Shown piece after piece: positions 1 to 48,131 of a stretch of DNA of 48,131 nucleotides. The DNA lies in the NCBI GenBank assembly GCA_028714475.1, contig JAQTNC010000010.1, positions 1-48,131 on the forward strand, in the 5' to 3' direction. This DNA comes from Patescibacteria group bacterium. Lineage in GTDB: Bacteria; Patescibacteriota; Patescibacteriia; SG8-24. The notes beneath the pieces are model-generated. The model did no database searches, had not been told where the DNA came from, and worked only from the letters and a program-made list of their open reading frames with translations. The translations under genes were made by a program, and so were the position numbers. How positions within the stretch are numbered: the first letter of the stretch is position 1; the number at the start of each line of letters is the position of its first letter.

Positions 1-1396
1 ATTGATTCGGATTCGTTATTTCATATTCCCAGACAACCTTTTCATTTTGGTCGATCTCGACGGCTTTTTCCGGCGTCCCATGATTGGCGAACAACAGATC
101 GCCGTTTGCGAGCAAGACCGGATCATGTTGCTCGATCATCAACCCGTCGCCAATCGTTTTGACCACATTGCCTTGCGGGTCAACCTCAACAACCATATTG
201 AAGTTTCTTGTGCTGATCAGCGTGTTCCCGTTGCTTAACCTGGTTACGGCATTCGTGTGGGTCCAGCCCTGCTTCATGATGCTCTTATACGGTTCAACAT
301 TATAATGATCCCTGGCATACCAAGACCAGACGACCTTCCCGGTCGGGTCGACCTCCACTACCTGCGCGTCGCTCATCAGGTCATTGTTGCCATAAACGAA
401 CAAGGTGTTACCGTTGGGCAGCCGGTCCGCGTCGTGGGATATCTTGGTCGTTTTGTAAGACCAGACGACCTGTTTGTCCCGGTTGATCTCGTAGACTCCG
501 TTGCCCGGCAGCACGAACAGGATATCGTTGTTTGACAACCGCTCGACGTCAAGGCCCGGATTCGTATATCTCTTCAACTCCGTCGGAAGATCATATTCCC
601 AAATGATCTCGCCCAACATGTTCACCTCGATGATTCTTGGCTTGTCCGTATTGTGATTGTCGGCCAGCAAGGTCGTCCCGGCCATCACCTTGTTCTCGTC
701 ATACACCTCGACGGTGAAATCCGGATCCACGACACCCCTCACCATCGGCGTTTCTACCGCAGGTTCGGTTCCAAAATCCGAATTGACGGGAACCGACGAT
801 AAATCATTGTTGGTGATGCCAAGACTCAAAAACCTCATGATCTGATAGGCCGCTTCCCCGTCCTTCATGTAATATCTTTTCCCGTCCTTGGGATTCAGGT
901 ACCAGGCTTCGCCGCGAGATTCAACCTGCAACAATATCCTCCCCTTTAATCTCGTGACCAGAGCCGTGTCGTACGTCAGTTTGCCTGGCCCCAGAGGGTC
1001 AGTGTTACGGGTCAAGACCTCCAGCCCGTCGGACACCCCATCGCCGTCAGTGTCAGCTACCGCCGGATCGGTCTTCAAGCCGCCTTCCAACTTATCCGAT
1101 AACCCGTCGCCATCCGTGTCGGTATCGCTGAACCTCGCTTCAACGCCGACTGGAATTTTATTTAAGTCGGCATTCGCGATGCCCAACCCGAATTCCCTCA
1201 AGGCATCATAGGCCACAGCCCCGTTTTCCAGATAAACCCTCGTTAATTTCACCGGGTCGACATACCAGGCTTCCCCATGGGATTCAACCTGCAGTAAAAT
1301 GTACCCACTCAACCTTTGGGGCATGGTCTCGGCCGAAGCGATTAATGAGATTCCCAGCACCCCGAAAATAGCGAGCGGTAAAATTTTTTTCAGCAT
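1..1396 (-). CDS. Secreted beta-propeller (arylsulfotransferase/PQQ-like) protein with N-terminal duplicated 'ILLQVESxGEAWYV' domains and DxDxDG (thrombospondin type 3-like) repeats; partial, runs off window start
   Basis: Reverse-strand frame from ATG at 1396 is open to position 1 and reads MLKK.LPLAIFGVLGISLIASAETMPQRLSGYILLQVESHGEAWYVDPVKLTRVYLENGAVAYDALREFGLGIANADLNKIPVG...DTDTDGDGLSDKLEGG...RILLQVESRGEAWYLNPKDGKRYYMKDGEAAYQIMRFLSLGITNNDLSSVPV...VVEVDPTGKVVWSWYARDHYN...NGNTLIS. Not in the ORF track because no stop codon lies in the window. Confidence 0.85.
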   Translation of the reverse strand, partial: MLKKILPLAIFGVLGISLIASAETMPQRLSGYILLQVESHGEAWYVDPVKLTRVYLENGAVAYDALREFGLGIANADLNKIPVGVEARFSDTDTDGDGLSDKLEGGLKTDPAVADTDGDGVSDGLEVLTRNTDPLGPGKLTYDTALVTRLKGRILLQVESRGEAWYLNPKDGKRYYMKDGEAAYQIMRFLSLGITNNDLSSVPVNSDFGTEPAVETPMVRGVVDPDFTVEVYDENKVMAGTTLLADNHNTDKPRIIEVNMLGEIIWEYDLPTELKRYTNPGLDVERLSNNDILFVLPGNGVYEINRDKQVVWSYKTTKISHDADRLPNGNTLFVYGNNDLMSDAQVVEVDPTGKVVWSWYARDHYNVEPYKSIMKQGWTHTNAVTRLSNGNTLISTRNFNMVVEVDPQGNVVKTIGDGLMIEQHDPVLLANGDLLFANHGTPEKAVEIDQNEKVVWEYEITNPNQ

Positions 1397-1480
1397 ATTT
1401 CCCTTTATTCCGCGATTAATTTCACTCGGTCTCCATAATGAATTATAGCAAAAACAAGCCAGCACATACACTGACCCCAT

Positions 1481-1512
1481 AAAAAACTCCCCCAGCCTGG
1501 CCGGGGGAGTTT
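1481..1512 (-). terminator. Rho-independent terminator of the SdrD-like gene
   Basis: ACTCCCCC...GGGGGAGT stem followed on the minus strand by a T-rich run (complement of ataaaaaact). Confidence 0.75.
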
Positions 1513-1534
1513 CGCGTCGAGTTTTCTGTGGTAT

Positions 1535-2422
1535 TTACATCGGCTGCGGCTCCGAGACCGGCTTGTTCCCGAAATTCTGGATGACGGTCTGGCCTGCCGT
1601 GAGGTTCAGCTGCACACAGCCGTTCGGCGCCGGTTCGGTTGGCGCCCACAGCATCGGATTGGTCAGGGGCAACGCCTCACAGAGGTCATAGGTGCCCGCT
1701 GCCAGCGAACCCAGGGTGTAAGACCCGTCGGTGCCTGACGCGACCGAGGCCACGACGGTCGTGGACCCCGACGCCTTGAGCTGCACGGTGATGCCCGGCA
1801 TGCCTTCCTCGCCGTCATCGGTGCCGTTGGCGTTCATGTCCTTGTAGACCCGGCCGCTGACCGTGATGGCGCCCGGCTCCTCGCCCGCGACCACCTTGAA
1901 GTTGTCGGTCTTGCTGGCGTTGTTCTGGAACCCGAAGTTGCCCTTGTCGGCCGAGTAGTTCGCGACCGCCGTCACCCAGACCTTGTACTCGCCGCCCGGG
2001 TTAGACGTATTGCTGAACGGCGCCAGGCCAACGGTCTTGCCGTTGCACGGGCCGGTCGAGGTCGCGTGAGTCGTACCGAGATAACCGCTGATGACGCCGC
2101 CCTGAACCGCGAACTTGCGCTGGTCGATGCCGTCCGTCGAAAGCAACGTCTTGCCCGACGGATCCGTGACCTGGAAGTAGTATTCGCCGTTAGCGAGTCC
2201 GGCCGCGCCGCACTTGCCGTTTTGCGGGCCGCCGTTCAGGAACACCGCTTCCTTGGCCGGATAGAGGTTCTGGTTCACCACCGTCCCGGTCTTGTTGGTC
2301 GTGAAGATGGCGCCGGAATTCGCGTTGGACGCGCCCTGGCTGGTCAGGGTCGTCTTTACCGCTACGCCCGCCAAAACCAGTACGACGGCGATAATCAATA
2401 ATTTAGCGTGTTTGGGATTCAT
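1535..2422 (-). CDS. Secreted protein with C-terminal SdrD B-like (Cna-B type) domain
   Basis: 295 aa; N-terminal signal/TM segment AKLLIIAVVLVLAGVAV; C-terminal VSGRVYKDMNANGTDDGEEGMPGITVQLKASG...DGSYTLGSLAAGTYDL typical of SdrD B-like repeats. Confidence 0.8.
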   Translation of the reverse strand: MNPKHAKLLIIAVVLVLAGVAVKTTLTSQGASNANSGAIFTTNKTGTVVNQNLYPAKEAVFLNGGPQNGKCGAAGLANGEYYFQVTDPSGKTLLSTDGIDQRKFAVQGGVISGYLGTTHATSTGPCNGKTVGLAPFSNTSNPGGEYKVWVTAVANYSADKGNFGFQNNASKTDNFKVVAGEEPGAITVSGRVYKDMNANGTDDGEEGMPGITVQLKASGSTTVVASVASGTDGSYTLGSLAAGTYDLCEALPLTNPMLWAPTEPAPNGCVQLNLTAGQTVIQNFGNKPVSEPQPM

Positions 2423-2651
2423 AATTTGGATTGTTAATCCGCTTAATATATAGGCTATTTGAATGGCGGCTTGCCGGATGGCGCCCGAGGTCGCGTGGGC
2501 TAGGCCAGAAAGCTTGTATAAATATTATCACGAGCAGCAGTTTTTTCGCAAAAAGTCAGCCCATGCCAGAACCGCGTCGTGGTCTTGCCCTGTAAGCCGT
2601 TTTTTCCTTAATTGCTGCGATTTGGTTCGGCAAAAGATGGTGGTATAATAA

Positions 2652-2814
2652 GAGCCTATCCCAATAGGTATTCGCGGCGCGAAAGCGGGCGTTTCCCGCA
2701 GGACCGGCGCGAGAAACCTCGTCGAAATATCTCGGGATATTCCTCCTCGGTTTTCGCGCGGTCCTGCGGGAAGCCTCCCGTTTTCGCCTCGCAAACCCCT
2801 ATTGGGATAGGCTC
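2652..2814. mobile_element. MITE-like full-length palindrome (163 bp) with perfect terminal inverted repeats and TAA flanks
   Basis: Left end agagcctatcccaatagg (2651-2668) is the exact reverse complement of right end cctattgggataggctct (2798-2815); the interior is also imperfectly palindromic (ttcccgcaggaccg / cggtcctgcgggaa). TAA lies on both sides of gagcc...ggctc. Confidence 0.65.
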
Positions 2815-2850
2815 TAAGTTCGATATTCAACAATAACCAACGTTTCTCCT

Positions 2851-3156
2851 ATGAAACGCTCCCTATCATTCGTTTTGATGGCTGCCGCGCTGGTGTTCGT
2901 CGGTGCCGGTTGCGGTCGGCAGACCCCGACGCCACAGCCGATGCCGGCCGTTCCGCCGGTCGAGAGTCAGCCGACCCCGGCGGTACCTAACGCCGAGGAG
3001 ACCTTGCCGGAAGTTAACGCGGCGGTTGACGAGGTTCTGGCCAATGGTCAAGCCGAAACCGACCTGGCGGAAGCCGAAACCAGCGATGCCAGCGAACTCG
3101 ACAAGGTGAACGAGGAAGCTAACAACATCAGCAACGCGGATTATGACCTCCAATAA
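2851..3156 (+). CDS. Small putative lipoprotein
   Basis: 101 aa; MKRSLSFVLMAAALVFVGAGCGRQ lipobox followed by Pro/Ala/Glu-rich sequence. Confidence 0.65.
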   Translation: MKRSLSFVLMAAALVFVGAGCGRQTPTPQPMPAVPPVESQPTPAVPNAEETLPEVNAAVDEVLANGQAETDLAEAETSDASELDKVNEEANNISNADYDLQ

Positions 3157-3979
3157 TCTCCAGAACAAAATCGTTGGCGGGCTGCTGGCGTTGAGTCTGC
3201 TCATGCCGATGGCCGTGGCCGCAGAGGAGGATTCCGGTGCGGCCGCCCGGCCCAGTGCCGTCCGCGCCCAGCGCAATTTCTGCACGGTGCTTACGGCGCG
3301 ACCGTTGAACGAGCGATTTGCCACTCAAATCCAGCAGCGCGAAAAGAATCTGACCACGCGGCGCACCGAGGTGAATAAGCGCCTGAAGGACAATCGCGCC
3401 CAGCGCGACTCCAAGCTGGAGGGTCTCCGTGTCCAGCAGGATCAGAAGCGCGGCGGCGCCGTGGATGCGTTGCAGGAGAAGTTTAAGGGCGAGGAGCAGA
3501 AGCAGGCCATCCTGAAATTCCAGGCCGCCGTGGCTGCGGCCGCCGAGGTGCGTCGTGCCGCCGTGGATGCGTCCACCGCCGCCTATCGCAAGGGTTTGGA
3601 TGATGCCTTGGCCAGCCGCAAGACAGCCGTGGACGCGGCGGTCACGGCATTCCGCACGGCCGTGAAAGCGGCCGAGGACAAGGCCAAGGCCGATTGCGCC
3701 GTGACTGGCGCTGACCCAGTGGCGGTCCGCGAGGTCATGCGCGTGAGCGTGGAAGCGGCGCGCACCCAGTTCAAGACCGCCTTGCAGGCGGCGGAGAAGG
3801 TCGGGCCGCAGGCGTCGGATTTGGCCAAGACCCGCCAGGATGCCGTGAAGAAGGCTATGGACGACTGGAAGGCCGCCGTGGAGAAGGCGCGAGATGAGCT
3901 GAAGACCGCGCTGGCGGCTCTCGCTCCGGCGACCGGCGTACTGCCGGTGCCATCCGAAAATACCCCGCCCACCTCGTAA
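3143..3979 (+). CDS. Secreted Ala/Lys-rich coiled-coil protein
   Basis: 278 aa with signal peptide (LLALSLLMPMAVAAEE), long Ala/Lys/Glu/Arg helical region; overlaps the upstream lipoprotein ORF by 14 bp. Confidence 0.7.
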   Translation: MTSNNLQNKIVGGLLALSLLMPMAVAAEEDSGAAARPSAVRAQRNFCTVLTARPLNERFATQIQQREKNLTTRRTEVNKRLKDNRAQRDSKLEGLRVQQDQKRGGAVDALQEKFKGEEQKQAILKFQAAVAAAAEVRRAAVDASTAAYRKGLDDALASRKTAVDAAVTAFRTAVKAAEDKAKADCAVTGADPVAVREVMRVSVEAARTQFKTALQAAEKVGPQASDLAKTRQDAVKKAMDDWKAAVEKARDELKTALAALAPATGVLPVPSENTPPTS

Positions 3980-4009
3980 TCACCGTCGTGATTGGATTTT
4001 TGCCGTTTG

Positions 4010-4038
4010 AACCCGGTCCGAAAAGGCCGGGTTTTTGG
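4010..4038 (+). terminator. Rho-independent terminator
   Basis: AACCCGG-tccgaaaagg-CCGGGTTTTT. Confidence 0.8.
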
Positions 4039-4046
4039 TGTACATC

Positions 4047-4075
4047 TTGACAAATCACGGGAAATATGCTATGGT
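4047..4075 (+). promoter_or_regulatory. Sigma70-type promoter for orphan RNA
   Basis: TTGACA (4047-4052), 17-nt spacer, TATGGT (4070-4075). Confidence 0.6.
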
Positions 4076-4080
4076 TTATG

Positions 4081-4376
4081 GTCGTTGCGTTCGTTGGGAC
4101 GGAACTGCCTAAGAAACAGCCCGACGCCCGCATGACGATTATGAAGGAGTAGAACAAGCCGACAACCGCACAAATTTGAACATTGAGGAGCCTCATAAGA
4201 GGAACCAAGCGGCCTCGTGCCGCCCGAAGAGAAAGACCCATGGGTGGGTCCATAAAAAATACCCGGGCAGGTTAGCCCCTTAGCAACCATGGTCAGCGAC
4301 TGCCATCCCCAATTGCCGCCCGCCACCGCCTGCACGAAGATGTTCGCCTCTGTGCGACATCGCAGGCGGTGGTTTT
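4081..4376 (+). ncRNA. Candidate structured ncRNA of unknown family
   Basis: Between a good promoter and a terminator hairpin (CCACCGCCTGC 4323-4333 / GCAGGCGGTGG 4362-4372 + TTTT); contains several stems (TGCG..CGTTGGG / CCCGACG..CGCA; GCGGC-GCCGC; GACCCA-TGGGTC) and no convincing ORF. Confidence 0.45.
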
Positions 4377-4462
4377 AAATATCTTGAAATTCGGCGGAAA
4401 ATGGTTAAAATAAGGTGGATAGCTTAAGGGGCCCTTATTACCCGATTGTTCGATCGCAGAGC

Positions 4463-4619
4463 GGAGAGGTGCTCGAGTGGTTTAAGAGGACGGTCTTGAA
4501 AACCGTCGACCCGCAAGGGTGAGTCGCGAGTCAACGAGCGATTCACGGGTGCCAAAGGGCACCCTGGATTTCGCGAGCGTCTCCCATTCTTCGCGAGCGA
4601 AACCGTGAGTTCTCCGCCA
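4463..4619 (+). pseudogene. tRNA-Ser(UGA)-like gene interrupted in the variable arm by an 82-nt element; T-arm truncated
   Basis: GGAGAGGTGCTCGAGTGGTTTAAGAGGACGGTCTTGAAAACCGTCGACCCGCAAGGGT (4463-4520), element 4521-4602, then ccgtgagttc-tccgcca (4603-4619). Confidence 0.6.
4521..4602 (+). repeat. Three-hairpin structured element, copy A (inside tRNA-Ser-like sequence)
   Basis: Stem1 GAGTCGC/GCGATTC, stem2 GGGTGCC/GGCACCC, stem3 TTTCGC/GCGAAA; same architecture as copy B with different stem sequences. Confidence 0.6.
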
Positions 4620-4647
4620 CCGTTATTTAATAAGTCAATCGCAGAGC

Positions 4648-4760
4648 GGAGAGGTGGCCGAGTGGGTCGATTGCGAGTTGGCGAGCAATCGACGGGTCGC
4701 ATCGGCGACCCGGGGTTTGCCGAGCGATTTCCTATAATACGCGAGGCAAACTAAGGCAGC
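4648..4760 (+). pseudogene. tRNA-Ser-like 5' fragment interrupted in the D-loop by a second copy of the element
   Basis: GGAGAGGTGGCCGAGTGG (4648-4665), insert, then CTAAGGC, which would restore the D-stem (GCC/GGC). Confidence 0.5.
4667..4750 (+). repeat. Three-hairpin structured element, copy B
   Basis: Stem1 TCGATTGC/GCAATCGA, stem2 GGGTCGC/GCGACCC, stem3 TTTGCC/GGCAAA; loops GAGTnnnnGA-type and GAGCG...CGCGA as in copy A. Confidence 0.6.
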
Positions 4761-4778
4761 TTTCATTGTTGGCAGGGC

Positions 4779-4866
4779 GGAGGGGTGCTCGAGTGGTTTA
4801 AGAGGACGGTCTTGAAAACCGTTGACCAGAAATGGTCCGTGGGTTCGAATCCCACCCCCTCCGCCA
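4779..4866 (+). tRNA. tRNA-Ser (anticodon UGA), CCA encoded
   Basis: GGAGGGG acceptor pairs CCCCTCC; anticodon arm ACGGT-CTTGAAA-ACCGT; long variable arm GACCAGAAATGGTC; T-arm GTGGGTTCGAATCCCAC; ends GCCA. Confidence 0.95.
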
Positions 4867-4874
4867 TGCCAATA

Positions 4875-4923
4875 AACCGTCGATCCGAAAGGATCCGTGA
4901 GTTCAAATCTCACCCTCTCCGCT
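4875..4923 (+). pseudogene. 3' half of a tRNA-Ser gene (anticodon 3' stem to acceptor)
   Basis: ACCGTCGATCCGAAAGGATCCGTGAGTTCAAATCTCACCCTCTCCGCT; its CCTCTCC acceptor matches the GGAGAGG 5' fragments at 4463 and 4648. Confidence 0.6.
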
Positions 4924-5019
4924 CCGCGATTGAATCAGGGCTAAGGCGGACCAGCCGTAGGCTGGGAATCTCACCCTCTCCGCTGCGGCATAGAAATTAG
5001 AAAGGGCGAACCGCCGCGT

Positions 5020-5379
5020 ATGGAAACACTTAAAGAAATCCAGGCACTCATCGAATCCAACCCGGTCGCGCTCGCGACGGTGACGGCCGAGAACAAGCCG
5101 AACGTCATCGGCGTGGCTTTTGTTAAAGTTGTTTCTGAAAATCAGGTTTTGGTTACTGATAACTACATGAACCAAACCCTGAAGGATTTGGCGGGGAACA
5201 ATAACGTTTGTCTGTTGGTTTGGGATAAGGAGCTGAAGGGGTGCAAACTGATCGGGCAAGCGGAGTATCATGCTGATGGCGAGTGGAAGAAATTTGTCGA
5301 GCAGATGGAGGATAACAAGGGCCTGCCAGCGAAGGGCGCAATCCTGATTAGCGTTTCAAAAATCATCCCGTCCCGCTAG
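5020..5379 (+). CDS. Pyridoxamine 5'-phosphate oxidase-like flavin-binding family protein
   Basis: 119 aa; NPVALATVTAENKPNVIGVAFVKVVSENQVLVTDNYMNQTLKDL typical of the PNPOx-like split barrel. Confidence 0.75.
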   Translation: METLKEIQALIESNPVALATVTAENKPNVIGVAFVKVVSENQVLVTDNYMNQTLKDLAGNNNVCLLVWDKELKGCKLIGQAEYHADGEWKKFVEQMEDNKGLPAKGAILISVSKIIPSR

Positions 5380-5511
5380 AAGAGCCGTGCCATTACGAAT
5401 ACAAAGAAATACTGATACAATAAAATAAATTCGCAATTAGTCGGATTTTATTAGATAAGTCGTCGTTAAGTCGGCCTAGGATTGTCTGGGCCGTCCAGCG
5501 TCGGACATCGT

Positions 5512-7557
5512 ATGTCCAAGCTAAATTTCAGTCGGTTTTTTAGAAACCTAAACCGCCCGCTCGTCTATTCAGCGCTGTTCTTGGGGCTCGTCTTCCCGAT
5601 AGCCCTCATCGGCCTGTTCAGTTTCCGCAGCACCAAAAAGGCCCTGACGGAAGAGGTCCTGGATAGGCGACCGACGGTCTCCATCTTGGCCGCGGCGGTG
5701 GTCAAGACGCGATTTGACGGCTTAGTCGAGCTGGGCACGTCTTTTGTCGAACGCCCGGATTTCCGCCAGCTCGTCGCTGAAGGCAAGTGGGCCGAGGCCA
5801 TCAATCGGCTTGAGGACGTTACGAAGGAATACCCGCAGGTTGATCGCCTGTTCGTGACCGACCTGGACGGGGTCATCAGGTCCGATTTCCCGGCAGCGAC
5901 GCCGTCCGTAATCGGAGAGAGCCGGTCCGGCAAGGATTGGTACAAGGGAGTCAGCCGTGAATGGCAGCCGTATGTTTCCGAGATTTATCAGAGCGGGGCG
6001 CAGCCGAAATACAACGTCGTCGGCGTGGCCGTTCCGATTCGGGGCGCGAACCAGCGGCCGACTGGCGTTTTGGTGATTCAGGTGAAGCTGGAGACGGTTC
6101 TCGAGTGGCTGAAGAAGATGCAGCCCAACCAGCCGGCCTTCATCTATCTCGTCGATCAGCACGGCAACGTCTTGGGACTTCCAGGGTACCGACTGCAGGA
6201 CAACATCGTGAATCTCTTGACGGACCCAATCGTGCAGAAGGTGCTGCGCGGGGAGCGGGGCATGGAGCAGTCCTATAATCAGGCGGATAAGGAGGATCGT
6301 CTGTCCGCTTTTGAGCCGGTTCCCGTCTATGGCTGGGGCGTCATCATGGCCGAACCGGCGGACATCGCGTTTTCCGAGGTCGATAGGCAATTGGGTGTTC
6401 AGTTGGCCATCTTCGGCGCCTTGGCCTTGGGAGGTTGTCTTGTGGCCATCACCGTGTTGTTTCTCCTCTCCGGGCTTTTCCGGTATCGGCAGGAGGAAAA
6501 GGTCATCATGGAGAGCATCGGCGACGGCGTCGTAGCCATTGATCGGCAGTGGAACATCACCCTCTGGAACAAGGTGGCCACGCGTCTGACCGGTTGGTCG
6601 GAGGCGGAGGTGATGGGGCGCCCCTTGCGGCAGTTTGCCAAGTTCATGCGCGAGTCCGACGGCAGCGAGAACGTCGTCTTCATCGAGGAGGCCATGCTTC
6701 GTGGCGAGACAAAGACGATGGAAAACCACTCGGTGCTGGTGACCAAGGACGGCCGGCGCGTGCCCGTGGGCGACAGCGCTGCCCCGGTTTTTGACCAGGC
6801 TGGCTTGGTGAGCGGGGCGGTCATCATCTTCCGGGACGTTTCGACGGAGCGGGAGCTGGCTGAAAGGGAAAAGGCGATGATTAAGCTCAAGGAAGATTTC
6901 CTGTTCAAGACCGTCCATGACTTGCGTTCGCCGTCATCGATCATCAAGATGGCGATTGATTCCTGCGACAAATCGGCCGCTGGCCTGGGTCCGCAGGCAG
7001 TCAAGAGCCTCGGCTACGTCAAGGTCGCCAACGACCGCATCCTCAAGCTGATCAGCAGCCTCCTCAAGATCGGCCAAGAGACCAACCCGCAGTTCCTGTT
7101 GGAGTGTCAGCCAATGGCGATTCGTGGCGTCTTGGAAGACGTAGTGGCCGAATTGGCTCCCAAGGCGACAGCGAAGCGCGTCACTTTTGAGCACGGCGAG
7201 GCGTCCGGCCTGCCCGAAATCAGCGGCAATCAGGACGCGCTCAAGGAGGTCTTCGTGAACCTGCTGGACAACGCCATCAAATATAATAAGGAAGGTGGTC
7301 AGGTGAAGATTGGTTACGAGGTGGTGGGACGGACGGTACGGGTGTCGGTGGAGGATACCGGGCGAGGCATCCCGCTGGAAGCCGTCGGCAAGCTGTTCAC
7401 GGCCTATTTCCGCGCTGACATCAGCAAGGACATCGAGGGGTCCGGGCTGGGGCTGTATATCGTCAAGAATCTGGTGGAGAAGATGGGCGGCTCGGTAGCC
7501 GTGAAGTCCACCGTCGGTCAAGGCACGCGTTTCACGGTTTCGCTGCCGATAGCTTGA
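5512..7557 (+). CDS. Membrane sensor histidine kinase (extracellular dCache/PDC-like sensor, PAS, HisKA/HATPase)
   Basis: Two TM segments flank a sensor domain; PAS (IMESIGDGVVAIDRQWNITLWNKVATRLTGWSEAEVMGRPL); KEDFLFKTVHDLRSP H-box; ATPase NLLDNAIKYNKEGG, DTGRGIP, GSGLGLYIVKNLVEKMGG. Confidence 0.9.
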   Translation: MSKLNFSRFFRNLNRPLVYSALFLGLVFPIALIGLFSFRSTKKALTEEVLDRRPTVSILAAAVVKTRFDGLVELGTSFVERPDFRQLVAEGKWAEAINRLEDVTKEYPQVDRLFVTDLDGVIRSDFPAATPSVIGESRSGKDWYKGVSREWQPYVSEIYQSGAQPKYNVVGVAVPIRGANQRPTGVLVIQVKLETVLEWLKKMQPNQPAFIYLVDQHGNVLGLPGYRLQDNIVNLLTDPIVQKVLRGERGMEQSYNQADKEDRLSAFEPVPVYGWGVIMAEPADIAFSEVDRQLGVQLAIFGALALGGCLVAITVLFLLSGLFRYRQEEKVIMESIGDGVVAIDRQWNITLWNKVATRLTGWSEAEVMGRPLRQFAKFMRESDGSENVVFIEEAMLRGETKTMENHSVLVTKDGRRVPVGDSAAPVFDQAGLVSGAVIIFRDVSTERELAEREKAMIKLKEDFLFKTVHDLRSPSSIIKMAIDSCDKSAAGLGPQAVKSLGYVKVANDRILKLISSLLKIGQETNPQFLLECQPMAIRGVLEDVVAELAPKATAKRVTFEHGEASGLPEISGNQDALKEVFVNLLDNAIKYNKEGGQVKIGYEVVGRTVRVSVEDTGRGIPLEAVGKLFTAYFRADISKDIEGSGLGLYIVKNLVEKMGGSVAVKSTVGQGTRFTVSLPIA

Positions 7558-7653
7558 TGTCTTGATTGCCAGGTGTGGAAACCACAGCCCGGCCTCGGGT
7601 CGCGGTTTTTGGTTCAATGCGGTAAAATAACGGCGGGCTAACTTTGAATCGCT

Positions 7654-8238
7654 GTGTCAAACGCCGAGACCATCACCCCCAGACCCGGCCTGCCGCCCAG
7701 CGCCAAACTGGTTTTCCAGGGCGTAATTTTTGAGGTGTGGCAGTGGGAGCAGGAGATGTTCGACGGGACGAAGGAGACCTTCGAGCGCATTTGGCGTCCG
7801 CCGACGGTCGAGGTCATCGCGACGGTGGGGGACAGGATAATCCTGGAGGAGCAGGACCAGCCGGATCGGCACGGCAATCTCAATTTCGTGAGCGGACGGG
7901 CCGATAAGAACGGCGACGTGATGGCCGAGGCGAAGCGTGAGCTGCTCGAGGAGACCGGCTACGAATCCGATGACTGGGAATTGTTCTTGAAGCACGGGCT
8001 CGAAGCCAAGATCCTGCACGATTGTTACTATTTCATCGCCCGCGGCTGTCGGAGAGTTCGAGAACCGCAACTGGATGCCGGCGAAAGAATTGAGACGCGA
8101 CTCATTTCGTTTGAGGAGCTGATCCGACTTTCGGATGAACCGCGGTTCTGGGTCGCGCCGCAATTCGTCAATTTTCTTTTGCGCCTGCAGGCCGACCCGC
8201 AAAAGAGGGAAGAGTTCCAGAAAAAGTTATTTCCCTAA
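7654..8238 (+). CDS. Nudix hydrolase (ADP-ribose pyrophosphatase-like)
   Basis: Nudix box GRADKNGDVMAEAKRELLEETGYE; GTG start. Confidence 0.8.
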   Translation: MSNAETITPRPGLPPSAKLVFQGVIFEVWQWEQEMFDGTKETFERIWRPPTVEVIATVGDRIILEEQDQPDRHGNLNFVSGRADKNGDVMAEAKRELLEETGYESDDWELFLKHGLEAKILHDCYYFIARGCRRVREPQLDAGERIETRLISFEELIRLSDEPRFWVAPQFVNFLLRLQADPQKREEFQKKLFP

Positions 8239-8242
8239 ACCT

Positions 8243-9382
8243 ATGGACTTCGGACAGATATCCCTGGAACGACATCGCGAGAAGCGCGGCAAGCTGGACG
8301 TGATCCCGACGTTTCCTTTGGAAACGCGCGATGATTTGGCGATTGCCTATACGCCGGGCGTGGCGGCGGTTTGTCAGGAAATTGCCGCGCATCCGGAGCG
8401 GGTTTCGGAACTGACCATTCAGGGGCGTTCAATCGCCGTGGTCACCGACGGCTCGGCCGTGCTCGGGCTCGGCAACATCGGTGCCTTGGCGGCGCTGCCG
8501 GTGATGGAGGGCAAGGCCATCCTTTTCAAGCATTTCGGCGGCCTCGACGCCTACCCTATTTGTCTCGCGACACAGGACGTGGATGAAATCGTGCGGGCGG
8601 TGTTGGCCATCGCGCCGGGATTCGCCGGCATCAACCTGGAGGACATTTCCGCGCCGCGCTGTTTTGAGGTGGAACGGCGTCTCGTCGAGGCATTGAACAT
8701 TCCGGTCATGCATGATGATCAGCACGGCACGGCCATCGTCGTTTTGGCGGCGCTCACGAATGCGCTCAAGGTGACAAACCGGGACCTCGCAGCCGCGTCA
8801 ATCGTCATCTCCGGCGCGGGCGCGGCGGGGCTTGCCACCGCCGAACTTCTGCTGGCGGCGGGCGTGAGACGCCTGACCGTGCTTGATTCGCGTGGTATCA
8901 TCGCCACCGGACGCGAGGGTATGAATATATATAAGGAAGACCTGGCGCGGCGCATCAATCCGGAGAGACGAACGGGCACGCTCGTGGATGCGCTTCAAAA
9001 CGCGGACGTCTTCATCGGCGTTTCCCAACCAGGCATCGTCACAGCCGAGATGGTGAAGTCCATGGCCCCGCAGCCCATCGTCTTCGCCATGGCCAACCCG
9101 ATTCCGGAAATCATGCCAGACGTGGCCAAGGCCGCCGGCGCGGCGGTCGTCGCCACCGGCCGCTCGGATTACCCGAACCAGGTCAACAACGTCTTGGTGT
9201 TTCCTGGCATTTTCGCCGGCGCCATCAAGTCGGGATTGAAGCGTTTCACGCCGGCCGTCCGGCTGGCCGCCGCCCACGCTCTCGCCGACTTGGTCGCCGA
9301 CCCACAACCGGAAAGAATCCTGCCCTCGCCGCTAGAGCCTGGCGTGGCCGAGGCGGTAGCCGGGGCGATTGCGAGGGCGTAG
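8243..9382 (+). CDS. NAD(P)-dependent malic enzyme
   Basis: LDVIPTFPLETRDDLAIAYTPGVAAVCQEIA, VTDGSAVLGLGNIGALAALPVMEGKAILFK, MHDDQHGTAIVVLAAL, FAMANPIPEI. Confidence 0.93.
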   Translation: MDFGQISLERHREKRGKLDVIPTFPLETRDDLAIAYTPGVAAVCQEIAAHPERVSELTIQGRSIAVVTDGSAVLGLGNIGALAALPVMEGKAILFKHFGGLDAYPICLATQDVDEIVRAVLAIAPGFAGINLEDISAPRCFEVERRLVEALNIPVMHDDQHGTAIVVLAALTNALKVTNRDLAAASIVISGAGAAGLATAELLLAAGVRRLTVLDSRGIIATGREGMNIYKEDLARRINPERRTGTLVDALQNADVFIGVSQPGIVTAEMVKSMAPQPIVFAMANPIPEIMPDVAKAAGAAVVATGRSDYPNQVNNVLVFPGIFAGAIKSGLKRFTPAVRLAAAHALADLVADPQPERILPSPLEPGVAEAVAGAIARA

Positions 9383-9392
9383 GCTTTTCCAT

Positions 9393-11933
9393 ATGCATGA
9401 GCGCCGTCAATATCAAGGCCTGTCCGAAGCGGAAGCCGCCGCGCGTTTAGCCGCCGACGGTTACAACGAATTGGCCAGAGACGAACGCCGTCGACTGGTC
9501 GGCATCCTCAAGGACCTGTTCCTGGAGCCGATGATTTCCATGCTCATTATTTGCGGCGGGCTATATTTGATTTTGGGTGATCACGGCGAGGCTCTCCTGT
9601 TGCTGTGTTCCGTTTTCATCATCGCCGGCATCAACACTTATCAGCAGAACAAGACTGAGAACACGCTTGAGGCCTTGAGGCAGATCGCCAGTCCGCGGGC
9701 CTTGGTGATTCGTGGCGGAGTCGAGCATCGCATCGCAGGTCGCGAGGTCGTGCGCGGCGACATCGTCATTATCGGCGAAGGCGATCGCGTGCCGGCCGAT
9801 GGAGCGGTTCTGGAATTCATCAATTTGCTCGTGGACGAGTCCGTGCTGACTGGTGAGTCGGCACCCGTGACGAAGCGGATCTGGCAGGCCGGCGAGGCGG
9901 TAGCCCAACCCGGCGGCGACAACCTGCCGTTCTTTTATTCCGGGACGCTGGTGACGAAGGGGCGGGCGGTGATGGAGGTGTTGCGAACCGGAAAGACCAG
10001 CGAACTGGGCAAGATCGGGCAAAGCCTCGCGGTACTCCGTCCGGAGAAAACGCGCCTGGAAGAGGAGACCGCCCAGCTGACAAGAATCGTGGGAATCATC
10101 GCACTGGGCTCGTGCTTGGCCATTGTCGGCATCATTTATTGGCATAGCGGCGATTTTATCCCGTCGGTATTGGCCGGGCTGACCTTGGCCATGAGCGCCA
10201 TGCCGGAAGAATTTCCGGTCGTGTTGACCGTGTTCCTCGCCTTGGGCGCTTGGCGGATCGCCAAGAAAAACGTTTTGGCGCGGCGCGTGTCGGCCATCGA
10301 GATGTTGGGTTCGGCAACGGTGTTGTGCGTGGACAAGACCGGCACCCTGACGCAAAATCGGATGATGATTGACTGCCTGAAGACGGACGGTCATATCTTG
10401 CGCGTCGGTGGCGCCGGCATGCCCGCGGGCTACCTGGAGCTGGTCGAGCAGGCGGCTTTGGCCAGCGCTGACGACACGCGCGAGCCGATGGAGAAGGCGA
10501 TTTGGGATTTGGCCAAGGCCAACCTGCCAGGCACGGTTCATTGGCATGAGTCGTGGAAAATGGTTCAGGAATATCCGTTGGAATCGGGCTTGTTGGCCTT
10601 GACGCGGGCTTGGGATATGGGCGGCGGACGTCTCGCAGTCGCGGTCAAAGGGGCGCCGGAAGCGGTTATCGGCCTTTGTCGTGCGTCTGCCGACCGCGCG
10701 CGGGAGATTCTTGATGCGGCCGAGGAGATGGCCAAGGACGGGCTGCGAGTGCTGGCGGTCGCCAAAAGCGAATGGTCAGGAGCTTTGCCGGACCGCCCGG
10801 CGGGTTTTCCGTTTTCGTACGTCGGTTTGATCGGCTTCCGCGACCCGGTTCGTCCGGAGGTTCCTGCGGCGATCAAGGAGTGCCGGTCGGCCGGGATCCG
10901 CGTCGTGATGATCACCGGCGATTACGCGACGACCGCCTTGCGCGTGGCTGACGACCTTGGTTTGGAGCATCGTTCCGCTTGCGTTACCGGCGATGAGCTC
11001 ATGAAGATGACCGACGAGGAGCTGGCATTGAAGGCCCAGTTCACCAATGTCTTCGCGCGGGTGGTGCCCGAACACAAGTTGCGCATCGTCCGGGCGTTCA
11101 AGGCCAACGGCGAGGTTGTCGCCATGACCGGCGATGGCGTCAATGACGCGCCAGCTCTCAAGGCGGCGCATATTGGCATCGCCATGGGGGAACGCGGCAC
11201 GGACGTGGCGCGCGAGGCATCCGGATTGGTGCTTCTCGACGACAACTTCGCGTCCATCGTCGCGGCCGTCCGGCTCGGGCGGCGCATTTACGATAACCTG
11301 AAAAAATCCTTGGGGTATGTGTTGGCGGTGCATTTCCCGATCATTTTCCTGTCGCTTGTACCGGCGCTGATGGGCCTGCCGCTCATCCTGCTGCCGGCGC
11401 ACATCGTTTTCCTGGAGCTGATCATCGATCCGGTCTGTTCGGTGGCTTATGAGATGGAAGGCGAGCAGCCCGGCATCATGGGGCGGCCGCCCCGTCCGGC
11501 CAATAGCCGCGTCTTTGATTGGCCGACGGTCATCATTTCAGTGGTCGAAGGGTTGACTGCGACGGCCGTCGCCCTGACCATTTATTTCCTGTCGTTCAGG
11601 TTTTTTGCCGAGGGCGAGGCTCGGTTGTTGACCTTCGGCTCGGTTATCGCCGTCAACATCATGTTGGTGTTTGTCAATCGCTCCAAGCGCCGGTCGTTCG
11701 TCGCCAACCTGGCTGGTCGCAACCCGGCTTTTTGGGGCATGGCCATCGGTGCGACCTTGATCTTGGGCGTCGTCATTGCCGTGCCGACCCTCTCGCGGCT
11801 GTTCCGTTTCGGCGTTTTTCACTGGTCGTTTATCCTCGTTTTCCTGCTGGCGGCCTTCGTTTTTGCCCTGGTTGTTGATTTGGTAAAGATGGCGGTCGCC
11901 AGGATTTTGCGCCGGCGGTGGGTTTTTCTTTGA
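9393..11933 (+). CDS. Cation-translocating P-type ATPase (P2-type, Ca2+-ATPase-like)
   Basis: Phosphorylation motif CVDKTGTLTQNRM; VDESVLTGES; MTGDGVNDAPALKAAHIGIAMG; multiple TM helices. Confidence 0.93.
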   Translation: MHERRQYQGLSEAEAAARLAADGYNELARDERRRLVGILKDLFLEPMISMLIICGGLYLILGDHGEALLLLCSVFIIAGINTYQQNKTENTLEALRQIASPRALVIRGGVEHRIAGREVVRGDIVIIGEGDRVPADGAVLEFINLLVDESVLTGESAPVTKRIWQAGEAVAQPGGDNLPFFYSGTLVTKGRAVMEVLRTGKTSELGKIGQSLAVLRPEKTRLEEETAQLTRIVGIIALGSCLAIVGIIYWHSGDFIPSVLAGLTLAMSAMPEEFPVVLTVFLALGAWRIAKKNVLARRVSAIEMLGSATVLCVDKTGTLTQNRMMIDCLKTDGHILRVGGAGMPAGYLELVEQAALASADDTREPMEKAIWDLAKANLPGTVHWHESWKMVQEYPLESGLLALTRAWDMGGGRLAVAVKGAPEAVIGLCRASADRAREILDAAEEMAKDGLRVLAVAKSEWSGALPDRPAGFPFSYVGLIGFRDPVRPEVPAAIKECRSAGIRVVMITGDYATTALRVADDLGLEHRSACVTGDELMKMTDEELALKAQFTNVFARVVPEHKLRIVRAFKANGEVVAMTGDGVNDAPALKAAHIGIAMGERGTDVAREASGLVLLDDNFASIVAAVRLGRRIYDNLKKSLGYVLAVHFPIIFLSLVPALMGLPLILLPAHIVFLELIIDPVCSVAYEMEGEQPGIMGRPPRPANSRVFDWPTVIISVVEGLTATAVALTIYFLSFRFFAEGEARLLTFGSVIAVNIMLVFVNRSKRRSFVANLAGRNPAFWGMAIGATLILGVVIAVPTLSRLFRFGVFHWSFILVFLLAAFVFALVVDLVKMAVARILRRRWVFL

Positions 11934-12029
11934 TGGTTTTCCGTGTTACGCCGGATGCGCGCTGGATCGGCCGTGATGCGTTAAGGGAGTTGACTTTGAC
12001 AAAAAAGATAAGAAGTTCGAGGTGCCCTC

Positions 12030-12136
12030 TTTTCTTCCCCGAGCGGAGCGTAGCGCAGTCGAGGGGCTCCTCCCTGCGCGCGGCCCTCGACTCCGGCTCG
12101 CCGTTCGCGAACGACGTGCCTACGCTCGGGCAAGAA
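12030..12136 (+). repeat. Dispersed inverted-repeat element family A, copy 1
   Basis: ttcttccccgagcggagcg...cgctcgggcaagaa; the same family occurs inverted at 31823-31899. Confidence 0.65.
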
Positions 12137-12178
12137 CAAAATATACAGGCAACTCCTCACCGTCTGTACCAAAAATAC

Positions 12179-12200
12179 AAAACCCGGTGAGACCGGGTTC
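12179..12200. terminator. Bidirectional terminator-like hairpin
   Basis: AACCCGG-tgaga-CCGGGTT; T-rich tract on the minus strand. Confidence 0.65.
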
Positions 12201-12210
12201 AGGTGGGCGC

Positions 12211-12867
12211 TTAACGCGACCGCTGGCGAGAAGGTTGTTTGCGCGCGGGCTTGACGGCGCGCTTTTTTTGTTTCGCGATTGGACTCGTCGTTTTGCGAGA
12301 CAGGTTCTTGAGCACTAGGTGGATGCCCCCGTTTTCGTAGCGTTCGAAAGGCTGAACGATGAATGGGCATTCTCCGCTTTTTCCCGGCTTGACCGCTCTC
12401 ACGAAGATGTCGGGTCGGACACAGCTGACCGTGGGCTTGTACCAGATGACCGCGGTTCTGACGCTGGTAACCACCTTATGGTAGTACTCCTGAAGCCAAC
12501 GCTTGCACTCACGGAGGGTTACTCCTGAGTCGGCCACGTCGTCAATCAGTACGACCTTGCCTTCTAGGGTTTCGGTTGACGCGATGCTTCGGCCGAGGTG
12601 CAGCTTGCCACGCTGATTGCGCAATCCCTTGCGACCCTTCTTCTTTTTTCGTCCGTAGCTGTAGGCCGCCATGGCGGCGAAGGGGATGTCGAGGGTTTTG
12701 GCGACGACCATTGCTGGAAAGAGACCGCCTGCGGCCACGCCAACGATGAAGTCGGGTTTTTCCCCCTCGTTGATCTTGGTGACCAGCAGCTCAACCAAAC
12801 GCAGGTATTTGGACCAGTTGTAGTAGCGCCGGACTTGTTTCTTCTGGGCAGCGGTGCGTTTTGCCAT
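12211..12867 (-). CDS. Phosphoribosyltransferase domain protein
   Basis: PDFIVGVAAGGLFPAMVVAKTLDIP and PRPP motif VVLIDDVADSGVTL. Confidence 0.88.
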   Translation of the reverse strand: MAKRTAAQKKQVRRYYNWSKYLRLVELLVTKINEGEKPDFIVGVAAGGLFPAMVVAKTLDIPFAAMAAYSYGRKKKKGRKGLRNQRGKLHLGRSIASTETLEGKVVLIDDVADSGVTLRECKRWLQEYYHKVVTSVRTAVIWYKPTVSCVRPDIFVRAVKPGKSGECPFIVQPFERYENGGIHLVLKNLSRKTTSPIAKQKKRAVKPARKQPSRQRSR

Positions 12868-13007
12868 GATAAAGGACTCCGTTTTTTGGCGAAGGCCGAC
12901 AAATCGGCTGAAAGGGCTATTTGTGAGAGTCTAGCACGTGGGCCGGACAGCCTCAATAGGATGCGAGAGATTGACTAATAATGCGGTATAATAGCCAAGC
13001 CTCACCT

Positions 13008-13271
13008 ATGTCCCGCTGGTTCGTCTATCTTGTACGTTGTCGCGACGGCAGCCTTTACGCGGGTGTGACGACGGATTTGGCGGTGCGGGTTCGGGAGCAC
13101 AACTCCGGACGGGGCGCAAAATATACCCGCTCACGGCGACCGGTGAAGCTCGTTTGGTCGGTTTCGGCGTCGAACCGTTCGGCGGCCCTGCGCCGCGAGG
13201 CCGCCATCAAGCGCCTGCCGCGTCCTGAAAAAATGGCTTTGTGCGCCAAGGCGCGGAAAACCAAGATTTAG
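13008..13271 (+). CDS. GIY-YIG nuclease family protein (UPF0213/YhbQ-like)
   Basis: MSRWFVYLVRCRDGSLYAGVTTDLAVRVREHNSGRGAKYTRSRRPVKLVW. Confidence 0.92.
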   Translation: MSRWFVYLVRCRDGSLYAGVTTDLAVRVREHNSGRGAKYTRSRRPVKLVWSVSASNRSAALRREAAIKRLPRPEKMALCAKARKTKI

Positions 13272-13371
13272 CCAAAATATCGACCCGAGGAGCGGCACTT
13301 ATGTGCCATACACCAAAAAACTGGGCTGACAAAAGACGCGTTTCGCGGTATGATTTCAGTAATCATTGCCT

Positions 13372-13875
13372 ATGCCTGAACCAATGACAAGCCCCGAAGA
13401 CGTTCACGGCGAGATCATGCTCGCCTGGGAATTCTACGACCGACCAAGATACAATCGCGGCCGGTGGTGGTATATATTCATGATTTTGGTCGGCGCGGCC
13501 CTGCTCGTCTACGCGCTGTTTTCCGCCAACTTCCTCTTCGCGCTCATCATCGTGATGGGGGCGCTGGTGATTTACGTCTCCACCATCTACGAACCCAAGC
13601 CGATCCGTTTCGCCATCACGGAACTCGGTTTCGAGGTCGGCAACCGATTCCTGTCTTTCCGGGACGTCCGGTCATTCTGGTTCTTCTATGACCCGCCGAC
13701 GGCCAAGATTCTGTACCTGGATTTGTCGGGCTTGACAGAATCTCGCGTTAGGGTAGACTTGGCTGACCAGAATCCGAACGAGGTGCGCGCGGTCTTGGCC
13801 CGGTATTTGCGGGAAGACGTCACCCAGGTCGAGGAGCCGCTGTCGGATTCGTTGAGTAGGTTGTTGAAGATATAA
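13372..13875 (+). CDS. Hypothetical membrane protein with two TM helices
   Basis: 168 aa; WWYIFMILVGAALLVYALFSANFLFALIIVMGALVIYVS. Confidence 0.7.
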   Translation: MPEPMTSPEDVHGEIMLAWEFYDRPRYNRGRWWYIFMILVGAALLVYALFSANFLFALIIVMGALVIYVSTIYEPKPIRFAITELGFEVGNRFLSFRDVRSFWFFYDPPTAKILYLDLSGLTESRVRVDLADQNPNEVRAVLARYLREDVTQVEEPLSDSLSRLLKI

Positions 13876-13879
13876 ATCT

Positions 13880-13908
13880 GTAGCGGCGGGGCTTGCCCCC
13901 GCACCACC
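13880..13908 (+). repeat. Dispersed repeat family C (GTAGCGGCGGGGCTTGCCCCCGCACCACC)
   Basis: Closely related copies at 32822-32849, 32872-32899 (inverted) and 35078-35105. Confidence 0.75.
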
Positions 13909-14024
13909 TAATACCCGCGCCGTAGCTTCCCCTTCCGTTTCAAAAATAATAGGATGGGGACAGGGCGAGGGCGGCTCGGAGGTGGCTGTCCTTAGTCACC
14001 GCGAAGAAAATCATAGTATTACTC

Positions 14025-14102
14025 GCGCCCGTAGCTCAGCCTGGATAGAGCGCTTCCCTGCGGAGGAAGAGGTCGCACGTTCAAATCGTGCCGGGCGCAC
14101 CA
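14025..14102 (+). tRNA. tRNA-Arg (anticodon GCG), CCA encoded
   Basis: GCGCCCG/CGGGCGC acceptor; anticodon arm CTTCC-CTGCGGA-GGAAG; T-arm GCACGTTCAAATCGTGC; ACCA end. Confidence 0.93.
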
Positions 14103-14400
14103 CGTAAAGACACCGGCTCGGCCGGTGTCTTTACGTGTCCCGTGGGAATCCTGCGAAGCGGGATTCCTTTACGGGACCCCTACTAGGTAAACGCCGGTGT
14201 CCACGTGGCACAGCCACGTAAAAAGCCAACGCGAAATCGGTGGCTTTTTACGTGCCCTGCACCCGATCGTAGCGAGTGGTGCGGGGCCTTCCTTGGACGA
14301 ACGCTGCCGTTCACGCCTGCCCCGTGCCCTGTACCATATGGTACAGGGTTTACGGGGTGGCGCGGCCACGAAGAAACGTCACCGCAAGGTGGCGTTTTTT
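14101..14400 (+). repeat. Array of six successive hairpins downstream of tRNA-Arg
   Basis: H1 14101-14137 (17-bp perfect stem), H2 14138-14176, H3 14215-14254 (14-bp perfect stem), H4 14255-14286, H5 14320-14357 (contains the 22-nt palindrome CCCTGTACCATATGGTACAGGG), H6 14375-14400 (terminator with T run). Confidence 0.8.
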
Positions 14401-14438
14401 CGTTTTTTTGCATTTTCTGGTTAATTTCGGGTTCGGCC

Positions 14439-15689
14439 TCAAACCAAATAACTCGCCAGGAGGTCGCCGCTTTCCAGCTTGCGGTAGCGGATGCCGAGAT
14501 GGCGGAGGCGTTGGGTCAGTCGGCCGAGGTCCTGTTTTCTGGCGATCTCGATGCCGATGAGCGCCGGGCCGGTCTCGCGGGAATTTTTCTTGACGTATTC
14601 GAAGCGGACGATGTCGTCGGTTGGCCCGAGCGCTTCGGTGAGGAGTCGCTTGAGCTGGCCGGGCTTCTGCGCGAACTGCACCAGGAAATAATGCTTGAGG
14701 CCCTTGAAGATGAGGCTGCGCTCCATGATTTCCGGATAGCGCAGGATGTCGTTGTTGCCGCCCGACAGCACGCAGACGACGGTCTTGCCGCGCAGGTTGC
14801 GGCCCAATTTTTCCAGGGCGGCGACGGCCAGCGCCCCGGCCGGCTCGGCGACGATGCCCTCGTTCTGGTAGAGGTCAATCATGGCCGAACAGACCGCGCC
14901 TTCCGGAACGAGGATGGAACGGTCCACGAGACGCCGGACGACGGCGAAAGTGTTGCGGCCGACGGTGCGGACGGCCGCGCCGTCCACGAAGGTGTCGAGC
15001 GCCTTGAGCGTCACGACTCGCCCTCGCTTCAGCGACTCGGCGAAACCTGCAGCGCCTTGTGGCTCGGCGGCCACCAGGGAAACATGGCTATTCACGGCCT
15101 TGAGGTAGGTGCCGAGGCCGGCTAACAGCCCGCCTCCGCCGACAGGCACCACGACGACGTCGAGTGCCGCGCCCAACTCATCGGCGATTTCCTTGCCGAC
15201 CGTGCCTTGGCCGCTCATCACCCGCCAGTCGTCGAACGGGTGGACGAAAACGGCCTTGTGTTTCTTGGCGAAAGCCTTGGCCGCCGCGCTGGCCTCGTCA
15301 AAGGTCGTGCCGATGAGACGGATGTCAATCCAGTCGCCGCCGAAATACCGGACGCGGCTGATTTTCTGGAGCGGCGTGACGGTCGGCATGAAGATCGTGC
15401 CGCGAACCTTGAGCCGCGCACAACTCATGGCCACGCCCTGCGCGTGGTTGCCGGCGCTCGCGCAGACCACGCCGCTTCCGCGTTCGGCTGGCGTGAGCGA
15501 TCTCACGAGGTTGTAGGCGCCGCGGATCTTGTAGGAACGCACCTCCTGCAAATCCTCGCGCTTGAGGTAGATTTTGGCGCCGTATTGTTCGGAGAGCCGA
15601 GGACAGAACTGGAGCGGCGTTTTCTTGACGACGCCGGCAAGACGTTCGGCTGCTTCGTTCACGGTTTGGACGGATAGAGGATTAGGCAT
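14439..15689 (-). CDS. ilvA: Threonine ammonia-lyase (threonine dehydratase)
   Basis: PLQFCPRLSEQYGAKIYLKREDLQEVRSYKIRGAYN, VPVGGGGLLAGLGTYLK, C-terminal ACT-like domain. Confidence 0.92.
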   Translation of the reverse strand: MPNPLSVQTVNEAAERLAGVVKKTPLQFCPRLSEQYGAKIYLKREDLQEVRSYKIRGAYNLVRSLTPAERGSGVVCASAGNHAQGVAMSCARLKVRGTIFMPTVTPLQKISRVRYFGGDWIDIRLIGTTFDEASAAAKAFAKKHKAVFVHPFDDWRVMSGQGTVGKEIADELGAALDVVVVPVGGGGLLAGLGTYLKAVNSHVSLVAAEPQGAAGFAESLKRGRVVTLKALDTFVDGAAVRTVGRNTFAVVRRLVDRSILVPEGAVCSAMIDLYQNEGIVAEPAGALAVAALEKLGRNLRGKTVVCVLSGGNNDILRYPEIMERSLIFKGLKHYFLVQFAQKPGQLKRLLTEALGPTDDIVRFEYVKKNSRETGPALIGIEIARKQDLGRLTQRLRHLGIRYRKLESGDLLASYLV

Positions 15690-15717
15690 CGTAAGGTAAT
15701 TAGCATTATATTATTGT

Positions 15718-15958
15718 GGTTCTTCGTCATTTAGCGTGGAAGCCGAGCAGGTCTGACGGGCGACTCGCTCCGCCGCCCGCGGGGGTAGACGCTCCGGGCC
15801 GGGCGCGTTCCACCCGCGCCCCTGCGATGGCCCTTCGCGCCAACCCCCGCAGGCGGCTCCGCTGGCCGCGAGGAGCGTGAGTAATGCTGACGAGGGGTGA
15901 GGAGGGAGACGCTCGCAGAGTTAGATGGCCCGGCCGCCGGGCCGATGCTCGCGTAAGG
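15718..15958 (+). ncRNA. Structured RNA element copy 1; HEARO/omegaRNA-like, no iscB adjacent
   Basis: Starts GGTTCTTCGT, core CCGGGCCGGGCGCGTTCCACCCGCGCCC, 3' module GCAGAGTTAGATGGCCCGG...GATGCTCGCGTAAGG; homologous over its length to 19655-19898, with compensatory stem changes. Confidence 0.6.
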
Positions 15959-16034
15959 AAGATTTCATATGACGAATCAATACTTTACGACGAAGCAATC
16001 CCGTTTAGAACAGTCGGGTCTGCTTCGGCTATGT

Positions 16035-16454
16035 TCAGGCGCGGCCTTGCGATAACGGAATGTAAGCGATGCAGGAAATTTCCACGGTCGCGTTCTTTGG
16101 CAGAGCGGCCACGCCCACGGTCTGTCGCGCGGGCTTAGGGTCGGACGAAAAATACTCGGCGTAGATTTCGTTCACCGCCGAAAAGTCATTCATGTCGGCG
16201 AGGAAGATGTCAGTCCGCACGACGTGAGCAAGGGTGAGTCCGGCGGCGGCCAGCACGGCCGTGAGATTGTCGAGGACGCGGCGCGTTTCAACGGCCACGC
16301 CGCCCGCGACCAGGATGCCGGTCACCGGGTCGAGGCCGATCTGTCCAGAGCAGAAGACCAATTGGCCAGCCGAGACGGCTTGGCTGTACGGTCCGATTGG
16401 CGCGGGCGCGCCGTCCGTGCGGACGACTGAAGAACGGATTAGGTTGGTGTCCAT
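16035..16454 (-). CDS. ridA: RidA family reactive enamine/imine deaminase
   Basis: 139 aa; APAPIGPYSQAVSAGQLVFCSGQIGLDPVTG...VVRTDIFLADMNDFSAVNEIYAEYF..PARQTVGVAALPKNATVEISCIA. Confidence 0.93.
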   Translation of the reverse strand: MDTNLIRSSVVRTDGAPAPIGPYSQAVSAGQLVFCSGQIGLDPVTGILVAGGVAVETRRVLDNLTAVLAAAGLTLAHVVRTDIFLADMNDFSAVNEIYAEYFSSDPKPARQTVGVAALPKNATVEISCIAYIPLSQGRA

Positions 16455-16527
16455 AAAAAAGAGGCCCCTACTGGGGCCCGGTTATTCGCCTTATTCCTCT
16501 TAAGCGAACCGCAACAGGACCCCAGTG
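16455..16527 (-). promoter_or_regulatory. Putative terminator/antiterminator leader upstream of ridA
   Basis: On the minus strand GGCCCCagtaGGGGCC-TC-TTTTTT ends at the ridA ATG; ACTGGGGTCC (16526-16517) can alternatively pair with GGGCCCCAGT (16479-16470), excluding the terminator. Confidence 0.5.
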
Positions 16528-16871
16528 GGTTGGGGGATAATAATCGCGATGATCATGTTGCTCACGATTCGCATATGTCATTAGGCTAACACGGTAATCG
16601 AACAGCGTCAATCGCCGCCCGCATTGGCGAACGCCATCTTGAAAAAATGAAGGCCCCCGGCCTCACGGCCGGGGTATCTAACACCCCATCCTGTTTCATT
16701 CACCGTAGCCCGATGCCCCCTTCGCCCCGCAGTACTGCGGGGCTTCGGGTGATTCACGCGTCTGGAATCCCGGGCTGACGCCCGGGTTATTTGGCGGAGG
16801 TGAACAAAACGCCCGCTTGGCCAAGAGGCCATAGCGGGGTTGTCGTCAGCGGCCGGGAATTCCGCCAGGCG

Positions 16872-17426
16872 TCAATTGAGGACCTTCGGAGGTTCGTCAG
16901 CGGCCGGGGGCGGGTTTTCCGATTCTCCACGGAACATCCGCTTGACGGCCATGACGAGAGACGTCCCGTCTTCCAGCGCGGGCGACAGGCTGGTCTCGAC
17001 GTGGTGTCTGGTGGCTTCGAGGAATTCCGTCTTGCCGCGCGGCACCATGGCTTCCGCAAAGTCGAAGGCCTGCAGACAGAGTACCTCCAAGGCGTCATCG
17101 TCGAGCAAGGTGATCTCGTCATCGTCGAACGGCGGACTCGGGTCAGGCAGGTCGCATTGGGGAACCGGTTTGTCGGCCATAGTCGCCTTGTCGATGACGA
17201 TGAAAATCATCGAGACCAGCGCCCAAGGCGTCATTCGCCGCCCGGCGAAGCGCAGCAGGAGCGGATAGACATTTGTTCGGTTGAAATCGCCGTCATCAAC
17301 GGCGAGAAGGCGGCGGCGCATCTGGGCGCGAGACAGGAGTCGGCACCAATAACCTTGCATGGTTTCCTCCAGCGGCTGGGGTGAAAGGGCGTTGCGGCCC
17401 CGGTTTGGGCAAGGGTATTTCATCAA
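16872..17426 (-). CDS. Hypothetical protein (start uncertain)
   Basis: 184-aa ORF with acidic and Pro-rich tail; no family recognised. A start at the internal Met (...EETMQGYWCRLLSR) is possible. Confidence 0.4.
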   Translation of the reverse strand: MMKYPCPNRGRNALSPQPLEETMQGYWCRLLSRAQMRRRLLAVDDGDFNRTNVYPLLLRFAGRRMTPWALVSMIFIVIDKATMADKPVPQCDLPDPSPPFDDDEITLLDDDALEVLCLQAFDFAEAMVPRGKTEFLEATRHHVETSLSPALEDGTSLVMAVKRMFRGESENPPPAADEPPKVLN

Positions 17427-17524
17427 TTACGCGATATCTGGTCAAGTGTCGCCTGTTTGTTTTGGCTTAGATAAAGACATTAGGACAAAAGGACGGATTT
17501 CGCATAAAATAGTCGTATCGGAAT

Positions 17525-19654
17525 ATGCCCATCAGGCGACGGGAGACGGAAATCAAGCCAGAGACGGCGCTTGCGGAACTGACCGGCATCGGCCGGGCGG
17601 GACTCACGGCGCTCCGCGACCTCGGTCTCACGACCGTGGGTGATTTGGCGTTCCACATCCCGTATCGCTACGACGATTTTCTGGCCACGACGCCGATTGC
17701 CGAGATCGAACCGGGCGGCAACGTGACGGTCATCGCGAGCGTCGTGCGCGTTTCCGGTCGGCGCAGTTTCCGCCGTCGGCTCGCCATGACCGAGGCGATC
17801 GTGACGGACGGGAAGGACGAGATTGGCGTGATTTGGTTCAACCAGCCGTATTTGGCGAAATCGTTGCGTCAAGGCATGACCTACCGTTTTGCCGGCAAGG
17901 CGTCGCGGACGAAATACGGCATCCGTCTCGTCAATCCGCTCGTCGAGCGCGCTGACGCCGAGGCTAACGCCGGCGGTTACCTGCGGCCGCTCATGCCAGT
18001 TTATCCGACCACGCGCGGGTTGAGTCAGCACGCGATGCGCAAGCTGGTGCGGCGGTTCGAGACGCTCCTGCGCTCGTGGCCGGATCCGATGCCGGACGCG
18101 GTGCGCGAGAGTCGTCATTTGATTCCGCTGTCGAAGGCGCTCATCGGCATCCATTTTCCGGAATCATGGCCGCAGGAGAAGGCGGCACGACGGCGGTTGG
18201 CTTTCGATGAGCTCCTGCGCATTCAGCTCGCCGTCGCCAAGCTGCGGGAAATCCGCGAACAGGGGAACGCGCCCGAGGTGCCGTTTGATGAGGCGGGCGT
18301 GAAATCGTTCGTGAAATCCCTGCCCTTCATCCTCACCGACGATCAGAAAAAGGCCGCCTGGACCGCTATCCGTGACATGGAGCGGCGCCTGCCGATGAAC
18401 CGGCTTCTCGACGGCGATGTGGGGAGCGGCAAGACGGCGGTCGCGGCCATTGCCATGGCCAACGCCGCGGCGGCTGGTTTCCAGTCGGCACTCATGGCGC
18501 CGACGGAGATTCTCGCGCATCAGCATTTCCATACGCTGACGCGGTTGTTTGCTGACCGTAAGGAGCGAATCGCACTTTGGACCAATTCCTATAAGTTGAG
18601 TTCGGTCGGCGGCCGCGAGATTGACCACCATGGCCGCTCCGCCACGCGGGAACTTAACGCCGCCATCGCGTCCGGTGAGGCGGACATCGTCATCGGAACG
18701 CACGCGCTCATTGAGGCGGGCGTGGATTTCCGCGCGCTCGGTCTCGCGGTCGTGGACGAACAGCACCGTTTCGGCGTGCGGGCACGGCGGCTGATTACGG
18801 AGAAAAGCGGCCTTGAGGGGCTGACGCCGCACCTGCTTTCCATGACCGCAACGCCCATTCCACGCTCGCTCGCGCTCACCATCTTCGGCGATCTGGATTT
18901 GTCATTGCTCAAGCAGAAACCCGCCGGACGACTGCCCATCCGCACGGAGGTCGGTTTTGACGACGCTGGTCGCGTGCGCGCCTATGCCCACGTGCGCGCC
19001 GAAGCCGCAGCCGGGCGCCAGACCTTCGTCGTCTGTCCTCTTATCGACCCGTCGGACAAGCTCGGCGCGGCGTCCGTGACCGAACTCGCCGAGCGGCTCA
19101 AGACGCAGGAGCTGGCCGGAATCGAGGTCGGCGTCCTGCACGGTCGGCTCAAGGCAGACGCGAAGGAATCCATCATGCGCGACTTCGTCGAGGGGCGGTT
19201 GCCGGTGCTGGTCGCCACGTCCGTCATCGAGGTTGGCGTGGACGTGTCGAATGCGACCGTCATGGTCATCGAAGGCGCGGAGCGTTTCGGCCTCGCCCAG
19301 CTCCATCAGTTCCGTGGCCGCGTCGGGCGCGGGGCACACGCGGCCCGTTGCTTCCTCCTGCCGGGTTCCACCGGCGACGCGGAAGAGGTGGCGCGGCGGC
19401 TCAAGGAATTCGCCCGCACGGACGACGGTTTTGCCTTGGCGGAGTTGGACTTGAAGATGCGCGGGCCGGGCGAGATCCTCGGCGAGCGGCAGTCCGGCTT
19501 CCCGGCGCTCAAGGCGGCGGTGCTCACGGATTTGCCCCTGCTCGCCGAAGCGAAGGCCGTTGCTTCTGAAATTGTTGGCGTTCTCGATGCGCCGAAAAAC
19601 ACTGCTTTGAAAAAATATCTCACCGTGGAGGTGAGGGAGGTGCATTTGGAATAG
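17525..19654 (+). CDS. recG: ATP-dependent DNA helicase RecG
   Basis: LDGDVGSGKTAVAAIAMANAAAAGFQSALMAPTEILAHQHF; VVDEQHRFGVRARRLI; LLSMTATPIPRSLALTIFGDLDLS; HQFRGRVGRG. Confidence 0.96.
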   Translation: MPIRRRETEIKPETALAELTGIGRAGLTALRDLGLTTVGDLAFHIPYRYDDFLATTPIAEIEPGGNVTVIASVVRVSGRRSFRRRLAMTEAIVTDGKDEIGVIWFNQPYLAKSLRQGMTYRFAGKASRTKYGIRLVNPLVERADAEANAGGYLRPLMPVYPTTRGLSQHAMRKLVRRFETLLRSWPDPMPDAVRESRHLIPLSKALIGIHFPESWPQEKAARRRLAFDELLRIQLAVAKLREIREQGNAPEVPFDEAGVKSFVKSLPFILTDDQKKAAWTAIRDMERRLPMNRLLDGDVGSGKTAVAAIAMANAAAAGFQSALMAPTEILAHQHFHTLTRLFADRKERIALWTNSYKLSSVGGREIDHHGRSATRELNAAIASGEADIVIGTHALIEAGVDFRALGLAVVDEQHRFGVRARRLITEKSGLEGLTPHLLSMTATPIPRSLALTIFGDLDLSLLKQKPAGRLPIRTEVGFDDAGRVRAYAHVRAEAAAGRQTFVVCPLIDPSDKLGAASVTELAERLKTQELAGIEVGVLHGRLKADAKESIMRDFVEGRLPVLVATSVIEVGVDVSNATVMVIEGAERFGLAQLHQFRGRVGRGAHAARCFLLPGSTGDAEEVARRLKEFARTDDGFALAELDLKMRGPGEILGERQSGFPALKAAVLTDLPLLAEAKAVASEIVGVLDAPKNTALKKYLTVEVREVHLE

Positions 19655-19898
19655 GGTTCTTCGTTGCTCAACGTGGAAACCGGGACGACCAAGGCCGACG
19701 GTCGATGCGACCCGCTCCGTCGCCCGCGTGGGCAGACACTTCGGGCCGGGCGCGTTCCACCCGCGCCCTCAAGACGGCCCTACGCGTCTACCCACGCGGG
19801 CGTCTTCGCTGGCCGTGGAATGGTGAATGACGCAGATGGGGGGAGGCACTTGCAGAGTTAGGTGACCCGACGTCGGTCAGGTCGGTGCTCGCGTAAGG
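19655..19898 (+). ncRNA. Structured RNA element copy 2; HEARO/omegaRNA-like
   Basis: Starts GGTTCTTCGT immediately after the recG stop codon; same core CGGGCCGGGCGCGTTCCACCCGCGCCC and 3' module GCAGAGTTAGGTG...GGTGCTCGCGTAAGG as copy 1. Confidence 0.6.
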
Positions 19899-20132
19899 GG
19901 GGTGCCCCGCGACAAAATACGCACCAAAGGACGCAGAATCGGAATACGCCGTTTTTTCGGAAAAATACAGCAGGCGCCACAAGGAGTGGCGTCTGGTTTT
20001 GGCCGCAGTCGCGGTCTAGTTTGCCTTGCTTTTGGGACCGCTGGAACCGGAGTCCGAATTCTATCGTTTTTGGTTATATCGGCCAGAAAAAACATGACCC
20101 GGCATGCAAGATGCCGGGTCGTCGGGGAGCGG

Positions 20133-20161
20133 GAGCTAGGGCGGAATGGCCCTAGCTTTTT
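20133..20161. terminator. Terminator hairpin
   Basis: AGCTAGGGC-ggaatg-GCCCTAGCTTTTT; second hairpin ACCCGGCAT-gcaag-ATGCCGGGT just upstream. Confidence 0.7.
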
Positions 20162-20586
20162 GGTGTTTCGTTGCCGCGGAGGAACTTCCGTGAAAGAAAT
20201 AGGGCTAGGGCCGAGGCGGCTGCGAGAACGATGAGGCTGTTGAGCCAAAGGCGTTCCTTGCTCTCGACGGCGAAAGCGACGGCCTTCTTTTCGCCACCGT
20301 GCCGTTTCTGCTCCATCAGGTCGAGGACGTATTGCATGGAGTAGGGGGTGCAGCCCGACTTCTCGCGGCAGAGCCTTTGAGCGACGGCTTTCCCGCACTT
20401 CGAGGCGCAGTCGTGTTCGATGTCAATGTCGTCGATGGTCGTGCCCTGTGAACCGTTGAGAAGGCGTTGGGCGCCACAACAGCCCGCCATGCACCTGTTC
20501 AGTTGGGACACCCCGACTTCGGTCATGGGCGGCGGTGGCGGGGCATACGGTTCCCGCCGGCGGGCGGTGGACGTTGCCGTCATCAT
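20152..20586 (-). CDS. Cys-rich hypothetical protein with C-terminal TM helix
   Basis: 144 aa; CMAGCCGAQRL...HDCASKCGKAVAQRLCREKSGC and C-terminal SLIVLAAASALALFLSRKF. Confidence 0.55.
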   Translation of the reverse strand: MMTATSTARRREPYAPPPPPMTEVGVSQLNRCMAGCCGAQRLLNGSQGTTIDDIDIEHDCASKCGKAVAQRLCREKSGCTPYSMQYVLDLMEQKRHGGEKKAVAFAVESKERLWLNSLIVLAAASALALFLSRKFLRGNETPKS

Positions 20587-20686
20587 CGCGGCCGTGGCCT
20601 ATTGGGGCTATTCGGGTTTGGTGCCTTTAAAATGGCATTATGAACCGATTGTGTCAATGTTTCCGGCGGCGTTTACGCAAGCTGAA

Positions 20687-22078
20687 TCAACGTTTCGCCA
20701 GTGCCGCCTTGAGCGCCTCGGAGATGGAACGCGCTTCGGTGAGGCGGATTTGGCCTTTCGGCGGGGTTTTCTGTTTGGCGGACGTGCCGCGTTTAGGCCA
20801 GGCGGCGATGGCCTCGGTGAGGCCGAGGGCGGCGGCTTCGGCGAGGCGGCGGTCAGCGGCGGGGGAAGGGCGGATTTCGCCCGCGAGGCCGACTTCGCCC
20901 CAGGCGACGAGACCGGCCGGCAGAGGCCGCTCGTGATAAGCGGAAGCGAGGGCGAGTAGGACCGCGAGATCTGGTGCGGGTTCGCTCACCTTGAGTCCGC
21001 CGACGACATTCACGAAGACGTCATGGCCGCCGAGGTCGAGGCCGGCGCGCTTGGCGAGCACGGCGAGAAGCATCTCCAGCCGCGCCAAGTCGAAGCCGGA
21101 ACATTTTCGCGTCGGATATCCGAAAGAGGTCTTGCGCACGAGCGCCTGGATCTCGATGAGCATCGGCCGCGTGCCTTCCATGACGCAGGAAACCGCGCCG
21201 CCGGGCACGCCGGGCTCGCGCTCTTCCAGTAAATATCCGGATGGGTTGCCGATTTCTGACAGCCCCGCGTCGGTCATCTCGAAGATGCCGGTCTCGTCGG
21301 TCGAGCCGAAGCGGTTCTTGAGCGCGCGCAGGATGCGGATGGGGTAGCCGCGCTCTCCTTCAAAAGACAAAACCGTGTCCACGACGTGCTCGAGCGTTTT
21401 CGGGCCGGCGACGAGGCCGTCCTTGGTGACGTGACCGATGAGCAGGATCGGCAGGTTGTTCGCCTTGGCGCAGGCGACGAGCTTGCCGGCGGCGGCGCGC
21501 ACTTGGCTCACCGCGCCCGCTTCGGACGGCACCTCCGGCGAACGCAGCATCTGCACCGAGTCCACGATGGCGAGGGCGGGCCGTTCCTTTTCCAAGGTCG
21601 CGATGACGGTGTCTACGTCCGTCGCCGCGAGGAAGAAGGCGTTCTTCTGCCCGAGGCCGAGCCGGTCGGCGCGCAATTTCACCTGCGACGCGGATTCCTC
21701 GCCGGAAACGTAGAGCGTCTTGAGGCCCTTATTCGCGAGCCGCGCCGCGACCATGAGCGCGACCGTGGACTTGCCGACGCCGGGTTCGCCGCCGAGCAGC
21801 GTCACCGAGCCGGGCACGATTCCGCCGCCAAAAACGCGGTCAAGTTCGTCGAGGCCGGTTTTCACCCGATCCTCCGCGCGCACGCTGACCTGGTCGAACG
21901 CCGTCACGGCCGCCGCCTTGCCGACGGAAATCGGAGCGGCTTTAGCCGCCCCGGCCCCCTTAACGACTGTCTCGGCCTGAACCGTCCCCCAAGCCCCGCA
22001 TTCAGGACACTGCCCCAGCCATTTCGGGCTCTGGGCGTCGCAATTCGCGCAAACGTAAACGGTGGTCGGTTGAGGCAT
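20687..22078 (-). CDS. radA: DNA repair protein RadA/Sms
   Basis: N-terminal zinc finger YVCANCDAQSPKWLGQCPECGAWGT; Walker A GGEPGVGKSTV; RadA motif KNRFGSTDE; Lon-like C-terminal domain. Confidence 0.96.
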   Translation of the reverse strand: MPQPTTVYVCANCDAQSPKWLGQCPECGAWGTVQAETVVKGAGAAKAAPISVGKAAAVTAFDQVSVRAEDRVKTGLDELDRVFGGGIVPGSVTLLGGEPGVGKSTVALMVAARLANKGLKTLYVSGEESASQVKLRADRLGLGQKNAFFLAATDVDTVIATLEKERPALAIVDSVQMLRSPEVPSEAGAVSQVRAAAGKLVACAKANNLPILLIGHVTKDGLVAGPKTLEHVVDTVLSFEGERGYPIRILRALKNRFGSTDETGIFEMTDAGLSEIGNPSGYLLEEREPGVPGGAVSCVMEGTRPMLIEIQALVRKTSFGYPTRKCSGFDLARLEMLLAVLAKRAGLDLGGHDVFVNVVGGLKVSEPAPDLAVLLALASAYHERPLPAGLVAWGEVGLAGEIRPSPAADRRLAEAAALGLTEAIAAWPKRGTSAKQKTPPKGQIRLTEARSISEALKAALAKR

Positions 22079-22171
22079 AGGCAGGGGGGTTAAGCGTATT
22101 CATTATAATACAGTCTTGTACTTGTCCGCTCGCCAGCCGTCAAGTGCCGTTTGGCGTGCGTTAATATAGGT

Positions 22172-22248
22172 AACCCTTCGACTCCGCCCCGCTTTGCGGG
22201 GCTTCGCTCAGGGAATACATATAATATGCCCTGAGCTTGTCGAAGGGC
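22172..22248. repeat. Dispersed palindromic repeat family B (CCCTTCGAC...GTCGAAGGG) with AT-rich centre
   Basis: aacccttcgactccgccccgctttgcggggcttcgctcagggaatacatataatatgccctgagcttgtcgaagggct; related element at 42643-42690. Confidence 0.7.
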
Positions 22249-22320
22249 TACCGAAAACAAAAGGGACAGTCCCCGGGACTGACCCCTGATGCGATGGTTG
22301 CTCACGGAGTCGGCGTCAGC

Positions 22321-24222
22321 TCACTTGCACGTATGGCTGTCGCACGTCTGCGGCTTGGCGCACTGCTCGTCGTTGTTGCAGTAGGTGCCGCCTTTCACCT
22401 TGTGGCAGATGTGGGCCATGCTGCAGTTGTTCTTGTCGAACCATTGCGTGTCCGAAGCCGTGCACGAGCAGGCCTGCCCGTCCTGGCACGACGAGCGGTC
22501 TTTGCAGGTCTCGAAGTTGTACGGCCGCCAGACGAAAACCGGATAAGGGCTCTTGCCGGCGCCCAATCTCTTCTGCAGGGCGCGGAGATAGCCGACGATA
22601 TCCGAACCAACCGGCCACACCGTCGTTCCGCCCATCGAGGTCGGGAAACCGACATCAATTCGCGCGCCCACGACGCCGTCAGCGCCGGCGCCGCCCATCT
22701 CGAAGAAGGCGAAAGGCACGTCTTGGCGTCCGCCGGTGTACATGAAATTGTGCTGCCAGTTCTGCTGGCCGATGGTGACAAGATCGCCGAAACGCAGACC
22801 GCCCTTGTCGGTGATTTGCTTGACCAGGTCCGCTTCGTTGGTCGCGGCCCAGACGACGATGTCGGTTCCTTCGCGGCCTTTTCCGTAGCGCTGACCGCTC
22901 GTATAGGTCATCGCGTTCGCCTTGCTGCGGGGGCCAGGGTAGGCGACCGCGCCGCCAGCGCATTGGTACATCTGCACCATGAAGGTTCCGCAGTCGGCGC
23001 CCACCACGTCTTTCTCCTTGAAGCGCGCGCCGTATTCCTTGCCATACTGTTTCTGGATGGCCAACTGGCATTCACCGTTGCCGGCATAAAGAGCGCTGTA
23101 ACGAGGATCCTTGGCCGGGGAGTCCGGACCGGTCACATACCACTTGTCGGCAATCTCGGCATAAAGGTCGGCACATTCCGGTTTCGGCCAGGCGGGATCG
23201 ACCTTGAGGTTATTCTTGAGGCCCTTGATGGCGAACGGCAGGTCCAGGAGCGACGGCTGGATGGTGCCGCTGGGAATAGTGGTATAGCCGCCACGGAAAT
23301 ACGCGCATTTTTTCATGTCGTAGCAGACCTTCTTCCAGCCAAGTACGACTTTGACCAAGTTCTGGATTTTGGCATCGTAGTTTTGGGCGCTTTCGTCGTC
23401 CGATGGTTTCGTGCAGAAGTGAAAAAGCTTGGCGGCGGTGGTCGGGAAGGCCGACAGGTCATCGCCCTCGATGGAAACGTTCTCTCCCGATTGTGGCGGC
23501 ACCGGCAAGGCGACGCCGCTGGAAATCGCGCCACTCGCGCCCTCTTGGGCACCCGCCGCCGCGCCGGGATCAGGGTTCAGGAAACCGACTTCCATCGCCA
23601 GCTTGAAATCAATCGGCGTCACTTCCTGAACGACCAGCGGGTTGAGTTGCACCAGGTTCTCGTTGACGTTGTAGGCGACGATGTAGGCGACCAGCACGAC
23701 AAACAGGCCGATGACCGCGTCCTGCACCATCGTCTTGCCTTGGTTGAGGCGTCCGGAATTGCCCGAGGTCATCCAGATGAATCCGCCGATGGTCATCATG
23801 ACGGCCGAGAGAAGCAGGGCGATGGAGAGCGCCGTCTTGTACAGGCCGAAGAGGTATTCCGCGAGCCATGGGTTGCCGCCGACGTTGCCGGAATAGACGT
23901 CCGAAAGCTTGATGTCAGGGATGGGGATGGCGAGCGGCGGCGCGGCCGATTGGATGACTTTCGAGATCGGACAGCGGTCGTCGCTGACGGCGCAGGTGCA
24001 GGCGTGGTTGGCCGGGCATTTCTTGGTGCAGGTCGCGTCGCTGTCCTGACAGCCGATGTCCTTCTTGTCGGTCGTGTCGGTGCAGAAACAGCGGAAGGCC
24101 TGGGCTGGCGGCGCGAAGGCCGGCAGGGTGAGCAACGTCAAGACGGCGACCGCGGCCAAACGAATTAGCCAAGGGCGTTTTGTCCGGCGACGGTTGGGCG
24201 AGGCCTTGGGAAATGGTTTCAT
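22321..24222 (-). CDS. TrbC/VirB2-like membrane segment fused to a NlpC/P60 or CHAP-like Cys-peptidase domain and Cys-rich tail
   Basis: NPWLAEYLFGLYKTALSIALLLSAVMMTIGGFIWMTSGNSGRLNQGKTMVQDAVIGLFVVLVAYIVAYNVN; C-terminal GADCGTFMVQMYQCAGG...LRFGDLVTIGQQNWQHNFMYTGG; tail CKDRSSCQDGQACSCTASD...CSMAHICHKVKGGTYCNNDEQCAKPQTCDSHTCK. Confidence 0.65.
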   Translation of the reverse strand: MKPFPKASPNRRRTKRPWLIRLAAVAVLTLLTLPAFAPPAQAFRCFCTDTTDKKDIGCQDSDATCTKKCPANHACTCAVSDDRCPISKVIQSAAPPLAIPIPDIKLSDVYSGNVGGNPWLAEYLFGLYKTALSIALLLSAVMMTIGGFIWMTSGNSGRLNQGKTMVQDAVIGLFVVLVAYIVAYNVNENLVQLNPLVVQEVTPIDFKLAMEVGFLNPDPGAAAGAQEGASGAISSGVALPVPPQSGENVSIEGDDLSAFPTTAAKLFHFCTKPSDDESAQNYDAKIQNLVKVVLGWKKVCYDMKKCAYFRGGYTTIPSGTIQPSLLDLPFAIKGLKNNLKVDPAWPKPECADLYAEIADKWYVTGPDSPAKDPRYSALYAGNGECQLAIQKQYGKEYGARFKEKDVVGADCGTFMVQMYQCAGGAVAYPGPRSKANAMTYTSGQRYGKGREGTDIVVWAATNEADLVKQITDKGGLRFGDLVTIGQQNWQHNFMYTGGRQDVPFAFFEMGGAGADGVVGARIDVGFPTSMGGTTVWPVGSDIVGYLRALQKRLGAGKSPYPVFVWRPYNFETCKDRSSCQDGQACSCTASDTQWFDKNNCSMAHICHKVKGGTYCNNDEQCAKPQTCDSHTCK

Positions 24223-24256
24223 AGGACACTGGCCAACGACAGAGATGGCGTCTTCA

Positions 24257-24850
24257 TCAGCGGCTGATGTTCAGTTCCACCGTGACGCGGGTGCCGGTGC
24301 CGAGGTCGGCGACCGTGACGGTGCCCGGTTCGTATTGCTGGGGACCGGGATAGCTGAAGTTGATGACGGTTGCGCTTTCCTTGACCGTCGAATCAACGAA
24401 CCAGTCGAGGTCGGTGAGAGAGCGGATGTAGAAGTCGGCGACGGCCGTGCGGCCGGCGATTCCTTGCCAAACGATCAAGTAACGGTCGATGCCGTCCGTG
24501 CGGCTGGACTGCGCGTCAGACAGCGTCAGGCCGGTCATGATGGGAACGGCGGCGGGAAAGCCCGGCGGGAGGTCGGGGTTGGTCGAGGCTTGTTCGTCAT
24601 ACGCGCCGAAGCTGACCTGCGTTGGGTCGGTAGCGCCGGAGTTTTCCGACAAACGCGAGATGACGAGCAGGGCCAGGACGGCGACGAGCGCCACTCCGGC
24701 GATGATGAAAAGGACGGCCCTGGCCCACGGCACGGTTCGCTGTTGTGCCAGGGCAAGGCTTTCCAGATCAACGGGTTTGGTGCGGGGACTGTCCCCGGAT
24801 GGGGACTGTCCCCGAGAATCGGGCGTCGCCGGCGTATTTTCGTCTGCCAT
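24257..24850 (-). CDS. Single-TM membrane protein of unknown function
   Basis: 197 aa; AVLFIIAGVALVAVLALLVIS followed by an extracytoplasmic domain. Confidence 0.7.
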   Translation of the reverse strand: MADENTPATPDSRGQSPSGDSPRTKPVDLESLALAQQRTVPWARAVLFIIAGVALVAVLALLVISRLSENSGATDPTQVSFGAYDEQASTNPDLPPGFPAAVPIMTGLTLSDAQSSRTDGIDRYLIVWQGIAGRTAVADFYIRSLTDLDWFVDSTVKESATVINFSYPGPQQYEPGTVTVADLGTGTRVTVELNISR

Positions 24851-24901
24851 AATTTTGATGGTGGGTTAACAATGGAGGGGGCCGACGCCCCGGCGAATCC
24901 G

Positions 24902-26035
24902 TCATGGCGTCGCCGTCCGGCATTTGTTGTAGGAATCGACGCGGCTCACGATGATGGGATTGTCCTTCGCGATCTTGCCGGCATAACAGACATAGCCGGC
25001 GGCGGGGTCAGAACCGTTGTTGGTCTTGCCCCAACAGGCCTTGTAATGGTCGAGCATGGCGTCAATCTGCTTGTTGACGTCGAACAGTTCCGGGATGGTG
25101 TAGCACTTGTTGCCGGTGCGGAAACCGCGGCCTTGGTCCGCCTTGCCGCTGCACGGGGCGGAATTGGGGAAGACGGTTGACTGGCCGGAACCGATGCCGT
25201 GGGAGAAGCGCCAGTCGAGCCCGTAGTCCGGTGGCGCTTGCAGGTTGACGGTGTCGTCGTTCAGCGGCCCCTTGTTCTGACAGGCCATGCTGTTGCAGCC
25301 GATGGGGTCGAAGCTTTGCGTCTTGCCGGTCGGGTCTTTCTGCAGATCGGAGTATTTCGCGCCGCTGTTCTGGAATTTCCTCCGCATCTCGACGGAGAAG
25401 TTCGTGCTGGTCGCGTTCTCGTCATGGCCCAGGGCGTTCTGCCGCCCGCCGGATTCGTGTTCCATCGAGGCTCGCACGAAGCAGGCGAAATCATCGCCGC
25501 CCAGCGCCTTGGCCTTGTCCATGGCCTGACGTATCATCTCGGCCTTGTTGACCGGTGCGGCGCCGGTCACGGCCGCGATCATCGCGCCGGAAACGATCTC
25601 GATTTTTTTCTGCGGCACGGTTCGTATCAGGATGCCCTGCAGCGAAGTCAGCGACGGGTTGACGGCGTTCAGGATGATGTATGAGGCGAGCAGGACGAAC
25701 AGGCCGAGCACCGCGTCGGTGATGCGGGTCTTGCCTTGCTGGGGTCGGCCGACGAGCCACTCGAAGCCGCCGATGGTCATCATCACGGCGGCGATGAGCA
25801 GTCCCGCGCCGAGGGCGTACTGGTAAAGGCCGTAGATGTATTCGGCGATCCAGGGGATGGTGACGGTCTCGCCGCCCTTGCCGACGATGTCGGAAAAGGT
25901 GACGGTCGGGATGGGGATGGAGAGGGTCGGCTTGAGGAGCGTCGCGGCATTGGTGTTCGTCTGCGCCCAAACGATCCCGGCTGTCGGGACGAGAAGCAGC
26001 CACGCGATAGCGATGACGGCAAGCAGGCGGCGCAT
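24902..26035 (-). CDS. TrbC/VirB2-like membrane segment fused to a lytic-transglycosylase/lysozyme-like domain
   Basis: Signal peptide; IPWIAEYIYGLYQYALGAGLLIAAVMMTIGGFEWLVGRPQQGKTRITDAVLGLFVLLASYIILNAVNPSL; C-terminal FACFVRASMEHESGGRQNALGHDENAT (SLT-like ES motif). Confidence 0.65.
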   Translation of the reverse strand: MRRLLAVIAIAWLLLVPTAGIVWAQTNTNAATLLKPTLSIPIPTVTFSDIVGKGGETVTIPWIAEYIYGLYQYALGAGLLIAAVMMTIGGFEWLVGRPQQGKTRITDAVLGLFVLLASYIILNAVNPSLTSLQGILIRTVPQKKIEIVSGAMIAAVTGAAPVNKAEMIRQAMDKAKALGGDDFACFVRASMEHESGGRQNALGHDENATSTNFSVEMRRKFQNSGAKYSDLQKDPTGKTQSFDPIGCNSMACQNKGPLNDDTVNLQAPPDYGLDWRFSHGIGSGQSTVFPNSAPCSGKADQGRGFRTGNKCYTIPELFDVNKQIDAMLDHYKACWGKTNNGSDPAAGYVCYAGKIAKDNPIIVSRVDSYNKCRTATP

Positions 26036-26038
26036 AGG

Positions 26039-26767
26039 TCAGCGGTTGGCCGGCGGCGTTGGCTCGGCCGCCGGTTGGGGGGCAGTCGCGGCCGCCTGAT
26101 TCAGTTCCGCCTGCGTGAACTGCTTGAGCGTGTCGTAACTCACGGCGCCGGAAACGCGGCGGCTGTTGATGAAGAGATACGGCGTGGCGTCAATGCCGAG
26201 CCGCAGCCCTTCCTCCGTGTCGCGCTCGACGAGCGCGCGCGGCGGCGTCTCGGTCAGGCAGGTGCTGAAGGCGGCGGTGTCGAGGCCGAGCTGTCCGGCG
26301 AAGATCGGATAGTTGGAGGCCACGACGCCCTGCGACGAGGTGAAGAGCAGGTCGTGGTATTCCCAGAAGGCGCCTTGGTAAAAGGCACAGCGCGCGGCGA
26401 TGGCGGCGTCGGTCGCGCCCGGATGCAGCTGGGCGTTCGGGAAGTCCTTCCAGACGACGCGCACGTCCTTCGGGTATTCGGTCAGGAGCTGGTTGAGGCT
26501 GGCTTCCATTTCCGCACACGGCCCGCACAGGTAGTCGCCGAAAATGACGATGGTGACGCGGGCGTCGTTCGGTCCGCGGGTCGGGTTGCCGAAGACGACC
26601 GTCGGCTTCTCGAGGCGCGAGGTCAGCTTTTCCTGCTCCTCGGACGGCAACGGCGCATTCACCGGCGGGAACAGCGCCGTCATCCCGAAGACGAACAGGA
26701 TGAGTGTGGCGAGCAGGACCGTCGCCGCGAGGAAAGCCGGGAAATGTTTGGCGTCGTTCTTGGTCAT
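26039..26767 (-). CDS. DsbA/thioredoxin-fold oxidoreductase, membrane-anchored
   Basis: IVIFGDYLCGPCAEMEASLNQLLTEYPKDVRVVWKDFPNAQLHPGATDAAIAARCAFYQGAFWEYHDLLF; CGPC active site; N-terminal TM. Confidence 0.88.
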   Translation of the reverse strand: MTKNDAKHFPAFLAATVLLATLILFVFGMTALFPPVNAPLPSEEQEKLTSRLEKPTVVFGNPTRGPNDARVTIVIFGDYLCGPCAEMEASLNQLLTEYPKDVRVVWKDFPNAQLHPGATDAAIAARCAFYQGAFWEYHDLLFTSSQGVVASNYPIFAGQLGLDTAAFSTCLTETPPRALVERDTEEGLRLGIDATPYLFINSRRVSGAVSYDTLKQFTQAELNQAAATAPQPAAEPTPPANR

Positions 26768-26771
26768 ATCG

Positions 26772-27983
26772 TCATTCCTTGAGGATGATCTTCTGCAGGA
26801 AGCCGGAGTTCTTGTCCGTGAAGTAGAGGCTCTTCCCGTCCGGCGCGATCATCATCTTGCCGACGGTGCGCCCCCCTTCCGGTTCGGCGATTTTCGTTTG
26901 GATGCCGGTCTCGACGTCAATGCGGTAGATGGTGTCCGGCGTCTGGTCGTAGAGGGTCGGCTGCAAACCGGCGCCGTCATTCATCTCGTTGGGCACGGCG
27001 CAATAGAGCGTGCGGTCGTCCTGGAAGGCGCACTTGTCGGCCCAGGTGTTCACGTTCAGGCTGCGGCGGTTCTTGCCGATGTCGTTGCCCGAGGCGTCCA
27101 CGATCCAGAGTTGGGGCTTGTAGTTCGCGCTGGAAGCCGCCGCGCTGTAGATCAGCTGCTGGCCGGTCGGTGCCCATTGCGGCTGGAAGCCCAGCCCGTT
27201 CACGGACAATGACTTGAAGTTCTCGTTGTTCTGCCCGATGAAATAGACCTCGCGGGTATCCATGTCCGAGGCGGCACCAGTCGCTGACATAGCGATGATC
27301 TGGTTGTTGGGCGACCACGCGACCTGGACTTTGCTCGCGTTGTCGCCGAGTTCCTGCACGGCGCGGACGTCACTGCCATCCGGATTGGCCACGACCAGGA
27401 AGCGGTTGCTCGGATCCGTGCCGAGGCTCTTCGCTTCGATCTTGTCGCCGGCCGGGCTGAAGGCGAAGGATTCCCAGTGTTTCGGCAGGGTGACCTGCTT
27501 GCCGGTCGTGAAGTCGTAGTAGATGTTGGAGCCGTCCGGATATTCGATGATGGCCTTGTCGCCTTTGGGGTTGAAGGTCGCCTGATCAACGTTGTGGAAC
27601 TGCTGGCTCGAGAGCGAGGTCACCGAGCCGTCGGCGTTCATGCGGTAGAATTTCTCGTCGTAACGGTTGTAGTAGTTGATGCGACCGGCGGCGGAGAGGC
27701 TGGCGCCGACCGTGGGTGCCTCGGCGATGGCCGTGGCTTGGGTGACGCCACCGGCGGCCACGCGCGCCACGGGCGGCGTCGGCAAGGTCGGCGGCACGGT
27801 CGGGACGCCCGGCGTCGGCGCGCCAGGCGCGGCCGGCACCAAGCCGGTCGGTGGGGCGTTCACCGGCGGCACTTCCGGCGTCACGATCGGGGCCGCGCGG
27901 AAGAACATGAAATAAATCGCCACGCCGATGCCGACGGAAACAGCGAGGAAAAGGATGACGAGCAGGATTTTCTTGTAGTCCAT
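26772..27983 (-). CDS. Membrane-anchored WD40/TolB-like beta-propeller protein
   Basis: N-terminal TM (ILLVILFLAVSVGIGVAIYFMFF), Pro-rich linker, propeller-like repeats (FNPKGDKAIIEYPDGSNIYYDFTTGK; FSPAGDKIEAKSLG; WSPNNQIIAMSATG; WAPTGQQLIYSAA). Confidence 0.75.
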   Translation of the reverse strand: MDYKKILLVILFLAVSVGIGVAIYFMFFRAAPIVTPEVPPVNAPPTGLVPAAPGAPTPGVPTVPPTLPTPPVARVAAGGVTQATAIAEAPTVGASLSAAGRINYYNRYDEKFYRMNADGSVTSLSSQQFHNVDQATFNPKGDKAIIEYPDGSNIYYDFTTGKQVTLPKHWESFAFSPAGDKIEAKSLGTDPSNRFLVVANPDGSDVRAVQELGDNASKVQVAWSPNNQIIAMSATGAASDMDTREVYFIGQNNENFKSLSVNGLGFQPQWAPTGQQLIYSAAASSANYKPQLWIVDASGNDIGKNRRSLNVNTWADKCAFQDDRTLYCAVPNEMNDGAGLQPTLYDQTPDTIYRIDVETGIQTKIAEPEGGRTVGKMMIAPDGKSLYFTDKNSGFLQKIILKE

Positions 27984-28016
27984 ATTTTTTCCGGCCGGTC
28001 GAGCCGGCATTATTGA

Positions 28017-29192
28017 TCAGCGGGCAGGCACGACGAAGCCGACGATGGACGCCCCTGCCGCGCCCAAGGCTTCCAAGGGGTTATCGATGATTTTCACGAT
28101 GACGCCGATGATGACGAAAATTATCAGGATGATGATGGACCAAACGACCGTGGCGGCGAACCAGTCCAGCCAGTGGAACATGTGCTGTTCCTCAACGGTC
28201 ATGAGGTTCAGCTGGATGTAGCCCATCACCTGCGGGGGGACCATCTTCTTGAAGGACGGCGGCGCCTCGCGCAGGAAGGACTTGGCGAGCGTGGCGGTGG
28301 ACCGGATGTAATCGTTGAATTCGAAATTGATCCAGGCGTACACGGGGACGTAAATGACGCCGTACCAGTCCCAGATGTCAACCGCCATTATCTTCTTGAT
28401 CTCGAGAACGGTGGCGCTCACGAGGACGCGCGGCGGCAGGCTGGCATATTTCTTGAGCATCTGTGCCATCAGCAGGGGGTTCATGCCGGCTGACTCCGCG
28501 CCGCCGACACCGATGAAGGTCGAGGCCATGTCTTTCACGTCGCGCGCTTTCTCATTCAGGTAGCTTTTGGCGCGCGGCTCGCGGCCTCCGGCAGTCGTGG
28601 CGCGATTCTCTTCCGGAGCGGCGCCTGGCGCGTTGTCCATCACGGGCAGACGGGCGAGGGGATTGATCGGCCCGGTTCTGCCCATGCCGGCCGCTTCGCC
28701 GGCCTGGGCGCCGGCTTGGCCGGCTTGTCCGACCGCGCGGCTGGCCTGCTGGCCGGCCTGGGCGCCGGCTTGCATGCCTTGTCCGGCGGCTGACGCAATG
28801 GCGCTGTCGGGAGTGGCGACCTCGGTGTTCGACGGAAGATTGTCCGTGGCGCGGCGCGCGACAGCGTTGTCGTTCGCCGGCATCGGTCGGGCACGGGCGA
28901 CGGCATTGTCGTTGGCGGCTCTCGCCCCTTCGCCCGGCACCGCAAACGGCGGCAGGGAATCCCGCAGCTGCTGTTGGTACTGCTGTTCGTATTCGTGAAA
29001 TGCCTTGGCGAAGTCGCGCGCGTCGTCGGCGGAAAAACCTCGAGCCGCCGCGCCGGGACCGGGCAGGATTTCCTCCGGCGGCAACGACGCGAACACCTCC
29101 AAACGCCCCCGCTCCAGTTCGCGGGCCCAGCGGAGTACCTCTCTCAAGGTCGGTCTGTGGGCCGAACCGTTTTCAGACTGTGGCGTGGGCAT
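28017..29192 (-). CDS. Membrane protein with Ala/Gln/Gly-rich low-complexity region
   Basis: 391 aa; GQGMQAGAQAGQQASRAVGQAGQAGAQAGEAAGMG; C-terminal TM WSIIILIIFVIIGVIVKIID; start overlaps the end of the upstream clp gene. Confidence 0.65.
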   Translation of the reverse strand: MPTPQSENGSAHRPTLREVLRWARELERGRLEVFASLPPEEILPGPGAAARGFSADDARDFAKAFHEYEQQYQQQLRDSLPPFAVPGEGARAANDNAVARARPMPANDNAVARRATDNLPSNTEVATPDSAIASAAGQGMQAGAQAGQQASRAVGQAGQAGAQAGEAAGMGRTGPINPLARLPVMDNAPGAAPEENRATTAGGREPRAKSYLNEKARDVKDMASTFIGVGGAESAGMNPLLMAQMLKKYASLPPRVLVSATVLEIKKIMAVDIWDWYGVIYVPVYAWINFEFNDYIRSTATLAKSFLREAPPSFKKMVPPQVMGYIQLNLMTVEEQHMFHWLDWFAATVVWSIIILIIFVIIGVIVKIIDNPLEALGAAGASIVGFVVPAR

Positions 29193-31767
29193 GTTGCTGT
29201 TTGTGGGTCACGTTGATCTGCCCGTCGCGGCCGACGCCGACGCGGAGTGTCACGCCGGACGGCAGGGCGTCCGTGAGCAGTTCGCGGGCGAGCGGGCTCT
29301 CGACCAGTTCCTGAATCTGCCGGCGCACGCCGCGCGCGCCGAAGAGCGGGTTCCAGCTGCGTTCAGCGATGACGACCGCGGCCTTGGGCGCGACGACGAG
29401 CTTGACGCCGTGATCGCGTTCGAGCCGCGCCGCCAGTTCGCGGAGCTGTTGTTCGGCGATGACGACCAGGTTCTGGCGCGACAGCGGCTTGAAGACAACG
29501 GTTTGGTCGATGCGATTGATGAATTCCGGGCGGAAGGATTTCTCCATCTCCTTGAGGATGCGTTCGCGGGCCTCGGCGATATCGGCGGCCGTCACTTCGC
29601 CGGCCTTTTTCGAGCCGAAGCCGATGTCTTCGCTGGCCGCCGATGCCGCGCCGACGTTCGAGGTCATGACGATGACCGAGTTGCGGAAGTTGATGCGGCG
29701 ACCCGTCGCGTCCGTGAGCTGGCCGTCCTCCAAGAGTTGCAGGAAAAGGTTGTGGATCTCGTCGTGGGCCTTCTCGATCTCGTCGAAGAGCACGACGGAG
29801 TGCGGCCGGCGCTTGACCGTGTCGGTGAGTTTCGTGCGGTCCTTGTAGCCGACATAGCCGGCGGGTGCGCCGATGAGTTTCGAGACGTTGAAGCCCTCGG
29901 CGAATTCCGACATGTCGATGCGGATGAGCGCCTCCGGATCATGGAAAACCGTTTCCGCGATGACCTTGGCCATCTCGGTTTTGCCGACGCCGGACGGGCC
30001 GAGGAAGAGGAACGAGGCGAGCGGACGCTTCGGGTCGGCGACGCCGGCCTTGGCGCGGCGCATCATCTCGGCGACCGACGCGACCGCGTCATCCTGGCCG
30101 ACGATGCGGCGCTTGAGCTCTTCCTCGAGTTTCAACAACCGTTCTTTTTCTTCGCGCAACAGATCCGCGGCCGGGATGCCGGTGGCGCGCGCGACCACTT
30201 CCGCCACCTCGCGGCGGCCGATGCTGCCGGCGGGCGGCTTGGCACCGCCGTCGCGTTTCTTCATGGCGGCCAGTTCCTTTTCCAAGCGGCGTTCCTGCGC
30301 CTTCAGTTCCAGCGCCTGCAGGAAGTTTTCCGACGCCACGGACTTGTCCTTCTGGCGGCTGGTTTTCTTGATTTCCTCCTCGATGTCCTTCACGCGTCGC
30401 GCTCCGCCGCGGCCGGATGTCGCCACGCGCACGCAGGCCGACGCTTCGTCAATCAGATCAATCGCCTTGTCCGGCAGGAAGCGGTCGGTGAGGTAGCGGT
30501 CGGAGAGTTCGACGGCCGCGTCAATTGCCTCGTCGGTGACGGTCACGCCGTGATGCTTCTCGTAGTTGGCGCGCAGGCCGCGCAGGATTTCCTTGGCCGC
30601 CGCCATGGACGGCGGTTCCACCATGATGGCCTGGAAGCGGCGCTCGAGCGCGCCGTCGCTTTCGATGCTCTTCTTGAATTCCGCCGGCGTGGTCGCGCCG
30701 ATACAGCGCAGTTCGCCGCGCGCGAGGGCGGGCTTCAGAAGGTTGGCCGCGTCGAGCGAGCCATTCGTCGAACCCGCGCCGGTGATGTTGTGCAGTTCGT
30801 CGATGAACAAAATGATGTCGGGATTGTTTTTCGTCTCCTCGGTGATCTGCTTGAGGCGGCTTTCGAATTCGCCGCGATAGACCGTGCCGGCGATGATGAG
30901 GCCAAGGTCGAGCGCGAGGATGCGCTTGTTCGCGAGCACGTCCGGCACTTCGCCTTCGATGATGCGTTTCGCCAAGCCCTCGACGATGGCCGTCTTGCCG
31001 ACGCCCGGTTCGCCGAGCAGAACCGGATTGTTCTTGGTGCGGCGGCAGAGAATCTGGATGAGCCGCTCGATTTCCGCGTCGCGGCCGATGACCGGATCGA
31101 GCGTCGTGCCTGGTTTGTTGGCGGTGAGGTCCACGGTGAAGGTGTCGAGCGTCGGCGTGCGCGGGCGGCCGTTCCGTCCGCTGCGGCGGCCGATGGACGC
31201 GGCGTTTTCCGCCTCGTCGTCCTTTTCCGCGCGCGGCGCGTGACTCATTGACGAGTGGGGCGCGTCGCCAGTCTCGAACGATTCGGCAATTTCCGGAAAC
31301 CGCGTCGTGCTCTTCAGCATCTGCTCGACCTGTTCCTGGAGGCCGGCCACGTCCACGCTCTGGTTGGCGAGGATGGCGGCGACCGCCGGGCTACCGGCCT
31401 GCAGCAAGCCGGCGAGCAGGTGTTCCGTGCCGACGTACTTGTGGTTGTGTTGGTTGGCGATGAGCACCGTCTTCTCGAAGACGCGTTTCGTTTCCTGCGA
31501 CAGGCGCGGGGCGCCGCTCGCCACTTCCGCCGGCTGCCCTTGGTTCGCGGCCACGTCATCGGCCAGCTTGAGCAGGCGGCGCGTCGTCTCGGCATCCACT
31601 TCCGCCCGACGCAACAGCTCGCCGCCGACGCTGCCCTCCTGACGCAGGAGCGCCAAGACCAGATGCTCCGGGTTCAATCCCGGCGAACGCATTTCCGCCG
31701 CGATGGCGTGCGCCGTCGCTACGGTCTTCTTGAGGTGGTCGGTGAATTTGTCGAGGATGTCGTGCAT
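29173..31767 (-). CDS. clpC: ATP-dependent Clp protease ATP-binding subunit (ClpC-like, two AAA domains)
   Basis: Clp N-domain (SPGLNPEHLVLALLRQEGSVGGELL), GEPGVGKTAIVEGLAKRI, short M domain, LGPSGVGKTEMAKVIAE. Start taken at MHDILDKF; the ORF extension upstream is repeat sequence. Confidence 0.92.
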   Translation of the reverse strand: MHDILDKFTDHLKKTVATAHAIAAEMRSPGLNPEHLVLALLRQEGSVGGELLRRAEVDAETTRRLLKLADDVAANQGQPAEVASGAPRLSQETKRVFEKTVLIANQHNHKYVGTEHLLAGLLQAGSPAVAAILANQSVDVAGLQEQVEQMLKSTTRFPEIAESFETGDAPHSSMSHAPRAEKDDEAENAASIGRRSGRNGRPRTPTLDTFTVDLTANKPGTTLDPVIGRDAEIERLIQILCRRTKNNPVLLGEPGVGKTAIVEGLAKRIIEGEVPDVLANKRILALDLGLIIAGTVYRGEFESRLKQITEETKNNPDIILFIDELHNITGAGSTNGSLDAANLLKPALARGELRCIGATTPAEFKKSIESDGALERRFQAIMVEPPSMAAAKEILRGLRANYEKHHGVTVTDEAIDAAVELSDRYLTDRFLPDKAIDLIDEASACVRVATSGRGGARRVKDIEEEIKKTSRQKDKSVASENFLQALELKAQERRLEKELAAMKKRDGGAKPPAGSIGRREVAEVVARATGIPAADLLREEKERLLKLEEELKRRIVGQDDAVASVAEMMRRAKAGVADPKRPLASFLFLGPSGVGKTEMAKVIAETVFHDPEALIRIDMSEFAEGFNVSKLIGAPAGYVGYKDRTKLTDTVKRRPHSVVLFDEIEKAHDEIHNLFLQLLEDGQLTDATGRRINFRNSVIVMTSNVGAASAASEDIGFGSKKAGEVTAADIAEARERILKEMEKSFRPEFINRIDQTVVFKPLSRQNLVVIAEQQLRELAARLERDHGVKLVVAPKAAVVIAERSWNPLFGARGVRRQIQELVESPLARELLTDALPSGVTLRVGVGRDGQINVTHKQQHAHATV

Positions 31768-31822
31768 AGCGGCGGCGATGTCGGTAATCGTTTTGATTGC
31801 TGATTTATAGATTATTTCTTGC

Positions 31823-31899
31823 CCGAGCGTAGTCGAGGGCTTGGTTGCGCGTGGCGGGGAGCCCCTCGACTCCGCTGCGCTTCGCTCGGGGAAGAACAT
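31823..31899 (-). repeat. Dispersed inverted-repeat element family A, copy 2 (inverted relative to 12030-12136)
   Basis: ttgcccgagcgtagtcgagggc...agcccctcgactccgctgcgcttcgctcggggaaga. Confidence 0.65.
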
Positions 31900-31906
31900 T
31901 GGGGCT

Positions 31907-32803
31907 TTATTCGTGCAAGTTGGCCATGTTCCTTAGCGCCATGATGCGCTGGGCGATGGGCGGATGAGTGGAGAAAAGGTTGGCGAATGATTTGGCGCTG
32001 AAGGGGGAGGTGAAGAACAGGTGCGCCGTGGCGGTGGAGGCGCGCGCGAGCGGGCGGTTGTCCTGGTCGATCTTGTTGAGCGCGCGGGCCAATCCTTCGG
32101 GGAAGCGCGTCATAAGCGCGGCCGAGGAGTCGGCGAGCAGTTCGCGTCGGCGGGAAACGGCCAGCTTGATGAGTTCGGCGATGATGGGGGAGAGGATGAT
32201 GAGGATGAGGCCGATGATCTGCAGGATGCCGCCGCCGTTGTTCTCCCTGTCGTTACGCCGGCCGCCGAAGAACGACGCGCGCATGGCCATGTTGGCGAGG
32301 AGCGCGATGGTGCCGACGAGCACGACCACGACGGTCATGAGCCGGATGTCAAAATTGCGGATGTGCGAGATTTCGTGGGCGAGCACGCCTTCGAGCTCCT
32401 CATTTTCCAGTTTCTGCATCGCGCCGGTGGTGACGGCGATGGAGGCGTGTTCGGGGTCGCGGCCGGTCGCGAAGGCATTGATGGCCGGGTCGTCAATCAC
32501 GTGGACCTTCGGCATGGGCATGCCGATGGTGATGCAGAGGTTCTCGACCATGCGGTAGAGGCGGGGATCGTCGGCTTGCGTAATGACACGCGCGCCGGAA
32601 CTCGCGAGCGCCACCTTGTCGCCGGCGTAGTAGCTCACGAGCGCCGAGACGAGCGAGTATCCGCCCGCGATGACGACCGCCGCGCCGTTCAGTCCGTAAT
32701 ACTGGTCAATCGCCCAGCCGACGAGCATGACAAACGCCAAGAAGACCACCATGAGCAGGACGGTCTTGCGTTTGTTCGAATTTATGAAATCGTAAGTGGT
32801 CAT
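31907..32803 (-). CDS. htpX: Zinc metalloprotease HtpX
   Basis: LEGVLAHEISHIRNFDIRLM (HEXXH), four hydrophobic segments, typical C-terminus FSTHPPIAQRIMAL. Confidence 0.95.
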   Translation of the reverse strand: MTTYDFINSNKRKTVLLMVVFLAFVMLVGWAIDQYYGLNGAAVVIAGGYSLVSALVSYYAGDKVALASSGARVITQADDPRLYRMVENLCITIGMPMPKVHVIDDPAINAFATGRDPEHASIAVTTGAMQKLENEELEGVLAHEISHIRNFDIRLMTVVVVLVGTIALLANMAMRASFFGGRRNDRENNGGGILQIIGLILIILSPIIAELIKLAVSRRRELLADSSAALMTRFPEGLARALNKIDQDNRPLARASTATAHLFFTSPFSAKSFANLFSTHPPIAQRIMALRNMANLHE

Positions 32804-32821
32804 TGTTGATGCCTATAAACC

Positions 32822-32899
32822 GTAGCGGCAGGGCTTGTCCCTGCACCACAATGAACGCAAGGGGGATACAGGTGGTGGCGGGGCAAGCCCGCCCGCTAC
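32822..32899. repeat. Two inverted copies of repeat family C between htpX and lemA
   Basis: GTAGCGGCAGGGCTTGTCCCTGCACCAC ... GTGGTGGCGGGGCAAGCCCGCCCGCTAC. Confidence 0.75.
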
Positions 32900-32902
32900 A
32901 CG

Positions 32903-33466
32903 TTAGAACTTCACCTGCACATTCTGCCTCTCCGCCTCGCCGATTTCGAAGTACTCGTACTTCTTGAAGTTGAGCTGGCCGGCGATGACGTTGTTCGGGA
33001 AGACCTCGATCTTCGTGTTGAAGTCGCGGACGTTCGCGTTGTAGAAGCGGCGGGCGGCCTGGATTTTGTCCTCGGTGTCCTTGAGGTCGTCCTGCAGCTG
33101 CATGAAGTTCTGCGAGGCCTTGAGTTCCGGGTAATTCTCCGCGAGGGCGAAGATGGACTTGAGCGTGCCGGAGAGCGCGTTCTCGGCGTCGGCTTTTGCC
33201 GCGGCGCCCTGCGCGTTCATGGCGGCGGAGCGCGCTTGGATGACCTTCTCAAAGGTCTCGGACTCGTGGCGGGCGTAGCCTTTCACCGTCTCGACGAGGT
33301 TGGGGATGAGGTCGTAGCGGCGCTTGAGCTGGACGTCAATGTCCGACCAGGCTTCCTGGGTGCGGTTCTTGAGCGTAATGAGGCCGTTGTAAACGGCGAT
33401 GATCCAGCCGACGAGCACGACGGCCGCGCCGAGCAGGATGAGCAGGATGAGTGAGGTGGTGGACAT
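32903..33466 (-). CDS. lemA: LemA family protein
   Basis: NRTQEAWSDIDVQLKRRYDLIPNLVETVKGYARHESETFEKVIQARSAA...ALAENYPELKASQNFMQLQDDLKDTEDKIQAARRFYNANVRDFNTKIEVFPNNVIA. Confidence 0.95.
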   Translation of the reverse strand: MSTTSLILLILLGAAVVLVGWIIAVYNGLITLKNRTQEAWSDIDVQLKRRYDLIPNLVETVKGYARHESETFEKVIQARSAAMNAQGAAAKADAENALSGTLKSIFALAENYPELKASQNFMQLQDDLKDTEDKIQAARRFYNANVRDFNTKIEVFPNNVIAGQLNFKKYEYFEIGEAERQNVQVKF

Positions 33467-33534
33467 AGGCGATAGTTGTTCCTGCCCCTCCACAGGGTCG
33501 GGGCAGAATATTAGTTAGTTCTTCCCCGAGTGAC

Positions 33535-33565
33535 CCCTCACCATTTCCGGCGGAAATGGTGAGGG
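33535..33565. repeat. Perfect 14-bp hairpin with 3-nt loop
   Basis: CCCTCACCATTTCC-ggc-GGAAATGGTGAGGG. Confidence 0.8.
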
Positions 33566-33705
33566 AGAATCGAGGGGGTTCCGATTAATACGCTTGATAA
33601 ATAAGGTAAGTCCTTATATGATAATTATACGAAAATTAGGCTTAACGTTCAAGCAAAAGCTATACACAGCCGCTGGCGTTGGAGTTGGACGGCAAAGCAA
33701 CGAAT

Positions 33706-35073
33706 ATGGGCATAGACAAGAGCATTTTTCGGTCATACGACATCCGCGGGCTTTACCCGGCGGAAATCAACGAGGAGGCCGCTTTTCTCATCGGCCAGGC
33801 ACTCGTCCGGATGACCAACGCCAAGACCTTGGTGGTCGGGCGTGACGTCCGCGTCTCGTCGCCGGCCATGTACGAGGAACTCATCCGCGGCGCGATGTCG
33901 CAGGGTGCGGACGTGATTGACATTGGCGTCGTTTCCACGCCCCTGTTCTATTTCGCGGTCGGCGACTACGACCTGCATGACGCCGGCGCGATGATCACCG
34001 CGTCGCACATGACCAAGGAATACAACGGGGTGAAGCTCTGCAACGGCGACGTGAGCCCCATTGCCGCGAACTCCGGCATTTTCGACCTGCGCGACATCGC
34101 CGTGGCCGGGCCGTACCCGGACGCGCCGACCGGCGTGCGCGTGCAGACCGACGTCAAGGAGGATTATCTCGACCGGATTTTTCAGGGCATCGACGTGGCC
34201 GCCATCAAGCCGCTCAAGATCGTCGTGGACGGCGGCAACGGCATGGCCGGCGCCATCATCAAGGACGTGTTCAGCCGCCTGCCGCAGTGTCAGGTCGAGT
34301 ATCTCTACATCGAGCCGGACTGTACCTTCCCGAACCATGAGTCCAACCCCATCAAGTACGAGACGCTAGTTGATTTGCAGAAGCGCGTGGTTGAGACTGC
34401 TGCTGACCTCGGCGTGGCGTTCGACGGCGACGCCGACCGCATCGGATTTGTTGACAACCAAGGCGAAATTGTGCGCGGTGACATCATTCATGCCATGCTG
34501 GTTGGACAGATGTTGAGTCGGAATCCCGGCGCGACCATCTGCTACACCGTGAACGAGACTTGGGCGGTCCTCGAGGAGATAGAGAAGGGCGGCGGGCGCG
34601 GCGTCATGACGCCGATCGGGCACGGGCTCATCAAGCCGGTCATGCGGCGCGAGGATGCGGTTTTTGGCGGCGAGCTTTCCGGACATTATTTCTACCGCGA
34701 TTTCTACACGGCCGAATCCACCGACCTCACGATGTTGTTGATTCTGGAAACCCTGTCGAAGGTCGGCGTACCGATGTCGGAAATCGTCGCGCCGCTCAAG
34801 CGGTATTTCCATTCCGGCGAAATCAACTCGAAGGTCGCGGACAAGGACGCCGTCTTCGCGCGCATCCGCGAGAAGTATTCTGCCGGCGCGACCGTCACCG
34901 ACATCGACGGCCTGCGTTACGAATACCGCGACCCGTCGAACCCCCGCGAGGACTGGTGGTTCTCCGTCCGCCCTTCGGCCAACGACCCCGTCATGCGCCT
35001 CAATTTAGAGGCTAAGTATAGGGAAAAAATGGAATCTAAGCGGGATGAGCTGCTGGGGGTGATTCGAGCGTAA
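33706..35073 (+). CDS. Phosphomannomutase/phosphoglucomutase
   Basis: SIFRSYDIRGLYPAEINEEAAFLIGQAL; catalytic ITASHMTKEYNGVKL; metal loop FDGDADRIGFVDNQGE; sugar loop GGELSGHYFYRDF. Confidence 0.95.
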   Translation: MGIDKSIFRSYDIRGLYPAEINEEAAFLIGQALVRMTNAKTLVVGRDVRVSSPAMYEELIRGAMSQGADVIDIGVVSTPLFYFAVGDYDLHDAGAMITASHMTKEYNGVKLCNGDVSPIAANSGIFDLRDIAVAGPYPDAPTGVRVQTDVKEDYLDRIFQGIDVAAIKPLKIVVDGGNGMAGAIIKDVFSRLPQCQVEYLYIEPDCTFPNHESNPIKYETLVDLQKRVVETAADLGVAFDGDADRIGFVDNQGEIVRGDIIHAMLVGQMLSRNPGATICYTVNETWAVLEEIEKGGGRGVMTPIGHGLIKPVMRREDAVFGGELSGHYFYRDFYTAESTDLTMLLILETLSKVGVPMSEIVAPLKRYFHSGEINSKVADKDAVFARIREKYSAGATVTDIDGLRYEYRDPSNPREDWWFSVRPSANDPVMRLNLEAKYREKMESKRDELLGVIRA

Positions 35074-35669
35074 AACCGTAGCGGGCGGGCTTGCCCCGCC
35101 ACCACATTAATAACAAAGCGACCCGTGCCAGACACCGGTCGCTTTTGATATTCCCCGAACCCCACCCTTTCACCATCCCCGCGAAAGCGGGGACCCAGAA
35201 ATAACCAGCGCGCTCCGGCCGCCGCCCCCGCGTCACCAGGTCGATTCCTGTGTCGCCGCCTGCGCCCTCCGGTCGGCCGGCCGCGCGAGCAAGCGCGCGG
35301 TCCGGCTGTCCCTTCGGGCGGGCGGCTCCTACGGAATCTCTAAGGTGCCGCTAGGGGCGGCGGCCTCCGCGCTGACAATCCCAAAACTATTATTCGTATG
35401 CGCTCGGCCTGCGGGGGCCGCCAAGCATGGCGGCCCGGCCTCGCGTAGTGACGACGAGTTTTCCGCAAGGAAGGTTTTACGATGCCACCGGCGTCGGCCC
35501 ACTCCCATTTAAGGCTAAATGGGCTAACCCTTGCATATTTACGCAAAATAATGCTAAACTCGCGACAGTTTAACATTCCAATAATTGACTCTGAAATACT
35601 GATAATACGTGTTAATTCCAATGCAAGGTTTCAGTGCATCTCTACTATTAGAAAAGACAGGAAGTGCCC

Positions 35670-38642
35670 ATGAAAAGTAAACGCATTGGCAATGGCGTTC
35701 TCAAACAATTATCTATTTTAAGTATGGGCAAAAGTTGGAGCCGCGGATCCTCCTGGCGACGTTGGGATCCGCACATACACACACCTGCAACACTCCTCTC
35801 GAATCAATTTAAAGGAAATTGGGGTGATTACCTGACTGCAATTGAGAACGCCAGCCCGGCCGTAGAGGCAATCGGCATCACTGAGTATTGCTTGTTAACT
35901 GGGTACAAGGAATTCAAAAAAAAGCAGCAAGAAGGACGGGCGACGAATATCAAATTTGTATTCCCGAATGTGGAGTTTCGTTATGACGTTCAAACGGAAA
36001 AAAAGAAAGGAATCAATATTCATCTCCTCTTTTCACCTGAGGACTCTAAGCACGTAACGGAAATCGAGAATGCCCTAGCACGGCTTGCTTTCACGTATAA
36101 GGGGCGTCCATACAACTGTTCAGAGACCGGTTTGATTAGTTTAGGGCGTGCATACGACCCCAGCCAAACGGATGACCACGGTGCTCTTGTATGCGGTGTC
36201 GAGCAATTTAAGATAACTCTCGATCAACTGCGCCAGCTGTTCAAGGATGACACGTGGTTAAAGGACAATTGCCTCGTCGCTGTAGATGCCGGCGAAAGTG
36301 ATGGCACAGCAGGTCTTCAAAAGGATTCGTCATTCAATGCGCTTCGTCAAGAGATCGAGGCTTTTGCTGACGTGATTTTTTCTCCACGAGAAGCTGACCG
36401 TGAATATTGGTTGGGCAAAAAGCCGGGTTTTGGCCGCGATGTAATTGAGAAGACTTACCGCAGTTTGAAACCATGCTTGCATGGCTCTGATGCACATAGC
36501 CAAGAAATGGTGTTGAAACCCGTACAGGATCGATATTGTTGGGTCAAAGCCGACCCCACCTTTACCGGGTTAAAGCAAACACTTCTTGAGCCTGACCTCC
36601 GAGTATGGATTGGGCCGGAACCCCCAGGTGGTGCGTCGGCGAGCGAGTGCATGTCAGGTTTAGCCGTTTCTAATGCACCTTGGCTCAAAACACCAAAAAT
36701 GGAGCTGAACGCGGGTCTCGTGGCAATTATCGGGCCCAAGGGATCTGGCAAAACCGCCCTTGCGGACATGACGGCGCACGGAGCGGGAGAGATTGTTTCT
36801 GACGAAGCATCCTTTCTTGTTCATGCGGCAGAGTTTTTTGACAACGAGGAAGTTAAGCTCGATTGGGAGGACGGGACAAGCGAACACAGACGACTGAGTA
36901 CCCGCGAGACAGAAGATAGAGAACCCCGCGCCCGTTACCTCTCACAAAAATTTGTAGATCGTCTTTGTGCGGCCGAGAGTGTCACGGATGAGTTGATACA
37001 TGAAATTGAAACCGTTGTCTTTCACGCCATTCCAGACGACTCACGTTTTGAAGCCACGACTTTTCAGAGTCTAAGAGATCTCCGACTGGAACAAGTCCAC
37101 AGACAGAGGCAGGGGAAGCTGTCGTTGATACAGCGATTCACGTCAGGCATCGCTCTTGAAGATGACAAGAAGGCGAGGCTACCAAAACTTGAATTGAAGA
37201 AAAAGGATCAGGCAGAAAAGATAAAGAAAGCCGAGGCAGATCTTAAGCGATTACTGCCCAAAGGGAAAAAAGAAGAAGTTAAGAAACTAGATGAAGTTCA
37301 GGTAGCGCTTGAAGCGAAAGAGAAGCAGTTTCAAGCAATCAAAGTCAAACTCGCCAAACTTACCGAACTCGAAACGGATTTTGCTGAACTACAAACTTCT
37401 TGGGTCCAGTCATACGAAGACCTCAAGGGGCGGTATGAGGTTTTGGACATCAAAGCCTCCGAGTGGGTGGCCTTTAAGCCTGTCATAAATGAAGGGGCCG
37501 GCAAGATTCTCGATGCGGAAAAGATTCGTCTTTCAAGGTTGGCAAAACAACTTCAGGAAGGAGCCCCCGGCGTCACCATGAAGCAAAATCCGGCCACGTG
37601 GCCGCTTAATGTACTTCGAAGAACGCAAAAGGACATGACTGACGCGATTGGAGTCGAGAAGGAGCGCGCACGAAAATATGCCGATCTTCAGGGCAAGGTG
37701 GCTGATTTGAAACGCGAGCTTGCCGCCTGTCAAAAGGAGATTGACGATGCGATGACCTCGGATGCACGGAGAAAAAAGGCCGCAGACGATCGCAGAAAAG
37801 CTTACGAGAATATATTTGAGTATTTTATCAGGGAGCGTGAAATCCTCGAGGAACTCTATAAGCCCCTTCAAGATCAACTTGCCGGTAGCGGCGTTGAGCA
37901 GCAGCGGAAACTTGAGTTTTATGTTCGTCGCCACGTTGATATTGACGCCTGGGTCGAACGCGGTGAAAACCTCCTCGATTTACGAAGGAGCGGCGCGTTT
38001 CAAGGGCGAGGGAAACTTGCCGAGGCGGCCAGGGCAAAGCTGCTCCCGACTTGGCAGAGTGGCAGCGCCGAGGACGCGGGAGCAGCGGTCGATTCCTTTA
38101 TCGGTGAGCATAAAAATGATTTTACGGCATGTCTGCGACCAATCTGTCGGCGTCAAGATATCGGTGAATGGCTCTTTTCCACTGAACACATATCCTTGAT
38201 TTATGGCATCAAATATGATGGCGTTGAACTATCAAAGTTGTCGCCGGGCACTCGGGGAACTGTTCTTTTAATGCTGTATTTAGCAATTGATAAGTGGGAC
38301 TCGCGGCCCCTTATAGTCGACCAGCCTGAGGAAAATCTCGACCCACAATCAGTGTATGACGAACTCGTTACTTACTTCCGAGTAGCGAAGCGTCGTCGCC
38401 AGGTGGTTTTGGTAACTCATAACCCGAACCTTGTTGTAAACACCGACGCGGATCAGGTTATTGTGGCCGGGGCTGAGCGATTAGGCAACAAGGGGCTTCC
38501 TCACATCACTTACATAAGCGGCGGCCTAGAGGATAAAGACATGAGGGCGGCAGTGTGTCGCATCCTTGAGGGCGGTGAACGTGCCTTTCTTGATCGTGAA
38601 AAGCGATACAATCTGCCTAGGGACTATCCTGCCACACGATAA
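35670..38642 (+). CDS. PHP-domain + SMC/AAA-like ATPase (TrlF-like family)
   Basis: N-terminal PHP-like WDPHIHTPATL...ITEYCLLTGYKEF...HGSDAHSQE; Walker A IIGPKGSGKTALADM; long coiled coil; C-terminal LSPGTRGTVLLMLYLAIDKWDSRPLIVDQPEENLDPQSVYDELVTYFR...VLVTHNPNLVVNTDADQVIV. Confidence 0.82.
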   Translation: MKSKRIGNGVLKQLSILSMGKSWSRGSSWRRWDPHIHTPATLLSNQFKGNWGDYLTAIENASPAVEAIGITEYCLLTGYKEFKKKQQEGRATNIKFVFPNVEFRYDVQTEKKKGINIHLLFSPEDSKHVTEIENALARLAFTYKGRPYNCSETGLISLGRAYDPSQTDDHGALVCGVEQFKITLDQLRQLFKDDTWLKDNCLVAVDAGESDGTAGLQKDSSFNALRQEIEAFADVIFSPREADREYWLGKKPGFGRDVIEKTYRSLKPCLHGSDAHSQEMVLKPVQDRYCWVKADPTFTGLKQTLLEPDLRVWIGPEPPGGASASECMSGLAVSNAPWLKTPKMELNAGLVAIIGPKGSGKTALADMTAHGAGEIVSDEASFLVHAAEFFDNEEVKLDWEDGTSEHRRLSTRETEDREPRARYLSQKFVDRLCAAESVTDELIHEIETVVFHAIPDDSRFEATTFQSLRDLRLEQVHRQRQGKLSLIQRFTSGIALEDDKKARLPKLELKKKDQAEKIKKAEADLKRLLPKGKKEEVKKLDEVQVALEAKEKQFQAIKVKLAKLTELETDFAELQTSWVQSYEDLKGRYEVLDIKASEWVAFKPVINEGAGKILDAEKIRLSRLAKQLQEGAPGVTMKQNPATWPLNVLRRTQKDMTDAIGVEKERARKYADLQGKVADLKRELAACQKEIDDAMTSDARRKKAADDRRKAYENIFEYFIREREILEELYKPLQDQLAGSGVEQQRKLEFYVRRHVDIDAWVERGENLLDLRRSGAFQGRGKLAEAARAKLLPTWQSGSAEDAGAAVDSFIGEHKNDFTACLRPICRRQDIGEWLFSTEHISLIYGIKYDGVELSKLSPGTRGTVLLMLYLAIDKWDSRPLIVDQPEENLDPQSVYDELVTYFRVAKRRRQVVLVTHNPNLVVNTDADQVIVAGAERLGNKGLPHITYISGGLEDKDMRAAVCRILEGGERAFLDREKRYNLPRDYPATR

Positions 38643-38730
38643 TGCATTAATGGGTAAAACCTTGAATTATCAGAGCCAGCGCAAATTCAACAAGGTCTCT
38701 TAAATACGTATTAAATGTTACAATTACAAA

Positions 38731-39426
38731 ATGTTAAACGCCGGTGACGTCATCTCTTATCGTGAAATGTGTGCCCAGGAGAATTTTGATCTCCAAAAGG
38801 GCATGAATTTTCATTTGCGCGGTAAGTTCAGCGTTATTCTGATGAGTCAGCGCAAAGGAGCGAAATATGACGATAAGGTGGAGGACGAAGGCAGAATGCT
38901 CACCTATGAAGGTCACGATATCCCGCGAAGGGCAAAAGGACCGGAACCGAAGGACGTTGACCAGCCGTTTTTCTTAACGGAGAAGCGCCTTACGGAAAAC
39001 GGGATGTTTTTCGAGGCGGCACGCCGCTATCGCGATCATGTGGCCCCGGCCGAGTTGGTAAAAGTCTACGAAAAAATAAACAGTGGCATCTGGGTATACA
39101 ACGGCATTTTTGAATTAGTAGATGCTTTGGAGGTGACCAGTCAGGATAGGCGGGTCTTCAAGTTTAAATTGAAGCTGGTTGATGATGTTGAGGAACAGTC
39201 CCGCAAACGAGAAGTGAACATTGAGCATGAGCGCATGATTCCCACGAGCGTGAAGTTGGAAGTCTGGAAAAGAGACGGAGGTAAATGCGTGACGTGTGGC
39301 TCGAAGGAAAATCTGCACTTCGACCACATCCTCCCTTACTCAAAAGGTGGTACGTCTTTGCTCGCCAAAAACATTCAGATTCTTTGCGCCAAACATAATT
39401 TAGCGAAGAGCGACCGGATTGAATAA
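38731..39426 (+). CDS. SRA/YDG-like domain + HNH endonuclease (putative modification-dependent restriction enzyme)
   Basis: N-terminal FSVILMSQRKGAKYDDKVEDEGRMLTYEGHD...WVYNGIFELVDALEV...FKFKLKLV resembles SRA; C-terminal VKLEVWKRDGGKCVTCGSKENLHFDHILPYSKGGTSLLAKNIQILCAKHNLAKSDRIE is HNH. Confidence 0.8.
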   Translation: MLNAGDVISYREMCAQENFDLQKGMNFHLRGKFSVILMSQRKGAKYDDKVEDEGRMLTYEGHDIPRRAKGPEPKDVDQPFFLTEKRLTENGMFFEAARRYRDHVAPAELVKVYEKINSGIWVYNGIFELVDALEVTSQDRRVFKFKLKLVDDVEEQSRKREVNIEHERMIPTSVKLEVWKRDGGKCVTCGSKENLHFDHILPYSKGGTSLLAKNIQILCAKHNLAKSDRIE

Positions 39427-39456
39427 CGATGGTCGAGTCGCAGCATTGTAAATAAC

Positions 39457-42051
39457 GTGCCAGTAGTCGTCGCAATAATCATTGTTTCTTTGGCCGCTTG
39501 GGCCATCAGCCGAGCTGTCCGCAATCGGGCGGCTCGGCGGTCTTATAATCGGCTTTTGCCACTCGCGGCAGAGATACGGCAGGCCAACAGCGACTTCGAA
39601 GCGATGAACAGTCCTACAAGGTATTGCGATTATTATGACAGGGAAGGTTGGCGACAGCATTACGGATACCTAGCCGAATATCTAAATTTTGACGCCGAGT
39701 TAATTTCCACTCGTGATTCTTTGATCAACGATGTCAAGAAACTCGACGGTTACTTCAAACGATTTGATGGATTGGTTGACCTGCATAACGACGAGTACGT
39801 AAAACAAACAGCCGAGTCGATGATTCCTCTTCTCGACAGATGTGGCATCCCGCACAACCGCGACCAGCGCGAGGCGGCAGCTTGTGACGAGGCAAGCTCG
39901 CTCATTGTAGCTGGCGCCGGCACGGGCAAGACGACGACCATCCAGGCTAAGTTGGCGCACCTTATTCATGAGCGAGGCGTAAAACCGTCAGATATCCTGC
40001 TCATGACCTTTACGCGTAAGGCGAGTCAGGAATTGGTTGAGCGTCTCGAACGCATCTCGCCGGAACTGACCATCAATACTTTTCACGCCTTCGGTTACGC
40101 GGTTCTTAAGGAGACGGCAAAACAAACGCCGGATATACTTTTTCAGGAAGATGTTGATTTGTCGCGGTTTATTGATGACATCCTTAAGCAACTCATGAGG
40201 GATCCGGCCTATTGTCTCAAGGCCGTAAATTATTTCTCATACTATTTGCACCCGGTTACTTTGTTACCGGGCTTTTCTACGCTTGATGATTATTATCACT
40301 ACCGAAGTACCGAGCGCATCCTGACGTTCAAGAAGGAGGTCGTCAAAAGCCAGCAGGAGGCGATGATAGCTAATTGGCTCTATTTGCACGGCATCAATTA
40401 CGAATACGAACGCGCCTATGAACACAACACGGCTGATTCGAAATATCGTCAGTACCGGCCGGACTTCTTTTTGACCGACTACGGCATTTATTTAGAACAC
40501 TTTGGCATCGGTACGGATGGTCACGTACGTTTTGCTGGCGTGGGTGATGATAACGCTAAGGTTGAGGCGGAGTACCTTGAGGCCATGCGTTGGAAAAACG
40601 ATTTACATAAGAGTAAGGGCACACGCCTTATCGCCACCTATTCTTATGAGTTTTCAGACGGCAATTGGCAGGAGTTGCTCGAGAAAAAACTGAAAGAAAC
40701 CGGAGTGCGCATTGGCCTCATCGATATTAACGACATAATGGAGACCCTCATGATGCCAGAGGCCGTGATGGAGATCACCAACCTGATGCGGAGTTTTTTG
40801 AACCTCTTTAAGTCGGCGGCCATGACCGTGCCGGATTTATGGAAGCGGGTAGGGGAGCGCGGTCAGCAACCTCGGGAAAAAGCCTTCGTTGAGCTTTTTG
40901 TGCCGGTTTATGAGCAGTACGAGCAGTATTTAAGCGAGGCTGGCGGCATCGATTTTCATGACATGCTTGGAAAGGCTGCTTCGCTAATCGGTGACGGCGC
41001 TGTACGTCGCCAATATAGATATCTTGTTGTTGACGAGTTCCAGGATATCTCGGTGGCGAAGTATCGCCTGATAATGGCCCTGAGAAAGGCCAACCCGAAT
41101 CTGAAACTATATTGTGTCGGCGACGACTGGCAATCAATTTTTCGGTTCACCGGTTCAGACGTATCTTTAATGGCTGATTTCGAACGGTTTTTCGGTTACA
41201 CAAGGCGCATGAAGCTGGAGGTCAGCAACCGCTTTTGCGCGAATATCGCGGAGGCCAGTAACGATTTTGTTTTGCGCAACCCGATACAGATACGCAAACA
41301 GGTTCATTCAAATTATGCACTCGATGGCGGCGGCATACAGGTGTTGACGCAGACACCGGGTGCTGCTGATCTGACTGAAAGCGTGTTGGACAAACTGGAC
41401 GGCTTGGCGAAGGCAATGTCAGACACCAACAAGCAGCCAGTCACATTGAAGGTATTTATCCTAGGACGTTTTAGTCTGGCGAACCATCGGAATTACAGTT
41501 CCGTGATGATAAAAGACTGGCAGAAGAGATGCTCGAATCTTAAAATCGTCTTTAGTACCGTCCACTCCGCGAAAGGCTTAACGGCAGACTTTGTCATAAT
41601 AATTGACGTGATAAACGGATTGTTGGGATTCCCATGTCGAATTCAGGATGACCCGCTGCTCAACATCGTGTTAAGCGAACCGGAGGAATATCCGTTTGCC
41701 GAAGAACGCCGTCTCATGTACGTCGCGCTTACCCGCGCCCGGCACAAGGCATTTGTTCTGACACAAGCAGGAAAAGAATCGCCGTTTGCCCTTGAGTTGA
41801 AACGTGGCCGCATTGAGACGCGGCCGATATATCGTTGTCAGCGATGCGGGGGAAGATGGGTATTACGAACAAGCCGGTTTGGAAAGTTTTTGTCATGCAA
41901 AAACTACCCACGATGTGGCGGGAAGCTTGATCTGCGCCACGCACCGCAGGGCATCTTTGAGATGATGAAAGCCCATGAAACGGAGGTTGTTGAGTTGCCT
42001 GACAAAATACGGTTGTTGGAAGATAATATAGAAGTTAGGTCGAGTGGATAA
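39457..42051 (+). CDS. UvrD/Rep-like (helicase IV-like) helicase with N-terminal TM, internal nuclease-like motif and C-terminal topoisomerase-type zinc finger
   Basis: MPVVVAIIIVSLAAWAIS; SLIVAGAGTGKTTTIQAKLAHLI; LLMTFTRKASQELVERL; YRQYRPDFFLTDYGIYLEHFGI; YLVVDEFQDIS; LMYVALTRARHKAFVLT; CQRCGGRWVLRTSRFGKFLSCKNYPRCGG. Confidence 0.88.
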   Translation: MPVVVAIIIVSLAAWAISRAVRNRAARRSYNRLLPLAAEIRQANSDFEAMNSPTRYCDYYDREGWRQHYGYLAEYLNFDAELISTRDSLINDVKKLDGYFKRFDGLVDLHNDEYVKQTAESMIPLLDRCGIPHNRDQREAAACDEASSLIVAGAGTGKTTTIQAKLAHLIHERGVKPSDILLMTFTRKASQELVERLERISPELTINTFHAFGYAVLKETAKQTPDILFQEDVDLSRFIDDILKQLMRDPAYCLKAVNYFSYYLHPVTLLPGFSTLDDYYHYRSTERILTFKKEVVKSQQEAMIANWLYLHGINYEYERAYEHNTADSKYRQYRPDFFLTDYGIYLEHFGIGTDGHVRFAGVGDDNAKVEAEYLEAMRWKNDLHKSKGTRLIATYSYEFSDGNWQELLEKKLKETGVRIGLIDINDIMETLMMPEAVMEITNLMRSFLNLFKSAAMTVPDLWKRVGERGQQPREKAFVELFVPVYEQYEQYLSEAGGIDFHDMLGKAASLIGDGAVRRQYRYLVVDEFQDISVAKYRLIMALRKANPNLKLYCVGDDWQSIFRFTGSDVSLMADFERFFGYTRRMKLEVSNRFCANIAEASNDFVLRNPIQIRKQVHSNYALDGGGIQVLTQTPGAADLTESVLDKLDGLAKAMSDTNKQPVTLKVFILGRFSLANHRNYSSVMIKDWQKRCSNLKIVFSTVHSAKGLTADFVIIIDVINGLLGFPCRIQDDPLLNIVLSEPEEYPFAEERRLMYVALTRARHKAFVLTQAGKESPFALELKRGRIETRPIYRCQRCGGRWVLRTSRFGKFLSCKNYPRCGGKLDLRHAPQGIFEMMKAHETEVVELPDKIRLLEDNIEVRSSG

Positions 42052-42058
42052 TTAATTT

Positions 42059-42085
42059 CGGTGCCTGGCACTTTGGGGACAGTCA
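42059..42085 (+). repeat. 27-nt dispersed repeat family D
   Basis: CGGTGCCTGGCACTTTGGGGACAGTCA, identical at 45108-45134; degenerate copy at 45951-45975. Confidence 0.85.
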
Positions 42086-42105
42086 CGATGATCATGCCAC
42101 AACAA

Positions 42106-42168
42106 AACCGACCCCTTGTCCTGTAGGACGAAGCGCCACTGCGCGTGGCTTTAGGGGTCGGTTGGTTT
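42106..42168. terminator. Terminator-like three-way-junction structure
   Basis: AACCGACCCCT (42106-42116) pairs AGGGGTCGGTT (42153-42163), enclosing GTCC-GGAC and GCCAC-GTGGC hairpins; TTTT follows. Confidence 0.65.
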
Positions 42169-42188
42169 TGGTCGGCGGTTCGGCCGGG

Positions 42189-42506
42189 CTATTTCGGCGG
42201 CGTGCTGACGGCCTCGACTTCCATGAGCAATATCTCCACGGGTTCGCCCGACGTCATGAGGTTTTCCGCGGCACGGGCAACCCAAGCCGGCTCGTCCTGC
42301 CAATCGGGATGCGCCAATCGGACCATGGCTGTGAGTGACGATCGGGTCGCATCCATTATTTGCGCGAGGTGACCGACATACTCTCGAGCGCTGCGCGTCG
42401 GTTTGCTCTCGAGCAAAGCGGCCGCGGCTTCGAGGTTTTCGGCCTGCAGCAGACCGCAGGGCACCAGTTGCCGACCGTGTTCGAAAAGGACGATGAAAAA
42501 GGCCAT
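42189..42506 (-). CDS. Small hypothetical protein
   Basis: 105 aa, MAFFIVLFEHGRQLVPCGLLQAENLEAAAALLESKPTRSAREYVGHLAQ; upstream sequence cagGAGTaaagag on the minus strand. Confidence 0.6.
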   Translation of the reverse strand: MAFFIVLFEHGRQLVPCGLLQAENLEAAAALLESKPTRSAREYVGHLAQIMDATRSSLTAMVRLAHPDWQDEPAWVARAAENLMTSGEPVEILLMEVEAVSTPPK

Positions 42507-42596
42507 CTCTTTACTCCTGGCTGAAAATATTGGTTTATTATACGTTTTTTTCCGTTTTTGTCAAGGGCGTTGACACCCTCCGAATGTAAACGGAGT

Positions 42597-42741
42597 CAAG
42601 TCCTGAATCTTGAATTTGCGCACGTGTGAGCGGGGATAAGGTACCCCTTCGACTACGCTACGCTCCGCTCAGGGGATATTTTAAAATATGCGAATGGGCC
42701 CAAGTCCTGAATCTTGAATTTGCGCACGCGTGAACGGGGAT
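42597..42741 (+). repeat. 41-bp direct repeats flanking a family-B hairpin
   Basis: caagtcctgaatcttgaatttgcgcacgYgtgaRcggggat at 42597-42637 and 42701-42741; between them ccccttcgactacgctacgctccgctcagggg. Confidence 0.8.
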
Positions 42742-42814
42742 TCGGCGCAACTGTTGATGTGCCGGCCAAAATTTATTATAATTATAATAAGAAACCGCCC
42801 ACAAACAACGGAAT

Positions 42815-45013
42815 ATGGTCGATATCTTAAGTATCCTGAATCCGAACAATTACGCGTTTGAATGGTTACGGTACCCCTTCTGGTTTTCGGCGATTAATGC
42901 CAGCGCGGCGCTTGGCTCCATAGTGTGGGTATTGTGGCGAGGCAACCGCAATCATCTGACGTGGGCCTATTGCGGATTGGCCGCCAGCATGTGTTTCTGG
43001 TCCAGCGCGTCCGTTTTTTCCGCCTTGGCCGCGAACGCTGATACGGCCTTGTTTTGGTATCGGATGCTCATGGCCGGAGCCATTTTCGTGCCAGTGACTT
43101 TTTACGCCTTCGTCTCGCGTCTTTTGAAACGAACAGGCCCCCGGGAGAAACTCAAGATCAGGCTGTTCTGGGCGGTATTCTTCCTTTTTTTGCTGGCGGA
43201 TTTTACGCCTTGGTTCTTGGCTGACGCGCGTTTTGTTTCGGTGGCCAGCGGCTGGTGGCCGCGCGCCCAAATACTGTTCTATATATTTTTCGCGATTTGG
43301 AGCTCGTTAGCCCTTTACGGACTGACGCTGTTGCTTCTCGGCTACCGCACCGCTATCGGCATCTACCGCAAACAGGTCGGTTTTGTGCTGTTAGGTTGCG
43401 CCATCGGTTGGACCTGCGGCCTGTCCAATTATTTCCTTTTTTTCGGCATCCCCATCCCGTCTCTGTTGAACGTCTTCGTTTCGATTTATGTCGTGATGAT
43501 CGGCGGCGCCGTTGCCCGCTACCAACTCTTCCGCGTCACGACGGCAGTGGCGGCGGGGACGATCATCGCCACCATGGCTGACCCGATGTTTGTCATCGAT
43601 GACGCCGGTGTCATCGCCGTCGTCAACCCTGCGGCCTGCCGCGCCATCGGTCGGACGGCGGACGCCCTGCTTGGCCGGCCGGTCGGGCAATTCTTGCCCA
43701 AGGCGGGCGACATCGTCGCCACCGCCCAGCGTTACCCGCAGGCGGCCGTTGAGGCCGAGCTGGCGTCGGCGGCCGGCCCGGTTCCGGTCGAGGTTACGGT
43801 CGGCGCCATCAGCGATCCGTCGGCGGTCGGCCACGTGCTCATCTGCCATGATATAAGCCAACTCAGGCGGCAGATGGACATGATTGAAAGCCAGCGGCGG
43901 CGTCTGAACGCCATCCTCAACGGCATAGGCGACGGCGTCTTCGTCGTCGGCCGCGACGGCCGAGTCGTGCTCACGAACCCGGTGGCCATGCGGCTGGTCG
44001 GCCGCAAGGAGGACGACGATGTCTCCGGCGAGCCTTTCGATCGCGTCTTCAACTTCGTCGTCAGCCCGCGCCGCGAACCGGCCGGAAGCTTTGTCCGCGA
44101 GGCCATCGCCGGCACAGCCATCGCCGAAGCCCCACTCAAGACCATGCTCGTCCCTGCTTCCGGGCCGGATTTGCCCGTGTCTGCCACAGCCGCGCCGATT
44201 ACCGGCACGGATGGCGTGTTGTTCGGCGCCGTCGTGGTTTTCCACGACGAACACCGCGAGCGTGAGCTAGACAAGCTCAGGGTCGAGTTCGTCTCCATCG
44301 CCTCCCACCAACTGAAAACCCCGCTCACGGCCATCCGTTGGCTGCTTGAGATGGCGCTCTCCAGCGAGAACGGGCCCATCTCCACCCGGCAGAAATACCT
44401 CATCGATGCCGCTCTCCACTCTAGCCTACGCATGCTGGACCTGATCAACGATCTCCTAAACGTCTCCCGCATTGAGGAGGGCCGGGTTGCCATCACGCCC
44501 GAGTCGACCAACGTGGACCGGCTCCTAGCTGATGCCGTCGCCGAGATCGCGCCGCTCTTTTCAGAGCGGAACATCAGCATCGCCAATACGGCGACCGGCC
44601 TCGGCAACCTGAACATCGACGCCAAGCTCGTCTTCCAGGCGCTGGTCAACCTGATTTCGAACGCTGTCAAGTACTCGCGGCTTGGCGGCAAGGTCACGCT
44701 CTCCGGCGAGCGCCGCCCGGACGGCGTCCTCATCTCGGTCAAGGACGAGGGCATCGGCATTCCCGCCAGCCAGTGCCAACGCGTCTTCTCCAAGTTTTTC
44801 CGGGCCGACAACGCCGTCATTTCGGATACTGAAGGCACTGGCCTAGGCCTCTTCATCGCCAAATCCATCGTCGAATCCTCCGGCGGCCGCGTCTGGTTCA
44901 AGTCTGAGGAGGGTAAGGGTTCGACTTTCTTCGTCCTGCTGCCCCTCGCCGGCAGCCCCTACCACGAGGGCGAACACGGCCTAGAGAAGGTGGACTTGAG
45001 TTGGCAACGTTGA
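42815..45013 (+). CDS. Sensor histidine kinase with N-terminal multi-TM (7TM-type) region, two PAS domains, HisKA and HATPase
   Basis: Multiple TM segments; PAS ILNGIGDGVFVVGRDGRVVLTNPVAMRLVG; H-box LRVEFVSIASHQLKTPLTAIRWLLEMAL; NLISNAVKYSRLGG; GTGLGLFIAKSIVESSGG. Confidence 0.92.
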   Translation: MVDILSILNPNNYAFEWLRYPFWFSAINASAALGSIVWVLWRGNRNHLTWAYCGLAASMCFWSSASVFSALAANADTALFWYRMLMAGAIFVPVTFYAFVSRLLKRTGPREKLKIRLFWAVFFLFLLADFTPWFLADARFVSVASGWWPRAQILFYIFFAIWSSLALYGLTLLLLGYRTAIGIYRKQVGFVLLGCAIGWTCGLSNYFLFFGIPIPSLLNVFVSIYVVMIGGAVARYQLFRVTTAVAAGTIIATMADPMFVIDDAGVIAVVNPAACRAIGRTADALLGRPVGQFLPKAGDIVATAQRYPQAAVEAELASAAGPVPVEVTVGAISDPSAVGHVLICHDISQLRRQMDMIESQRRRLNAILNGIGDGVFVVGRDGRVVLTNPVAMRLVGRKEDDDVSGEPFDRVFNFVVSPRREPAGSFVREAIAGTAIAEAPLKTMLVPASGPDLPVSATAAPITGTDGVLFGAVVVFHDEHRERELDKLRVEFVSIASHQLKTPLTAIRWLLEMALSSENGPISTRQKYLIDAALHSSLRMLDLINDLLNVSRIEEGRVAITPESTNVDRLLADAVAEIAPLFSERNISIANTATGLGNLNIDAKLVFQALVNLISNAVKYSRLGGKVTLSGERRPDGVLISVKDEGIGIPASQCQRVFSKFFRADNAVISDTEGTGLGLFIAKSIVESSGGRVWFKSEEGKGSTFFVLLPLAGSPYHEGEHGLEKVDLSWQR

Positions 45014-45144
45014 TTTCTTGATTTCTCGCGGGGTCAGGTCTTGGGATGTGAATCGAAAACCGTGAATCTTGGCGGATTTGCGGTTTTTCGTTTTGCCAGT
45101 CGCACCGCGGTGCCTGGCACTTTGGGGACAGTCAGGAACCGCAT

Positions 45145-45180
45145 TTGACACCCCCGAAGGTCGGCGTATATTGGGGGTGT
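45145..45180 (+). promoter_or_regulatory. Promoter with overlapping inverted repeat upstream of HD gene
   Basis: TTGACA (45145-45150), 16-nt spacer, TATATT (45167-45172); ACACCCCC (45148-45155) / GGGGGTGT (45173-45180) brackets the core promoter. Confidence 0.55.
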
Positions 45181-45212
45181 ATGCGCTCCGGCAACCGGAG
45201 CAGGAGGTCATC

Positions 45213-45875
45213 ATGACCGCGTTCCTGCATTATTTGGACCCGTCGATTCCGCTGGATGTTCGTCTCGCGAAAGCGTACGACGAGTGCCACATCGCGCCTG
45301 ATAAGCGGCAGAAGATCGGCACCTTCCTCGCCCTCGTCAGGCTGAAGGACGAAGCGACGTACTGTCATTCCGTTCGCGTGGGTATTGTCGCGAGCCGCAT
45401 CGGCCGGTTCATGCACCTTTCCGCCAAGGCGCTTCTGTATGCCGGGCTCCTGCATGACGTCGGCAAGGCTCTGACGCTTCTCACGACCCTGCAGAAGACC
45501 GAAGACTGGACGCCGGAAGACGCGGCGGAAATGACCCGCCACGCTACGGACAGTTTCCGCATGCTGGCCGGAGTCTTCGACTTCTCGGCCGAGATCGTTC
45601 ATTGGCATCATCGGTTTCAGCGTAACGGCTATCCCGAAACGTTGCCCGCGCCGCTCCATGGCTACAGCGAGGGGACGAAGGCGGTGATTCCGATCCTGGG
45701 AAGGGTGGTGGCCCTGGCCGACCTTTATGACGCGCTCCATCGCGTGAACAGCAAGTTCGGCGCGCTGACCGGCGAGGCCATCATGCAGAAGATGCTCGAG
45801 TTCAACCCCGACCAGCGCCAGTTGATCGAGGAGCTGTACGAGGTCACCATCTTCACGACCGAAGTGTTCGCCTAG
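45213..45875 (+). CDS. HD-GYP-like phosphohydrolase domain protein
   Basis: HSVRVGIVASRIG...LLHDVGKALTLL...HATDSFRML...IVHWHHRFQRNGYPETLPAP...ALADLYDAL; start codon preceded by caGGAGGtcatc. Confidence 0.82.
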   Translation: MTAFLHYLDPSIPLDVRLAKAYDECHIAPDKRQKIGTFLALVRLKDEATYCHSVRVGIVASRIGRFMHLSAKALLYAGLLHDVGKALTLLTTLQKTEDWTPEDAAEMTRHATDSFRMLAGVFDFSAEIVHWHHRFQRNGYPETLPAPLHGYSEGTKAVIPILGRVVALADLYDALHRVNSKFGALTGEAIMQKMLEFNPDQRQLIEELYEVTIFTTEVFA

Positions 45876-45910
45876 ACCCAAGCGGCTGCCCGACTGCCAC
45901 TCACACCGAA

Positions 45911-45949
45911 CCACCCCGCCCGGGTTACGCCAGGCGGGGTTGTGTTTTT
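45911..45949 (+). terminator. Rho-independent terminator
   Basis: CCCCGCC-cgggttacgcca-GGCGGGG-ttgtgttttt. Confidence 0.75.
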
Positions 45950-46087
45950 ACGGTGCCCGGCACTTTGGGACATGCTGGGTTGCGTCGAGGGGGGTGTTGG
46001 GTCCCGAAAATCGAAAGCCATATACAAACGACCGCCGAGGGGGCGGTCGAGGGCGTCACCCAGAAGGTGGGTGGCGCGGTGGCGCGT

Positions 46088-46639
46088 TCAGCGGCGTTCC
46101 AGCTCGAGGCTGTTGGCCAGCGTCTCGATGTCGCGCTGCAGGAAGTTGGCCTTATAGTTCGCCGGATAGCGGAGGAAGATGGCCGCCGTCCAACCGTCAT
46201 TCCCGGGCACGGAGAGAGACATCATCCCGCCGATGACCCTTTTTGAAGGGCCGAACCAAATGAATCCGCAGGCGGAGCCATCCGGTGCTTCCCCGACCTG
46301 GAGGATTCGTGCGTCGCCGTCCAGCGCCGCCTCGTAGTTGAGTTCGCAGGACTCCATCGGCACGACGACCGAGGATGGCTGGAAGGCGATGGTACCTTTC
46401 GCCGACAGCGTGGGGTTGACGAGTTCCACGGCATGGCTGTCTTCCCAGTCGATCTTGGAGCCCTGCACCACGAACCAGCCGGGCGGCAGGGAGAGCTTGA
46501 CGTGGAGGCGTGGCTTGGCCTTGGCTGCGGTCGGCGCGGCTGTTTCGACAGCGGCTTGGGTCGCGGCGGGCTTTTGCGGGGCGGCGCAGGCAACGAGGGC
46601 GAGGGCGGTCAACAGAACGGACACGGTCAAGGAGCGCAT
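46088..46639 (-). CDS. Putative lipoprotein
   Basis: 183 aa; MRSLTVSVLLTALALVACAAPQ lipobox. Confidence 0.7.
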   Translation of the reverse strand: MRSLTVSVLLTALALVACAAPQKPAATQAAVETAAPTAAKAKPRLHVKLSLPPGWFVVQGSKIDWEDSHAVELVNPTLSAKGTIAFQPSSVVVPMESCELNYEAALDGDARILQVGEAPDGSACGFIWFGPSKRVIGGMMSLSVPGNDGWTAAIFLRYPANYKANFLQRDIETLANSLELERR

Positions 46640-46799
46640 GGCTTTTCCATCCTTTTCGCCGGAATTGGCGCGCTGAAAGTAAACCAGTCGCCGCGGCAGC
46701 GGTCAAGGGCGGGTCATAAACAAGACCTGACCTCCAACCCCATATAATAAGAGGCTCCCTGCTTCGGTGCGGGAGCCTCTTGGCGTACGAAGACGGAAC

Positions 46800-47450
46800 C
46801 TACGACGCCGGCACCTGGCAGCAGAACACGCGGCAGAACTCCGTGCGGTCGGACACCTTGAACTGCATCTGGGACGCGAAGTCCATGGTGCTGTTCGTCC
46901 AGTACATCAAGGCGTTGGGGTCCTTGACGTGATTCAGGCCCTGGAAGTGTCCGAACTCGTGGCGAACCACGAACTCGAAGCAGGCTTGATCTACCGTGCC
47001 GTTCACCTTGTACAGGTGGTTGACGTAGATGTAGATCTCGTCTGCGAGGCCGGTGCCGCCGACGTTGGCGCCTGTCCCGTCGTCGAACGGGTCGTGCAGC
47101 AAGTGGTACGTCGCTTCGTCGTCCACGTCATAGACGACGCTCTTGCCGTCCGTCCTGTCTTCGGGCCTCGGACCGTCCGGATCATCGAACGTCCCGTTGT
47201 ATTCCATCACGCGGCGCCCGATCAGCTCCGCGGCCTGGGCGTTCCAGGCCTCGGCCTGGTCGATGACGAGACCGCGCTCGAGGTCGTTCCAATTGACGTC
47301 GAGCCAATAGGTCTTGACGGCCGGTGCCTGGCAGGTCGGGGTTGGCGTCGGGTTAATCGTGCCCTCCGTCCCATTGGGCACGTCCGTGTCGCACGCGTCG
47401 GCGACCAGGGCCACGAACAGGCAGAAAAGGACATGAGGAATGCGGTTCAC
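46800..47450 (-). CDS. Secreted metzincin-type zinc metalloprotease (matrixin-like)
   Basis: Signal peptide VLFCLFVALVADACDT; HEFGHFQGLNH = HExxHxxGxxH, followed by DPNALMYW (Met-turn-like). Confidence 0.78.
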   Translation of the reverse strand: MNRIPHVLFCLFVALVADACDTDVPNGTEGTINPTPTPTCQAPAVKTYWLDVNWNDLERGLVIDQAEAWNAQAAELIGRRVMEYNGTFDDPDGPRPEDRTDGKSVVYDVDDEATYHLLHDPFDDGTGANVGGTGLADEIYIYVNHLYKVNGTVDQACFEFVVRHEFGHFQGLNHVKDPNALMYWTNSTMDFASQMQFKVSDRTEFCRVFCCQVPAS

Positions 47451-47652
47451 GACTCACCTCCGGCGGGGTTGTAGGTTCAAGTTGTAGGGAACTAACAATT
47501 TAACATAATATAAAAAGACGGAGTTGTCAATAATTATCGGTGAAGAAAATCAGCTTAAATAAGCTAAAAATATATAATATACCGGCTGGCGTGCAAGGAG
47601 TTTTTGACGCCTCTCTTGTCGGCTGGTAACATCGTCTCGTCATCAAGAATTT

Positions 47653-48111
47653 ATGAAAATCGGTTTTGACTACATTGGCGTCACGACACCGTTCTATTGC
47701 CTCGACGAGAACGGGCGGCTTTTGATGCATCGGCGCTCGGCCATCTGTCGTGACGAGCAGGGCCGCTGGGACACCGGTTCCGGCCAGCTGGAGCATGGGC
47801 TGTCGCTCCGCGAGAACGTCCTGAAGGAAGTGGGGGAGGAATACGGCTGCGACGGAGAGATTCTGGAACAGTTGCCGGCCCACGACATCTTTCGCGAGCA
47901 GTCAGGCGTGCGGACGCATTGGGTCGCGGTGCCGTTTTTTATCCGCGTCAATCATGACGACGTTCGCATCAATGAGCCGGACAAGATTGACGAGTTGGGT
48001 TGGTTCACGCTCGACAGTCTGCCGACCCCGCTCCACACCGGCTTCTCTTTCTCGTTTGAAAAATTTCGTGAGCGGTTTGAAAGGCACATGGCGGCTAGTG
48101 GCAAGGCCTGA
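47653..48111 (+). CDS. Nudix hydrolase
   Basis: GRLLMHRRSAICRDEQGRWDTGSGQLEHGLSLRENVLKEVGEEYGC (Nudix box-like). Confidence 0.85.
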   Translation: MKIGFDYIGVTTPFYCLDENGRLLMHRRSAICRDEQGRWDTGSGQLEHGLSLRENVLKEVGEEYGCDGEILEQLPAHDIFREQSGVRTHWVAVPFFIRVNHDDVRINEPDKIDELGWFTLDSLPTPLHTGFSFSFEKFRERFERHMAASGKA

Positions 48112-48131
48112 GTTGTTGTCATTGCGAGCCC

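Follow-up and report, generated by a model that had tools for sequence, protein, structure and literature searches.

Why do two small structured elements lie within fragments of a serine tRNA gene, shortly upstream of an intact copy of that gene? The window, a 48,131-nucleotide stretch of DNA (contig JAQTNC010000010.1), comes from a Patescibacteria genome of 1.41 Mb in 43 contigs (GCA_028714475.1; G000 below, where labels beginning with G and L stand for the genomes and loci of our analysis). A first-pass annotation, made from the sequence alone, described two elements (A and B) with one three-hairpin layout inside tRNA-Ser-like genes. A covariance model (R1) finds both of them. We propose that they descend from a conserved RNA that precedes tRNA genes.

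Two elements within truncated tRNA-Ser copies

The features of the region, all on the forward strand, are:

4384..4411, +, promoter-like TTGAAA-16-TAAAAT, the closest such site upstream of the entire tRNA-Ser array (candidate from a consensus scan, 10/12 matches)
4463..4516, +, truncated tRNA-Ser copy A, nt 1–54, from the acceptor 5' strand to the variable arm (BLAST)
4517..4604, +, element A (hairpin 1, 4519–4546; hairpin 2, 4547–4564; hairpin 3, 4566–4604)
4605..4621, +, rest of tRNA-Ser copy A, with the start of the T-stem fused to the acceptor end and the T-loop lost (sequence)
4648..4665, +, copy B, tRNA-Ser nt 1–18, up to the GG of the D-loop (sequence); it takes the place of the tRNA mimic in the canonical family layout
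4664..4752, +, element B (hairpin 1, 4666–4693; hairpin 2, 4694–4711; hairpin 3, 4714–4751)
4779..4866, +, intact tRNA-Ser(tga) (ARAGORN; Rfam tRNA, 59.5 bits)
4875..4923, +, truncated 3' part of tRNA-Ser: variable arm, T-arm, and acceptor 3' strand (repeat search and sequence)
4941..4984, +, second truncated 3' part of tRNA-Ser (sequence)

Element A scores 85 bits with R1 and 75 bits with R3, a model from leaders only (see below) that was built without the copies from G000; element B scores 103.5 and 74 bits. The stems are as first described. In both elements, hairpin 1 has a GA/GA arrangement behind its stem, hairpin 2 is plain and has a loop of 4 nt, and in hairpin 3 there is a second GA/GA step between its outer helix and an inner GCG/CGC helix (the inner helix is our addition). 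Both elements fold better than all 200 of their dinucleotide shuffles (z = -3.9 for A and -5.0 for B).

The annotation placed A in the variable arm and B in the D-loop of tRNA-Ser-like genes. A lies at the junction of the variable arm and the T-stem and B in the D-loop, and both hosts are truncated copies of tRNA-Ser. Copy A is 92.6% identical to the intact tRNA-Ser(tga) over 54 nt, and the BLAST match stops at the element. The tRNA sequence of copy B stops soon after the D-stem, and the first GG of element B is shared with the GG of the D-loop, so the two features overlap. As a side observation, the acceptor strand CCTCTCC of the two truncated 3' parts pairs with GGAGAGG of copies A and B, not with GGAGGGG of the intact gene.

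As the annotation had supposed, the elements belong to no named family: searches of Rfam 15, at gathering and permissive thresholds, gave no match at the elements; the only hits were to tRNA and, away from the elements, to a group I intron in L026. A similarity search of G000 found further copies on many contigs, and R1 gives 24 in all. That the stems of A and B differ with pairing kept is not chance. Across 19 of the 24 copies, which could be aligned almost without gaps, 97.4% of cells are paired, versus 78.5% if the 3' letters are shuffled and 30–41% if partners are slid. Both sides have changed at 19 of 26 pairs, and the covariation score is 0.535 versus 0.175 for shuffled alignments.

The description of the elements as a tRNA-targeting repeat also holds. 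Tracts derived from tRNA lie within 150 nt of 11 of the 24 copies (one was identified by eye), with about 0.3 expected (binomial, 4e-15). The sites are the D-loop after the GG (in tRNAs for Ser, Leu, and Gln), the junction of variable arm and T-stem (Ser and Leu), and, in antisense, the T-loop region (Pro, Val, and Met). One copy of tRNA-Leu contains two elements (L029/L037). The host tRNA copy resumes 2–4 nt past the GG; the corresponding intact tRNA gene is nearby. The remaining copies, about half, are outside of tRNA-derived sequence, either within other repeats or beside terminator-like hairpins. The other dispersed repeats that hold copies include GTAGCGGCG...CGCCGCTAC (L035, L040, L046, L047), GCAGCCGCTGGACGGG... 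(L028, L030, L038), and GTGCGGAGCACAC... (L031, L043); the last of these also occurs beside tRNA-Ser(gct) (L024).

A leader of tRNA genes across Patescibacteria

Among 57 relatives of G000, one genome (G008) has 13 matches. At L061 of that genome, one element sits within hairpin 2 of a second, which is itself in the D-loop of a tRNA-Gln, so the element does insert. The single or double matches in six other genomes (G002, G007, G009, G020, G027, and G044) all adjoin an intact tRNA and come with a partial copy of that tRNA. We then have two models with different training sets: R2, trained mostly on dispersed copies, gave at least 15 further loci across 381 genomes of the class, with no more than 11 candidates scored in each, and R3, from leaders only, gave four more across 38 genomes. 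The annotation had suggested such a search for hits near tRNA genes. At 19 of 19 further loci outside of the copy-rich G000 and G008, the element adjoins a tRNA gene, mostly for Ser or Leu, which in nearly every case is the directly downstream gene on the same strand. R3 finds all 24 copies in G000 (E = 5e-9 to 1e-17; the E-values of these home-made models are rough, and the genomes are MAGs). Because a model from leaders only recovers every copy in G000, the leader and dispersed forms are one family. Its prevalence is modest, with R3 matches in 8 of 38 genomes of the class, G000 included. The leader at L184 of G007 recurs at L209.

Independently of the models, we scanned 84,980 GTDB species with a motif drawn from the leader's 3' end. 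This gave 37 sites on 36 stretches. A tRNA on the same strand starts within 200 nt at 29 of the 37 sites (binomial, ~1e-61, with a rough expectation of 0.45%), typically 28–37 nt from the start of the motif. R2 matches most of these loci. The motif contains the U-run, whose presence at these loci is not independent evidence. Nearly all of the stretches are labelled as Patescibacteria groups (Uhr-, Moran-, Yanofsky-, Buchanan-, Kerfeld-, Colwell-, and Berkelbacteria, among others), and we found no genuine family member in IMG/VR viral contigs or phage records. The family and its position before tRNA genes are well supported. This home in front of intact tRNA genes is outside of the window's genome, where the first-pass annotation could not see it.

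The leader begins with a copy of tRNA nt 1–18, which ends in GAGTGG. This is followed by hairpin 1 (with GA/GA), hairpin 2, a complement of about nt 8–18 of the copy, and a U-run. Beyond the U-run are GAYCGAGGC..TGCCGAG, 5–15 nt, and then the intact tRNA. In tRNA-Leu leaders, the copy is nt 1–10, with GAGTGG at nt 5–10. The period of the leader is usually 107–121 nt. Over nt 1–18, the copy matches the local tRNA at about 97% of positions, versus 20–75% just outside on either side; its edges are sharp, at nt 1 and after the GG.

In hairpin 1 of the leaders, 96.9% of cells are paired and both sides have changed at all eight pairs; in hairpin 2, 91.3% of cells are paired (as judged on alignment A4; the MAFFT alignment, A3, puts hairpin 2 out of register). 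In leader stems, G-U outnumbers A-C by 25 to 2, much as in the tRNA stems of G000 (22 to 1), and this speaks for selection on an RNA rather than on a DNA hairpin. In the stems of the G000 copies, the counts are 14 and 4, which do not decide between the two. The outer stem of hairpin 3 showed no covariation in leaders.

Each complement suits its own copy: pairing is -12.2 kcal/mol with the copy at the same locus versus -9.5 kcal/mol with those at other loci, and none of 20,000 permutations did as well (p < 5e-5). The helix of copy and complement is present in 24 of 28 minimum-energy folds, with its 3' end near the U-run or running into it, and closes a three-way junction directly before the U-run. 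(L198, L203, L206, and L209 have no such helix.) We also noticed a variant in the tRNA-Gln leaders L186 and L184 (from G009 and G007): hairpin 1 is longer, the sequence of its stem (GTCGTCC/GGACGAC) is a repeat from tRNA-Gln, and the helix of copy and complement is absent.

The tRNA-Cys leaders L189 and L193 are orthologous, with the same upstream sequence and the same next tRNA. Three pairs of hairpin 1 have changed on both sides between them, and their tRNA copies are identical. In G007 and G009, the tRNA-Gln leaders likewise show compensatory changes with the tRNA copy unchanged. The leader is a vertically inherited structure that is under selection as RNA. Upstream of the copy, there are clear promoters at several tRNA-Leu loci (11/12 consensus matches; p = 0.0017 over all loci). 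The gap between the element and the tRNA is too short for a promoter, so the leader is necessarily transcribed together with the tRNA.

Proposed role and alternatives

We propose that A and B are dispersed copies of a conserved family of tRNA-leader RNAs, probably an attenuator, which in this lineage turned into a dispersed and nested repeat with a preference for tRNA loops; we give this a probability of roughly 0.5. The helix of copy and complement before the U-run resembles an intrinsic terminator that is made from the tRNA's own 5' sequence. Given this geometry, a predicted terminator or pause at the U-run would attenuate, or kinetically gate, the synthesis of the downstream tRNA. In the lineages of G000 and G008, a self-contained hairpin 3 would have taken the complement's place. 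Once hairpin 3 paired with itself, the tRNA copy would no longer have been needed, and the element may have been freed to spread. Around element B, the canonical order is kept (tRNA-Ser nt 1–18, the element, and the intact tRNA-Ser(tga)); A would be a later insertion into a second tRNA-Ser copy upstream. None of the dispersed copies has a complement, and in both A and B a self-paired hairpin 3 stands in place of the complement and the U-run. Because the window copies lack the complement, the present function of A and B is uncertain.

The same parts might work in another way: the complement could lock up the extra 5' copy, so that it does not compete with the real 5' end as the tRNA folds. Neither gating nor locking accounts for nt 1–7 of the copy staying identical. 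We also considered a bolder version of our proposal, in which free tRNA or cleaved tRNA 5' fragments, whose sequence is that of the copy, compete for the complement and cause read-through, and loss of or damage to the tRNA leads to more tRNA. This would be the first RNA-based control of the transcription of tRNA genes, and we consider it unlikely. No antiterminator was evident in the leaders; GAGGC..TGCCGAG after the U-run could form a stem, which has no covariation support.

T-box riboswitches and the leaders of amino-acid operons are cis-acting leader attenuators. Like them, the family has a structured 5' leader, a terminator-like helix before a U-run, and sequence that is tied to one tRNA. 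Unlike them, it lies ahead of tRNA genes and includes a duplicate of the 5' end of the tRNA itself. The element is not a T-box: no T-box model matches it, and it precedes tRNA genes, not amino-acid genes. We know of no conserved cis-acting RNA in front of tRNA genes that repeats the 5' sequence of the tRNA behind it, and a literature search of open-access text found none. If the leader is an attenuator, then these very reduced and mostly uncultured bacteria would control their tRNA supply at the RNA level. The expansion to 24 copies offers a chance to trace how a functional RNA becomes a dispersed repeat, and it yields covariance models for further searches.

The family might instead be a purely selfish, non-autonomous element that inserts after GG in hairpin loops and prefers tRNA genes. 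The tRNA 5' copy would then be a target-site duplication that spares the host tRNA, and the RNA structure would serve the element or the folding of host transcripts. This is possible, if somewhat unlikely. It would explain why there are so many copies in G000 (24) and G008 (13), why elements are nested at L061 and paired within one tRNA-Leu, why copies in D-loops and variable arms follow the GG of the tRNA with 2–4 nt lost, and why there are antisense copies in T-loops and copies in non-tRNA contexts. Also, some tRNA copies run 10–13 nt into the leader, as target duplications might. However, the copy in leaders has a sharp end at tRNA nt 1 and is nearly identical to the local tRNA despite a diverged hairpin 1. 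The fixed spacing, and the vertical inheritance of orthologous leaders at one site with compensatory change, also seem inconsistent with a selfish element. Furthermore, we found no match to Y1 (HUH) transposases (PF01797) in G000 and none to reverse transcriptases (PF00078) in G000 or G008. So the "tiny mobile RNA" of the first-pass annotation is borne out by the dispersal and the nesting, but not by a mobilising enzyme.

Mobilisation of the IS200/IS605 or REP/RAYT kind was rejected because G000 has no PF01797 match. Retrotransposition, by a group II intron or another retroelement, was rejected because PF00078 has no match in G000 or G008. Integron attC sites and the ends of group II introns were compared by eye and set aside; the order of GTT and AAC is wrong, and the flanks do not rejoin. 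REP/BIME sequences with their RAYT are dispersed hairpins in intergenic DNA. The element likewise forms dispersed hairpins, but it covaries internally and is focused on tRNAs, and G000 has no Y1 transposase match. Rickettsia palindromic elements are palindromic repeats that insert in genes; the family here is a conserved leader RNA with several hairpins. The double-hairpin and repetitive hairpin-forming elements reported from mitochondrial genomes (PMC2800124) resemble the element in being small, GC-rich, multi-hairpin, and dispersed. Unlike those, the family here is bacterial, has three hairpins with GA/GA, and has a vertically conserved tRNA-leader form.

Another possibility is that the elements are a by-product of GIY-YIG homing endonucleases that break conserved tRNA loops, with repair leaving tandem tRNA fragments and captured structured sequence. 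In this class, there is a tRNA nearby at 13 of 25 short GIY-YIG loci versus 0 of 5 uvrC-like loci, and tRNA fragments flank nearly every tRNA of G000. The cleavage motif of SegB from phage T6, RAWTSGAAC (PMC13096335), corresponds to the antisense T-loop, which is the site of some copies and of a second element, X (see below). SegB of T-even phages likewise targets tRNA loops and is associated with tandem tRNA segments (PMC13096335), but it acts on phage tRNA clusters, and there is no GIY-YIG gene at the element loci that we examined. The D-loop site lacks the SegB motif, and the conserved, covarying RNA and the helix of copy and complement would be left unexplained. As an origin for the family, we consider this quite unlikely. 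tRNA-linked GIY-YIG genes may account for the tRNA fragments and for element X. (The window has a GIY-YIG gene of 96 amino acids at 12981–13271; tRNA-Arg(gcg) follows about 0.75 kb downstream, at 14025.)

The annotation had also suggested an excisable insert. An insert that is removed from functional tRNA genes, like an intron or in some other way, would fit with copies in tRNA loops and with hosts that keep most of the cloverleaf (tRNA-Leu at L029/L037 and tRNA-Ser at L060). But joining the flanks leaves 2–4 nt of the D-loop or variable arm missing, which would not restore the tRNA; the window's hosts are otherwise truncated, with intact tRNA copies next door; several copies are antisense to the tRNA and cannot splice; and no Rfam intron matches at the elements. 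This makes excision very improbable. A group I intron in a tRNA was rejected on the same grounds, as there is no intron match at the elements and the flanks do not rejoin to a tRNA. Finally, an assembly artefact or chance hairpins might be suspected in a repetitive, GC-rich tRNA region of a fragmented 43-contig genome, but with the family recurring in independent assemblies of many Patescibacteria, and with covariation beyond all shuffles, the probability is negligible.

Other structured neighbours of tRNA genes in G000

Element X lies downstream of tRNA genes. An antisense T-loop (TCGAAC) is followed by GGGTCGTAAGCGAG or GGGCAGGAGCGAG, by hairpins, and by the 3' end of the same tRNA in sense orientation. 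Its loci in G000 are L041 (1154–1312 and 1486–1715), L026 (1403–1640), L087, L089, and L072. There are nine exact matches to the pattern; those that we examined are all just downstream of a tRNA. After tRNA-His, X is in tandem with a period of 206 nt.

At L079 (tRNA-Thr(ggt) of G000; -379 to +123), there are four upstream units of about 95 nt, each of which opens with tRNA nt 1–26. Downstream, a 3' part contains GGAAAAATGCGGGG, which is complementary to CCCCGCATTTTTCC of the upstream units, so the intact tRNA is enclosed by an outer tRNA-like frame. In L026 (1010–1246; G000:C2), ARAGORN missed a tRNA whose anticodon loop contains a group I intron (Rfam, 52.3 bits, just above the cut-off). And upstream of the tRNA-Asp of G000 (L081, -400 to -28), two tRNA-Asp-like copies have a plain hairpin (GGCCGCACTGCTGCGGCC) in place of the anticodon arm, with a GIY-YIG gene between them.
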